From positions 2,976,001 to 3,040,000 of the forward strand of contig OY730173.1 in assembly GCA_963422465.1 (NCBI GenBank): a stretch of DNA of 64,000 bases. The letters are read 5' to 3'. Below, piece by piece: positions 1 to 64,000 of this stretch. Numbering within the stretch: position 1 is the stretch's first letter; each line of letters begins with the position of its first letter. The position numbers and the translations under genes were made by a program. The notes beneath the pieces are model-generated. The model did not search any database and was not told the DNA's origin. It saw only the letters and a program-made list of their open reading frames with translations. This DNA comes from Lichina pygmaea (lineage: Eukaryota > Ascomycota > Lichinomycetes > Lichinales > Lichinaceae).

Positions 1-1230
1 ACAAGAAAAAAGGCCAAGTCTACAAGACAGACAAGAAGCTAAGAAAAGAAAACAAGGGGAAGTACTAAGAGTATACTCAAGCTCAAGACTGAACACTCAG
101 CTCCCCACTTTCCCACTTGCACAGAACTCAGAGTTCCAAATCAACATACCCAGAAAAAAAGCTACTGAGATCTTGGAAGACTCTAGCCAAGAAGATTAAT
201 AAGTTACTCCACACTTAACTTTCTCCAGTACAATGTCCAGAAAAGCCAGACATGCCAAGAACTTCTACTGGCAAACCCTAGACTACAGGAAGTGGACATC
301 ATCACTCTGCAAGAACTCTGGAAAAATCCCCACCAAGAATCAAGCATCTCTACAATATTCTCAGCCTTCTACCCTTTACAAAGCCAGAAGCTAGGGAGAA
401 CACTTGTTCTTGTTAACAGAAGAATTTTGCGGTCATCTATAAGCCCAATTTTCTGGAGTAAAGATCTAGTCTCCTTGGAGATAAGAGTTCAAACAAAGTC
501 ATTCTGGATCCACAACCTCTATTTCACACCAACAAGCCAAAGGAACTATAGAGAGTCAGCTCAGACTCTTCTAGACCTACTGGAACAAGCTATCCAAAAA
601 AAAAGTGAACATATTCTCCTGACAGACTCAAATCTCCACCAACCAAGTTGGTCAAAGTCAAGCCAGCTATACTCAGAACTGGCCTTATTCTTCAAGAACC
701 TAACAGACAAATAGGGACTAGAGCTGGCAATAGCTCCCTACACACCAACAAGAGCAAGAACTCTTCTAGAACCACCTTCATCAGCAATTGATCTTTCTTT
801 TATTTCAAGTTCTTTACTTAATTCTCTTATTTACTCACAAATTAACATAAGATTCCACACAGAGTCAGACCACAGACCAGTGCACACAATTCTCAGTCTG
901 GAGACTCCAAGAAAAACTAGAACAGACAAAAAGAACTGGAGAACTCTGGATGCTAGTCAAGCAAGACAAGAAGCTGATAATCTACCACCTATTCTATCTC
1001 TAACCAGCAAGAAAGAAGTGGATGATTACCTGGAAAGACTGGACAAAACTCTCCAAGAAATTGCAAACAAGACAACTCAACCTTGCAAAGAGTCCGGGTA
1101 TGCAGTACTATAGTGGAACCAGGAAATTAAAGAAATAATCCAGGAGGAAAGAAAAGTAAGAAGAAAAGTACTCCAAGACCAAGAGGAAACCACCAGACTA
1201 GAGAAGATAACTAAAAAGAAAAAGAGTCTG
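1..1230 (+). mobile_element. LINE-a, Tad-like non-LTR retrotransposon, piece 1 (endonuclease and linker)
   Basis: This is the upstream part of a LINE whose 5' end lies outside the window. The frame at 292-714 resembles the apurinic-type endonuclease of Tad/R1-like LINEs, with an ITLQELW box near its start and a LLTDSNLHQPSW box near its end. Another frame at about 719-1230 continues with the AIDLSF and SDHRPV boxes and the basic linker before the reverse transcriptase. The frames are interrupted by stops, so this copy is dead. It is cut at 1230 by LTR element A, and the same LINE resumes at 27421. The 5 bp gtctg at 1226-1230 and 27421-27425 are the target duplication. Confidence 0.8.
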
Positions 1231-1688
1231 TGTTAAGGTCTAGGCTGGAACAGCCCAGGTAAGCGAGGAAGGAGTGTTAGTCATACAGAACAACATCCGA
1301 CCGATCCGGTGGACAAGCAAGAGCTAAGTGAGGAGCTTGTCTGGTGGACAAGCAGGAGCTAAGCGAGAAGCTTGTCTGGTGGACAAGCAGTCCCTAAGTG
1401 AGAAGCTTGTCCAGTGGACAAGCAGTCCCTAAGTGAGGAGCTTGTCCACGCAAAAGGATGATACTCCTCAAGGAGACCCCCCCCTCAGGGCATCTGTATA
1501 AAGACCCCCCAAAGAGCCCGGAGAGATTAGCTCTCTAGGCTGAACACACATGCACATATTGTACTGAGACAATAGTACAGAGAAAGCTTCTTATCTGTCT
1601 ATTCCTCTATCAAGTCTCTGTCTAGAATCCACTCTGTGAAGCAACAGATTGTACTGGCTTCTGTGTGAACCTGGCCCAGTCTTTAACA
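1231..1688 (+). repeat. 5' LTR of element A with four 35-bp U3 repeats
   Basis: The LTR is 458 bp. Four units of 35 bp lie at about 1307-1446, each bounded by the inverted arms GACAAGC and GCTTGTC. Just upstream at 1301-1309 is the palindrome CCGATCCGG, two CGG triplets in everted orientation. A TATA-like box (TATAAAG) lies near 1497. The 3' LTR at 26998-27420 is 423 bp, shorter by 35 bp, which is exactly one unit. Confidence 0.85.
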
Positions 1689-1723
1689 GTTTCAGCCTCT
1701 AACATACAGGACACTGACTTGAT

Positions 1724-2200
1724 ATGATAGTGGATCCACAAAGCCCTACCTTTTCCCAGGCAGCTCAAGCCCAAGCTGCTCAGGTGGCTCAGGCCCAGAC
1801 TGTCCAGGTGGCACCTATTGTTAACCTACCCCTGAAGCCCTTGAAGGTAGGTGCTCTGAAGAGGTACGATAGATCCAGGGAAGGACTGGAGTTGTTCTTC
1901 TCACAACTGGAGCTTTACTATAGGTTCAACACAGCCCAGTTCCCAACAGACCAGGAGAAGGTGCTATTCGCAGCCTCCTACCTGGAAGGACTAGCCTTCA
2001 CTTGGTTCAACATCTACTTAAAGGATTACCTAGACAATCAGGCAGACCCCAAGGAGCAAGAAGACAATATCTGACAGGTCATGGGAAGCTTGAAAACCTT
2101 TAAGACAGCCATGAGAAAGATGTTTGGAATCCTTGACAAGGAAAAAGACACAGAACAAAAGCTCCAAGCACTGCGGCAAACAGGATCAGTATCAGAGTTC
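1724..2200 (+). pseudogene. Element A gag, N-terminal part
   Basis: The frame opens at ATG 1724 and matches the start of the gag of elements C1 and C2 (KPLKVG, ELFFSQLELYY, QEKVLFAASYL). It ends where element B1 is inserted at 2201. It is a broken fossil of a Ty3/gypsy capsid gene. Confidence 0.75.
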
Positions 2201-2882
2201 TGTTGCAGTCTGTACTGTACTGTCCTATCTGAGTATAGGATTAGGGTGAGAGTTGGAAGGTGGGTTGGTTCTCGCAGGAGAGGAGTGTCAAGGAGTGCGA
2301 AGGGGTTTGGTGGAACATGGTGGTGGTGACACCTGATCAATAGCTTTGTACAAAAGGATTGTATTGAAGTAGATCTAGTTGTCTGGATCACAACATGAGT
2401 TGAAGATGATTGTTCCATAAGGGAACTATCACCAGACTATATAGTGCTCAGTTCATGAGCACAGTGAGCTCTGCTCACTTTGCTCACTTGGTGAGATTAG
2501 TGAGCTCTGCTCACTTTGCTCACAGTTCATGCATGCTGCGGTGAGCTGGGTAAGCTCTGCTCACTTTGCTCACTTGTTTATGCACACTGCAGTGAGCTGG
2601 GTGAGCTCTGCTCACTTTGCTCACTTGTTCATGCACACTGCAGCAAGCTGGGTGAGCTCTGCTCACTTTGCTCACTTTTCATACACGCTGCGGTGAGCTG
2701 GGTGAGCTCTGCTCACTTTGCTCACTTGCTTGTGCATATGCATACTGCAGTGAGCACTCTCCAGTTTGTCTCACCAGTCACGTGACTGGTTCCCGTGTCA
2801 TGCTGCCTGGTACTTCTGTCCAGTATCCTGTCTGCTGCTTTCTGTAAGTATATAAATACTGTGTTCCTCCTGGGTTGTAACA
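2201..2882 (-). repeat. 3' LTR of B1, U3 type I (GTGAGC/GCTCAC repeats)
   Basis: This LTR is 682 bp with TG...CA ends. About five units of roughly 55 bp carry the palindrome GTGAGC-tct-GCTCAC (about 2455-2755). The sense TATA box (CTATATAG, 2437-2444, minus strand) and an antisense TATAAATA (2851-2858, plus strand) lie at opposite ends of the repeat block. GTCACGTGAC is present near 2776. The 3' LTR of B3 has the same length. Confidence 0.85.
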
Positions 2883-2925
2883 CTATCCTCCTCTCCATCT
2901 TTCATCATCTTGATGAAATCCAGTC

Positions 2926-3240
2926 ATGCCTCCAAAGTCATGTGCGACTGTTAGCGGAACTCAGCTTGCTGCTCAAATCTGTGATCAGGGTTTTGTTTCA
3001 CGTACACCCTGCAACTTTTGTGTTCTTCGTGGTCATCTGTGCTTCCAGATGTCAGGAGAAGACAATAAGTTGAAATGTGCTGCGTGCACTCAGTGTGGAA
3101 GGTCTTGTGTCTCTGTGTTCTGGGAATCTCTGACATGTCCTGGGACAACCTCCGTGAGGATGTGGCCGCTGACAAGGCAACACACGACACACTCTTTGAA
3201 CAACTTGCCACAGTGCAGACTTGTCTGTCTCAGAAGTGAA
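2926..3240 (+). pseudogene. B1 antisense frame, Zn2Cys6 cluster protein
   Basis: A plus-strand frame lies inside a minus-strand element, between chromodomain and 3' LTR. It opens at ATG 2926, 44 bp from the LTR edge and 68 bp past a TATAAATA box in the LTR. The translation carries six cysteines spaced C-x2-C-x6-C-x11-C-x2-C-x6-C, which is the GAL4-type Zn2Cys6 pattern; the loop between the second and third cysteines reads VLRGHL. The homologous frames of B2 and B3 continue with a short leucine-bearing helix. It is a fossil. A role as a DNA-binding regulator is inferred. Confidence 0.7.
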
Positions 3241-3387
3241 AGGTGTTGGAGGGCGCCAAGGTCTGTGCAAGGCAGAAGCTTCAGTGCTTGGTGAAAGAGA
3301 TAGAGTTGGATGGTGAGGATTTGACTTGATCAGTCATTGACATGTCCCTCCTGCAGGCTGAGCTGTTCAGTCCTGCTTCTGCTGAAA

Positions 3388-6300
3388 CTATCGCAGAAGA
3401 AGCTGGCAGTTCACAAGTTTCTTGAGTGGTTTCCAGGTATTTTCCGAGTCTGGGTATCCTTTCCACTTGACAAGGTATTGCTGACCTTTCCTAGCCAGGA
3501 TCTGTTCAACTTCGAACTCTTGTTCTTCTTCGGGTTGATAATAGAATGTTTCCTGCAAGGGTGTGCTCTGGTCAGCTGGTTCAATCATTGATATATGAAA
3601 GTTTGGATGGACTCTGGCATCCCTTGGTAGTTGTATCTTGATGTTGACTGGTCCTGTTTTTTCTTTGACTGAAAATAGTCTGACCTTGATGTTGTCAAGT
3701 TTCTTTGTCTTTGGTTTCTTTGTTTTCCAATTTCTTGTGAGGAGGTAGACTTTATCCCCCTTCTTTAGCTGAGATGCCATTTTTGATTTCTTGTCTATTT
3801 GATGTTGCATTCTTTCTGAGGTCTCTTGAAGGTAGTGCCTCATCATCGTGTGCGTTTGTCGTAGGAGCTTGTCATGTTGGAGTGTTTTCTCCGTGTTTGG
3901 TGAAGTTCTGCTTGGCATCCTGATGTTTGTATGTTGTCCAAAATTGGCAAAAAATAGCGATTCCTTTGTTGAGTCTGATCTGTGCTGGTTGATTGCCAGC
4001 TGTGCCACTGGTAATAACTGTACCTAATTGCTGTAGGTCTGGTTGATGTAATGCTGTAAGTAAGTCTCCAGGACTTGGTTTGCTTGCTCTGTCTGGCCAT
4101 CAGTTTGTGGGTGATAGACTGTAGACATTTTGGGTTTTGTTCCCATGGCTGCACTGATTGTCTGCCAGTAGTTGGATGTGAAGAGTTTGTCTCTGTCTGT
4201 AATGATCATGATCAGAACTCTGTGGTCTCTGACTAATCTGTCTAGTAAGAGGTGTCCCAACTGTTCTACTGTGTGGGTCTTCTTGAATAGTACCACTATT
4301 AGGTATTTTGTGAATCTGTCTACTATCACCATAATCAAGTTGTAGGTGATTCCTGTGACTGGGTCTTTGGACTTGGGTAGCTTTGTGATGAAGTCTATTG
4401 ACATGTCTTCCCACAGACCTCTTGGTATTGTGTTCGGGTGTCCTTCTCTGTATAGCTTATGTCTTCCATGTTTGTTTTTCTGGTATAGTAGACACTTGCT
4501 GATGTAGTTTGTGACATGTTGTCAGAGGTTAATGACATTGTTCCCTGCCTGTTGGATGAGGTCTGTGGTCTTGGAGATTCCTGGGTGACTATGTGCTGGA
4601 TTGTTGTGGTAGTTCCTTATTAGTTCTTCAGTGTCTTCTGCTGTGAGCTTGTTGATCTGTGGTTGAGGCACCAGGTTTCCTTGCTGGTCCTACTGTAAGA
4701 TCATTCCTTGGTGTTCATCATCTTCCATGTGGTCTTTTCATCAGGTTAGTGTGTCTGCTCTCCTATTGTCTTGTCCAGGGGTGTACAAGATCTTGAACTT
4801 GTGTTGCCCTAGGAGTTCAGCCCATCTGACTTGCTGTCTGTTCAGCTTCTTGGTTGTTGTGAATGTTGTCAGATTTTTGTGGTCTGTGAGAACAGTGAGT
4901 TCAGAACTGCTTTCCGTGTACACTCTCCAGTGTTCAAGTGTGTTGACAACTGCCAGTAGCTCTTTGTTGTGGATATTATAGTTTTATTCCACTTGTGTTA
5001 TTTTTTGTGAGTAGTAGGCAACTGGGTGCCACTTGCTGTCTGCCTGTTGGCATAGACATCCTCCCACTACCTGATCTGAAGTGTCTGTCTTGATTTGTGT
5101 TGGTTGGCCTGTCTTGAAGTTGAGGAGAACTGGTTCCTTGGCGCAAGTGTCCTTGAGCTGTTGGAATGCTTTTTGTTGTCTCTCTGTCTACCAGTACTCC
5201 ATGTCCTTCTTTGTGAGTTCTGTCAGTGGTGTTACTATCTGTGAGTAGTTCTTTATGAACTGTCAGTTGAAGTTGGCAAATTCTAGGAAGGCTTGTAGTT
5301 CCTTAACTGACATCAGTGTTGGCTATTGCTAAATCACTTTGATTTTCTCAGAGTCAATCTTGATCCCTTTGATCTCTATAACATATCTGAGGAATTCAAC
5401 TTCCAGTTTGTTGAACTCGCATTTCTTTGGGTTAAGCTTGAGCCCTGCCTGTTGTAGGTATCATAGAACATCCTTCACATGTTTGGTATGTTCCTGTTGT
5501 GTGTTTGAGTAGACAAGAATGTTGTCTAGGTAGGTGATAGCTGTTTGGTCCAGGTGTGCTCTGATGATGTTGTTGATCAATGCTTGACATGTTGCTGGTG
5601 TGTTCGTGAATCTGAATGGCATAACCAGATACTTGTAGTGTCTGTATCAGGTTCTGAAGGCTGTCTTCCATTCTTCTCCTTCTTTCATGCGTATCAGGTT
5701 GTATGCTCCTTTCAAGTCCAGCTTGGTAAAGATTGTAGCTTGGCTGATCCTGTCTCGCAATTTGTTTGTATTTGGCAACAGATATCAGTTCTTGATAGTA
5801 ATGTCATTGAGTTTCCTGTAATCCACACAAAGTCAAAGACTTCTGTCTTTCTTTGGTGCAAATAGTATCAGGTATCCTGCTGGTGATTGAGATTCTTGAA
5901 TGAAACTTTTTTTCAGGTTTTCCTCCAGGTACTCACGAAGTACTTGGAGCTCTTTCTCTGATAACTGGTAAATTGGTCCAAATCCTGGCTCCGTCCCTGG
6001 TTGCAACTTGATCTCATGATCCCAAGGTTGGTGCTTAGGCAACACTGCTGTTGTTGTCTTTTCCTGAAAGAGGTTATTATACCCAGGTCAGTACTCTTCA
6101 GAGATCTCCAGAGAGTTAACAACTTCCTCTCTCTTCATCTCTGACTGTTTGGCCACCTGGTTCTGGGGTGTGCCTGTCAAGGCAGACCTCTTCTCTTGAG
6201 AGTTGTCCTTTCTGTCAGTGAGGTTCCACTGAGGACTTCTTCCCTCATCTGTCCACACTTTCTGCGGCTGGTAACAGGTCCGAGCTGTGTTGTTAGTGCA

Positions 6301-7602
6301 GTTCCTAAACATGAGTACTCCTGTCTTCCAGTTAACAACTGGGTTGTGCTTCTTTAGCCAAGGCATCCCCAAATAGATATCCTGAGTGGCCAACTTGACA
6401 ATATCAAGGTGGATCCTTTCAGTATGGTGTCCGGTAACTATTTCCATTGGCTGCGTCTCATGGCAGACTAGCTCTGTCTGTCCATTTGCCATCACAAGCT
6501 GATAGGGCTACTGCTTGCGTCTCCTTCCAGTGCTGAGGGTATTGTAAAGTTGTCTCAAGATGTAGTTTCCACTGGCTCCAGAGTCAACAAGTGCGTATAT
6601 CTGTACTGGTGTGTTGGCGTGTAGTGACACAGGCAATCGCAGGTGCTTTGTGTTGCTAGGGGTCATGTTGTTGAGCTTCTGATGTCACCCCTTGACAAGG
6701 GAGTTCAGTCTTTTCCTGATTGAAGTGTCTTTCCACTGACTGGGCAATAGGTCCAGCCATTCCCATCAGTCCTGAGGAATCTGTTCATGAATTTGTCTTG
6801 CTGATGCTTGTCACATCCCAGCTTGAGGCAGTACTGCCAATTGTTGATGTAGCAGTTGTAGTTGTTGCCTTGCTGTAGGAACATGAGGTGTTTGCGCCAA
6901 TCATGTGTGTGCCCAGGGAATACAGTGTGTTGGCGTTTGTCCCAAAGATAGATCTCACACACATCCTTCTCACAATTGACCCAATGCTTGTGGCAGGTGG
7001 TGTGGTAGGGTGAATGTCCTCCGTACCTTTGTAGTTGTTCGTGGTAGGTGCAGTAGTGCTTTGTGTAAAACCTCCACTGTAGTTCACTGTGCTGTAGATT
7101 TCATGGGTCCATGCTGTAAGCATAGCTTCCTTGTGGTATTTCTTCTTTGATAGACATGGGTTTGTCTCAGTCCCCATCAGAGGTGGTTAAGGGCTCCTGT
7201 CCCTTGTCCTGACCTGTCTGTTCTGGTAGGTCCTTGCCTCCTGATGTTGCCAGTTGGTGGACTGCTTCCAATGTCTGATCATAGTTATCCTATTGTTCAA
7301 GGGATAGCTGAGCCTCTCCTGGTGGGTCCTCTGGCTTGATGACATTCCAGTCTCTGTCAAGTGTATTAAGTTACTGTCAGTGCACCTTGTTCTTTGAATG
7401 ATAGTCTTTCACTATGTGGCCTAGCTTGCCACAGGCATAGCACTTCAGTACTTTCCTCTTTTTGTTGTTCCTTCCCTTTGTGAACTTCCTCTTGTGGTGG
7501 ACTGCATCCAGTTCCATGGGTGCATAGCCATATAGGTCATGTGGCGGTGTCTTGTTAGGCGGCTTGTAGTGGTTGCTCACATGCCATGTGGGGTGGCTGT
7601 AT
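3388..7602 (-). pseudogene. B1 gag (C-terminal part)-pol: zinc knuckle, protease, RT, RNase H, integrase, chromodomain
   Basis: On the minus strand this holds the CCHC knuckle (CYACGKLGH), a protease with LGMPWL downstream of a DSGASGNY active-site box, reverse transcriptase, RNase H (AELLGQHKFKILYTPGQDN), integrase (SIDFITKLPKS, TDRDKLFTSNYW, YHPQTDGQTEQ) and a chromodomain ([16 protein letters not shown]). The order is that of Ty3/gypsy chromoviruses. The element is broken in many places. Confidence 0.85.
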
Positions 7603-8201
7603 TGTTGCAGTCTGTACTGTACTGTCCTATCTGAGTATAGAATTAGGGTGAGAGGTGGAAGGCAGGTTGGTTCTCGCAGGAGAGGAGTGTCAAGGAGTGC
7701 GAAGAGGTTTGGTGGAACATGGTGGTGGTGACACCTGATCAACAGCTTCGTACAAAAGGATTGTATTGAATTAGATCTAGTTGTCTGGATCACAACATGA
7801 GTTGAAGACAATTGTTCCATAAGAGAACTATCGCTGGACTATATAGTGCTGGCCTGTCAAGACAATCAAGATTGTCTTGACAGTCTCAACATCAAGACAG
7901 GTGAGATTGTCTTGACAGTCCCACCATGTTATGCACCCTGCGTCAAGACAGGTGAGATTGTCTTGATGCTTCATGCATCCTGTGTTGAGACTGGTGAGAT
8001 TGTCTTGATGCTTCATGCATCCTGCGTCAAGACTGGTGAGATTGTTTTGATGCTTCATGCATGCTGCGTCAAGACTTCTGTGTGTCTTGACAGTCACGTG
8101 ACCCCTTGTTGGTTGGTCACTTGACTTCCATGGTGTCCTCTTGCCTGGCCCGCGGCCTGATTGCCTATAAATAAGTGGCTCCCATCCCCTGGGTCGTAAC
8201 A
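7603..8201 (-). repeat. 3' LTR of B2, U3 type II (GTCAAGAC palindromes)
   Basis: This LTR is 599 bp. The U3 block holds an inverted repeat at 7856-7881 (GTCAAGACAATC, 2-base spacer, and its reverse complement) followed by units of about 50 bp with GTGAGATTGTCTTGATGC. The sense TATA box CTATATAG is at 7839-7846 (minus strand) and TATAAATAA at 8166-8174 (plus strand). The flanks (about 7603-7850 and 8100-8201) match type I LTRs closely while the repeat block does not. Confidence 0.85.
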
Positions 8202-8239
8202 CTACTCTCCTCTCCTTCATTAATCATCCTGATGAATTC

Positions 8240-8745
8240 TTGAGTATGTCTGCAAAATCACGTGCCTCTGCTTACCGAAACCAACTGGCAGCCCAGATCT
8301 GTGATCATAACTTTGTGTCGCTTGCTCTGTGTGACTTCTGTGTTTTGAACCACAAGCCCTGCTTCCAAATGTCTGACAACAACAATAAGTTGAAGTGCAC
8401 TGAATGCACTTGTTGTGGGAAGTCCTGTGTGTCACTTTCTTGGGAGTTGTTGAACATGACTCAAGATAACCTTCGTGAGGATTTGGCTGTTGATGAGGCC
8501 AAGCAGGATGCTCTTGTTGAGCAGCTTGCCAAGCTGCAGGCTTGTGTGTCCCGAAAGTGAAAGGTTCTTGAGAGTGCTGAGGGTTGAGCGAAGAAGAAGC
8601 TCCAGTGCCTTGTTGCTGAAATAGAGGTGGATGGTGAAGATTTATCAGTGACAGTCATTGACGTGTCCACGCTGCAGGCTGAGCTGTTCAGTCCTACTTC
8701 TGCCGGAACTGCTGCAGGAGGAGTGGGCAGTTCGCAAGGTTCTTG
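8240..8745 (+). pseudogene. B2 antisense frame, Zn2Cys6 cluster protein
   Basis: The plus-strand frame starts at 8240, 38 bp from the LTR edge and 66 bp past the TATAAATAA box. Six cysteines follow C-x2-C-x6-C-x11-C-x2-C-x6-C. The loop between the second and third cysteines reads VLNHKP, unlike VLRGHL in B1 and B3, whose LTR palindromes are also different. A helix with heptad leucines and valines (about 8,470-8,550) follows. The frame runs towards, and overlaps, the 3' end of the pol gene on the other strand. It is a fossil. Function as a regulator is inferred from the Zn2Cys6 pattern. Confidence 0.72.
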
Positions 8746-11622
8746 AGTGGTTCCCAGGTATTTTCTGAGTCTGGGTAGTTTTTCCACTTGACAAGGTATT
8801 GCTGACCTTTTCTCTTCAGAATCTGTTCAGCCTCAAATTCCTGTTCTTCTTCAGGTTGGTAATGGAATGTTTCCTGCAAGGGTGTGCTCTGGTCGGCTGG
8901 TTCAATCATTGATATATGAAAGTTTGGATGGACTCTGGCATCCCTTGGTAGTTGTATCTTGATGTTGACTGGTCCTGTTTTTTCTTCAACCGAAAATAGT
9001 CCGATCTTGATGTTGTCAAGTTTCTTTGTTTTTGGTTTCTTTGTTTTCCAATTTCTTGTAAGGAGGTAGACTTTATCCCCCTTCTTTAGCTGAGGTGCCA
9101 TTTTCAATTTCTTGTCTATTTGATGTTGCATTCTTTCTGAGGTCTCTTGAAGGTAGTGCCTCATCATCGTGTGCGTTTGTTGTAGGAGCTTGTCATGTTG
9201 GAGTGCTTTCTCCATGTTTGGTGAAGCTCTGCTTGGTATTCTGATGTTCGCATGTTGTCCAAAATTGGCAAAAAATAGCGATTCCTTTGTTGAGTCTGAT
9301 CTGTGCTGGTTGATTGCCAGCTGTGCCACCAGTAATAACTGTACCCAATTGCTGTGGGTCTGGTTGATGTAATGCTGTAAGTAAGTCTCCAGGACTTGGT
9401 TTGCTTGCTCTGTCTGGCTGTCAGTTTGTGGGTGATAGGCCGTAGACATTTTGGGTTTTGTTCCCATGGCTGCACTGATTGTCTTCCAGTAGTTGGATGT
9501 GAAGAGTTTGTCTCTGTCTGTAATGATCATGATCAGAACTCCGTGGTCTCTAACCAATCTGTCCAGTAAAAGGTGCCCCAACTGTTCTGCTGTGTGGGTC
9601 TCCTTGAATAGTACCACTATTAGATATTTTGTGAATCTGTCCACTATCACCATAATCAAGTTGTAGGTGATTCCTGTGACTGGGTCTTTGGACTTGGGTA
9701 GTTTTGTGATGAAGTCCATTGACATGTCTTCCCACAGACCTCTCGGTATCATGTTCGGGTGTCCTTCTCCGTATAGCTTGTGTCTTCCATGTTTGTTTTT
9801 CTGGTATAGTAGACACTTGCTGATGTAGTTTGTGACATGTTGTCAGAGGTTAATGACATTGTTCCCTGCCTGTTGGATAAGGTCTGTGGTCTTGGAGATT
9901 CCTGGGTGACCATGTGCTGGATTATCGTGGTAGTTCCTTATTAGTTCTTCAGTGTCTTCTGCTGTGAGCTTGTTGATCTGTGGCTGAGGCACCAGGTTTC
10001 CTTGCTGGTCCTGCTGTAAGATTGTTCCTTGGTGTTCATCATCTTCCATGTGGTTTTTTTGTCAGCTTAGTGCGTCTGCTCTCCTGTTGTCTTGTCCAGG
10101 GGTGTACAAGATCTTGAACTTGTGTTGCCCTAGGAGTTCAGCCCATCTGACTTGCTGTCTGTTCAGCTTCTTGGTTGTTGTGAACGTTGTCAGATTCTTG
10201 TAGTCTGTGAGAACAGTGAGTTCAGAACTGCTTTCCGTGTACACTCTCCAGTGTTTGAGTGCGTTGACAACTGCCAATAGCTCTTTGTCGTGGATATCAT
10301 AGTTTTGTTCCACTTGTGTTATTTTTCGTGAGTAGTAGGCAACTGGGTGCCACTTGCTGTCTGCCTGTTGGTATAGACATGCTCCTACTGCCTGATCTGA
10401 AGTGTCTGTCTTGATTTGTGTTGGTTGGCCTGTCTTGAAGTTGTGGAGAACTGGTTCCTTGGCGCAAGTGTCCTTGAGCTGTTGGAATGCTTTTTGTTGT
10501 CTCTCTGTCCACCAGTACTCCACGTCCTTCTTTGTGAGTTCTGTTAGTGGTGTTGCCATCTGTGAGTAGTTCTTAATGAACTGTCAGTTGAAGTTGGCAA
10601 ATCCTAGGAAGGCTTGTACTTCCTTAACTGACATCAGTGTTGGCCATTGCTGAATCACTTTGATTTTCTCAGAGTCAATCTTGATCCCTTTAATCTCTAT
10701 AACATATCCAAGGAATTCAACTTCCAGTTTGTTGAACTCGCATTTCTTTGGGTTGAGCTTGAGCCCTACCTGTTGTAGGCATTGTAGAACATCCTTCACA
10801 TGTTTGGTATGTTCCTGTTGCGTGTTCGAGTAGACAAGAATGTTGTCCAGGTAGGTGATAGCTGTTTAGTCCAGGTGTGCTCTGATGATGTTATTGATCA
10901 ATGCTTGACATGTTGCTGGTGTGTTTGTGAGTCCGAATAGCATAACCAGATACTTGTAGTGTCTGTATCAGGTTCTGAAGGCTGTCTTCCATTCTTCTCC
11001 TTCTTTCATGCGTATCAGGTTGTATGCTTCTTTCAAGTCCAGCTTGGTAAAGATTGTAGCTTGGCTGATCCTGTCTCGCAATTTGTTTGCATTTGGCAAC
11101 AGATATCAGTTCTTGATAGTAATGTTGTTGAGTTTCCTGTAATCCACACAAAGTCGAAGACTTCTGTCTTTCTTTGGTGCAAATAGTATTGGGTATCCTG
11201 CTGGCGATTGAGATTCTTGAATGAAACCCTTTTTCAGGTTTTCCTCCAGGTACTCGCGAAGTACTTGGAGCTCTTTCTCTGATAACTGGTAAATTGGTCC
11301 AAATCCTGGCTCTGTCCCTGGTTGCAACTTGATTTCATGATCCCAAGGTTGGTGCTTAGACAACACTGCTGTTGTTGTCTCTTCCTGAAAGAGGTTATCA
11401 TACCCAGGTCAGTACTCTTCAGAGATCTCCAGAGGGTTAACAACTTTCTCTCTCTTCATCTCTGATTGTTTGGCCACCTGGTTCTGGGGTGTGCCTGTCA
11501 AGGTGGACCTCTTCTCTTGAGAGTCATCCTTTCTGTCAGTGAGGTTCCACTGAGGACTTCTTCCCTCATCTGTCCACGCCTTCTGCGGCTGGTAACAGGT
11601 CCGAGCTGTGTTGTTAGTGCAG
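8694..11622 (-). pseudogene. B2 pol: RT, RNase H, integrase, chromodomain (part of protease in the other arm)
   Basis: On the minus strand this holds reverse transcriptase (about 11366-10590), RNase H (10559-10062), the integrase zinc region and core (about 9950-9000, with MDFITKLPKS, TDRDKLFTSNYW and TDSQTEQ) and a C-terminal chromodomain (about 8870-8700, [16 protein letters not shown]). It is the best-preserved pol of lineage B, but still broken. Confidence 0.85.
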
Positions 11623-12035
11623 TGTTAAAGGCCAGTCCACGTTCACACAGAATGTGGGTGGTCCTGTCTTCAACCGAGGAGGGCAGGGACTCAATAGATG
11701 AATAGCAAGTGGGGTAACTCTCTTGCTATTGTCACTCGTAATGTGCGTTCAGCCTGGAGAGCTATTCTCTCCGGCTATCTGGGTTCTTATATACAGGAGC
11801 CTGAGGGGGGGGGGTCCTCCCAAGGAGTATCAGCTTTCTGCGTGGACGAGCTGGACGAGCTGGTTACACATCGTCCACCTTGTCCACCGGGTCGGGTGAA
11901 CATTGTTCCTGTGGACGAGCTGGACGAGCTGGTTACACATCGTCCACCTCGTCCACCGGGTCGGGTGAACATTGTTCCGTGTACCTCTGTACACTCACTT
12001 CGGTCAGCTCAGCTGTTCCGGCCTGGGCCTTAACA
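11623..12035 (-). repeat. 3' LTR of C1 with two 69-bp U3 units
   Basis: The LTR contains two copies of a 69-bp unit, each with GTGGACGAGC and with CCGGGTCGG (11887-11895 and 11956-11964), an everted pair of CGG triplets. The partner LTR at 17568-17980 also has two copies. C2 LTRs have one copy, which accounts exactly for their 344-bp length. Confidence 0.88.
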
Positions 12036-12087
12036 CCATCCCCTCCCTCCAAAGGTTCTGTCCCCAGATCCTCTCACTTCTCTTACC

Positions 12088-12618
12088 ATGACCCGGACAT
12101 CTCGTGTTAATCATCGTGGAGTCCTCAGTTCTCGTGTTGGCAAGATGGGCAAGGTATCCAAAGTTTCATGCAGCGCATGTCGTCGTGACCGTGCCAAGTG
12201 TGTCGTCAGTTCAGAGTCCACATTTTGCGGTCAGTGCCTTGAGAAGAGACGCTGTTGCGATCTCCATCTCGCGGAGTCGGAGTGGGAGAAGATGGAGCTT
12301 GAGCGCACTCAGCTCGAGGCTCAACTGAAGGAGATCAAGGAGCAGGAGTCTGTTCTTCTTCCTCGCAAACTTCGTCTCTGTCGTCAGTTGGGTGTGTTGT
12401 CCAAGAAGGAGGGTGAGGCCATCAAGTGTGAGCTTGCTGCGATCAAGGATCAGGAGGATCTCGAGCAGGAGGCTACGTGTGTGGAGTCCCCGCCGCCTTT
12501 GGAGGACTTCTTCTCTTCGGAGGCTTTGGCTTCTCTCAAGCCTTTGTCTCCATCGATCCTGGCTTCTGCGGGTTTTGTCAGTGGAAACTCCGCAGTTTCT
12601 TGTTTGTCGCAGGGCTGA
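12088..12618 (+). pseudogene. C1 antisense frame, Zn2Cys6 plus coiled-coil protein (176 aa frame)
   Basis: This is an open plus-strand frame inside the minus-strand element C1, starting 52 bp from the 3' LTR edge. Residues about 28-58 hold C-x2-C-x6-C-x8-C-x2-C-x6-C with a basic loop (CSACRRDRAKC), the canonical GAL4-type Zn2Cys6 pattern. Residues about 65-130 are heptad-rich (coiled coil), and the C-terminal third has a conserved acidic-hydrophobic patch ([10 protein letters not shown]). Its end overlaps the chromodomain end of pol tail-to-tail by about 40 bp. The related frames in A and C2 keep all six cysteines. Zn2Cys6 proteins of fungi bind DNA as dimers, so a regulator of the element is inferred. 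Confidence 0.78.
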
Positions 12619-15600
12619 AGTTCTCGGTGGGTTCCCACAAGTTCTCCTCATTGTCATACTCTAACCACTTGACCAGGTATTCAATTTTCCGTCCACTTCT
12701 CCGGCTGTCTAGGATCCTTTCGACATCGTACTCTTCTTCGTCGTCCTCAAAGTGCCATTCTGTTTTGATTGCTGCATCGCTGGGTGCTGGCTCAAGCAGC
12801 AAGACGTGGAATACTCGGTGTATCCGTGCCTTTTTTGGCAGTCTCAGTCGGTAGTTGACTTCTCCAGTGCGCTTCTCAATCTCAAACAGTCTGATTCGTA
12901 CATGATCTAGCTTTTTGCTCGGTCGCTTCAAGCGCAGGTTTTTTGTTGACAAATAGACCTTATCCCCCCTCTCCAGGGTTGGTCCCTTCAACCTTTTGCT
13001 GTTTAGGTGGTGGCTTGTTGTCTTTTGTGCGGATTCAATTGCAGTCTTCATTTCCTCATGCATAGTAGTGAGTTTTTCGACGTTCGTTGAAGTGCCACTT
13101 CCAGCCGCCATCACTTCCCAGCGGGGGTTTCTGCTGTAGTTCGCAAAGAACAGCGTCATGCCCGTCACGCTGTGTTGCTGATCGTTGTACGCAAACTGAG
13201 CCATTGGTAGCAGTTCTACCCAATCGTCCTGTCGGTGGTTGACGTAGTGGCGTAGGTACTGTTCCATCATCTGGTTTGTTCTCTCAGTTTGTCTGTCTGT
13301 TTGTGGATGGTAGGCAGTAGACATTCTTGTGTCTATCCCTAGCTGTCTTGTCCACGTGTTCCAGAATTTCGAGGTGAAGAGTTTGTCTCGATCTGAGATA
13401 ATCTTCGTGGGTAGCCCTCGCTGGCTAACCAATTCTTTGAGCAGGACATTGGCGAGTTCGCTCGCTGTTCCTGTCTCTCGCCACAGGATCAGGTGAGCGT
13501 ATTTGGTGAGTTTGTCAACAACCACCAAGATACTGTCATATTTCACCTTTGTTACCGGGTCCTCTGACCTCGGCAGCTTCACCACAAAATCCATTGTGAT
13601 GGTATCCCAAGCCACTTCTGGGAGGTCCATTTGTTGACTCTCTCCATAGGGTTTGTGGCGTGACAGTTTGTTTTTCGCACACTCTTCGCAGTTGCGAATA
13701 AATTCCGTCACTTTCCACTTCATTCTGTTGAAGTGGTAACGTCTCCAGATCTTTTCCAGGGTCTTGTCTTGCCCAGGATGTCTGTGTAGAGGTCCATCGT
13801 GATGTTGTTGAATCACGTCCTCTTGTGCGCTCTCTGGCACTTCTTCCTTGTTCGTGGCCGCAACGTTGTGGCCTAGGGTCAGGAGTGCACCCATTTCTTC
13901 AGTTCTCGCTAACTGAGGTTGAGCATAGACCAGAGTTTGTCCTTTTGTCGCTAGGATTGGGCGCTCTTCTGTCGTGTCGTCTGTCGTCATATCAGGCCGT
14001 CTGCTAAGTGTGTCCGCTTGTGCGTTTTCTGATCCTTTTCGATAGAAGATCTGGAAGTCGTATGAAGCTAAAAGCTCCACCCATCGGACTTGTCATCTGT
14101 TTAGCTTCTTCGTCGTCGTGAAGTAAGCCAAATTCTTGTGGTCTGAGTACACATCCACTGTGTACTTTGCTCCTTCCAGGTAAGGTCTCCACTCCTGGAA
14201 TGCGTCGACAATCGCTAACAACTCCTTGTTGTGAACATCGTACCTGAGTTCTGGGCCAGAGAACTTTCTTGATCAGTATGCGACAGGGTGTAGGCAGTTT
14301 TCGGCGTCTGGTTGACACAAGCAAGATCCAAGTGCTTGGTCTGGGGCATCTGTCTCCATGATGATCTGCCGTCTGGGATCAAATGATGCCAGTATGGGTG
14401 CGGAGGTGAACTTCTCTTTCAGCTCCTGGAACACTCTCTCTTGGCTGTTCCCCCATGTGAAGGTTTCTTCCTTCTTTGTTAGTTCAGTCAAGGGTGCTGC
14501 TGTCCTCGAGTACTTCTTGATGAATCGTCGGTAGAAGTTCGCAAATCCTAGGAAGGATTGGACTTCTTTGAGGTTTTTGGGTGTTGGCCAGTCTCGTACT
14601 ACCGTGATCTTTGTATCGTCCATACAGATTCCTTCCGTCGTCAGGATCAATCCCAAATATTCCACTTCTTTCACGTGGAAGACACTCTTATCAAGGCGTA
14701 ACCTCATTCCTGCTTCTTGGAGTGCATGTAGGATCTTCTTGACATGCTGTTTGTGCTCCTCCAGAGTTCTATTGGTGTAAACCAAGACATCGTCAATATA
14801 AGCGGTAACAAATATATCCAGGTATTGTCGGAGGATGGTGTTAATAAGCGATTGGAACATCGCCGGTGCATTCGTAAGGCTGAATGGCATAACAGTATAC
14901 TCGTAATGCCCGTACCTCGTACGAAAGGCTGTCTTCCATTCTTCGCCATCTTTCATCCTAACCAGGTTGAAAGCGCCTCGGATGTCGAACTTGGTAAACC
15001 ACTTGGCTCCTTGGATTCAGTCCTGGATTTCTGATATTAACAGTAGCGGGTAGCGATTCTTAATCATGATTGTATTAAGCTGCCGGTAGTCAACGCACAG
15101 TCGTAATTTGCTGTCTTTCTTTGGCACAAACAATATCGGGTATCCGGCCGGTGATGTTGAAGGTCTTATGAACTCTTTCGCTAGGTTCTCGTCCAGGTAA
15201 TCTCTTAAGGCCTCAAGCTCCTTTGCTGATAGAGCGTAAATAGGGCCGTGTGTGGGTTTTTTTCTGTCTTCCAGCGGAATTTCGTGATCCCACTCTTAGT
15301 GTTCTGGTAGCGTCGCGACCGCTTCCTCACCAAACATCTCCTGGTAGTCTTTATACTCACTTGGCAGCTGCGGTGCCTGAGTCTCGCCCACGGCGTCATG
15401 CATGGTGCAAAGTTGATGGTTTCGGGGCTTCATCCAAGCCACATAGGCTCGCCCTCGCCGGTGGTGCTTCTTCCACCCTGCATATAAGATCTCTTTGATT
15501 CTCACTTTCTCTGGCTCTGCTCGAGTTGCCAGACTCCTCTTCGGAAAGACTAGGTACCTTCTTTTCCAGTCGATCCTTGGGTTTTGACTTTCCAACCACG

Positions 15601-16000
15601 GAAGACCCAATATAACTTCATGTGGTATCTGGACCAAGTTGAATTCTTCTGATCTGATTGTCGTACTGTCGACACACAGTCGTAGGTTCTTGGTCTCCTT
15701 CGTCACTCGTCCTTGGTTGTTGGAGAGTGGTGTCCCGTCCACTACTGTTAGTTGGTATGGATTCCTCTTTTCCTGAGTCGGGATCTTGTGCTTCCTGGCG
15801 AAACTTTCTGACATGAAGTTGCCAGTAGCTCCAGAGTCGATCATGGTGTTCGTCAGATGCCCGTTGACTCTCATCCTGATGCGAAAATACGGACTGCAGG
15901 CTGTCGCGTCAAGGCTCTGCTTGACCCCTTCTCTCCGGAGTGTTGTCTTGCCTGCTCTTCCAACTCCGGATTTGAAGAGCACTGCTAGTTTTTTGAACAA
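12578..16000 (-). pseudogene. C1 pol: protease, RT, RNase H, integrase, chromodomain
   Basis: On the minus strand this holds protease (about 15870-15580, DSGATGNF and LGLPWLES), reverse transcriptase (about 15240-14540, AYIDDVLVYT), RNase H (about 14370-14000), integrase with HHCC zinc region and core (about 13830-12960, MDFVVKLPRS, ISDRDKLFTSKFW, TDRQTER) and a chromodomain (about 12750-12590, [16 protein letters not shown]). It is broken. Confidence 0.88.
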
Positions 16001-17529
16001 CCAAGGCCCTGAGCCTGGTGTTCTGCCACGTGTCTTTCGCATTTTTCGGTGAAGCATAGCTCCCATGCGTCTTCTCCACAATCATCGTGTTCTTTCCCTT
16101 GCTGGCTTAGCTGGTGCTTGATGCTCCAGGCTTTCTTGTGGTATTCTGGGCCAGGGAAGTAGTGCCTTCTCCTTTTCTCTAGGAGATGTTCCTTGCAGTG
16201 GTGGTCCTCGCATCCTTTCCAATAAGGACGTCTGCAGGCTGGTGTCGTAGCCTGGTGAAGGTCCACTTGCGCTGCGATGTCTTGGGGCTGTGAGATGCTG
16301 ATGGTGTCATCCACCCATCGCATCACTCTTGCTTCGCCGTCCTCCGACAAGGTCGCATCCTGTTGTCGGAGTAGTGGTGTCTCGGGAACTGGTGGCATGC
16401 CAGTTATGTCAATCTCGTAGTCTGTTGTGTCGAATTCGGAGATCAGGTCATCCTCCCAATGAACCTTATCAATCTGGTCTTGGATTGCGTGCAGGTCCTC
16501 CAGTGACCTCTGCAGATCGTTCTCCAGTCTTTCGATGTGCTGTCTGAGATTGTCCTCCTGTCCGAGGAGTGTTGCTTCTGACCGGTTCATGGGTAGCGTG
16601 CCTCTGGGAGCCCTCGGTGGCTCCTGAATACCCTTGCCTTTCCAGGCACTGGTGGCATTCAACTGCTTACCCTTGCCTTCTTTCTTCTTCTTGCTTTGGC
16701 AGTTGGCTGCGAGGTGTCCTACCTTCTGGCAATTGTAACACTTCCGTGTTTCTTTCTTCTTTGTTGCCTGTGGTGTTGTTGCATCAATCTCCATGGGTGT
16801 CAAGCCGTACTTGTCTTGTGCTGGCGCTGTCTTTTTGCCCCATGGCCTTGCATGCTTGCCTCACTTCTCGAGTTCTTGTTCGAATTGTCGGTCGTTGATG
16901 TGTACCGCTGTGTCAATCATATCCTCAAGGTCGGTGGGTCAGTCTCCTCGTGCGATGTCATCCTTGACTTGTTCCTTGAGAGCTTGGTAGAATAGTGCTG
17001 TCAAGGCACTGTCTCCCCATTGCGTCCTCACTGACAACTGTTAGAACTTCGCCGCAAAGTCTGATGCTGACCCTGTCTGCCGTAGTGCTTGGAGCTTTCG
17101 TTCCGCATCTTGTTCTTCATCAATAACCCCAAAGGTCTTCTTCATCTGGGTCTTGAAGGTAGAGAATCTCCCAATGATCTGCCGTGTCGTGGTCTCCATG
17201 CTAGAGGGGTCTTCCTTGTTGTCGAGGAAGTCTCGTAGGTAGACGTTGAACTAGGCAAATGTCGGTCCGTCCAGGTAGGAAGCTGTGAACAGCACCTTCT
17301 CCTGTTCCGTAGGGAATTGTGTGGCGTTGAATCCGTAGTAAAGCTCAAGCTGAGAGAAGAATAATTCCAATCCCCCTCGTGATCCATCGTACCTCTTCGG
17401 CGTACCTACCTTCAACGGCTTTGGAGGTAAGGTGAGGGTGGTAGAGACAGGTGGTTCCTGGGCTTGCGCCTGAGGCGCAGCCCGGGCTTGGCCTGCCTGC
17501 GAAGGGGTAGGGCTGTGTGGATCTGCCAT
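15985..17529 (-). pseudogene. C1 gag with CCHC zinc knuckle
   Basis: The frame opens at ATG 17529. The capsid-like region includes ELFFSQLELYYGF, and the CCHC knuckle CYNCQKVGHLAANC lies near 16745-16700. It is the Ty3/gypsy gag of lineage C, broken. Confidence 0.85.
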
Positions 17530-17567
17530 TGTATTGAGCCGGTGTCCTATGTGTTAGAGGCTGAAAC

Positions 17568-17980
17568 TGTTAAAGGCCAGTCCACGTTCACACAGAATGT
17601 GGGTGGTCCTGTCTTTGACTGAGGAGGGCAGGGACTCAATAGATGAATAGCAAGTGGGGTAACTCTCTTGCTATTGTCGCTCGTAATGTGTGTTCAGCCT
17701 GGAGAGCTATTCTCTCCGGCTATCTGGGTTCTTATATACAGGAGCCTGAGGGGGGGGGGTCCTCCCGAGGGGTATCAGCTTTCTGCGTGGACGAGCTGGA
17801 CGAGCTGGTTACACATTGTCCACCTTGTCCACCGGGTCGGGTGAACATTGTTCCCGTGGACAAGCTGGACGAGCTGGTTACACATCGTCCACCTCGTCCA
17901 CCGGGTCGGGTGAACATTGTTCCGTGTACCTCTGTACACTCGCTTCGGTCGGCTCAGCCGTTCCAGCCTGGGCCTTAACA
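17568..17980 (-). repeat. 5' LTR of C1
   Basis: The LTR is 413 bp with TGTTAAAG...CTTAACA ends on the plus strand and two 69-bp units with CCGGGTCGG at 17832-17840 and 17901-17909. It differs from its partner only by transitions. Confidence 0.88.
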
Positions 17981-19906
17981 TGCAGTTCCTAAATGTGAGT
18001 ACTCCTGTCTTCCAGTTAACAACTGGGTTGTGCTTCTTTAGCCAAGGCATCCCCAAATAGATATCCTGAGTGGCCAACTTGACAATATCAAGGTGGATTC
18101 TTTCAGCATGGTGTCTGGTAACTATTTCCATTGGCTGCGTCTTATGGCAGACTAGCTCTGTCTGTCCATTTGCCATCACAAGCTGATAGGGCTGCTGCTT
18201 GCGTCTCCTTCCAGTGCCGAGGGTATCATAAAGTTGTCTTGAGATGTAGTTTCCGCTGGCTCCAGAGTCCACAAGTGCGTATGTCTGTACTGGCATGTTG
18301 GTGTGTAGTGACACAGGCAATCGCAGGTGCTTTGTGTTGCTAGAGGTCATGTTGTTGAGCTCCCAATGTCACCCCTTGACAAGGGAGTTCAGTCTTTTCC
18401 TGATTGAAGTGTCTTTCTACTGACTGGGCAATAGGTCCAGCCACTCCCATCAGTTCTGAGGAATCTGTTCATGAATTTGTCTTGCTGATGCTTGTCACAT
18501 CCAGGCTTGAGGCAGTACTGCCAATTGTTGACGTAGCAGTTGTAGTTGTTGCCTTGCTGTAGGAACATGAGGTGTTCATGCCAATCATGTGTGTGCCCGG
18601 GGAATGCGGTGTGTTGGTGTTTGTCCCAAAGATGGATCTCACACGCATCCTTCTTGCAATTGACTCAATATTTGTGGCAGGTGGCGTGGTAGGGTGAATG
18701 TCCTCTGTACCTTTGTAGTTGTTCATGGTAGGTGTAGTAGTGCTTTGTGCAAAACCTCCACTGTAGTTCGCTGTGCTGTAGATTTCGTGGGTCCATGCTG
18801 TAAGCATAGCTTCCTTGTGGTATTTCTTCTTTGATAGACACAGGTTCATCTTGGTCCCCATCAGAGGTGGTTAAGGGCTCCTGTCTCTTGTCCTGACCTG
18901 TCTGTTCTGGTAGGTCCTTGCCTCCTGATGTTGCCAGTTGGTGGGCTGCTTCCAATATCTGATCGTAGTTGTCCCATTGTTCAAGGGATAGCTGAGCCTC
19001 TTCTGGTGGGTCCTCTGGCTTGATGACATTCCAGTCTCCGTCAAGTGTATTAAGTTGCTGTCAGTGCACCTTGTTCTTTGAACAACAGTCTTTCACCATG
19101 TGGCCTAGCTTGCCACAGGCATAGCACTTCAGTGCTTTCCCCCTTTTGTTGTTCCTTCCCTTTGTGAACCTTCCCTTGTGGTGGACTGCATCCAGTTCCA
19201 TGGGTGCATAGCCATATGGGTCATGTGGTGGTGCCTTGTTAGGTGGCTTGTAGTGGTTGCTCACATGCCATGCGGGGTGGCTGTATCCTCTGTTGTGGTG
19301 TTTCTCTATCACTCGCTTGAATAGCTTGTCATCAATGTTGATTGCTTGTGCGATGAGTTTGTCCAGTGTGTTGACTGCTTGTCTGTCAAAGGTGATTTCA
19401 TCCTTCACATTTTCCTTGAGTCCACGTCAGTACATGACTATCAGGGTGTTGTTGTCCCAGTCAGTCAGTACTGAGTATTGTTTGAACTGCGTGGTGTACT
19501 CTGCGGCTGAGTGTTGTTGTTTGATGTGCTGGATCATTTGTATAGCCACTTTGTCTTTGTTAGATAGTCCAAGAATTCTTTTGATCTTGTCCTTGAATTG
19601 TGTCTATTTTGTCATCCATTCTGTTGTGCTGTTGTAGTCTCTGTTTCCTGAGAGATGTTTGTTGACATAGGGCTTGATCTATCGATAAGCATTACCTCTT
19701 ATGTAAGTGGTTGTGACGAGAGGCCACTCCTCCTTAGGCAGCTTTATCTCTGGTTGGAATTGAAAGTAGACTTGGAGTTGCATGAGCTAGTCGTCGACCT
19801 TGTTTCTTTCGCTGTAGAACAGGTCTGGCTTGGTGACACTAATCTTTCCATCTGGGAAGTTGGGGTTGGTTGCTCCTGAGGTACTCATCCTTGAGGGTCT
19901 TCAAAG
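17981..19906 (-). pseudogene. B2 gag and protease arm
   Basis: Gag opens at ATG 19887 (start MSTSGATNP, as in B3). The zinc knuckle (CYACGKLGHMVKDCC) lies near 19120-19075, and the protease box DSGASGNYI with LGMPWL at about 18300-18000. The arm ends at the C1 insertion and continues in the arm below 11623. It is broken. Confidence 0.82.
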
Positions 19907-20465
19907 TGTTGCAGTCTGTACTGTACTGTCCTATCTGAGTATAGGATTAGAGTGAGAGGTGGAAGGTGGGTTGGTTCTCGCAGGAGAGGAGTGTCAAGGA
20001 GTGCAAAGGGGTTTGGTGGAATGTGGTGGTGGTGACACCTGATCAACAGCTTTGTACAAAAGGATTGTATTGAAGTAGATCTAGTTGTCTGGATCACAAC
20101 ATGAGTTGAAGATGATTGTTCCATAAGGGAACTATCGCTGGACTATATAGTGCTGGCCTGTCAAGATGATCAAGATTGTCTTGATAGTCTTGACATCAAG
20201 ATGGGTGAGATTGTCTTGACAGTCCCACTATGTTATGCACCCTGCGTTGAGACAGGTGAGATTGTCTTGATGCTTCATGCATCCTGTGTCGAGACTGGTG
20301 AGATTGTCTTGATGCTTCATGCATGCTGCGTCAAGACTTCTGTGTGTGTCTTGACAGTCACGTGACCCCTTGTTGGTTGGTCACTTGACTTCCATGGTGT
20401 CCTCTTGCCTGGCCCGCAGCCTGATTGCCTATAAATGAGTGGCTCCTATCCCCTGGGTTGTAACA
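19907..20465 (-). repeat. 5' LTR of B2, U3 type II
   Basis: The LTR is 559 bp with the same GTCAAGAC-type palindrome block as the partner LTR at 7603-8201, with about one unit fewer. GTCACGTGAC is present near 20357, and TATAAATGAG on the plus strand near 20430. Confidence 0.85.
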
Positions 20466-20902
20466 TGTATCCTCTGTCATGGTGTTTCTCCATCACTTGC
20501 TCGAATAGCTTGTTATTGATGTTGATTGCTTGTGTGATGAGTTTGTCCAGTGTGTTGACCACTCGTCTGTCAAAGGTGATTTTGTCCTTCATGTTTTCCT
20601 TGAGTCCACATCAGTACATGACTATCAGAGTGTTGTTGTCCCAGTCAGTCAGTACTGAGTATTGTTTGAACTGCGTGGTGTACTCTGCGCCTGAACGTTG
20701 TTGTTTGATGTGCTGGATTATTTGTATAGCCACTTTGTCTTTGTTAGATAGTCCAAGGATCCTTTTGATCTTGTCCTTGAATTGTGTCTATTTTGTCATC
20801 CATTCTGTTGTGCTGTCATGGTCTCTGTTTCCTGAGAGATGTTTGTTGACATAGGGCTTGATCTATCAATAAGTATTGCCTCTCATGTAAGTGGTTGCGA
20901 AG
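20466..20902 (-). pseudogene. B1 gag, N-terminal-side arm
   Basis: This continues B1 gag beyond the B2 insertion; the reading matches B2 gag at 19284-19700 and B3 gag at 29870-30290. It stops at the junction with LINE-b at 20902/20903. Confidence 0.8.
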
Positions 20903-21354
20903 GCAAATCCACACAGCTCCAGAAGCAATCTGGCCACTCAGTCCCCTGGTGGAATCAAGAGATCCAAAACAAGGTTAAAGAAGAAAGAAGAGTAAGAAGA
21001 AAAGTGCAAAAAAGACAAGCAAGTCAAGAGGAACTTGAGCAAGCAACTAAGCTCAAGAAAAAAGCAGTCAGAGATGGAAAACAGAACACTTTCAGACACC
21101 AAATCCATGAGCTGGCCAGCTCTTCAAAGTTCTGGAAGCTTGCAAAGTGGGGAAGGTCCAAAGCCAACAAGACTTCTGATCTTCCTCTGGTTCCTGACCT
21201 GGAAACACAAGAAGGAATAGCCAAAACCTTTGAGGAAAAGACTAAAGCCTTCTCACAGTAGTTCTTTCCAAAAGCTCTAGTTCCAGAACCAGGCTCAGAA
21301 AGCTCCCAGACTATCTCTGAGATACAGCTCTCCCAGGAGGTAACATGTGAAGAA

Positions 21355-22860
21355 GTGGAGCAAATTCTGGCCAAGAAGAAACCTTTCACAGCAGGAGGGA
21401 GAGATAAGCTGCCAAATGGATTTCTGAGAGCTCTGGGGCCTAGGTTCTGCCAAGCTCTAGCTATTCTGACTTCAACATGCTGGAAACTGGAGTACTTCCC
21501 TGAAAGATTTAAGAGTGCAAAAACAGTCTGCTTGAGGAAACCTGGCAAGGGAACCTACAATCAAGCTAAAGCCTGGCACCCTATAGCTCTGCTAAACACA
21601 ACAGGCAAGCTGATGGAAGCTATTGCTGCAGCCAGACTAAGCAAGATAGCAGAAGAAGCTGGACTATTGCCAGATATCCAGATGGGCTTTAGGAAAGGAA
21701 GATCCACAGAAGCAGCACTTTTTCTTCTAACCTCCCAAGTGGAAAAAGTCTGGAAGGAAGGCATGGTTGCATCCCTACTCTCACTGGATATCTCAGGAGC
21801 CTATGACAGAGTTCTCCCCAAGATACTACAGCAAATTCTGAAAAGAAAAGGAATACCTGCCTGGCTAGCTTCCTGGATCTACTCCTTCTGTGATAAGCGC
21901 TCTACCACTCTTGTCTTTGATGATTCTGAGTCTTGTTCAATTCCTATTCATTGTGGAGTTCCTCAAGGTTCTCCATTATCCCCTATTCTTTTTCTATTCT
22001 ACATTTCTGAATTGCATGAGACTGTGCATACTCCCTCTTCTGGTGTATCTGCCCTGGGGTTTGCAGATGATACAAATCTGCTTGCTTTTGGTCACTCCTT
22101 GAAAAGTAACCTTCTGAAGTTAAAGAACACACACCTCAAATGTCTATCATGGGCTGCAAGACATGGAATAGTCTTCTCTTCTGAGAAATATGAAATACTT
22201 CATTTTTCCAGAAAAAGATCAGACAATCTTCAGCTCAAGCTCAGACTGGGGAATGTGATTCTCAAACCAAAAGAAGAAGTGCGAGTACTTGGAGTGTACC
22301 TAGATGCAAAGCTCCACTGGCACAAACACCAGAGGATTATTCTTCAAAAAGCACAGAAAGCACTCTCTTCTCTTTCTAGAACTTCCTATTCTACTTGGGG
22401 CTTTCCAGTTCACACATCACGTCTGGTGTACACTGCTATACTGAGATCTCTACTGAGCTATGCAGTGGAGATCTGGTTTAACCCTCTAAGAAAATCCTCC
22501 AATATCTCTTCTCTTGTTTCATTTCAAAACAGATGCCTAAGACTTATTGGGGGTGCCTTCAAAGCCACTCCTTCTTTTCTATTAGAGAGTGAGCTTTTTC
22601 TTCTACCTCTAGACCTATACTTTAAATTTCACACTGCCTGTTTTCTTTCTTCTATTCAAAACTCCCCTCTCAAATACTTTCTTGACAGTATCTTTTCCAC
22701 TATTCTCAGCTATGCCTCTCTCTTGAAGAAACCTTTAAAGGAATCCTCAACTATCTCTCCTAAGTGGAAATTCACTTGGTTAAGTCAAATAACTACTAAC
22801 CAGGCTAGTTCAAAGAAAGAACTACAAAAGCTCTTTACTAAAGAGTGGGAAGACCAATAG
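21355..22860 (+). CDS. LINE-b reverse transcriptase ORF (501 aa open frame)
   Basis: This is the longest intact frame in the transposon region. It begins internally in ORF2 of a Tad/R1-like LINE, so the ATG at 21355 is only the first methionine of the open stretch. Reverse transcriptase blocks are visible: QMGFRKGRSTEAAL, LLSLDISGAYDRV (catalytic Asp), GVPQGSPLSPILF, ALGFADDTNLLAF (catalytic pair DD of the FADD box), and the thumb region with VRVLGVYLDAKLHWHKH. The frame stops before the C-terminal zinc motif, which lies in another frame downstream. No RNase H domain is seen. It is 5'-truncated, so not autonomous. Confidence 0.8.
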   Translation: MEQILAKKKPFTAGGRDKLPNGFLRALGPRFCQALAILTSTCWKLEYFPERFKSAKTVCLRKPGKGTYNQAKAWHPIALLNTTGKLMEAIAAARLSKIAEEAGLLPDIQMGFRKGRSTEAALFLLTSQVEKVWKEGMVASLLSLDISGAYDRVLPKILQQILKRKGIPAWLASWIYSFCDKRSTTLVFDDSESCSIPIHCGVPQGSPLSPILFLFYISELHETVHTPSSGVSALGFADDTNLLAFGHSLKSNLLKLKNTHLKCLSWAARHGIVFSSEKYEILHFSRKRSDNLQLKLRLGNVILKPKEEVRVLGVYLDAKLHWHKHQRIILQKAQKALSSLSRTSYSTWGFPVHTSRLVYTAILRSLLSYAVEIWFNPLRKSSNISSLVSFQNRCLRLIGGAFKATPSFLLESELFLLPLDLYFKFHTACFLSSIQNSPLKYFLDSIFSTILSYASLLKKPLKESSTISPKWKFTWLSQITTNQASSKKELQKLFTKEWEDQ

Positions 22861-23102
22861 GAAGAGAAGAAAAGAAGAAGCTATCCAGGCTGGCAGACTT
22901 TCTGTCAAAAGCCACACAAAAACAATCTGAAGCTCTACAAAAAGTTACAGAAAGCTGAGGCAAGTCTGCTACTGCAAATCAGGACTGGAAGAATTGGTCT
23001 GGCAAGTTTTCTTTTCAGAGCTGGAGCTCCTGACTTCCCTACCCCACTATGTGTGTGTGGCCAAGCAGAAGAAACTGCAAAACATATCACCTCTTCATGC
23101 TC

Positions 23103-23150
23103 TCTTTATTCAAGACAAAGACAACAAGTCTCTTTTAATCCCCAAGACTT
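23103..23150 (+). repeat. 48-bp direct repeat, left copy, flanking solo LTR S1
   Basis: The 48 bp before the solo LTR recur directly after it at 23745-23792, apparently identical. Retroviral-type integrases of this family leave 5 bp, as seen at every other LTR junction here. Confidence 0.9.
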
Positions 23151-23744
23151 TGTTGCGGTCTGTACTGTACCATCCTATCTGAGTATAGGATTAGGGCGAG
23201 AGGTGGAAGGCGGGTTGGTTCTCGCAGGAGAGGAGTGTCAAGGAGTGTGAAGGGGTTTGGTGGAATGTGGTGGTGGTGACACCTGATCAACAGCTTTGTA
23301 CAAAAGGATTGTATTGAAGTAGATCTAGTTGTCTGGATCACAACATGAGTTGAAGATGATTGTTCTATAGGGGAACTATCACCTGGCTATATAGTGCCCA
23401 GTTTGTGAGCAGAGTGAGCTCTGCTCACTTTGCTCACTTTTCATGCACGCTGCGGTGAGCTGGGTGAGCTCTGCTCACTTTGCTCACTTTTCATGCACGC
23501 TGCGGTGAGCTGGGTGAGCTCTGCTCACTTTGCTCACTTTTCATGCACACTGCGGTGAGCTGGGTGAGCTCTGCTCACTTTGCTCACTTGTTCGTGCATA
23601 TGCATGCTGCGGTGAGCACCCCCTGGTTTGTCTCGCCGGTCACGTGACCGGTTCCCGTGTCACGCTGTCTGGTACTTCTGTCCAGTATCCTGTCTGCTGC
23701 TTTCTGTGAGTATATAAAGACTGTGTTCCTCCTGGGTTGTAACA
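23151..23744 (-). mobile_element. Solo LTR S1, lineage B, U3 type I
   Basis: This is 594 bp with TG...CA ends and the GTGAGC/GCTCAC repeat block. It keeps an intact 16-bp palindrome CCGGTCACGTGACCGG at 23636-23651, which is partly decayed in the other B LTRs. No inner element sequence adjoins it. It is flanked by 48-bp direct repeats instead of 5 bp. Confidence 0.88.
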
Positions 23745-23792
23745 TCTTTATTCAAGACAAAGACAACAAGTCTCTTTTAATCCCCAAGACTT
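23745..23792 (+). repeat. 48-bp direct repeat, right copy, flanking solo LTR S1
   Basis: This matches 23103-23150 base for base as far as I can read. LINE-b continues from 23793. Confidence 0.9.
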
Positions 23793-24083
23793 CACCACTA
23801 TTATTTCAAACCCAGAGCTACTACAGAAGTTCTTGTACTGGTTTATGTCTTTGAAAAGACTAAACCAGTTTAATCTAGCTTTCAAACTCCACTATTCCCA
23901 ATCCAATACCTAGATTCTCTTCTCACCAGAAACTTCAAGATTCCTTTTGTTACATTCCCTAGTCACACCCTGCCTTCAGTTTTTATCCCTTCAAAGGTTT
24001 TCTGAAGGAGTTCACTATTAGCTAGAAGATCTGCATGGCTGTAAAGCTACTACCAGTGTAAGAATCAAATAAAATAAAATAAA

Positions 24084-26997
24084 ATTACAAGTATACTGTG
24101 ATACTATTCAGTCTTACGAATACACTGGTGATATTCCAATCACTTATTAACACTGTTCTCTGATAATACCTGGACATATTTGTTATTGCCTACATCAACA
24201 ACATCTTGGTATACACTAATGGAACCTTGGAGAAGTATAAACAGTATATCAAAAAGATCCTACATGCACTCCAGAAAGCAGGCATAAGGTTACACCTTGA
24301 TAAGAGTGTTTTCCACACAAAAGAAGTGGAATATTTGGGGTTGATCCTAACAACAGAAAGAATCTGAATAGATGACACAAAGACAGCAGCAGTACAAGAC
24401 TGGCCAACACCCAAAAACCTCAAAGAAGTATAATCCTTCCTAGGATTTGCAAACTTCTACTGACAATTCATCAAGGACTACTCAAGAACAGCAGCAGTCT
24501 TGACAGAGTTAACCAGAAAGAACAAATCTTTCAGGTGGGGGGAGAGCTAACAAGTGGCCTTCCAGGAATTGAAGAATAAATTTATCTCCGCACCTATTTT
24601 GGCATTATTTGACTCTGAGAAGAGAATTATTTTGGAGACTGATGCCTCAGACCAAGCATTGGGATCCTGCTTGTGTCAACCAGACACCAACAACTGCTTA
24701 CACCCTGTCATGTACTGATCAAGAAAGTTCTCTGGCCCAGAACTGAGATATGATGTTTATAACAAAGAGTTGTTAGCAATTGTTGACACATTCCAAGAAT
24801 AGAGGCCTTACTTGGAGAGGGTAAAATACATGATATATGTGTACTCAGACCACAAGAACTTAGCTTACTTCACAACAATGAAGAAGCTAAACTGACAACA
24901 AGTTTGATGGGCAGAGTTGTTGGCATCATACAACTTTCAAATCCTCTACCAGAAGAGCACTGAAAATGCTTGAGTAGACACACTCAGCAGGTGACCAGAC
25001 CTGATGGACAAGAAAACAACAGAGGAACACCCAATCCTAGCGATGAAAGGACAAACCCTGGTCTATGCTCAACCCCAACTGGCAACAACTGAAACAAAAA
25101 GTCCACTCCTTACCCTTGGCCACAAGGTGGTAAACAAAAAGAAAATTGTGCCAGAAAGAGCACAAGAGGAGGTGATCCGGAGGCACTATGACAGGCCTTT
25201 GCACAGACACCCCGGGTGAGATAAAACCTTGGAGAAAATCCAAAGAAACTACCACTTTGACAGAATGAAGTGCAAGGTGACAGAGTTCATTCACAACTGT
25301 GAACAGTGTGTGAAGAACAAACTATCAAGACATAAGTCCTACGGGCAGGCACAGCAAATAGACCTACCCAAGACACTATGGGAAACTATCATGATGGATT
25401 TTGTGGTCAAGTTACCAAAGTCAATAGACGCAGTAACAAAGATAGTATACAATAGTATTTTGGTGGTTGTTGACAAGCTCACCAAATACACTCACCTGGT
25501 CCTGTGGAAAGAGTCAGGAACTGCGAACAAACTCACAAATGTTCTACTCAAAGAGCTGGTAAGCCACCAAGGGCTACCAAAAATAATTATCTCAGATTGA
25601 GACAAACTCTTCACTTCAAAATTCTGGAACATGTGGACAAGGCAACTTGGTATTAATACAAGGATGTCAACAGCCTACCACTCACAAACTGACAGACAAA
25701 CTGAGTGGACAAACCAGACAATAGAGCAGTATCTACAACACTACATCAACCACCAGCAGGATAACTGGGTGGAACTGCTACCAATAGCACAGTTTGTGTA
25801 CAACAACCAGCAACACAACATGACAGGGACAACACTGTTCTTTGCGAACTACAGAAGAAACCCCTGATGGCAGGCAACAGCAGGAGGCAATGTTGTTGAT
25901 GTTGATAAACTCACTGCTATGCACAAGATGATGAAAACAACAATCAACTGTGCCCAGAACACCACCACCCGCTGATTACACAACAAAAGGTTGAAGGGAC
26001 CAACCCTGGAAAAGGGGGATAAGGTCTACCTATCAACAAAAAACCTGCACTCAAAGCGACCAAGCAAAAAGCTGGACCACATACAAATCAGACTATTCAA
26101 AATCAAGAAGTGCACTGGGAAAGTCAACTATCAACTGAGACTACCACGAAAAGCAAGGATACACTGAGTATTCCACATCTCACTGCTTAAACCAGCACCC
26201 AGCAACACAAAGATCAAAACAGAATAGAACTTCAAGGACAACAAAGAAGAGTACGATGTTGAAAGAATTCTGGATAGCTGAAGAAACAGACAGAAAATCA
26301 AGTACCTGGTGAAGTGGTTAGGATTTGACAAAGAGAAGAATTTGTGGAAACCAACCAAGAACTTCAGCCCTGTGATAAACCAGAAGCTGGTGGATTACCA
26401 CTAAGCAAACCCGCAGTGACCAGGTCCGACAGTGACAACAGCTTGAGAGGAGCCAAAGTCTCTGAGGAGAAGATGTCCTCAAAGAACAGTGGAGCAGCAG
26501 TCTGACTGGCCTCCTGTTCACGAATAACACAGAGAGTCTCCTGCTCCTGAGCATCAAGAGACTCTTGATTCTTGATGGCTGACAGCTCACGACAGATAGC
26601 ATCAGCCTCTTTCTGAGAGAGACAACCCAGCTGCTGGTGGAGGTGGATCTGCCGGGGAAGCAACTTCAACAATTGGTTATCAGTCTCTCGCAGCTGAGCC
26701 TTGAGCTGCTCGCACTCAAGTTCCATCTTCTTCTATTCTGATTCTGAGAGAGGAAGGTCACAGTGACAACTCTTCTCAACACACTGACAACAAAAAGATG
26801 ATGCAGAGCTCACAACACACTTGGCATGGTCACGACAACAAGCACTGCATGTGATTTTCAATTTCTTGCCTATTTTGCCAATGTGACAAGAAAGAGAACT
26901 GCGATGACAAGTTCAAGTTGTCTGATCTCAGTTCATAACAAAAAAGGAGTAGGAATGAAAAGGATCTGGGGACAGAATCCTTGGAGGGAGAGGATAG
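24084..26997 (+). pseudogene. Element A pol arm: RT part, RNase H, integrase, chromodomain
   Basis: This is collinear with C2 from 37,145 onward: reverse transcriptase from the palm region, RNase H (ETDASDQALGSC near 24640), the integrase zinc region (about 25190-25330), core (MDFVVKLPKS near 25395), and chromodomain (about 26270-26400). It is the most decayed of the three lineages. Nearly every CpG of C2 that I compared is TpG or CpA here. Many breaks. Confidence 0.85.
26364..26960 (-). pseudogene. Element A antisense frame, Zn2Cys6 plus coiled coil
   Basis: A minus-strand frame lies inside a plus-strand element, between chromodomain and 3' LTR. The cysteine part (about 26845-26765) reads C-x2-C-x6-C-x8-C-x2-C-x6-C, identical in spacing to lineage C. 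A leucine/glutamine-rich heptad segment follows, and a C-terminal patch EDIFSSETLA corresponds to [10 protein letters not shown] in C1. It keeps these features although the rest of the element is strongly decayed. Confidence 0.7.
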
Positions 26998-27420
26998 TGT
27001 TAAGACCTAGGCTGGAACAGCCCAGGTAAGTGAGGGAGGAGTGTTAGTCATACAGAACAACATCCAACTGATCTGGTGGATAGGCAAGAGCTAAGCAAAG
27101 AGCTTGTCTGGTGGACAAGCAGGAGCTAAGTGAGGAGCTTGTCCGGTGGACAAGCAGTCTCTAAGCAAGGAGCTTGTCCACACAAAAGGATGATACTCCT
27201 TGAGGAGACTCCCCCCTTGGGGCATCTGTATAAAGACTCCCCAAAGGGCCCAGAGGGATTAGCTCTCTAGGCTGAACACACATACACACATCGTACTGAG
27301 ACAATAGTACAGAGAAAGCTTCTTATCTGTCTATTCCTCTACTGAGTCCCTGTCTAGAATCTGCCCTGCGAAGCAACAGACTGTACTGGCTTCTGTGTGA
27401 ACCCGGCCTGGTCTTTAACA
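26998..27420 (+). repeat. 3' LTR of element A
   Basis: The LTR is 423 bp with three 35-bp U3 units. It is followed by target duplication gtctg (27421-27425) and then LINE-a. Confidence 0.88.
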
Positions 27421-27879
27421 GTCTGATCAGACAGACTAAAAGAAAGACATTCAGAACACATCTCCATCAGCTAGCAGAAACCCAGGACTACTGGAGAATT
27501 GCCAAATAGGGAAAAGAAAAAGCTGGCAAAGTTCCTGACCTACCAATAGTCCCAGAACTTATAGGACAACAAGGACAGCTGGCAAAGTCTTTTGAAGAGA
27601 AAACAGAAGCTTTCAGGACTTAATTCTTCCCTCTTCCCCTACAGCCAGAGCCAGAGGAACAGGACCTGCCAGAAGAAACCCAGGAATAGCAACTATCCCA
27701 AGAAGTCTCCAAGGAAGAAGTACAAGAGGTTCTAAAGAAGAAAAAACCTCTCTCAGCACCAGGCCAAGATACTCTACCAAATAGATTTCTAAGAGCACTG
27801 GGAGACTCTTTCAACAAAAGAATTGCTAAGGTTTTGGAGGCTTGCTGGAGACTGGAATACTTTCCAGACAGGTACAAGT
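27421..27879 (+). mobile_element. LINE-a, piece 2
   Basis: This resumes LINE-a after element A with the linker and the start of the reverse transcriptase (LPNRFLRALGDSF-like, compare LINE-b LPNGFLRALG). It ends at the solo LTR S2; target duplication caagt at 27875-27879 and 28532-28536. Confidence 0.82.
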
Positions 27880-28531
27880 TGTTGTGGTCTGTACTGTACT
27901 GTCCTATCCGAGTATAGGATTAGGACAAGAGGTGGAAGGCAGGTTGGTTCTCACAGGAGAGAAGTGTCAAGGAGTGCGAAGGGGTTTGGTGGAACATGGT
28001 GGTGGTGACACCTGATCAATGGCTTCGTACAAAAGGATTGTATTGAAGTAGATCTAGTTGTCTGGATCACAACATGAGTTGAAGATGATTGTTCCATAAG
28101 GGAACTATCACCAGACTATATAGTGCTGGCTGGTCAAGACAATCAAGATTGTCTTGACAGTCTTGATGTCAAGACAGGTGAGATTGTCTTGACAGTCCCA
28201 CTATATTATGCACCCTGTGTCAAGATGGGTGAGATTGTCTCAACAGTCCCACCATGTTATGCATTCTGCGTCAAGATAGGTGAGATTGTCTTGATGCTTC
28301 ATGCATGCTGTGTCAAGACTGGTGAGGCTGTCTTGATGCTTCCTACATTCTGTGTTGAGACAGGTGAGATTGTCTTGATGCTTCATGCATGCTGCGTCAA
28401 GCCACCCGTATGTGTCTTGACAGTCACGTGACCCCTTGTTGGTTGGTCACTTGACTTCCATGGTGTTCCTCTTGCCTGGCCCGTGGCCTGATGGCCTATA
28501 AATAAGTGTCTCCTGTCCCAGGGTCGTAACA
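27880..28531 (-). mobile_element. Solo LTR S2, lineage B, U3 type II
   Basis: This is 652 bp with TG...CA ends, the GTCAAGAC-type repeat block, and a clean 5-bp target duplication caagt. It is a normal solo LTR left by recombination between two LTRs. Confidence 0.88.
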
Positions 28532-29221
28532 CAAGTCAGCCAAGACAATCTGCCTAAGGAAACCTGGCAAGGGATCCTACTGTCAAGCAAAAGCATGGCG
28601 CCCTATAGCTCTCCTGAATACAATTGGGAAGCTAATAGAAGCTATTGCAGCTGCAAGACTAAGTGAACTAGCTGAGAAAGAAAATCTCTTGCCAGAAATC
28701 CAGATGGGATTCAGAAAAGAAGGATCAACAGAATCAGCACTTTTCCTTCTGACCTCCCAGATAGAAAAGATCTGGAAAGAAGGAATAGTTGCTAGTCTTC
28801 TCTCTCTAGACATCTCTGGAGCCTATGACAGAGTCTTGCCAGAAGTTCTCAGAAAGATCCTGATTAAGAGAAAGATTCCTAAGTGGTTTGTATCCTGGAT
28901 CTTTTCCTTCACTATTTCACGTACTACCTCTCTGGTGTTTGATGACTCAGAATCCCCCCAGTTCCCTATATACTGTGGAGTCTCTCAAGGATCACTGTTC
29001 TCTCCTATTCTATTTCTTTTCTATATCTCAGAACTGCACAATACTGTACACACCCCTGAGAAAGAAGTTTCAGCACTTGGTTTTGCAGATGACACTAATC
29101 TTCTTGCATTCTCCTCTTCCTTGAAAAGCAACCTTCTCAAGTTGAAGTCTACACATTCCAAATGTCAGGACTGGGCAAGAAAACATAGTATGAAGTTTGC
29201 ACCTGAAAAGTATGAACTTCT
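28532..29221 (+). mobile_element. LINE-a, piece 3 (reverse transcriptase core)
   Basis: An open frame at 28689-29221 encodes the reverse transcriptase palm: QMGFRKEGSTESALF, LLSLDISGAYDRVLP and ALGFADDTNLLAF with the catalytic Asp pair. It is cut by element B3 at 29222 (target duplication cttct at 29217-29221 and 41923-41927); the same gene resumes at 41928. Confidence 0.85.
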
Positions 29222-29674
29222 TGTTATGACCCAGGAGGAACACAGTCTTTATATACTCACAGAAAGCAGCAGACAGGATACTGGACAGAAGTACCAGGCA
29301 GTGTGACACGGGAACCAGTCACGTGACCGGTGAGACAAACTGGAGGGTGCTCGCCGCAGCATGCATATACACAAGCAAGTGAGCAAAGTGAGCAAAGTGA
29401 GCAGAGCTCACTGTGCTCACAAACTGAGCACTATATAGTCTGGTGATAGTTCCCTTATGGAACAATCATCTTCAACTCATGTTGTGATCCAGACAACTAG
29501 ATCTACTTCAATACAATTCTTTTGTACAAAGCTATTGATCAGGTGTCACCACTACCATGTTCCACCAAACCCCTTTGTGCTCCTTGACACTTCTCTCCTG
29601 TGAGAACCAACCTGCCTTCCACCTCTTGCCCTAATCCTATACTCGGATAGGACAGTACAGTACAGACTACAACA
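29222..29674 (+). repeat. 5' LTR of B3, U3 type I, contracted
   Basis: It has only a remnant of the GTGAGC/GCTCAC block (about 29375-29425), and GTCACGTGAC at 29318-29327. The CTATATAG TATA box lies just after the block (about 29431). Confidence 0.86.
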
Positions 29675-29692
29675 CTTTGAAGACTCTCAAGG

Positions 29693-32600
29693 ATGAGTAC
29701 CTCAGGAGCAACCAACCCCAACTTCCCAGATGGAAAGATTAGTGTTGCCAAGCCAGACCTGTTCTACAGCAAAAGAAACAAGGTTGACGACTGGCTTATG
29801 CAACTCCAAGTCTACTTTCAATTCCAACCAGAGATAAAGCTACCTAAGGAAAAGTGGCTTCTCTTCGCAACCACTTACATGAGAGGCAATACTTATTGAT
29901 AGATCAAGCCCTACGTCAACAGACATCTCTCAGGAAACAGAGACCACGATGGCACAACAGAATAGATGATAAAATAGACGCAATTCAAGGACAAGATCAA
30001 AAGGATCCTTGGACTATCTAATGAAGACAAAGTGGCTATACAAATGATCCAGCACATCAAACAACAACATTCAGCTGCAGAGTACACCACGCAGTTCAAA
30101 CAATACTCAGTACTGACTGACTAGGACAACAACACCCTGATGGTCATGTACTGACGTGGACTCAAGGAAAATGTGAAGAACAAAATCACCTTCGATAGAC
30201 AAGTGGTTAACACACTGGATGAACTCATCGCACAAGTAATTGATATTAATAACAAACTATTCAAGTGAGCGATGGAGAAACACCATGACAGAGGATACAG
30301 CCACCCTGCATCGCATGTGAGTAACCACTACAAGCCACCTAACAAGGCACCGCCACATGACCCATATGGCTATGCACCCATGGAACTGGATGCAGTCCAC
30401 CACAAGGGAAGGTTCACAAAGGGAAGGAACAACAAAAAGAGGAAAGCACTGAAGTGCTATGCCTGTGGCAAGCTAGGCCACATGGTGAAAAACTGTTGTT
30501 CAAAGAACAAGGTGCACTGACAGCAACTTAATACACTTGACAGAGACTGGAATGTCATCAAGCCAGAGGACCCACCAGGAGAGGCTCAGCTATCCCTTGA
30601 ACAATAGGACAACTACAATCAGACATTGGAAGCAGCCCACCAACTGGCAACATCAGGAGGCAAGGACCTACCAGAACAGACAGGCCAGGACAAGGGACAG
30701 GAGCTCTTAACCACCTCTGATGGGGACTGAGACAAACCCGTGTCTATCAAAGAAGAAATACCACAAGGAAGCTATGCTTACAGCATGGACCCACAAAATC
30801 TACAGTACAGTGAACTACAGTGGAGGCTTTGCACAAAGCACTACTGCACCTACCACGAACAACTACGAAGGTACAGAGAACATTCACCCTACCACGCCAC
30901 CTGCCACAAGCATTGGGTCAATTGCAAGAAGGATGCGTGTGAGATCTATCTTTGAGACAAACACCAACACACCGCATTCCCCGGGCACACACATGATTGG
31001 CACGAACACTTCATGTTCCTACAGCAAGACAACAACTACAACTGCTACATCAATAATTGGCAGTACTGCCTCAAGCCTGGATGTGACAAGCATCAGCAAG
31101 ACAAATTCATAAACAGATTCCTCAGGACTGATGGGAATGGCTAGACCTATTGCCCAGTCAGTGGAAAGACACTTCAATCAGGAAAAGACTGAACTCCCTT
31201 ATCAAGGGGTGACATCAGGAGCTCAACAACATAACCCCTAGCAACACAAAGCACCTGTGATTACCTGTGTCACTACACGCCAACACGCCAGTACGGACAT
31301 ACGCACTTGTTGACTCTGGAGCCAGTGGAAACTACATCTCAAGACAACTTTACAATACCCTCAGCACTGGAAGGAGACGCAAGCAGCAGCCCTATCAGCT
31401 TGTGATGGCAAATGGACAGACAGAGCTAGTCTGCCATGAGACACAGCCAATAGAAATAGTTACTGGACACCATGCTGAAAGGATCCACCTTGATATTGTC
31501 AAGTTGGCCACTCAGGATATCTATTTGGGGATGCCTTGGCTAAAGAAGCACAACCCAGTTGTTAACTGGAAGACAGGAGTACTCATGTTTAGGAACTGCA
31601 CTAACAACACAGCTCAGACCTGTTACCAGCCGCAGAAGGCATGGACAGATAAGGGAAGGAGTCCTCAGTAGAACCTCACCAACAGAAAAGACAACTCTCA
31701 AGAGAAGAGGTCCACCTCAACAGGCACACCCCAGAACCAGGTGGCCAAACAGTCAGAGATGAAGAGAGAGGAAGTTGTTAACCCTCTGGAGATCCCTGAA
31801 GAGTACTGACCTGGGTATGATAACCTTTTTCAGGAAGAGACAACAACAGCAGTGTTGCCTAAGCACCAACCTTGGGATCATGAGATCAAGTTGCAACCAG
31901 GGACAGAGTCAGGATTTGGACCAATTTACCAGTTATCAGAGAAAGAGCTCCAAGTACTTCACGAGTACCTGGAGGAAAACCTGAAAAAGAGTTTCATTCA
32001 AGAATCTCAATCACCAGTAGGATACCTGATACTATTTGCACTAAAGAAAGACAGAAGTCTTCAACTTTGTGTGGATTACAGGAAACTCAACAACATTACC
32101 ATCAAGAACTGATATCTGTTGCCAAATGCAAACAAATTGTGAGACAGGATCAGCCAAGCTACAATCTTTACCAAGCTGGACTTGAAAGAAGTATACAACC
32201 TGATACACATGAAAGAAGGAGAAGAATGGAAGACAGCCTTCAGAACCTGATACAGACACTACAAGTATCTGGTTATGCTATTCAGACTCACAAGCACACC
32301 AGCAACATGTCAAGCATTGATCAACAACATCATCAGAGCACACCTGGACCAAACAGCTATCACCTACCTGGACAACATTCTTGTCTACTCGAACACGCAA
32401 CAGGAACATACCAAGCATGTGAAGGATGTTCTACGATGCCTACAACAGGCAGGGCTCAAGCTCAACCCAAAGAAATACAAGTTTAACAAACTGGAAGTTG
32501 AATTCCTTGGATATGTCATAGGGATCGAAGAGATCAAGATTGACCCTGAGAAAATCAAAGTGATTCAGCAATAGCCAACACCGACATCAGTTAAGGAAGT

Positions 32601-34142
32601 ACAAGCCTTTCTAGGATTTGCCAACTTCAACTGACAGTTCATAAAGAACTACTCACAGATGGTAACACCACTGACAGAACTCACGAAGAAGGATGTGGAG
32701 TACCAGTGGATGGAGAGATAACAAAAAGTATTCCAACAGCTCAAGGACACTTGTGCCAAGGAACCAGTTCTCCTCAACTTCAAGACAGGCCAACCGACAC
32801 AAATCAAGACAGATGCTTCAGATCAGGCAGTGGGAGCATGTCTATGCCAACAGGCAGATGGCAAGTGGCACCCAGTTGCCTACTACTCACGAAAAATGAC
32901 ACAAGTGGAACAAAACTATAATATCCACAACAAAGAGCTACTGGTAGTCGTCAACACACTCAAACACTGGAGAGTGTACACAGAAAGCAGTTCTGAACTC
33001 ACTGTTCTCACAGACCACAAGAATCTGACAACATTCACAACAACCAAGAAGCTGAACAGACAGCAAGTCAGATGGGCTGAACTCCTAGGGCAACACAAGT
33101 TCAAGATCTTGTACACCCCTGGACAAGACAATAGGAGAGCAGACACACTAAGCTGACAAAAAGACTACATGGAAGATGATGAACACCAAGGAACAATCTT
33201 ACAGCAGGACCAGCAAGGAAACCTGGTACCTCAACCACAGATCAACAAGCTCACAGCAGAAGACACTGAAGAACTAATAAGGAACTACCACAACAATCCA
33301 GCACATGGTCACCCAGGAATCTCCAAGACCACAGACCTTATCCAACAGGCAGGGAACAATGTTATTAATCTCTGACAACATGTCACAAACTACATCAGCA
33401 AGTATCTACTATGCCAGAAAAACAAACATGGAAAACATAAGCCATATGGAGAAGGACACCCAAACATGATACTGAGAGGCCTGTGGGAAGATGTGTCAAT
33501 AGACTTCATCACAAAGCTACCCAAGTCCAAAGACCCAGTCACAGGAATCACCTACGACTTGATTATAGTGATAGTGGACAGATTCACAAAATACCTAATA
33601 GTGGTACTATTCAAGGAGACCCACACAGCAGAACAGTTGAGACACCTCTTACTGGACAGATTGGTCAGAGACCACAGAGTTCTGATCATGATCATTACTG
33701 ACAGAGACAAACTCTTCACATCCAACTACTGGAAGACAATCAGTGCAGCCATAGGAACAAAACCCAAAATGTCTACAGCCTATCACCCACAAACTGACAG
33801 CTAGACAGAGTGAGCAAACCAAGTCCTGGAGACTTACTTACAGCATTACATCAACCAGACCTACAGCAATTGGGTACAGTTATTACTGGTGGCACAGCTG
33901 GCAATCAACCAGCACAGATCAGACTCAACAAAGGAATCACTATTTTTTGCCAATTTTGGACAACATGTGAACATCAGGATGCCAAGCAGAGCTTCACCAA
34001 ACATGGAGAAAGCACTCCAACATGACAAGCTCCTACAACAAACACACACGATGATGAGGTACTACCTTCAAGAGACCTCAGAAAGAATGCAACATCAAAT
34101 AGACAAGAAATTGAAAATAGCACCTCAGCTAAAGAAGGGGGA
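29693..34142 (+). pseudogene. B3 gag-pol, first arm
   Basis: Gag starts at ATG 29693. The knuckle CYACGKLGHMVKNCC lies at about 30459-30503, protease with DSGASGNYI at about 31312 and LGMPWL at about 31529. Reverse transcriptase spans about 31950-32620, RNase H about 32800-33150, and integrase from about 33280 to the C2 insertion. It is broken. Confidence 0.86.
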
Positions 34143-34486
34143 TGTTAAGGCCCAGGCCGGAACGGCTGAGCCGACCGAAGCGAGTGTACAGAGGTACACG
34201 GAACAATGTTCACCCGACCCGGTGGACGAGGTGGACGATGTGTAACCAGCTCGTCCAGCTTGTCCACGCAGAAAGCTGATACCCCTCGGGAGGACCCCCC
34301 CCCCTCAGGCTCCTGTATATAAGAACCCAGATAGCCGGAGAGAATAGCTCTCCAGGCTGAACGCACATTACGAGCAACAATAGCAAGAGAGTTACCCCAC
34401 TTGCTATTCATCTATTGAGTCCCTGCCCTCCTCGGTCAAAGACAGGACCACCCACATTCTGTGTGAACGTGGACTGGCCTTTAACA
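34143..34486 (+). repeat. 5' LTR of C2, one 69-bp U3 unit
   Basis: It holds CCGACCCGG at 34214-34222, a TATA box (TATATAAG) near 34316, and a run of cytosines near 34300. Confidence 0.9.
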
Positions 34487-34524
34487 GTTTCAGCCTCTAA
34501 CACATAGGACACCAGCTCAATACG

Positions 34525-36069
34525 ATGGCAGATCCACGCAGCCCTACCCCTTCGCAGGCAGGCCAAGCCCGGGCTGCGCCTCAGGCGCAAGCCCAGGAAC
34601 CACCTGTCCCTACCACCCTCACCTTACCTCCAAAGCCGTTGAAGGTAGGTACGCCGAAGAGGTACAATGGATCACAAGGGGGATTGGAATTATTCTTCTC
34701 TCAGCTTGAGCTTTACTACGGATTCAACGCCACACAATTCTCTACAGAACAGGAGAAGGTGCTGTTCGCAGCTTCCTACCTGGACAGACCGACATTTGCC
34801 TGGTTCAATGTCTACCTACAAGACTTCCTCGACAACAAGGAAGACCCCTCTAGCATGGAGACCACGACACGGCAGATCATTGGGAGATTCTCTACCTTCA
34901 AGACCCAGATGAAGAAGACCTTCGGGGTCATTGATGAAGAACAAGATGCGGAACGAAAGCTCCAAGCACTACGGCAGACAGGGTCAGCATCAGACTTTGC
35001 GGCGAAGTTCCAACAGTTGTCAGTGAGGACACAATGGGGAGACAGTGCCTTGACGGCACTATTCTACCAAGCTCTCAAGGAACGAGTCAAGGATGACATC
35101 GCACGAGGAGACCAACCCACCGACCTTGAGGATATGATCAACACAGCAGTACGCATCGACGACCGACAGTTTGAACAAGAACTCGAGAAGTGAGGCAAGC
35201 ATGCAAGGCCATGGGGCAAAAAGACAGCGCCAGCACAAGACAAGTACGGCTTGACACCCATGGAGATTGATGCAACAACACCACAGGCAACAAAGAAGAA
35301 AGAAACACGGAAGTGTTACAATTGCCAGAAGGTAGGACACCTCGCAGCCAACTGCCAAAGCAAGAAGAAGAAAGAAGGCAAGGGTAAGCAGTTGAATGCC
35401 ACCGGTGCCTGGAAAGGCAAGGGTATTCAGGAGCCACCGAGGGCTCCCAGAGGCACGCTACCCATGAACCGGTCAGAAGTAACACTCCTCGGACAGGAGG
35501 ACAATCTCAGACAGCACATCGAAAGACTGGAGAACAATCTGCAGAGGTCACTGGAGGACCTGCACGCAATCCAAGACCAGATCAATAAGGTTCATTGGGA
35601 GGATGACCTGATCTCCGAATTCAACACAACAGACTACAAGATTGACATAACCGGCATGCCACCAGTTCCCAAGACACCACTACTCCAACGACAGGATGCG
35701 ACCTTGTTGGAGGACGGTGAAGCAAGAGTGACGTGATGGGTGGACGACACCATCAGCATCTCACAGCCCCGAGACATCGCAGCGCAAGTGGACCATCACC
35801 AGGCTACGACACCAGCCTGCGGATGTCCTTATTGGAAAGGATGCGAGGACCACCACTGCAAGGAACATCTCCTAGAGAAAAGGAGAAGGCACTACTTCCC
35901 TGGCCCAGAATACCACAAGAAAGCCTGGAGCATCAAGCACCAGCTAAGCCAGCAAGGGAAAGAACGTGATGATTGCGGAGAAGACGCATGGGAGCTATGC
36001 TTCACCGAAAAATGTGAAAGACACGTGGCAGAACACCAGGCTCAGGGCCTTGGTTGTTCAAAAAACTAG
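34525..36069 (+). pseudogene. C2 gag with CCHC zinc knuckle
   Basis: The first frame, 34525-35193, encodes a capsid-like protein (ELFFSQLELYYGF, QEKVLFAASYL). The knuckle CYNCQKVGHLAANC lies at about 35313-35354 in the next open stretch. A third stretch to about 36069 leads to the protease. It is broken. Confidence 0.86.
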
Positions 36070-39000
36070 CAGTGCTCTTCAAATCCGGAGTCGGAAGAGC
36101 AGGCAAGACAACACTCCGGAGAGAAGGGGTCGAGCAGAGCCTCGACACGACAGCCTGCAGTCCGCATTTTCGCATCAGGATGAGAGTCAACAGGCACCTG
36201 ACAAACGCCATGATCGACTCTGGAGCTACTGGCAACTTCATGTCAGAAAGTTTCGCCAGGAAGCACAAGATCCTGACTCAGGAAAAGAGGAATCCATACC
36301 AACTAACGGTAGTGGACGGGACACCACTCTCCAACAACCAAGGACGAGTGACGAAGGAGACCAAGAACCTACGACTGTGTGTCAACAGTACGACAATCAG
36401 ATCAGAAGAATTCGACTTGGTCCAGATACCACATGAAGTTATATTGGGTCTTCCGTGGTTGGAAAGTCAAAACCCAAGGATCGACTGGAAAAGAAGGCAC
36501 CTAGTCTTTCCGAAGAGGAGTCTGGCAACTCGAGCAGAGCCAGAGAAAGTGAGAATCAAAGAGATCTTATATGCAGGGTGGAAGAAGCACCACCGGCGAG
36601 GGCAAGCCTATGTGGCTTGGATGAAGCCCTGAAACCATCAACTTTGCACCACGCATGACGCCGTGGGTGAGACTCAGGCACCGCAGCTGCCAAGTGAGTA
36701 TAAAGACTACCAGGAGATGTTTGGTGAGGAAGTGGTCGCGACACTACCAGAACACCAAGAGTGGGATCACGAAATTCCGCTGGAAGACAGAAAGAAACCC
36801 ACACACAGCCCTATTTACGCTCTATCAGCAAAGGAGCTTGAGGCCTTAAGAGATTACCTGGACGAGAACCTAGCGAAAGGGTTCATAAGACCTTCAACAT
36901 CACTGGCCGGATACCTGATATTGTTTGTGCCAAAGAAGGACAGCAAATTACGACTGTGTGTCGACTACCGGCAGCTTAATGCAATCACGATTAAGAATCG
37001 CTACCCGCTACCGTTAATATCGGAAATCCAGGACCGAATCCAAGGAGCCAAGTGGTTTACCAAGTTCGACATCCGAGGCGCTTTCAACCTGGTTAGGATA
37101 AAAGATGGCGAAGAATGGAAGACAGCCTTTTGTACGAGGTACGGGCATTACAAGTATACTGTTATGCCATTCAGCCTTACGAATGCACCGGCGACGTTCC
37201 AATCACTTATTAACGCCATCCTCCGACAATACCTGGATATATTTGTTACTGCTTATATTGACGATGTCTTGGTTTACACCAATGGAACCCTGGAGAAGCA
37301 CAGACAGCATGTCAAGAAGATCCTACATGTGCTCCAAGAAGCAGGAATGAGGTTACGCCTTGATAAGAGCGTCTTCCACGTGAAAGAAGTGGAATATTTG
37401 GGATCGATCCTGACGACGGAAGGAATCCGTATGGACGATACAAAGATCACGGCAGTACGAGACTGGCCAACACCCAAAAACCTCAAAGAAGTCCAATCCT
37501 TCCTAGGATTTGCGAACTTCTACTGACGATTCATCAAGGAGTACTCGAGGACAGCAGCACCCTTGACTGAACTAACAAAGAAGGAAGAAACCTTCACATG
37601 GGGGAACAGCCAAGAGAGAGCGTTCCAGGAGCTGAAAGAGAAGTTCACCTCCACACCCATACTGGCATCATTTGATCCCGGACAGCAGATCATCATGGAG
37701 ACAGATGCCTCAGACCAAGCACTTGGATCTTGCTTGTGTCAACCAGACGCCGAAAACTGCCTACACCCTGTCGCATACTGATCGAGAAAGTTCTCTGGCC
37801 CAGAACTCAGGTACGATGTTCACGACAAGAAGTTGTTAGCGATTGTCGACACATTCCAGGAGTGGAGACCTTACCTGGAAGGAGCAAAGTACACAGTGGA
37901 CGTGTACTCAGACCACAAGAATTTGGCTTACTTCACGACAATGAAGAAGCTAAACAGACGACAAGTCCGATGGGCAGAGCTTTTAGCTTCATACGACTTC
38001 CAGATCTTCTATCGAAAAGGATCAGAAAACGCACGAGCGGACGCGCTTAGCAGATGGCCTGATATGACGACAGATGACACGACAGAAGAGCGCCCAATCC
38101 TAGTGACAAAAGGACAAACTCTGGTCTATGCTCAACCTCAGTTAGCGAGAACTGAAGAAATAGGTGCACTCCTGACCCTAGGCCACAACGTTGCGGCCAC
38201 GAACAAGGAAGAAGTGCCAGAGAGCGCACAAGAGGACGTGATTCGACAACATCACGATGGACCTCTACACGGACATCCTGGGCGAGACAAGACCCTGGAA
38301 AAGATCTGGAGACGTTACCACTTCAACAGAATGAAGTGGAAAGTGACGGAATTTATTCGCAACTGCGAAGAGTGTGCGAAAAACAAACTGTCACGCCACA
38401 AACCCTATGGAGAGAGTCAACAAATAGACCTCCCAGAAGCGGCTTGGGATACTATCACAATGGATTTTGTGGTGAAGCTGCTGAGGTCAGAGGACCTGGT
38501 AACAAAGATGAAATATGACAGTATCTTGGTGGTTGTTGACAAACTCACCAAATACGCTCACCTGATCCCGTGGCAAGAGACAGGAACAGCGAGCGAACTC
38601 GCCAATGTCCTGCTCAAAGAATTGGTTAGCCAGCGAGGGCTACCCACGAAGATTATCTCAGATCAAGACAAACTCTTCACCTCGAAATTCTGGAACACGT
38701 GGACAAGACAGCTAGGGATAGACACGAGGATGTCTACTGCCTACCATCCACAAACAGACAGACAAACTGAGAGAACAAACCAGACAATGGAACAGTACCT
38801 ACACCACTACATCAACCACCGACAGGACAATTGGGTAGAACTGCTACCAATGGCTCAGTTTGCGTACAACGATCAGCAACACAGCGTGACGGGCATGACG
38901 CCGTTCTTTGCGAACTACGGCAGAAACCCCTGCTGGGAAGCGATGGCGGCTGGAAGTGGCACTTCAACAAACATCGAAAAACTCACTGCTATGCATGAGG

Positions 39001-39480
39001 AAATGAAGACTGCAATTGAATCCGCACAAAAGACAACAAGCCACCGCCTAAACAGCAAAAGGTTGAAGGGACCAACCCTGGAGAGGGGGGATAAGGTCTA
39101 TTTGTCAACAAAAAACCTGCGCTCGAAGCGACCGAGCAAAAAGCTGGATCATGTACGAATCAGACTGTTTGAGATTGAGAAGCGCACTGGAGAAGTCAAC
39201 TACCAACTGAGACTGCCAAAAAAGGCACGGATACACCGAGTATTCCACGTCTCGCTGCTCGAGCCAGCACCCAGCGACGCAGCAATCGAAACAGAATAGT
39301 ACTTTGAGGACGACAAAGAAGAGTACGATGTCGAAAGGATCCTAGACAGCCGGAGAAGTGGACGGAAAATCGAATACCTGGTCAAGTGGTTAGGGTATGA
39401 CAATGAGGAGAACTTGTGGGAACCCACCGAGAACTTCAGCCCTGCGACAAACAAGAAACTGCGGAGTTTCCACCGACAAA
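36054..39480 (+). pseudogene. C2 pol: protease, RT, RNase H, integrase, chromodomain
   Basis: Protease has DSGATGNF (about 36217) and LGLPWLES (about 36447). Reverse transcriptase spans about 36830-37500 with TAYIDDVLVYT (about 37249-37281). RNase H has ETDASDQALGSC (about 37699). Integrase runs from about 38230 with an HHCC zinc region, then MDFVVKL, ISDQDKLFTSKFW and TDRQTERTNQ. The chromodomain lies at about 39310-39470 ([18 protein letters not shown]). It is a chromovirus fossil, broken. Confidence 0.88.
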
Positions 39481-39966
39481 ACCCGCAGAAGCCAGGATTG
39501 ATGGAGACAAAGGCTCGAGAGAAGCCAAAGCCTCTGAAGAGAAGAAGTCCTCCAAAGGCGGCGGGGACTCCACACGCGTAGCCTCCTGCTCGAGATCCTC
39601 CTGATCCTTGATCGCAGCAAGCTCACACTTGATGGCCTCACCCTCCTTCTTGGACAACACACCCAACTGACGACGGAGACGAAGTTTGCGAGGAAGGAGA
39701 ACAGACTCCTACTCCTCGATCTCCTTCAGTTGAGCCTTGAGCTGAGTGCGCTCAAGCTCCATCTTCTCCCACTCTGACTCCGCGAGATGGAGATCACAAC
39801 AGCGTCCCTTCTCAAGGCACTGACCGCAAAATGTGGACTCTGAACTGACGACACACTTGGCATGGTCACGACGACATGCGCTGCATGAAACTTTGGATAC
39901 CTTGCCCATCTTGCCAACACGAGAACCGAGGACTCCACGACGATTAACACAAGATGTCTGGGTCAT
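39436..39966 (-). pseudogene. C2 antisense frame, Zn2Cys6 plus coiled coil
   Basis: This is the counterpart of 12088-12618 in C1, again opposite to the element's own direction and starting 52 bp from the 3' LTR edge. It has the same six-cysteine spacing (CSACRRDHAKC onward), the same heptad segment, and the same C-terminal [10 protein letters not shown] patch. It is a fossil. Confidence 0.75.
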
Positions 39967-40018
39967 GGTAAGAGAAGCGAGAGGATCTGGGGACAGAACC
40001 TTTGGAGGGAGGGGATAG

Positions 40019-40362
40019 TGTTAAGGCCCAGGCCAGAACAGCTGAGCTGACCGAAGCGAGTGTACAGAGGTACACGGAACAATGTTCACCCGACCCGGTG
40101 GACAAGGTGGACGATGTGTAACCAGCTCGTCCAGCTCGTCCACGCAGAAAGCTGATACCCCTCGGGAGGACCCCCCCCCCTCAGGCTCCTGTATATAAGA
40201 ACCCAGATAGCTGGAGAGAATAGCTCTCCAGGCTGAACGCACATTACAAGCGACAATAGCAAGAGAGTTACCCCACTTGCTATTCATCTATTGAGTCCCT
40301 GCCCTCCTCGGTCGAAGACAGGACCACCCACATTCTGTGTGAACGTGGACTGGCCTTTAACA
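40019..40362 (+). repeat. 3' LTR of C2
   Basis: The LTR is 344 bp with one 69-bp unit; CCGACCCGG lies at 40090-40098. It is preceded by the purine tract GGAGGGAGGGGATAG. Confidence 0.9.
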
Positions 40363-40755
40363 GGGGATAAAGTCTACCTCCTCACAAGAAATTGGAAAAC
40401 AAAGAAACCAAAGACAAAGAAACTTGACAACATCAAGGTCGGACCATTTTCAGTCAAAGAAAAAACAGGACCAGTCAACATCAAGATACAACTACCAAGG
40501 GATGCCAGAGTCCATCCAAACTTTCATATATTGATGATTGAACCAGCCGACCAGAACACACCCTTGCAGGAAACATTCTATTATCAACCTGAAGAAGAAC
40601 AAGAGTTCGAAGTTGAACAGATCCTGGCTAGGAAAGGTCAGCAATACCTTGTCAAGTGGAAAGGATACCCAGACTCGGAAAATACCTGGGAACCACTTAA
40701 GAACCTCGTGAACTGCCAGCTTCTTCTGCGACAGTTTCAGCAGGAGCAGGACTGA
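40363..40755 (+). pseudogene. B3 integrase C-terminus and chromodomain (second arm)
   Basis: This continues B3 after C2. The GPY/F-like region ([20 protein letters not shown]) leads to the chromodomain [18 protein letters not shown]. It ends tail-to-tail with the antisense frame. Confidence 0.85.
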
Positions 40756-40882
40756 ACAGCTCAGCCTGCAGGAGGGACATGTCAATGACTGATCAAGTCA
40801 AATCCTTGCCATCTGACTCCATCTCTTTCACCAAGCACTGAAGCTTCTGCCTCGCACAGACCTTAGCGCCCTCCAACACCTT

Positions 40883-41200
40883 TCACTTCTGAGACAGACA
40901 AGCCTGCACTGTGGCAAGTTGTTCAAAGAGTGTGTCGCGTGTTGCCTTGTCAGTGGCCACATCCTCACAGAGGTTGTCCTGGGACATGTTCAGAGATTCC
41001 CAGGACACAGAGACACAAGACCTTCCACGCTGAGTGCACGCAGCACATTTCAACTTATCGTCTTCTCCCGACATCTGGAAGCACAGATGACCACGAAGAA
41101 CACAAAAGTTGCAGGGTGTACACGAAACAAAACCCTGATCGCAGATTTGAGCAGTAAGCTGAGTTCGGCTAACAGTCGCACATGACTTTGGAGGTATGAC
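40883..41200 (-). pseudogene. B3 antisense frame, Zn2Cys6 cluster protein
   Basis: This minus-strand frame has the same relative position as in B1 and B2, with the loop VLRGHL between the second and third cysteines as in B1. It is a fossil of the same antisense gene. Confidence 0.68.
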
Positions 41201-41240
41201 CAGATTTTATCAAGATGATGAAAGATGGAGAGAAGGATAG

Positions 41241-41922
41241 TGTTACGACCCAGGAGGAACACAGTCTTTATATACTCACAGAAAGCAGCAGACAGGATAC
41301 TGGACAGAAGTACCAGGCAGCGTGACACGGGAACCAGTCACGTGACTGGTGAGACAAACTGGAGGGTGCTCGCCGCAGCATGCATATACACAAGCAAGTG
41401 AGCAAAGTGAGCAGAGCTCACCCAGCTCACCACAGTGTGCATGAAAAGTGAGCAAAGTGAGCAGAGCTCACCCAGCTCGCTGCAGTGTGCATGAACAAGT
41501 GAGCAAAGTGAGCAGAGCTCACCCAGCTCACTGCAGTGTGCATGAACAAGTGAGCAAAGTGAGCAGAGCTCACCCAGCTCGCCGCAGCGTGCATGAACTG
41601 TGAGCAAAGTGAGCAGAGCTCACCGATCTCACCAAGTGAGCAAAGTGAGTAGAGCTCACTGTGCTCACGAACTGAGCACTATATAGTCTGGCGATAGTTC
41701 CCTTATGGAACAATCATCTTCAACTCATGTTGTGATCCAGACAACTAGATCTACTTCAATACAATCCTTTTGTACAAAGCCATTGATCAGGTGTCACCAC
41801 CACCACGTTCCACCAAACCCCTTCGCGCTCCTTGACACTCCTCTCCTGCGAGAACCAACCTGCCTTCCACCTCTCACCCTAATCCTATACTCGGATAGGA
41901 CAGTACGGTACGGACTGCAACA
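41241..41922 (+). repeat. 3' LTR of B3, U3 type I
   Basis: The LTR is 682 bp with about five GTGAGC/GCTCAC units between TATATACT (near 41272, read as an antisense TATA box) and CTATATAG (near 41680). GTCACGTGAC lies at about 41337-41346. Confidence 0.88.
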
Positions 41923-43201
41923 CTTCTCTATTTTTCTAGAAGAAGAAGAGACAATCTTCAACTCAGTCTAAGACTTGGAGAAGTGGTACTTCAACCAAAA
42001 GAAGAAGTGCGCATCTTGGGACTTTACTTTGACTCAAAACTTGTCTGGAAAAAACACCAAAAAATCATGTCACAGAAAGCTTCCAAATATTTCTCAGCTT
42101 TATCCAGAACAACCTACTCTACTTGGGGACTACCAGTCCTAACAGCATGCCATGTCTACACTGCTATACTAAGATCTCTTCTTAGTTATGCAGTAGGAGT
42201 CTGGTTCAATCCCCAAAAGAAACTCTAATATTATTTCATTATCTACTTTCCAAAATAAATGTTTAAGAACTATAGGAGATGTCTTTAAAGCCACTCCTAT
42301 TTTCCTACTTGAATCAGAACTATTTCTACCCCCTCTAGACTTATACTTCAAGCTGAGAACAGCATGTTTTCTTTCATCTTTCTATTCAAACACACTACCC
42401 AACTCTCCTTCTACACTTCTCCACAAACTACACAGTCAAATTTCTCTCTATGTTTCTTCTCTCAGAACTACACCAAAGTCCCTGACAACTATTTCTCTAA
42501 ACTGGAGAACAGTCTGGCTGGAACAACTAACTACTAACCAAGACTTCTCAAAGAAAAGTCTACAGGAAGTTTTCCACAAAGAATGGGAAGCCAGATGGCA
42601 GGTAAGCAGAGGAAATTGTTCTGCTATTTGGGACATGTTCACCAGAAGGCCACAGAAGAAAAACCTCAATATCTTTAAAGATTTGAGAAAAGCTGAGTCT
42701 AGTCTATTTCTTCAAATTCTGTCAGCAAGAATAGGACTGGCCAGTTTTCTTTTCAGAGCAAATGTTCCAGACTTCAACTTCTCTCTATGCACCTGTGGTT
42801 TTGGAGAAGAAACAGCCCAACACATCACTTTTTTCTGTAACAAATTTTCAAACCAAAGACAACAAGTCCAATTCCCTCTACAAGATTTCCCATCTATCTT
42901 ATTCTCCTCCAAGCTACTTCCTAAACTTCTTTTCTGGTTTATGTCTTTGAAAAGACTTGACCAGTTCAACCTAGCCCACCAACTCTCTTTCTAAGCTCTA
43001 CCAAGTCAACTGTTTGTTTTAACAAATAGCTACATGTACAAATTTCCTTAGCTACTGCATATTCCACAAGATTTTCCCTAGTCTTTCCCAAGCTCCAGTT
43101 TTTATTCCTCCAAAGGTTTTCTGGAGAAACAAACATGTACCTAGAAGTTCTGCATGGCTCTACAGCTAAATCAGTGTAAGAATAAAATAAATAAATAAAA
43201 A
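41923..43201 (+). mobile_element. LINE-a, piece 4 (RT thumb, zinc motif, 3' tail)
   Basis: After the cttct duplication, LINE-a resumes with EEVRILGLYFDSKLVWKKHQ, the counterpart of LINE-b at 22280. A frame at 42635-42994 holds the C-terminal zinc motif CTCGFGEETAQHITFFC. The element ends in an AAAT-type tail at about 43180-43201. It is the outermost and oldest visible layer of the nest, with several frame breaks. Confidence 0.82.
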
Positions 43202-43378
43202 CATCTCCATTGATTATCCACTGAACTGTCGTCGACCACGAATGTCTGTGTACTGTGCACAGTACTTACCGGTAGAGGGTGCTTGTTGCTGCCTTACGGT
43301 AGCCCCTATTCATCCATCGTTCTCTCTTCTCTTTCATGCTAATCAACACACACACACAACCACACTACCGGTATATGT

Positions 43379-43410
<32 letters not shown>

Positions 43411-43421
43411 GGGGGGGAGAG
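43379..43421. repeat. GA microsatellite running into a poly-G tract
   Basis: About ten GA units are followed by about 17 G. The flanking stretch 43202-43582 holds CA-rich simple repeats (CACACCACACTGCA-like) and no gene that I can see. Confidence 0.9.
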
Positions 43422-43596
43422 CAGGCCATCCATTCAACAAGCCAAGTTATACTACGTATGTCAGGTCACACCACACTGCATACCACACTGCAGACCATAG
43501 TCCAGAATACAGTGCAGTCTACAGTCCAGATCATGGGCCACACCACACCACAGACCACATCATAGAACACACCACAGACCAGTACATACGCACTGC

Positions 43597-45262
43597 TGTG
43601 AAGCAAAGAACCATGTCGAGCGACAAAACCAACTTTTCGTCGGGGAGACTAGTCCAAGATGTAAAGGCACATATAGACGCAGCAGACACCTCTAGAGAGA
43701 GTGGAGTCTCAGTTGGGGAAGCTGGAGAGAGGTCACCTGGGGGCAGGCAAGCTAGGACAGGCGACCTACGCTGAGGTTGCACGGCGGACACCACCAGCAG
43801 ACACTGAGGCAAGGCATCACAAGGTGGTGCTAGTCAAGATCAAAGACCCAGTGGAGGCAGTGCACCTACGTCAGGTGTCCTGTGGTGAACTGAAAGAACA
43901 AATCAACTGCTCCAAGGCCACAGTGTTGGGAGTACAACAACTGCCCAGTGGTGACTACACAATCCACACCTCAACAGTTGCAGCAAAGGTGGAACTGGAG
44001 CAGTCAACAGGATGGCTGGCCAGTATTGGGAAGTCCGCAGAGGTATCTTGACAAGTCTACTCTGTGCTGGTTCATGGAGTCAGGACCAAGGCCATCAACA
44101 CAGAGAATCAGCAACAGGCCATCAACACCCTTGCCCAGCAAAATCACACCCTACACCCAGGACTTGTGATTGTGAGAGTGGCGTGGCCTCAGGCAGCACA
44201 GGGAAAGGACTACTCATCGCTAGTGGTGGATATGTACAACCCGGCAGCAGCAAACCAACTACTAGATGAGGGCCTTGTCAAGGGAGCAGATGTCAAGACA
44301 TGTGAGATCTACCATCGCAACCTATGATTACGGCAATGCTACAAGTGCCAGAAGTACAGCCATGTTGCAACAGCCTGCCGTAACCAACAATGTTGTGCCC
44401 ATTGTTCTGGCCAACATGACACCTGGCAGTGCAGAGTGGCAGAGGATCCAGCCCGGGCTTACTGTGGTGCCTGCCATCAGTGAGGGCACAAGGCGTGGGA
44501 CAAGAGCTGCAGTGTGCGTGATAGGGAGTTGAACTGCCTCACTGCTGCAAGGATGGCAGCACCTGGGTGATTCCTGGTACCACGTGTGGAGGCATCATCC
44601 ACACCATCACCGACACCAACACTGACACTGACACCAACACCAACACCAGCACCAGCACCAGCACCCGCAGCCACCCTACAACGCTCGCAGGACAACAACA
44701 ATAGTGGCAGTGACAATGGCACCCCCCCCCCCCCCCCCCCCCCACCTCCTCCAGCACCCACCACACAGGCCCCGGGTGAGAAGTGTCTACACAGCAGTGA
44801 CGGTGATGATGGCAAGAACAACCCCTCCAGCAGCAACAACAACAGCAACAGCACCACCACCACCACTCTCTCAAAGAGCTGAAAGTGACAGGGCTGAGTG
44901 AGAGCTCAATTGCCTGGCCAACGTACAATCACCCTGTCACAACTACGCAGTCTGGCAACACCAGCCAGCAACTCCACCAACTCTGTCCCTCTCCTGAATA
45001 AGGGATCTCGAGGTTTCTGCTGCTACAGACCTCTTTCTTTGCTCTATCGTTACCCCAAGCAGTTTACCACCCTGTAGGGTGTGGTGGGACAATGAGGTTT
45101 TTTCGCCCTTAGGGCTCTTTTACTTCCATATGGTAAGTGTTAGAGCTCAGAGGTTTTCCTTGTTATACAGCTACGCAGTCTTCCCCGGCATAGTCTAGCC
45201 ACTACGTAGCTAGTTCTGAAGCGGAGAAGGAATTCAATACAATACAATACAATACAATACAA
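43597..45262 (+). mobile_element. ORF1-only LINE insertion (half-LINE) with 14-bp target duplication
   Basis: The 14 bp TACATACGCACTGC occur at 43583-43596 and again at 45263-45276, bracketing this segment. It starts 16 bp before an ATG, encodes a LINE gag, passes directly into a non-coding 3' part, and ends in tandem AATAC units (about 45237-45262), the kind of tail LINEs use. No endonuclease or reverse transcriptase sequence is present. Either an internally deleted copy was inserted as such, or this is a non-autonomous ORF1-only family. It differs in sequence and tail from LINE-a and LINE-b. Confidence 0.82.
43613..44575 (+). pseudogene. LINE ORF1 (gag-like) with three CCHC knuckles, frameshifted
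   Basis: The reading begins at ATG 43613 and passes through three frames: 43613-43790, then about 43701-44051, then 44064-44327 and on. It has the layout of Tad-type ORF1 proteins: a helical N-terminus, an RNA-binding core (VLVKIKDPVEAVHLRQ, LHPGLVIVRVAWP), then zinc knuckles CYKCQKYSHVATAC (about 44339), CAHCSGQHDTWQC (about 44396) and CGACHQ...C (about 44464). The 3' stretch 44576-44880 is simple-repeat-like (threonine-proline codons, 16 C, CAG/ACC runs). At least three frame breaks show that it is dead. Confidence 0.75.
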
Positions 45263-45361
45263 TACATACGCACTGCACTGTAGGACCGTAGAGCCATATA
45301 AACCTACAAGTACAGTTTCCCCACACCCCGTAAAGATACCGCACCGCTCAAAAGATCTACT

Positions 45362-47084
45362 TCATTGCACCTTGCTGCTGTCCTTTAGCGCTCGCTTGGC
45401 CTCCTTCTTCTTCTTCTTCTTCTGCTCCTTGCGTTCTGCTTGTTCTTCTTCCGTCTCTCCTTCTCGCTTTCGTTTCTTCTTCTTTTGCGGTTGCTGCTCC
45501 TGGGCTTGCTGGGCTTGTGGCTGTACTGACGAGGAGTCGCCGTTGGCGCTGACGGGGATAGGTGATGCGTTGACGGGCGGTATGGACGGCGCCGCGGGTG
45601 CTTCGCTCTTGACTGTCCTTTCGCTGACCGGCTGTGGCCTGGCGGCGTTGTCACCTGTGCTGGTTGGAGCGTTGTAGTCTTTGTAGTCTTGGTTCCATTT
45701 CGCTGGCGTTGCTTCGTTGGCACGGCCATATTTCTAGACGGCATGTCAGCCATTCCTATCGCCTTATTAGATACTGACACGGCCGCTCACGTCGAGTTTC
45801 CCGTCTGCCTTCATCTTCTTCTTTTCCAGCGCAACCGGACCCAGGCCCCATCGCCTCGGGTACGTGTCGCGTTCCATGATACATCGCTTCACCTTGGCCA
45901 CAACGCCGTGGTCGCACGTGGTCAGCTCGACGGTCGACATCTGAGCGATTCCCAACGCGATGGCTTCGCCCTTGGTCGTCATCAGTACCACTTCCTCGTG
46001 CAGCTCAATGCCCGCCTCTGTTTCCTAGTGTCAGCAGTTGCTCCCACTCAGCGACGGTGTTGCCATTACCGTATCTGAGCAGGCCTGGAATCATGAGCTT
46101 TGCGCCGTAGCAGACGGCGTTGACAGCGCTGTCCTTGACCACGATCCGCTTGTATGTCGTAAGGAGGCTCTCGAGCGGCTGTATGGCCTTCCGGAGGTAC
46201 GTCTCGTCCCGCATGTTGTCGTACATCCATTGAGCGTCTAGCATGTCGTGGAGCGTCACCATGCCCTCTTGCTCGTTCATAGCGCCGCTTCGTACTCTTC
46301 GCAGCTCCTGCATATGTGCTCCGACTCCGAGCAGCAGCCCAAGATGGACGCATAGCGTCCGGATGTATGTGCCCGCCTCACAGCTGACCCAGAAGACCCC
46401 GAGATGGCGGTTGTTGTCGAACTCGAGCAGCTTGCTCTCGTGAATTGTCCGTATACGCAGCTGTCTCTTGACCGCAGAGATCAATGGGGGTCGCTGGAAC
46501 AACGCTCCAGTGAGAGTCTCAAGTGCCCGAGCAAGCTGGGCTTCGCCGCCGGGGAGAGTATCATGCAACCGAATGACGCAGACGTATTCCTTGCCAGCTC
46601 CTTGCTGCGACTTGACAAGCCGCGTGGCGCGGTCGAGGCAGACGATCAGACATCCAGTGACTTTGGGGTCAAGCGTTCCGCTGTGGCCTGTCTTGTCGAT
46701 CCTAGGCTCCGTCAGCAGCTGACATCGCTCTTTGGTACTCCAGTCCGAGACTGCACCCACCTTAACATCCGCTTGACCCATGCTACAACCTCGTGGCTAG
46801 ATGGGTTGGAAGGTTTGTCGAGGTTGATCACACCAGCGCTGATATACGCTTTGAGGTCACGCCGTAGGGGCGTACATCCATGCGGTATTGGTGTGAAATG
46901 GCCGGTTCGAATGAGCACTGCTAGGATTTAGATACAGAAAACGGCCAAGATACAGTCTGCAATAGCCCTCACGTTTATCGTAGCTCTTAAGCAACAACGG
47001 CCACTCGCTGGTGTCCACAGGCGGGGCCGCAGCTTGCGGCTTGATCGAGAAATCAGTCTCAGTACTTGCCACCACGACAGACAT
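45362..47084 (-). CDS. CBF5: CBF5/dyskerin, H/ACA snoRNP pseudouridine synthase (five exons)
   Basis: This is the catalytic subunit of H/ACA ribonucleoproteins, which convert uridine to pseudouridine in rRNA and snRNA in the nucleolus. Exons (minus strand): 47084-46973, 46920-46761, 46701-46070, 46017-45791, 45733-45362; introns are 52-59 nt with GT/AG ends; the total of 1,503 nt gives 500 aa. Visible parts are [10 protein letters not shown] at the start, [15 protein letters not shown], the catalytic loop [12 protein letters not shown] (Asp about 102), the TruB core ([16 protein letters not shown]), the PUA domain ([34 protein letters not shown]) and a lysine/glutamate-rich tail ([16 protein letters not shown]). 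The similarity to eukaryotic CBF5 is strong throughout, and length and order are normal. The half-LINE insertion ends about 85 bp beyond the stop codon. Confidence 0.96.
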
Positions 47085-47194
47085 CTTGCGTCAACCGTGT
47101 CAGGCCAAGGCTGTCACGGTGGTAGAAGGTGGACAAGAGGTGGCAGATTGAGGTTCCTCTGCGATGCACCACAAGCTGATGTCCGTGGGTTGCG

Positions 47195-47458
47195 CACAAA
47201 ATCTAGGTATGTACATACGTACAGTAAGTACGTAACGTACTTCCGGGCGAGCGTGCACGCATACAGAAGTACTTACGATACGTACTTTCATACAGTACGT
47301 ATGTACTCACGAGGGTACAGGTACATAAGTACTGTACCGTACTTCCGTACTTCCGTACGTTCGTACGTAACGGTACGTTCCGTACAGTATGTACTGTACG
47401 GTACGTACCGTACGTTACGTACATACTCGTACTGTACGCATCGTACGTACGTAGAAAA
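47195..47458. repeat. GTAC/TACGTA-rich palindromic tract upstream of CBF5
   Basis: About 260 bp are built almost entirely of overlapping GTAC, TACGTA and CGTACG words, able to fold into many alternative hairpins. It lies between CBF5 (start 47084) and the divergent gene at 47657. Smaller patches of the same words occur near 57150, 59370, 60200-60310 and 63045-63130. Confidence 0.85.
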
Positions 47459-47656
47459 AGATGACCTACCGACTGATATCAGTCGTCGCGTGACCAGATA
47501 CCGAACAGGTCTCGTACGAGTTAAGGGTCACCAAGGCTGCCATTCGTTCACTTCCCCTCTGGTGACATGACATCTCTGTGGTCTTAGTCCACTCACCAAT
47601 GCACACTTGCCCTGAAAGTCTCACTCTTTCGACTATCTACCATCATCACTGCCATT

Positions 47657-50461
47657 ATGGACCCACTTCATTTAACTGCTACCGTTATCGCTACCTTTGA
47701 AACCTCTTCGAAAATGATTGACCGCTGCTACCACTACCTAGAAGTAGATGGAAATGCTTCTCAAGACGCGAATCGTATCTTGAGCGAAGTCGCTAGTTTG
47801 CAAGATATTCTCCTTGAACTTCTCAGAATCGCCGCAGAGGAGAAACAGGAGGGCTCCTCCTACTTGCCCGTCCTCATTGACCTCGCAAGGCCTGATGGGC
47901 CCCTTCACCAGTGCCAGACCGAGATGTGTTTTCTTTTGAGGGCACTAGACGAACAGTCTGGTGGGAAAGCCATCGAGAGAGCTCTCAAAGGGCCTGGCAA
48001 GGAGAAAGAGATCAAATCGTCCCTCGAAAGCATTAGAGCTTCCAAAGCTAGTTTGACTCTAGCAGTTTCTGTTCATCCAAGGCAAGCCTCGTAGTCTGAG
48101 ACTACTGTCATATCACTAATTATTCCTTGCAGCGCCTCAGTCCTGGCCAATCGTGAAAGCGTTGATAAGCTTGGTCGGCCTGTCGACACCAGCAATATCA
48201 GTTTGTGATTCTTTCCATTTTCATCTCTGTTCCGAGGACTGATTTTTGTTGTGGCCACCAAAAATACAGATCGCGAGCGCAAGGAGATACCTCAACGGCT
48301 GGCAGCGGACAGGGCTGAAGTTGAAAGTAGGGATAAAGACAAGCAATATTTGGACTCGACATATGACGAAACAGATCGTCTCGAAGATACATCTGTCATG
48401 TCAGACGACAGCTCAACCCTACTGCCGGGCTCTAACCCTTCTTCTACTACGTCCATCAACATTCTTGCTGGATCAGTGGACGAGTTAGCGGAATTACTCC
48501 TAAGGGACCATATATTGGGAACCCCTCTCGCTAACCTCCAGAAAATCGTTACCATGGACATATTCGAGAGAGAGCTTTCTCAACTCTTGACGCAATTTGG
48601 CATCAACCTTCTTGCGGAAGCCATTGAGAATCCCGAAAAGCTTACCGCCCAGTTTGTGAAGGAGCGAGCTACGAAGGTTGCAAGTCATGTTCGATGGAAA
48701 CTAGACCCTGTCAAAAACGAGGCACGAAATAGACTCCGCTTGCTTTCAGCACAGGACCCTGAAAAAAAATTTTCTCGATCGTTTTCTCAGGGAACAGAGC
48801 GGGCCTGGGGCAGAAATCGGTGCACCGGGAAAAGCGATGGAGCTTGTTACTGGTAGTCAAGGTGATAGCGAGGCAGATCAACCAGAGCTTCCGTATCTTG
48901 CGTCTACCACCGACTTCATTGTTGGTTCCGAAGCTCTAGCCCATCGTTTTCTCGGGCAACAGAGCGGGCCTGGGGCAGAAATCGGTGCACCGGGAAAAGC
49001 GATGGAGCTTGTTACTGGTAGTCAAGGTGATGGCGAGGCAGATCAACCAGAGCTTCCGTACCTTGCGTCTATCACCGACTTCGTTGTTGGTTCCGAAGCT
49101 CTAGCCCAACTCAAGAAAAGCCTTGCAGAGCTGATCTCTTTGGTGGACGGAGGTAAGACTATTGAGACACCAGTTGAGAAGCCGACCAATTTAAAACCCC
49201 CTTAACTGACGCTCAGGGTTGCTAACACTGGCAATACAGCCTACTCCCTTCTTTTCAATTCTAAAGAAGCGGCTTTCCCTGTGTATCTCCAATCGACTGC
49301 CAGTAGCCCAGTCGTTTTGGAGGGTATTCCGGCCTAAGACTCCGGCTTGCCTGCAATTATCTCAGAAGTATACTAACTTTCCATCCCAGGGGTGTGGAAA
49401 AGCTATGTACGCGGATGTCCTAGGAGCTAGAGTGGCAGACCTACAGAAACGTTTACGACAAGCGGCCGCGAGAGCATCTGCAAGAGCATCTGCAGGACCA
49501 TCTGCGACAAACGTGAACCCTAATAGTGCGATCGCACCTCAGTCTCCTCAACAGTCGGAGAATCGAGGTCGCCATCCTGCGAATTCAGCGACATCGCTTG
49601 CGTTGTCCACACTTCAAGGTGCATCACGAAACCCTTACATACCTGACAATATTAGAGCAACGCAAGCTGCGGCCGGAAGACAGAAGAGATACTTGCTTCT
49701 TTGCATCAATACCGGCGGTATAAAGACGAGGAGGGTACACCTCGAAAACATTGATCTGACCACCACCACCAATGACGAAGGCTTGTTTGAGCGCATCCGA
49801 GAAGCGTACGAGGCTACCCGCAACTCCACCAAAGGCTACTTCTTTCCTGCTCCCAAGCTCTTCTCACGTCTCTTTGGGGGTCTCAGCCTGACTATCCCTG
49901 GAGGTGCGAACTTTGTCAGAGTAAGTCAGCACAATCCCACATCTGCAGTCATTCGTAATTCGATCCTAACTTCGGCTCGTTCCGTTCTAGTTTCAGCTTG
50001 TTCCGATGAGGATGTATACTCATGCTGTTTTGTCTGGCTCTCCGGAACTTCCACCCGAAGACGAGGTCCGGAAGAAGAAAACCTACCACTATGACCCATG
50101 CCCGACGGATGTTTCCTGCCTCCGAGGGGTACAGAAATTACATCACTACTTTACTCCTGGTCCGCATATGGGTGACTTTTGGCTGGACGCCCTCCCCAAG
50201 AAGTTGGGTAAAGAGCTGGAATACCAGAAAAGGCCCATTTGCGTAGGATGGGGAGTGCATATCGTCGAGACGTTGAATTGGGTTCCACTTTTCCTCCTGG
50301 CCACGATTTTCGTAATTCTGAGTGTTCTTTTTGCGATTTTGTACTCCGCTTTGAAAGCCGACATCTCTGGTGGCTTTACGGTTGGAGCTTATGCTCTTAC
50401 AACCTTGATGCTCATGTTGATGACTTGGCAGCTCAAGTCGCAGAGCGAGCTACATGTCTAG
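47657..50461 (+). CDS. Fungal STAND-type N-terminal domain protein with two C-terminal membrane segments (six exons, two apparent 1-bp slips)
   Basis: Exons: 47657-48081, 48133-48200, 48270-49152, 49240-49323, 49390-49920, 49991-50461. The N-terminus (MDPLHLTATVIATFETSS, then the helical SLQDILLELLRIA) resembles the N-terminal domain shared by fungal STAND/NACHT and ankyrin proteins, but no P-loop is seen. The middle has FERELSQLLTQFGINLL and VKERATKVASHVR; then come AYSLLFNSKEAAFPVYLQ, KRYLLLCINTGG, FQLVPMRMYTHAVLSG, and two hydrophobic segments near the end (VPLFLLATIFVILSVLF and YALTTLMLMLM). The first intron uses a GC donor. The frame needs one base fewer in the A8 run 48762-48769 and one fewer in the G run at 49389-49392; with these the total is 820 codons. 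This is either recent decay or a homopolymer reading error. A role in non-self recognition is only a guess from the N-terminus. Confidence 0.72.
48778..49107 (+). repeat. 165-bp tandem duplication inside the STAND-type gene
   Basis: Two units, 48778-48942 and 48943-49107, are nearly identical and keep the frame (55 codons each), for example PGKAMELVTGSQGD and VGSEALA in both. It is a recent in-frame expansion. Confidence 0.9.
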
Positions 50462-52687
50462 CTGTCTGTCGCTTGGGTTTTGGCGTTCTCGGCGTTGAAG
50501 GAAAGGCTGGGAGGCGAGTGCATCTAGATGGATCTTTGCCTGTTACTGCGAGCAGATAAAGGGAGTCCGATTGCCGTCATCTTCATGATAAGTGACCTAT
50601 GTTTCCAACCATAGCATTGTTCAGAGTTCTGAAGTATCATGTTTACAGGCGAGGTAGTAGGCGCACGCAGCCGCTTCGGCCAGCACAGACATAACTGAAG
50701 AGACGTACGTATTGCATGGAAGTGGTCAAGGAGCGCAAAGAAAAGCACACAGAACAGCTCCACAACTTGGATCACATCACAGGGTCTGGCAATGATGTGT
50801 AAGATGTCATAGGGCGCTCAAAGATCACACTCTCCGAGACATTTAACCACATTCACTAACGAGGTACCACTTCCTAGCTCCAAGAGTATTGTATTGCCGA
50901 TTCCACGCTGCTTTACCGCCAGATACGATCTACGTCGGCTTTCAATTCAGGCAGTTCTTCGCAACCACAGGCCAGGGTGGCCTGTGATTGCCATGGCAGG
51001 ACGTCAACGTCCGTCGACCACCGAACTTTCTCTTCGAGCCATATTGTTCGTCCGACCTCAGCTGCATAAGCCGTCGCTCTCGACCCCAAAGCCGCAGACG
51101 GAGGAAATGCAAAAATATTCACATTGGGCGTCTGAGTGTTCTGGCATGTGGTCGGGTCCGCCAGTATCTTCAGGGAAGGTCGGGATGGTACGTTCGAGCC
51201 TGTGGGAGTCGTTGGCGTTGGCCGGATCCCCGCATTACCTGACGTGGATATTGCAATTCTCCGGAAGAGGCAACGACGAATTTGTGGCGCCCACGAGCAA
51301 GGCGGCAGGCAAGGTGACGGTGAGGGTCATCGGGATGGTGAAATGAATCTTGACCGACGGATGCCTTGGCTCGAGGAATGTGGTAGGCTGTTCGAGACTT
51401 GTGACTTGAACGAACTTGAATGCTTGGGATTGTCAGGTTGTTCGGTTGACTGGTTGGAATGGGAATTGGTGACGCAGCTGCTGGATCGATGCTCGTCATC
51501 AAAGGGGGGAACAGAGAGTGTGAATATACTGTCGACGATTATCCAGCCAAGTCGAAATCCAACGATTCCCTTATAGAAGGTTTGCATGGCTTACCGTAAA
51601 GGCCAAATCAATGTAGGAACGAAATGAAGATGAAACAAACCCCCTTCCTCCGGAAAACCGTGTGAACGATCAGAGGACTGGGTACAGCACTGCGCAGTGC
51701 GTGAGATAAGGCACCAAGGGAGAGGACCTGGTACAATACTGCGCGATGCGTGAGATGAGGTAGAGAGAAAAGAAAAGGGACGGACGGACGGACGGAGAGA
51801 CAGGAGGGGCAAGTAGATAAGGAGTAGAGAGCGAGAGGGGGTATGCGGCTCCGCATAGGGCTAGCTTTACCGCAAGCCTCGGTTGGACAAGTAAGCTTCA
51901 TCGATGGAATAGGTCGAAGAAGAGCGTGTACTACTTCTTCGTCGTCGTCGTCGAGGAGCGACGGTCAAGATCTCCGGAAAGCAGCGATGGTGAAGATATC
52001 CGTGAAGAGTTCACCCGGCAAGAAGTTGTAAACTAGCATGATGAAAAGTTACTAGGCTAAATTTCAATGTTGCGCTTGCGAACCTCACGTACTACAGTAG
52101 ATGAGCACGACTGGAATTGCTCGGATGATGGGTATGACGTGTATTTTCTATATGGGGGTCAACCGGGGGCGAGGGGGCATGGGGCGAAGAACTTCACAAA
52201 ACAACGCGCGCGCGGGTAATAGGGCGTTTGCAGAATCGAAATGGTCGAGGCGGGTCGGGGAGGGGGGGGGGGGGGGGGGGGGGGGGGGAACGAGCTGTAC
52301 AGCACAAAGAGAGATTATGACGGTAGGTTTGAGACTTGGGCGTCGATGTCCTCCCAGGGGAGACATGGGCTAGTCTCTCTGTTTCGTCAGTGTCCCACTG
52401 GAGAGATTGCTCGCATCGTGCGTGGGCTGTCGTCCGACCGCATCCTCCCATCGTCTGGCGTTTCGGTCAGGCCCGGTGCGTTTCCTCTAGCTGTCCGGAT
52501 CGGAAGGGAGTATCTAGAATTCTCCTCCGCCGATCGTTCAGGCGAGGTCAACGGGATAGTGTCCGGGCTTTGGCGTGATGGAAGAGGTTGGCCATTGACA
52601 TCGGGCAATTGTATCAGCGAATGAGACGACGTGAGATGGAGAGAAGAGCCGATGCAGCTCCCGGGAGAATCATCCATGCACGGTCAT
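50462..52687. other. Intergenic stretch, weak ORFs, simple repeats
   Basis: I find no convincing gene. On the minus strand at about 51480-50910 there is a possible small gene: MTLTVTLPAALLVGA (about 51330) would be a signal peptide, and a downstream frame ends in ACGCEELPELKADVDRIW. Splicing is unclear and confidence is about 0.25. Simple repeats include ACGG units near 51780-51796, TCG units near 51937-51956, and a 27-base G run at 52262-52288. Confidence 0.5.
52262..52288. repeat. 27-base poly-G run
   Basis: This is an uninterrupted G tract in a GGGGA-rich context, a strong candidate for G-quadruplex folding on the plus strand. It lies about 400 bp beyond the stop of the pheromone gene. 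Confidence 0.95.
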
Positions 52688-52877
52688 TTACATGACAGTG
52701 CAGGCCCAGCCCGGGTGACCTAGAAGTAGAGAGGGCTGTTAGCTAAGGTAACGTAGAAGGATATGGGAAGCAGGAAAGACGCGGAAAGTGAAGATACGCA
52801 CCACCACCCATGTTCACCGGCTGAGGAACCTCCTCCGAAGTGGCCGAGGCCGAAGCAATGTTCGTGAACGGAGACAT
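52688..52877 (-). CDS. a-factor-like lipopeptide mating-pheromone precursor (CaaX), two exons
   Basis: Exon 1 is 52877-52802, exon 2 is 52719-52688, and an 81-nt intron (GTGCGT donor, GCTAAC branch site, TAG acceptor) lies between them. The 108 nt encode a 35-residue peptide that begins MSPFTNIASASA and ends GWACTVM, a CaaX box (Cys, Thr, Val, Met) suited to farnesylation, removal of TVM and carboxymethylation. Ascomycete a-type pheromone precursors are this short, end in C-V/T-V/I-M, and are exported by the Ste6 transporter to the Ste3-like receptor of the other mating type. An alternative donor 3 bp earlier would remove one glycine. No other small secreted protein family fits as well. The match rests on length and C-terminus, not on a search. 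Confidence 0.72.
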
Positions 52878-54174
52878 TTTTATTGAGTTTGATACTGCGG
52901 TTTCGAGTCTGACAGACCTGCAGTGAGAACCGTTAGCGGAGTTGATATGCACAGAGACGTCCTTCTAATGAAGCGGCGCAGAAGGAAAGATTGGCACGTA
53001 CTGGAGCTTTGCTTGTAGTATGCTTGGAGAGTAGATATCGGGGTAGAGAGCAAGAAGCAGAGGATGAGGGAACGCCCTCTGATTTATACTCAAGACGACC
53101 TGTCCTCGACTGTGGATGTTGACAGTGAACAATGATCCCAAGCCAAGGATGTAATGGTGGAAAAGCGAGTGTGCTTGTGAGACGCCGTCGATGGCACTGA
53201 TATTCGCCTTGCAGGAACAAACGAGTGCTCTCGATTTGGTAGAGTTTGAAAGCTGTCTTTGAACGGCACTGAGGATATGAGAAAGAAAACAGCAGTGGCG
53301 TGGCCTCGAACCGTATCTGTGAGAGATGGAACAAGTGTAAAGAAGACGGTCAAAACGCTGTGTGCGCCGAGGGCGTCCATGGAGTGAGATTCCCCGGCTG
53401 GAAGTGCTGACGAACAATACGAAGGTGAAGGCAGAACATCCAAAGAGCTGGCTTAATATTGTTCCTGCAGCCTTCGTATTGTTCGTTGCCGGGCCAAAGA
53501 AATATCACCCGCATCGCTGTCAGTCATGTTTTTCCTGGTGTTGATATCCAATGCTCATGACAGGAGTGTTCCAAGAGCTCCGAGTGACGCTAGGATGGAT
53601 TTGGCGAGTGTGAGCTTGACCGAAATCATGATGCTATTGTTCTTGGAAGAACAATATTAGTGGCGAACCTGTCAAGAGAAAGAAGAGTTTGAACAACCGA
53701 ACTTCGCCTCCGGAAGACTGCAAAGAAGAAGAAGGATGTCTCGCCCGGCTTATATGATAGATGGTCACAGTGAAACCAGGATCAGTGTGTAAATTCCAGT
53801 AGGAGGTGTCCATCGAAAATGGATAGAACGTTTGGTGTACCATGCTCCCTTATCCAGGACGAAGCTGCCGAGAGCATCAACACTGGAGTCGTCATGCATA
53901 ACATAAGGCCCTTGTTGTTCATCCAGATGGTTGATGTGCGCGTTGAGACTGCCAACCATCAGATGGATGTCATATACCTCCGGTCTTGGTGACGCGCATT
54001 TAGACTGATTCCAAGTTCGAGTTAGCTTGTCGTCTTGGCCACGTGACTTTCACATCTCATGACACTCGTACTAGAATGTACGTGTACATGAGCACAATTC
54101 ATACATACTGTACTCCGTGCTTCTGCTAACGACACAGCAGGATCAACTCACCAGCTGGTGGCATCGCCGTTCGC
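52878..54174. other. Intergenic stretch upstream of the pheromone gene
   Basis: I see no convincing gene. A 15-bp perfect inverted repeat CGAACAATACGAAGG occurs at 53411-53425 with its complement at 53471-53485, and a 9-bp one (ATTGTTCTT) at about 53636-53655. A minus-strand 64-codon frame at 53959-53765 (MVGSLNAHINHLDEQQG) is protein-like at its start but has no support. A GTAC patch lies near 54070-54085. Confidence 0.45.
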
Positions 54175-54657
54175 TTGTACAGAAAACTACATATGGCCGA
54201 CCTCAAGCCGAGTTCTGGATACCAACCTGGACGATTCAATACCGTAAGCAATTGTTCAACAACAAAGCCTGGCCTTGGGACTCCACGCACGGTACTTCGC
54301 AGAACCAGTGGTCATCGGCCCGTCCTTGCTCCAAATTACTCCAGGGGAGTCTACCTCAGCCTCTTCTGGAACCCAGACGACTGTGTTGTTCTGGCTCGGG
54401 TCGTGTCATCAGAAGAGTGCAGATGGAGGATACTGAGAGTGTCAGTATCGCAGGAGGATGGCAAGTCTTCTTCTGCGATGCTCGAGGCGAGCAAATCCGC
54501 TTCGGGCCATGTTAGCGACTCCGACACTCTCAGCCAATATGAACCGTACCACCATGCAGGTCATGGTGACAATCTTCGTACACTGGACATATTGCTTCTC
54601 TACTCTTGTCTCCTCACAGCTCTGTGTCAGGTGCGGACGCTGTTGCTGGAACTGTAA
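54175..54657 (+). CDS. Hypothetical ORF, 160 aa, doubtful
   Basis: This is an open frame with a hydrophobic C-terminal end (ILLLYSCLLTALC). I recognise no domain, and codon use gives no clear support. It may be a chance frame. It is listed because nothing else explains 54175-54660. Confidence 0.2.
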   Translation: MYRKLHMADLKPSSGYQPGRFNTVSNCSTTKPGLGTPRTVLRRTSGHRPVLAPNYSRGVYLSLFWNPDDCVVLARVVSSEECRWRILRVSVSQEDGKSSSAMLEASKSASGHVSDSDTLSQYEPYHHAGHGDNLRTLDILLLYSCLLTALCQVRTLLLEL

Positions 54658-55028
54658 TAAGTCTAGGGCATCGCCTCCCCCACGGTGATTGTCACCGCGA
54701 TGAAAGGTGTAAATTCGGAAGATGAACATTTTCTAGTACAGTGGTGGTGAAATTCGTGCTTACACGTCACATTCGCATTGGGTACTTTCTGGGGTATTCA
54801 CATGCTGTTGGTTCTCAATCATCTACTCCACTCTCTCTCAACATTTCCTTCCCGTCCCGGAACCCTACCAGTACAGGACCGATATCTCGAAGACTGTCCC
54901 ACTTTCTAGCCGGAAGAAACAAGCTCCACCTCGCCGAAACGGTGGCTTGCCTTCGATCTACGCCCTGTAGTCAAGGATCACCCTTACCAGCCTTTGCCAG
55001 GTCCCAAATCTTCGTTCAGGCCGAACGG

Positions 55029-56423
55029 ATGATGGCTTCAGTCATCTCCTATCCATGCACGTTCGAGTCATGCCACGCCAAGTTCAGCAGCATCGAGGCC
55101 ATGAAAGAGCACAAGCGTCGCAGTCCTCAACATGAATACTGTGCCTTGTGCAATGAAGACTTTGCCGACTGGGCTGCGCTACTGCGCCACAAGATCGAGA
55201 GTGACATGCACATCACCTGTCCGGTGTGCAGCATGGACTTTGCAACCGAGAGCGCACAGCAATATCATATCGAGCAGGTCTGAGATAACCTTGCAAGGAG
55301 CAACAGGATCGGGTACGAGCCTCTTGCTGACTTTGTTCCCGCAAAGATCCACCCCCCGAACCAGCAGCTCCGATGCAGCTGCGGCGAGGTCTTCTGCCGT
55401 GCCGGAAGCTTGATGGCGCACATCGAAAGCAACCAGTGTCCAAAGATCAGAATGGAGCACTTCCAGGCAAACCGCGCCAGAAAGATGCTCATCCGCGACT
55501 ACCTTGCCGACCCGGAGGCCTTTGAGTTTGGGATCCGGCACGGCGCCACGACCTCAGGGGTCCGCGTTCGGGTTGAGCCGTCGCTACTCGATGACGATGC
55601 TTCCAACGTCTTCGATAACCCTTCTTTGGCGCCTGAGCCCTGTCCGATGCAGGACAACGCCAGCATTGTCGAGAAGGTAGACGGATCGTCAGCCACGGCC
55701 GCGGCGACGGCCGAGGCCATCGAGCCGGCCAAGCGGAAAGCCGGGCCGTCTTCCGGACTTTTCGGCCTGCCACTGCCCGATCTTGCGAAACTGACGATCC
55801 TGCCACCGAAACCCGGGCCTCAAGCCACCAATGCTCCGCCCAACAAAGCAGACGGGGCCGCGTCCGAGGTGTCCGAGACGCTGGACCCGCTCTCCAGGAA
55901 GTTTGCACCGTCCAAGTATCTGCATCCGGTCACCGAGAAGTACACGTGTCCTCGTATCTCTTGCGGGTAGGTGAAGCTACTTTCCAGCTGAGGAGATTCC
56001 CTCTGCTGATTCACTGTGTTTGCAGAGCGAGCTTCAAGACCCTCCGCGGATTCAAGGAGCACCTGCTCTCTCCGACGACGCATATGGATGATGTGGTTGT
56101 GTAAGAGAGCCTCCTGCTTCCAAGTCCCCCCTTTTCTCCTCTCTTCTTCTCCATACATCCAGTGCTCAAGGGCTGGTCTCCCCTGGCCTATCTCCACCAC
56201 TACTAACAATAACACCATCGGTAGGTGTCCTTGCTGCCTGAAGCGTTTCAAGACCACCGCCGCGCTGGTCCAGCACTGCGAGTCGGCCAGCGTGCGCTGC
56301 CAGATCCGCAAGTTCGACGACTACAACCAGAAGCTAGACGTGCTCACCGGAGGACTGATCGAGGTGAAGGGCGTCCATCCAGACGGCTCTCTCAAGTACA
56401 AGGCGGCGAGCATCGAGTGGTAG
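55029..56423 (+). CDS. C2H2 zinc-finger protein, six fingers (four exons)
   Basis: Exons: 55029-55277, 55347-55966, 56026-56100, 56225-56423; total 1,143 nt, 380 aa. Introns are 69, 59 and 124 nt with GT/AG ends, and finger motifs run across all three junctions in frame. Three fingers lie in exon 1 (about residues 9-85: CTFESC..., CALCNEDF..., CPVCSMDF...). A variant CSCGEVF finger ending in Cys follows at about 92-115. A proline/alanine-rich linker holds the middle (about 130-285), then come two C-terminal fingers (CPRISCGASF..., CPCCLKRF...). Fungal proteins of this build are common and mostly uncharacterised; RNA or DNA binding is possible. The frame is open upstream to 54741, but MMASVISYPC at 55029 fits the family start better. 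Confidence 0.85.
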
Positions 56424-57590
56424 GAGGCTCATACGTGGCACGCGTTTCATATGGACAAAAAGCCGGGTCTCACCTTCTCGAGCTGCGTGCATTGGACAAT
56501 TGCTTGTCGGATCTCCAGGGGCTCCTTTAGCGGAGCGGCGAACTCATGATAGGGCTACCGAGTGCGACAACCATATGGTGCCATAAAATGGGCTTGTCTT
56601 TGCTTCACCTAGCCTCTCTCCACTTGGCCGTCCTAAACTATCCTTGAGCTTACGTGCAGCGGAACATAATTCCAGCCCTTGCTACATTGCCAAGGATCGT
56701 ACGCCCGTGTCACATTTCCTCACCTCCGCTTATCAAGCTGGGACACGACATCCTGGCTTTTCCTGTCGAGAACCCAGCCCCTCCCAACAAATGCCGATGG
56801 TCCTACTACACTCCCAGCTCAACACAGCTCTCTTCCAGCTCTCAACAAGCCCAGTCCGTGCAGGAGCAGCTACTACCAGTACAAATTTCCCTAAAACTCC
56901 TTAAAACTCTCTAGACTGTCCCTCAAGGCATTTCTCAGCGGTTCCTGGCATACAATCGGTACGGGCCTGGTGCTGAAACCGACAGCCTGATTTCTCAATA
57001 CCAGTTGATAGGTCTCTGACGCCGTCTCAGAGCCTTGAAGTCTTGTGTGTCATTGGCTCAAACGGTCTGTAACATACAGTACATAGATGACCCGAGGCTT
57101 TGCCCCTTTTGAAAGAGACACGACATGATCACGGCACATACGTACCTACGGTACAGTACGCACGTCCTATGGACGCAGAAGAGCCGGATCAATTTCAGGC
57201 TGTGGCTCTAGGCTGCTTCAAGATCGTCGTGACATCGCTAAAGCACCGTAACGTAAATCCCGTAAGGTCCGAAATCTCAGTGGCGTCCCCGACTACGAGT
57301 ATAGCCTGTTGAGCCCCAAGTCTCCGGAAGCCCTTTCAGATGACTTGCTGTGACGGTAGATGGTAGGACTAATTACCAGGGCTAAGCATCGCAGCCGCAT
57401 CTGGTTGGACCTAACTCATCGATTACGGTACCGTAGCTGATCACCGATGGAAATGTCTGCTTTTGTTGCGCTTGTTTCTCTCATCGAGACAGACAAAGAA
57501 GAGCTGGCATCCCAAAGGGTCTGACAAAGAGAAGTCACTGTCATTGTACCTCTGTATTTGGACGAGGACAACGAAGTGGTGACACCAACA
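56424..57590. other. Intergenic stretch without recognisable gene
   Basis: Only short overlapping frames are present, with no motifs. There is a small GTAC/TACGTACC patch at 57140-57165. Confidence 0.5.
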
Positions 57591-57591
57591 T

Positions 57592-57935
57592 CTAAACTGG
57601 CCAAGGCTCGCCGGGTGATCGCATTGAAGCTGCAGTCGTTCTGTGCTGTACGGTATTCTGCAGGCGGAAGAGACAGCAACAACCATCTGAGAATGGGTAT
57701 ATGTACTTCTCAAATTTCGCCTGGAGGACTGCTTGGAGGACCGTAGGTGTACTGTCCTTGATTTGTTCCAGGGTGAAGTTATCCCCAAGCGGCATTTCAA
57801 GCAACTTTCCAGGGAGCCGCATCGACGCACGTTGCTCTGGGCTGATGGCATGGATGTTGGGATAGATACAGCGTTCACGCAGTTCCTCCTGCCTCCTGAA
57901 CAGAAAGAGGCAAGTGATTAGGAGAAGGAATGAAG
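57592..57935 (-). CDS. Possible exon of an unrecognised gene
   Basis: The minus-strand frame after a plausible acceptor (CTGTTCAG at about 57900) reads EELRERCIYPNIHAISPEQ and then LLEMPLGDNFTLEQIKDS with STPTVLQAVLQAKFEKYI. Composition is protein-like. It could be a further 3' exon of the secreted gene at 59177-58106 or a separate small gene; I could not fix its ends. Confidence 0.3.
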
Positions 57936-58105
57936 ACAGGCTGGATGTAGCTCGATACCAGCTACACATTCTGCTCTGTGACAAAAGAAGATGATGGATA
58001 GGCTCCCGCGAAGGGTGAGAATATTGGCCTAACCATGCGCCGGAGGATGTCCGTGGGCCAGAGATAGCAGGCCTGGCGTCAACCCCTTGAAGCTGCCGAC
58101 ATGCT

Positions 58106-59177
58106 TCACCTCCCAATGGGGGCTCCTCGGAGTAGCGCCCCATGGCCCACACCTCCACCCACACGACCCACAGCTGGCTTCCGCTCCGATCCCCGGAAGG
58201 CAGAGGCTATACCGTTGGGCACCTGCGAAAACATCTCTTTAATGTTGTTCACGCTAAATTGTTGTGGTCGTTGCCGGCCTTCGTCCCGCCTTGAAGGATT
58301 GTACCGAATATCATCAAGCGTAAAAGCCCATTCCGGACTGGCGGATACAAGCTCTTCTGACCAGCCTGGTAGATCTCTACACTTCTCGACGGCGGCGTTC
58401 CATGCCTCTCCTGGGACCGCCATGCGACCGTAGTAGCCGCCCCCGATAGCCTTAAACAGTGTTCAGCATCTCAGTCAAGACATCCCCAGAACCAGAAGCA
58501 TCAGGTGGGGGAACAAGGAGAGACTTACATAGATATCGCTTTCGAAATTTTCATACATGCACTGCTTCAGTTCAGGGTTGTTGTAGAGAATCTCTTTGAC
58601 CCGCATCCAGTTTGAGAGCTTAATCCTGCCACCTTCCCCCGGAGGAGAATTCGCCTGGCCTGCCGCTACTGGCTTCTGGGGTTCCCCGGGGTTGATGCGC
58701 GCGAGCTGTCCATCTACACGCTCCAATCTGGCTCGCGTGTCGCGGGCATGATCCCCCAACTGTAGAAGGTTGAAATTAGCTCTCATTCAACGTTGGGGCT
58801 CTTACGGGTTACAAGCTTACCTGCCTCTGGGTCGCCTCTTGACCCCGTTGAAGATTGCCGAGCTTCTGGTTGTTCCGGTTTTGACCATTCTTAAGGTCGT
58901 TTTGACCATTCTTAAGGTCGGTTTGACCATTCTGAAGGTTGTTTTGACCATTCTGAAGGTCGTCAAGCTTCTTCGAGGTCTTCTTGTGGTTGTTCCAATT
59001 GAACAGACCAGCGCCTGCCGCACCAATACCTATGGCCCCGAGATAACGAGTCACTTCATCAAGAGTGTTTGAATCGGACTGCTGTTCTTTCTCTTGTTCT
59101 TGTGGGTGTGGAAGGCCCACCGCTAATTGCGTCAAACAGAGGGCAGCGATTGCAGACAGGAGTGGGAGCAGATGCAT
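58106..59177 (-). CDS. Secreted heptad-repeat protein of unknown function (three exons)
   Basis: Exons (minus): 59177-58821, 58759-58529, 58450-58106; introns are 61 and 78 nt, both phase 0, GT/AG; 933 nt, 310 aa. Residues 1-22 (MHLLPLLSAIAALCLTQLAV) are a signal peptide followed by LPHPQ, and a glycine/alanine-rich hydrophobic patch (IGIGAAGAGLF) lies near residue 50. Residues about 65-115 consist of heptads of the form LQNGQNN and LKNGQND, a likely coiled coil made by 21-bp DNA repeats. Exon 2 has PELKQCMYENFESDIY; exon 3 has AIGGGYYGRMAVPGEAWN and SPEWAFTLDDIRYNP. I recognise no family. A small secreted or cell-wall protein, perhaps effector-like, is an inference. Confidence 0.72.
58879..58963 (-). 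repeat. Four 21-bp tandem repeats coding for heptads
   Basis: The word TGACCATTC recurs at 58882, 58903, 58924 and 58945, so the period is 21 bp. It encodes successive seven-residue units of the secreted protein. Confidence 0.92.
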
Positions 59178-59665
59178 GGTATCGAGACCTTATGCGGCTG
59201 TCAGCTCTCTTGGCCACTCGAGCTCGTTGCCGTACAGTGCTGCCAGGGACAGCGACGCACTTCATATAATTCCATAGGACCAGCCTTCATGTTTCTGCCA
59301 ACGTACGGGGGTTTGCTAGCAGCCAGTTTCAAGGCCCGGACACGAGCAGGCCTATCCACGCGTCGTACGAGCTACGTATTACGTACGCCTTGTAAACCGG
59401 CAATTGCAAGATAGATACGGACGAGAACCTTTCAAGTCCTTTAGGGTTCGAGCCTCCTCAGGTCAGACGGAGAGCATGAACAACTTATATCCGGCCATGG
59501 CGGCCAAGTCAGATCACGAACTGCATGACGACCCTCGTATGCGGACATTCGCCTGACTTTGCTCGGGCTACGTACCCGGTACCGCCAATCTGTGCTGAGA
59601 CTTTCAGAGGGTACTTATATTTTTTTAGTGATCCATTGAACATATTCAAACACTGGGTTCAAAAG
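59178..59665. other. Intergenic stretch
   Basis: There is no gene that I can support. It serves as the promoter region of the secreted gene (minus strand) and the 5' flank of the tRNA gene. A TACGTA patch lies at 59372-59388. Confidence 0.5.
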
Positions 59666-59797
59666 GACAACGTGCCAGAGTGGTTAATGGGTGGGACTCG
59701 AATTAGCTCTGTCTCCTGCAGGCTAGGCCTGTCAGTACAAAGCACCATTTGACATCCCATGGGTTCGCCCTCACAGGTTCGAATCCTGTCGTTGTCG
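59666..59797 (+). tRNA. tRNA-Ser(CGA) with a 51-nt intron
   Basis: The acceptor stem GACAACG (59666-59672) pairs with CGTTGTC (59790-59796), discriminator G at 59797. The T arm is perfect (ACAGG / CCTGT around TTCGAAT). The anticodon stem TGGGA (59692-59696) pairs with TCCCA (59755-59759). Anticodon CGA is at 59699-59701, and position 37 is A. The intron 59703-59753 sits at the canonical place after position 37. The long variable arm (GGG-TTCG-CCC) marks a class II serine tRNA. It reads UCG codons. Confidence 0.92.
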
Positions 59798-60653
59798 ATT
59801 CGTTTCTTTTTTTGGGTTTCTCTCCCCTCCCATCCCGAGCCGCTCACGGCCTTTCTGCGCACTGCAATGTTTTGATGGCAGATCACGGCAGTGTAGCAGA
59901 GTGTACGGCATTAATCCACAGGATACATTTGTACGTTACGTAACTCCTACGAGTAAACACGAGCGAGGCATTGCCAGGCATTACAAGGCTTGCACGGCTA
60001 ATACCGTATCGGTGTCGGTCGAACTGAGTCTCATCTTCCCTGACTCAAATTTACGAGCATTCGGGGTTTAAGAACACATTGACGACTACATTTCAGCTAG
60101 CTTCCATTGAGATCAACAGAGGCCGGCTTTTGTGGATTGGTATCGCCGGTTTGCACAAGCACCGGTTCACGGAAGTACCCCGTACTTCCTTGGCTTTGGA
60201 GGTACGTACTACGTACTGAAAGTACGGAACGCTCCCGTACTAGAGCGACGAGTACGTGTATCATCTTACAACTTTTGCCGCACTGCCTCCAACTGATGTA
60301 CTACGTCACGTACGTGGGGCCTTTGTACAAAAGGATTTCTCATGTCATGTACTGATAGCAACTGCCTGTTTCCAGACTTTTGTCGGCCGGCCCCTTACGC
60401 CAGTATGGCTAGTGTGGCTAGGAGCTCTCACTACTCGTACGTACTGTGGCATACCTACTGTACATTACCACAGCACTGCACAACTATCACTCGTTCATGG
60501 GTGTTGTCTGTGGTGTTCGTGTTACCCCAAGGTCATTCCCCGCAGTTTCTTCTCCATGAATCTCTCCTGCATTGACCTGAGAGAGGAAGAAAGAGAGAGA
60601 GAGAGAGAGAAAGAGAGAGATGAGGTGGTGTAGGACGCAGTGCTGCGGGAGAG
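59798..60653. other. Intergenic stretch with GTAC words and a GA microsatellite
   Basis: A run of T follows the tRNA at 59806-59813, which would serve as RNA polymerase III terminator. GTAC/TACGTA words cluster at 60175-60315. A GA-rich microsatellite lies at about 60580-60620. I see no gene. Confidence 0.6.
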
Positions 60654-62612
60654 TTACTTGGCAAGACCGACCACCCGCTGGAGAGAGGCAGCCAAGGAAG
60701 GAAAGAACGACAGCAGCAGGACCAGAGTACCTAGGATGAAGACGACCGCCGTGGATATACTGGACCTTGTCGAGGGCATGCTCTGGACTCGGTCGATCCC
60801 GACCCGGTTCTTGCCTGGCGGTGCGGCGCCCGGATCGTCGTCGTTGCTGGGCCAGGGCCGGGCGACGCCGGACGCGTCGAGGATCTGTTCCGTCGTGACC
60901 TTGCTGCCGGCCAGGCAGACGGGCACGCCCGTGCCCGGGTGCGTGCTGGCGCCGACGAAATAGCAGCGCTCGATGTCCGGGTGCTTGGTGCTCGGACGGA
61001 AGGACAGCACGTTGAAGAAGCTGTGGCTGATGCCCAGGATGGCGCCTTTGTCGAGGTTGAACCGCTCCTTCCACGACGCCGGCGTGTTGACGTACTCGTT
61101 GACCACGGCCTGGCGAAGACCGCGCGCGCCGGTGCGCGCCTCGATGGTCGAGAAGACCGTCTCGCGCGCCCGTGCGATCATCTTGGCCCAGTCCTGGTCG
61201 CTGCGCGGCGACAGTCCCCGCTCCGCGCCGTGGTCGAGAAGATGGCCGACCGGCACAAGCACCACGACGCTGTCCTTGCCGCGAGGCGCCGCGGTGGGAT
61301 CGACCCGGCTCGGCACGTTCACGTAGAAAGACGGCTCGTTCGGCATCAGTTGCCGGTCGAAGATGTCGTCGAAGGATCCCCGGTAATCGTCCGCCAGGAA
61401 GATATTGTGCGTGAGCAGTTCCGGAACGACACGGTCCATGGACCAGTAAAAGGAGATGCTGCTGCAGGACGCAGCCTTCTTGGAAAGACTCTTTGCTCGT
61501 TTGGACGGCGGGAACAGGTTGCTGTAGGCGTACACGAGATCGGCGTTCACGACGACGACATCCGCGTTGAGTTGCTCTCCCGATGCGAGCTGCACCCCCG
61601 TTGCCGTACGTCCGTCGGGTGACAAGGCGACGGATGAGACTGGCGTCGACAGACGATACTTGACCCCAAGCCGTTTGCCAACACTCACGAGAGCTTCTAT
61701 GACCTTTTCCGAGGATGAGCAACCGGAACTGTAGCGTCCGTGAGATGGAAACAGGGGCGGGGCCTTACCCGGTGAAAACCACCCTCGGGATACCATATGC
61801 CCTCGGCCAGCTCGGTGTATTGCAGCAGAGAGTATGTGCCAGGCGCGTCGTAGGGGCTCATGCCCATATACATGCTGCCAAAGGTGAAGGTCCTGCGGAG
61901 CCGCTCCGTCGAGAAATACCTCGAGGCGCGGCTGTAGACGGACTCGAACGGATGCAGGTCCAGAAGGAAGGGCAAGAAGCTCGGCCGCAACATCGAAAAG
62001 AAAGAGCCGAAATTCTTGCGGAGGACGTGGATGACGCTGACCTCGTAGTGCCGATGGGACTCCTGCAAGAAGCCGAGATAGCGCTCAAATCCGTCCTTGC
62101 CCTCCCACTTCTCGACCTCGAGCTTCATCCGGGCGAGATCGGTCGACAGCTCGATCGACTTGCCATCGGCGAACCAGAGCTGGTAGTTGGGCTCGCATTT
62201 CAGGAGCTTCACGCCTTCCGCCTCCAGGCTCGTTCCTAGGTCGTGAAAGGCTTCGGTGAAGAATCGGGGCAGCAACAGGAGCGAGGGTCCTTGGTCAAAC
62301 CGCTACCACGCGACGTCATGTGTCAGCCCTGCGTACACGCGCTCAATAACTCTGCTGGCCGTCGCTCGTCGATGGGGCTTACGTAGGCATCGTTGTGGAT
62401 CAAAGAGCACCTCCCGCCAGTGAAAGAGTTCTTCTCCACCACCGTCACGTCAAAGCCGGCCTTGGCCAAGCGGGCCGCCGTCGATACCCCTCCAACACCA
62501 GCACCTGCGTCGGCCTAGTTAGCCCCGGGGGCCATCACCCTGCGAGCAAACGACGAGGTGGCCGCTCACCAATGACGACGGCTGTCCCAGCCCTACCGCT
62601 CTTGCCGTCCAT
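60654..62612 (-). CDS. Phytoene desaturase, CrtI family (four exons)
   Basis: Exons (minus): 62612-62570, 62504-62383, 62302-61769, 61703-60654; introns are 65, 80 and 65 nt; 1,749 nt, 582 aa, the usual length for fungal al-1/carB enzymes. It inserts double bonds into colourless 15-cis-phytoene to give lycopene or 3,4-didehydrolycopene, with FAD, at membranes. Visible parts are the dinucleotide-binding fold VVIGAGVGG at residues 12-20 with ARLAKAGFDVTVVEKN, RFDQGPSLLLLP, and WYPEGGFHRV across the third intron. The C-terminal family signature FVGASTHPGTGVPVCLAG lies at about 482-499, and a membrane segment (AVVFILGTLVLLLSFF) near 548-565. All blocks are intact. No carRA or carotenoid oxygenase gene is seen beside it within the window. 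Confidence 0.95.
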
Positions 62613-62696
62613 GGTCTTCGCAGCTCAGGAGAGGAGTAGTGGAAATATTGTTCGGTCGGTGACTCCATCGTCGAAGGTCCTGCAAGGGGGTGGAAC

Positions 62697-62704
62697 ATAT
62701 AAAG
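62697..62704 (-). promoter_or_regulatory. TATA box of the phytoene desaturase gene
   Basis: TTTATATG on the minus strand lies 85 bp before the ATG at 62612, with a pyrimidine-rich leader between. Confidence 0.55.
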
Positions 62705-63350
62705 CTGGCTCAGTAGCGCGCGTGGCGCCCAAAGCGAGTTGCCCCTTTGCCGCCGCCGGAAGATCAAAATGATGACGTTGAAGATCTTAGGGTTACAGCA
62801 CCGACACAAAATCTCCGATCGCGATCGATAGTCTATGAGAACCAGTATTTTTGACAATCCAGCGTCTCCGCCAAAGAGCAACTAAAAAAACTTACCTCAG
62901 CGATGACTACGGAAGTACAGTAATCAGCTCTCAAATCTTTCGTAAGAGGCGTATCGTGCCTATTTGGCTGTTATACTGGTCTGCACTTGTATATCAGTAC
63001 GGTCGTCCGTTAGAGCCATATATGCTTGTTCTTGCGGATGTCTTGTGTACGTAACGTACCGGTACGTCACTTCCCTACCCTGCCCCCTCATGCGTACGAA
63101 GGTACAGTACGAAGGTAGATAGGTACCTCCTTAAGCCTGACCTACGACGTGTCTATCGGATATAACGTTAAGTCCGTATGATGGTACCAGATGTACTGTA
63201 ATGCTCCGCCAGTGATATTAGGAGTCTCATAACTTTCTGACTAAGCATGTTGCACACAGAACAAGGCAGATTGTCAAGCATCGAGTAATTATCGTCAACT
63301 CGCTGAAGCTGAAGAACTACTCAATTGCTGTGTGAATTCAAGTGATGGAA
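62705..63350. other. Intergenic stretch with GTAC patches
   Basis: TACGTAACGTACCGGTACGT and related words lie at 63045-63125. I see no gene. Confidence 0.55.
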
Positions 63351-63361
63351 AGGGTGACAAC

Positions 63362-63725
63362 AAAAGATGGTGGATTTACATCTTGGGGGCCAGCAGAACA
63401 AGTGTGGAGGAAGTGCCAGGAAGAGCTTGAGCAGGGTCAAATTCAGCGCTAGATTAAGCGTATCCCTAACCCTATCCAGAATATCATTGAGCTGGAGGTA
63501 GGCAAAGACTATCAAGCGACTCAAGCCCTGGTGTCAGAGCCAGGCATTATGGTGCGCTCACCAAGAGCAACCCGGCACGCCCAGCTTCGCAATAGGTGGC
63601 TCCTATTTGCAAAAGTCATGAGATACCTAATATTTTTACTAGAGCATTACATCCGGTACCATCATACGTACTTCCGTAGATACAAGCCAAAGTCGATTGT
63701 AGAGCAGTATTATCAAAACTCTTGA
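63362..63725 (+). pseudogene. Degraded coding remnant of unknown origin
   Basis: One plus-strand frame reads protein-like from about 63362 (GGFTSWGPAEQVWRKCQEEL) with a stop near 63450, then continues through IPNPIQNIIELEVGKDYQAT to the open piece 63531-63725 (RHAQLRNRWLLFAK, ending at TGA). The layout suggests a decayed gene or DNA transposon piece. I recognise no family, and the rest to 64000 holds nothing clear. Confidence 0.3.
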
Positions 63726-64000
63726 GACATCTAGATGCTTGCACTCGTACGACTCAATATTCTGTATGACCCCCGTGGTTACGAAGATGCTGAGCATGGA
63801 GGCGCTCATCTCGAGTCATTTGCTGTCGCTTTGGGGTTGCAGGTGCATCGAGAAACTCAGTGACTTGATCCATAATGTTGCAATTGCAATTGCGATCCGA
63901 CCAAAGCGGGTCTTTTGATTCTACTGCAGAATTTTCAGCTTACTAAGCGTATCTACTTAACGTTATATGCGCTAGACACCTCGTACGAGTACATCAAGTA

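Follow-up and report, generated by a model that had tools for sequence, protein, structure and literature searches.

An antisense gene with a Zn2Cys6-like cluster in Ty3/gypsy chromoviruses of Lichina pygmaea and its exchange together with U3 arrays

Several LTR retrotransposons of the ascomycete Lichina pygmaea carry an open frame that runs against gag-pol, between the chromodomain and the 3′ LTR, and that spells out the six cysteines of a GAL4-type (Zn2Cys6) regulator. Is this frame a gene and, if so, what would a retrotransposon do with such a protein encoded on the opposite strand beside its own LTR? We addressed this in a stretch of 64 000 nucleotides (the window; positions 2976001–3040000 of contig C5) and in its source genome of 32.5 Mb in 8 contigs. 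The left 42 kb of the window is packed with nested LTR repeats. Host genes lie beyond this element cluster: one that we take to be a Cbf5-like pseudouridine synthase (46005–46781, minus strand) and, presumably, a phytoene desaturase of CrtI type that seems to have an intron (60654–62275, minus strand). One MAT alpha-box match was found in the genome and points to a filamentous ascomycete. A sequence-only reading had interpreted the frames as an antisense Zn2Cys6 gene of three element lineages, an interpretation that is supported here, since none of the three outcomes named as refuting it was observed.

Antisense frames in the window and the genome

The intact copy, in element C1, encodes 176 residues (12088–12618, plus strand) and is oriented opposite to pol, starting 52 bases to the inside of the 3′ LTR and ending 41 bases into pol. 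It consists of a Zn2Cys6-like cluster (12169–12258), a long helix and an acidic-hydrophobic C-terminal patch. C1 is a minus-strand Ty3/gypsy chromovirus, with a CCHC gag, protease, reverse transcriptase–RNase H, integrase, chromodomain and LTRs; the Pfam domain evidence for this class comes from the C1 pol pieces only. The 3′ part of pol (12578–14092, minus strand), with integrase (H2C2 and rve) and chromodomain, is convergent with the antisense gene, and the broken upstream pol/gag frames (14273–16860, minus strand) contain matches to reverse transcriptase and RNase H (14276–15016), aspartyl protease (15299–16081) and a CCHC knuckle (15988–16860), all on the minus strand. The 3′ LTR (11623–12035, minus strand; TGTTAAAGGCC...GGCCTTAACA) was delimited by sequence reading and repeat boundary and is followed by a purine-rich tract of the element strand at about 12036–12055. 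The 5′ LTR (17568–17980, minus strand; repeat boundary, end approximate) carries a U3 array at 17786–17923 like that of the 3′ LTR.

The other five copies in the window are damaged to different degrees. C2 has the same frame as C1 (39436–39966, minus strand) with one internal TAG, and its 3′ LTR begins at 40019. The old copy in A (26364–26936, minus strand) has three stops, keeps all six cysteines (26760–26849) and likewise starts just inside its 3′ LTR (26998–27420, plus strand). B2 (8246–8743, plus strand; cluster 8330–8428; 3′ LTR 7603–8201, minus strand) has two stops after residue 104 and is laid out like C1, overlapping an opposite 352-residue frame (8694–9752, minus strand) that is taken as pol. 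In B3 (40883–41200, minus strand; 3′ LTR 41241–41922, plus strand) ATA stands at the start in place of the others' ATG, and from about residue 70 on B1 (2926–3240, plus strand; LTR about 2201–2882) no longer follows the frame of its relatives. An antisense frame that lies between the chromodomain and the 3′ LTR is thereby confirmed, with the cysteine spacing kept in 6/6 copies as the sequence-only reading had it. Its count of lineages has to be revised: the proteins of B1 and B3 (B′) are only about 60–70% like that of B2 (B), which raises the number of lineages from three to four.

The window was searched in six frames with regular expressions for the Zn2Cys6 signature. The strict form, which we take to be PROSITE PS00463, has exactly three matches (A, C1 and C2); the spacing-only form adds B1, B2 and B3 and two matches inside LTR repeats (2558–2641 and 41482–41565). 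The latter come from a chance CxxC...C in one frame of the B′ LTR repeats, a false match for searches of this kind. Neither form matched in 100 simulated 64 kb sequences (first-order Markov).

Searching the genome with the C1 protein yielded 276 candidates, of which 150 were scored: 53 of 61 C-type matches (86–100% identity) and 39 of 89 more distant ones (57–68%) have no stop, and at least 150 A/C copies are present. The B and B′ searches gave 538 and 496 candidates (150 scored each; the two lists may overlap and the counts are lower bounds). The frame is thus present at hundreds of places, in four lineages, and the expectation of similar frames in other elements of the family holds. We fetched 30 C, 20 A, 30 B and six B′ copies. 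The C and B loci are the 30 best matches each, the A regions were hand-picked (all but L051 from matches without a stop) and the B′ regions were picked for long open frames; as best matches or open-frame picks, they give shares of intact or recombinant copies for the sample and not for the genome. In two regions, part of the antisense frame is present a second time close by on the opposite strand (L036, 3–128; L057, 1376–1558; both minus frames), which points to nested or adjacent insertions.

Coding conservation and the predicted protein

Silent changes outnumber replacement changes per site in both comparisons between lineages, which bears out the suggestion of past selection on the protein. 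The dN/dS ratio is 0.256 for A against C (600 pairs; 0.297 with possible CpG transitions masked) and 0.174 for B against B′ (180 pairs; 0.227 with the same masking). One A and one C copy (L041 and L037) show 65 differences over 130 silent sites and 71 over 394 replacement sites (Fisher p = 6.5e-12); for one B and one B′ copy (L066 and L095) the figures are 76 over 120 and 67 over 375 (p = 3.4e-20). Among the other five frames of the same alignments (last 42 bases trimmed; B represented by its four stop-free copies only), four have dN/dS of 1.0–1.9 together with stops. The fifth, complementary frame has values of 0.38 and 0.23 with stop counts of 8.0 and 6.8, and is read as a shadow of the antisense frame. 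As a yardstick, the adjacent end of pol has a dN/dS of 0.34 (221 pairs), computed from those copies whose pol fragment is open (17/30 C and 13/20 A). Comparisons inside a lineage give 0.31 for A, 0.39 for B, 0.30 for B′ and 0.67–0.75 for C; the last says little because the C copies are young and differ mostly by CpG decay. Between lineages there is also an in-frame length difference of 12 codons. The antisense frame is a conserved protein-coding gene under purifying selection. Differences between copies (L009–L058 and L059–L088) are largely CpG transitions (13.6 of about 19 per pair within C), a decay that resembles methylation- or RIP-type mutation.

The cluster reads SCSACRRDRAKCVVSSESTFCGQCLEKRRCC in C1 and TCSACCRDHAKCVVSSASSFCCQCVEKSCHC in the window copy of A. 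Among the fetched copies, the pattern C-x2-C-x6-C-x5-12-C-x2-C-x6-8-C is found in 27/30 C, 17/20 A, 29/30 B and 6/6 B′, and the strict signature, with basic residues between the second and third cysteines, in 25/30 C, 17/20 A, 0/30 B and 0/6 B′. The B and B′ proteins have the spacing C-x2-C-x6-C-x11-C-x2-C-x6-C and an acidic-hydrophobic tail. The proposed scan with the Pfam Zn_clus model (PF00172) had a mixed outcome: 16 of 26 A/C proteins (an alignment drawn from 46 stop-free proteins) match at E up to 10, the best at 0.0088, but all lie below the Pfam cut-off, and neither the window copies (C1, A, B1, B2 and B3; 0/5) nor the B/B′ proteins (0/7) match. In the first A/C member, the match covers residues 27–58 with 15.7 bits against a gathering threshold of 21. 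The coiled-coil family Spc24 matches 8/26 A/C proteins, with a best E of 0.0056, slightly better than that of Zn_clus.

An AlphaFold2 model of the C1 protein, built from five window sequences (mean pLDDT 68, about 60–80 in the cluster), has helices at residues 29–33, 48–52 and 63–131. The heptad segment pointed out earlier is accordingly predicted as one long helix, 63–131, and the two short helices directly follow cysteines 1 and 4, as short helices do in GAL4-type clusters. In a Foldseek search of this model against the PDB, 20/20 matches at E ≤ 10 are Zn2Cys6 proteins (best E 0.07, none ≤ 0.001), which we take to include PUT3, Pho7, Leu3, HAP1, GAL4, PPR1, the Aspergillus nidulans ethanol regulator (AlcR) and, as PDB entry 1cld, LAC9; we give weight to the unanimity of these matches to a predicted model and not to their E-values. 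The C-terminal patch that A and C had been said to share is real and lies after the long helix. By its sequence and predicted model, the A/C protein appears to combine a GAL4-type Zn2Cys6 signature with a long helix and an acidic-hydrophobic tail.

The Zn2Cys6 identity proposed for all lineages is accordingly supported for A/C, but for B/B′ it is a putative assignment by cysteine spacing and position. The model of the B protein (pLDDT 45) is unusable for the fold. Aligned with hhalign, the A/C and B/B′ profiles reach a probability of 3.1%, so that sequence does not show the two pairs of proteins to be homologous. Among nine hits of the A/C profile against PDB sequences, CYP1/HAP1 came only seventh and eighth, with E of 2.9 and 3.7 and after unrelated proteins, and none of the three hits of the B/B′ profile is relevant. 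No relatives were confirmed in IMG/VR with either profile. Small B-like proteins probably occur among the hypothetical proteins of filamentous ascomycetes. DUF3716 (PF12511) was considered as the family of B/B′ and rejected, with 1/7 proteins matching at E 0.055; none of 14 genomic PF12511 matches coincides with a B/B′ place among the 150 scored per search. Of three DUF3716 places examined, two look like host genes, and at the third (L098; G000:C2:3860400–3862600) the frame is convergent with a neighbouring, presumably integrase-like frame that belongs to a different decayed element; this may be a further type of element with an antisense gene rich in cysteines.

U3 arrays and their exchange with the gene

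The sequence-only reading did not mention the LTR arrays or their exchange, which we think are the more important part. In the window, Tandem Repeats Finder detects arrays in the U3 of all four lineages, with units of 35 bp (A), 69 bp (C1), 42 bp (B) and 51 bp (B′). The C1 array (11842–11978) has two copies of its unit and contains GGACGAG half-sites, spaced 9 bp in direct and 26 bp in inverted orientation; the 3′ LTR of C2 has three half-sites against six in C1. The decayed A array (27072–27178) retains four GGACRAG half-sites. TCAAGAC/GTCTTGA half-sites occupy about 7855–8090 in B2, with the 42-bp unit at 7931–8076, and B3 has a GTGAGC/GCTCAC array at 41395–41678. In B2, TATAAATA (8166–8173) and in B3, TATATAAA (41267–41274) read towards the antisense gene.

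The same words dominate in the fetched copies, counted over 470–740 bases upstream of the antisense gene. Upstream of the A gene, the most frequent 8-mer is GGACGAGC (5.8 per copy, 20/20 copies); upstream of the C gene, GTGGACGA and TGGACGAG lead (about four per copy, 30/30 copies; GTGGACGA first, with 4.0). Allowing for CpG decay, half-sites in the two orientations number 3.4/3.45 per copy in A, 3.9/2.0 in C, 5.0/6.6 in B (TC[GA]AGAC) and 10.5/11.5 in B′ (G[TC]GAGC; two window copies only). Frequent spacings are 25 and 10 in A, 26 and 9 in C, 17, 25 and 9 in B, and 9 in B′. Distances within the B arrays (L059–L088) seem to cluster at 9, 17, 25, 34, 42 and 51, near multiples of 8.5. All 82 copies examined contain a TATAWA word facing gag-pol at some point of the stretch; one facing the antisense gene, within 110 nt of its start, is found in 29/30 B and 2/2 B′ copies, and in 0/50 A/C copies.

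The inverted order of the half-sites exceeds chance only moderately. In single units picked by hand from less decayed copies, mononucleotide shuffles reached the observed value in 9/3000 (A), 33/3000 (C), 99/3000 (B, marginal) and 590/3000 cases (B′, not significant), giving a combined p of 1.8e-4 for these picked units; a third A/C pair (L040 and L019) was dropped from this test, since the array-start pattern is absent. With the window units, 1320 (A), 41 (C), 10 (B) and 219 (B′) of 2000 shuffles reached the observed value, and with shuffles of the whole stretch 42/800, 365/1200, 2/1200 and 52/1000, respectively.

The usual half-sites of GAL4-type proteins are CGG triplets, and those in the U3 arrays are not CGG. 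GGACGAG is common to A and C despite their different units (35 and 69 bp), and the half-sites differ between B (TC[GA]AGAC) and B′ (GTGAGC). The cluster residues follow suit, with CRRDHAKC in young A, CRRDRAKC in C, and CVLNHKPC and CVLRGRPC in B and B′. That near-identical clusters go with a common half-site in A/C, and that B/B′ differ in both, is the strongest hint that the protein may target its own LTR, drawn from two comparisons of sequences.

Alignment of young A with C copies revealed a mosaic. From about 100 nt past the gene, pol is 95–100% identical (C against C, 96–100%) and R-U5 98–100%, with the antisense gene at 58–87% and the array at 56–86%. Recombinants make up 15 of the 20 fetched A copies (L039–L050 and L052–L054, compared with L037 and L030): their identity to C is 0.97–0.98 in pol and 0.98–1.00 in R-U5, and 0.73–0.75 over the gene and the 150 bases before it. 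The remaining five (L051 and L055–L058) have an A-type pol (0.70–0.81 to C) and R-U5 (0.62–0.70), with R-U5 aligned over 50–99 of 116 bases in L044, L051, L055 and L057. The window copy of A is also parental (pol 0.77 and R-U5 0.58 to C). In the recombinant L041, the gene is 0.88–0.94 identical to three parental A copies and 0.75 to C, and pol is 0.78–0.81 identical to parental A and 0.98 to C. The word of the A array unit is present in 15/15 recombinants, 5/5 parental A and 0/30 C copies, and that of the C unit in 30/30 C and 0/20 A copies; whole-U3 identity is a weaker guide (L041, 0.70–0.83 to parental A and 0.65 to C). These identities define three classes: parental A, parental C, and a C backbone with an A cassette. 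As A gene and A array occur together on the C backbone, gene and candidate sites travel as one cassette, and in A/C they have been exchanged together onto another backbone. Three B copies show the same divergent block against one B′ copy (R-U5 0.95–0.98, array to gene end 0.45–0.79, pol 0.84–0.97 over the next 400 nt and then, from 880 nt on, 0.89–0.99), against 0.92–1.00 throughout between two B copies; parental and recombinant classes were separated for A/C only.

These mosaics could be ordinary recombination without functional meaning, the block being distinct only as the part 3′ of the breakpoint. Judging by the RNA layout, a single template switch close to the pol end would suffice for exactly this pattern, whatever lay 3′ of it; linked exchange follows from the position of any such switch and is by itself no proof of joint function. 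Against this, the block sits at the same place in two family pairs, and recombinants account for 15/20 fetched A copies (mostly open-frame picks), both of which leave room for neutrality. We consider a neutral origin possible but doubt it.

Proposed function and related systems

In our preferred reading, to which we assign a probability of about 0.58, this is a real antisense gene of Ty3/gypsy chromoviruses whose product would be expressed and act as a Zn2Cys6-type dimer on the element's own U3 arrays, moving with them as a specificity cassette. The protein would be expressed from the U3 of the 3′ LTR, dimerize through the long helix and bind half-sites in the element's own U3s. Binding would set the output of both LTRs, gag-pol transcripts from the 5′ LTR and those of the antisense gene itself from the 3′ LTR; given the acidic tail, we lean slightly towards activation over repression. 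Placed antisense beside U3, the regulator would stay linked to its sites at the 3′ end of the genomic RNA. With the RNA order R-U5-gag-pol-antisense gene-U3-R, and given what is known of reverse transcription, a single template switch near the end of pol could move both.

The protein could instead be a conserved DNA- or RNA-binding protein for another step, such as nuclear import, integration-site choice or chaperoning, with the U3 arrays serving as sites for host transcription factors. The B/B′ proteins match Zn2Cys6 poorly, and in the part of a review available to us the functions of plant antisense ORFs (aORFs) are given as unknown and the Grande protein as nuclear (PMC7264820). Such a role would not account for a half-site that A and C share in differently built arrays alongside near-identical cluster helices, for B/B′ differing in both, or for the joint travel of gene and array, and we regard it as unlikely, if far from negligible. 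That antisense RNA is the function (through double-stranded RNA, RNA interference or promoter interference), the open frame being incidental, is quite improbable. A precedent comes from barley powdery mildew, for which 823 of 5,127 lncRNAs are ascribed to the antisense strand of transposable elements in the accessible part of the report (PMC10648671), but a function in RNA fails to explain the strong reduction of replacement changes per site and a frame kept across lineages through a 12-codon length difference, which counts against it. A spurious frame or composition artefact, as the subthreshold Pfam scores and mostly broken window copies might suggest, is hardly credible in the face of the dN/dS values, the stops in other frames, the motif's occurrence in 0/100 simulated windows and the hundreds of copies.

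The original paper on brtn, an antisense gene of fungal Ty3 elements, is said to be that of Zhao in 2011. In the available parts of the sources, brtn is the antisense gene of Boty-like Ty3 elements in Botrytis and Sclerotinia (PMC7264820, PMC8365987, PMC4227169), placed by a review between pol and the 3′ LTR (PMC7264820), and a Monilinia transcript resembles BRTN (PMC5987419); PMC9409477 yielded nothing on brtn. The Boty elements are likewise fungal LTR elements with gag, protease, reverse transcriptase, integrase, chromodomain and an extra antisense gene; compared by description, they differ in that the same parts mention neither a zinc cluster nor U3 sites nor an exchange of cassettes. The plant Ty3 aORFs (Grande gene23, RIRE2, Retand and PvRetro13) resemble the present gene in position, orientation, presence in most copies and conservation like that of other element proteins, but the available text reports no clear similarity to known proteins save an SMC domain in PvRetro13 and does not mention linked U3 sites (PMC7264820). 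Site between pol and 3′ LTR, orientation, many copies and coding conservation were all found here, as in an antisense aORF. The function of antisense genes in LTR elements is stated as unknown in the accessible part of the same review (PMC7264820). In open-access literature (titles and starts of abstracts), we recognized no LTR element with a Zn2Cys6 protein on its antisense strand and found neither U3 sites nor cassette exchange for such genes.

In the GAL4-type Zn2Cys6 family, a cluster is followed by a helix, and there is an acidic tail. The present proteins are like PUT3, Leu3, HAP1, GAL4 and PPR1 in six-cysteine spacing and in this layout, but are encoded by an LTR element, have about 165–190 residues without the long middle region, and are associated with half-sites that are not CGG. 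HBZ of HTLV-1, a bZIP protein, is also the product of an antisense regulatory gene of a retroelement, as the present gene would be; here the protein has a zinc cluster and the U3 array is its candidate target. In the immunity regions of lambdoid phages, regulator and operators differ as one block between near-identical elements, as gene and array do here; the present elements are eukaryotic retroelements, in which exchange by template switch, and regulation itself, are our proposals. HTLV, according to the accessible part of the review, has an antisense promoter in its 3′ LTR (PMC7264820).

Antisense genes of fungal Ty3 elements were known already (brtn); the half-site arrays in the U3 of four lineages and the gene–array cassette are new. 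By analogy with the phages, we tentatively suggest that the cassettes might work like phage immunity: each Zn2Cys6 dimer would control only elements with its own U3 array, swapping the whole cassette by one template switch would escape or renew control, and elements identical in gag-pol and R-U5 would be mutually 'heteroimmune'. To our knowledge, the principle of regulatory immunity comes from phages and not from retroelements. If cassettes confer specificity, families of fungal retrotransposons would be told apart by regulatory immunity and not by their enzymes. The case offers a concrete, testable role for an antisense gene: it would encode the element's own transcription factor, whose candidate sites can be seen in the LTR of the same element. 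It also suggests a reason for the antisense place beside U3, namely that regulator and sites would stay linked when elements recombine. If the preferred reading is right, these abundant jumping elements would carry a control circuit of their own making.
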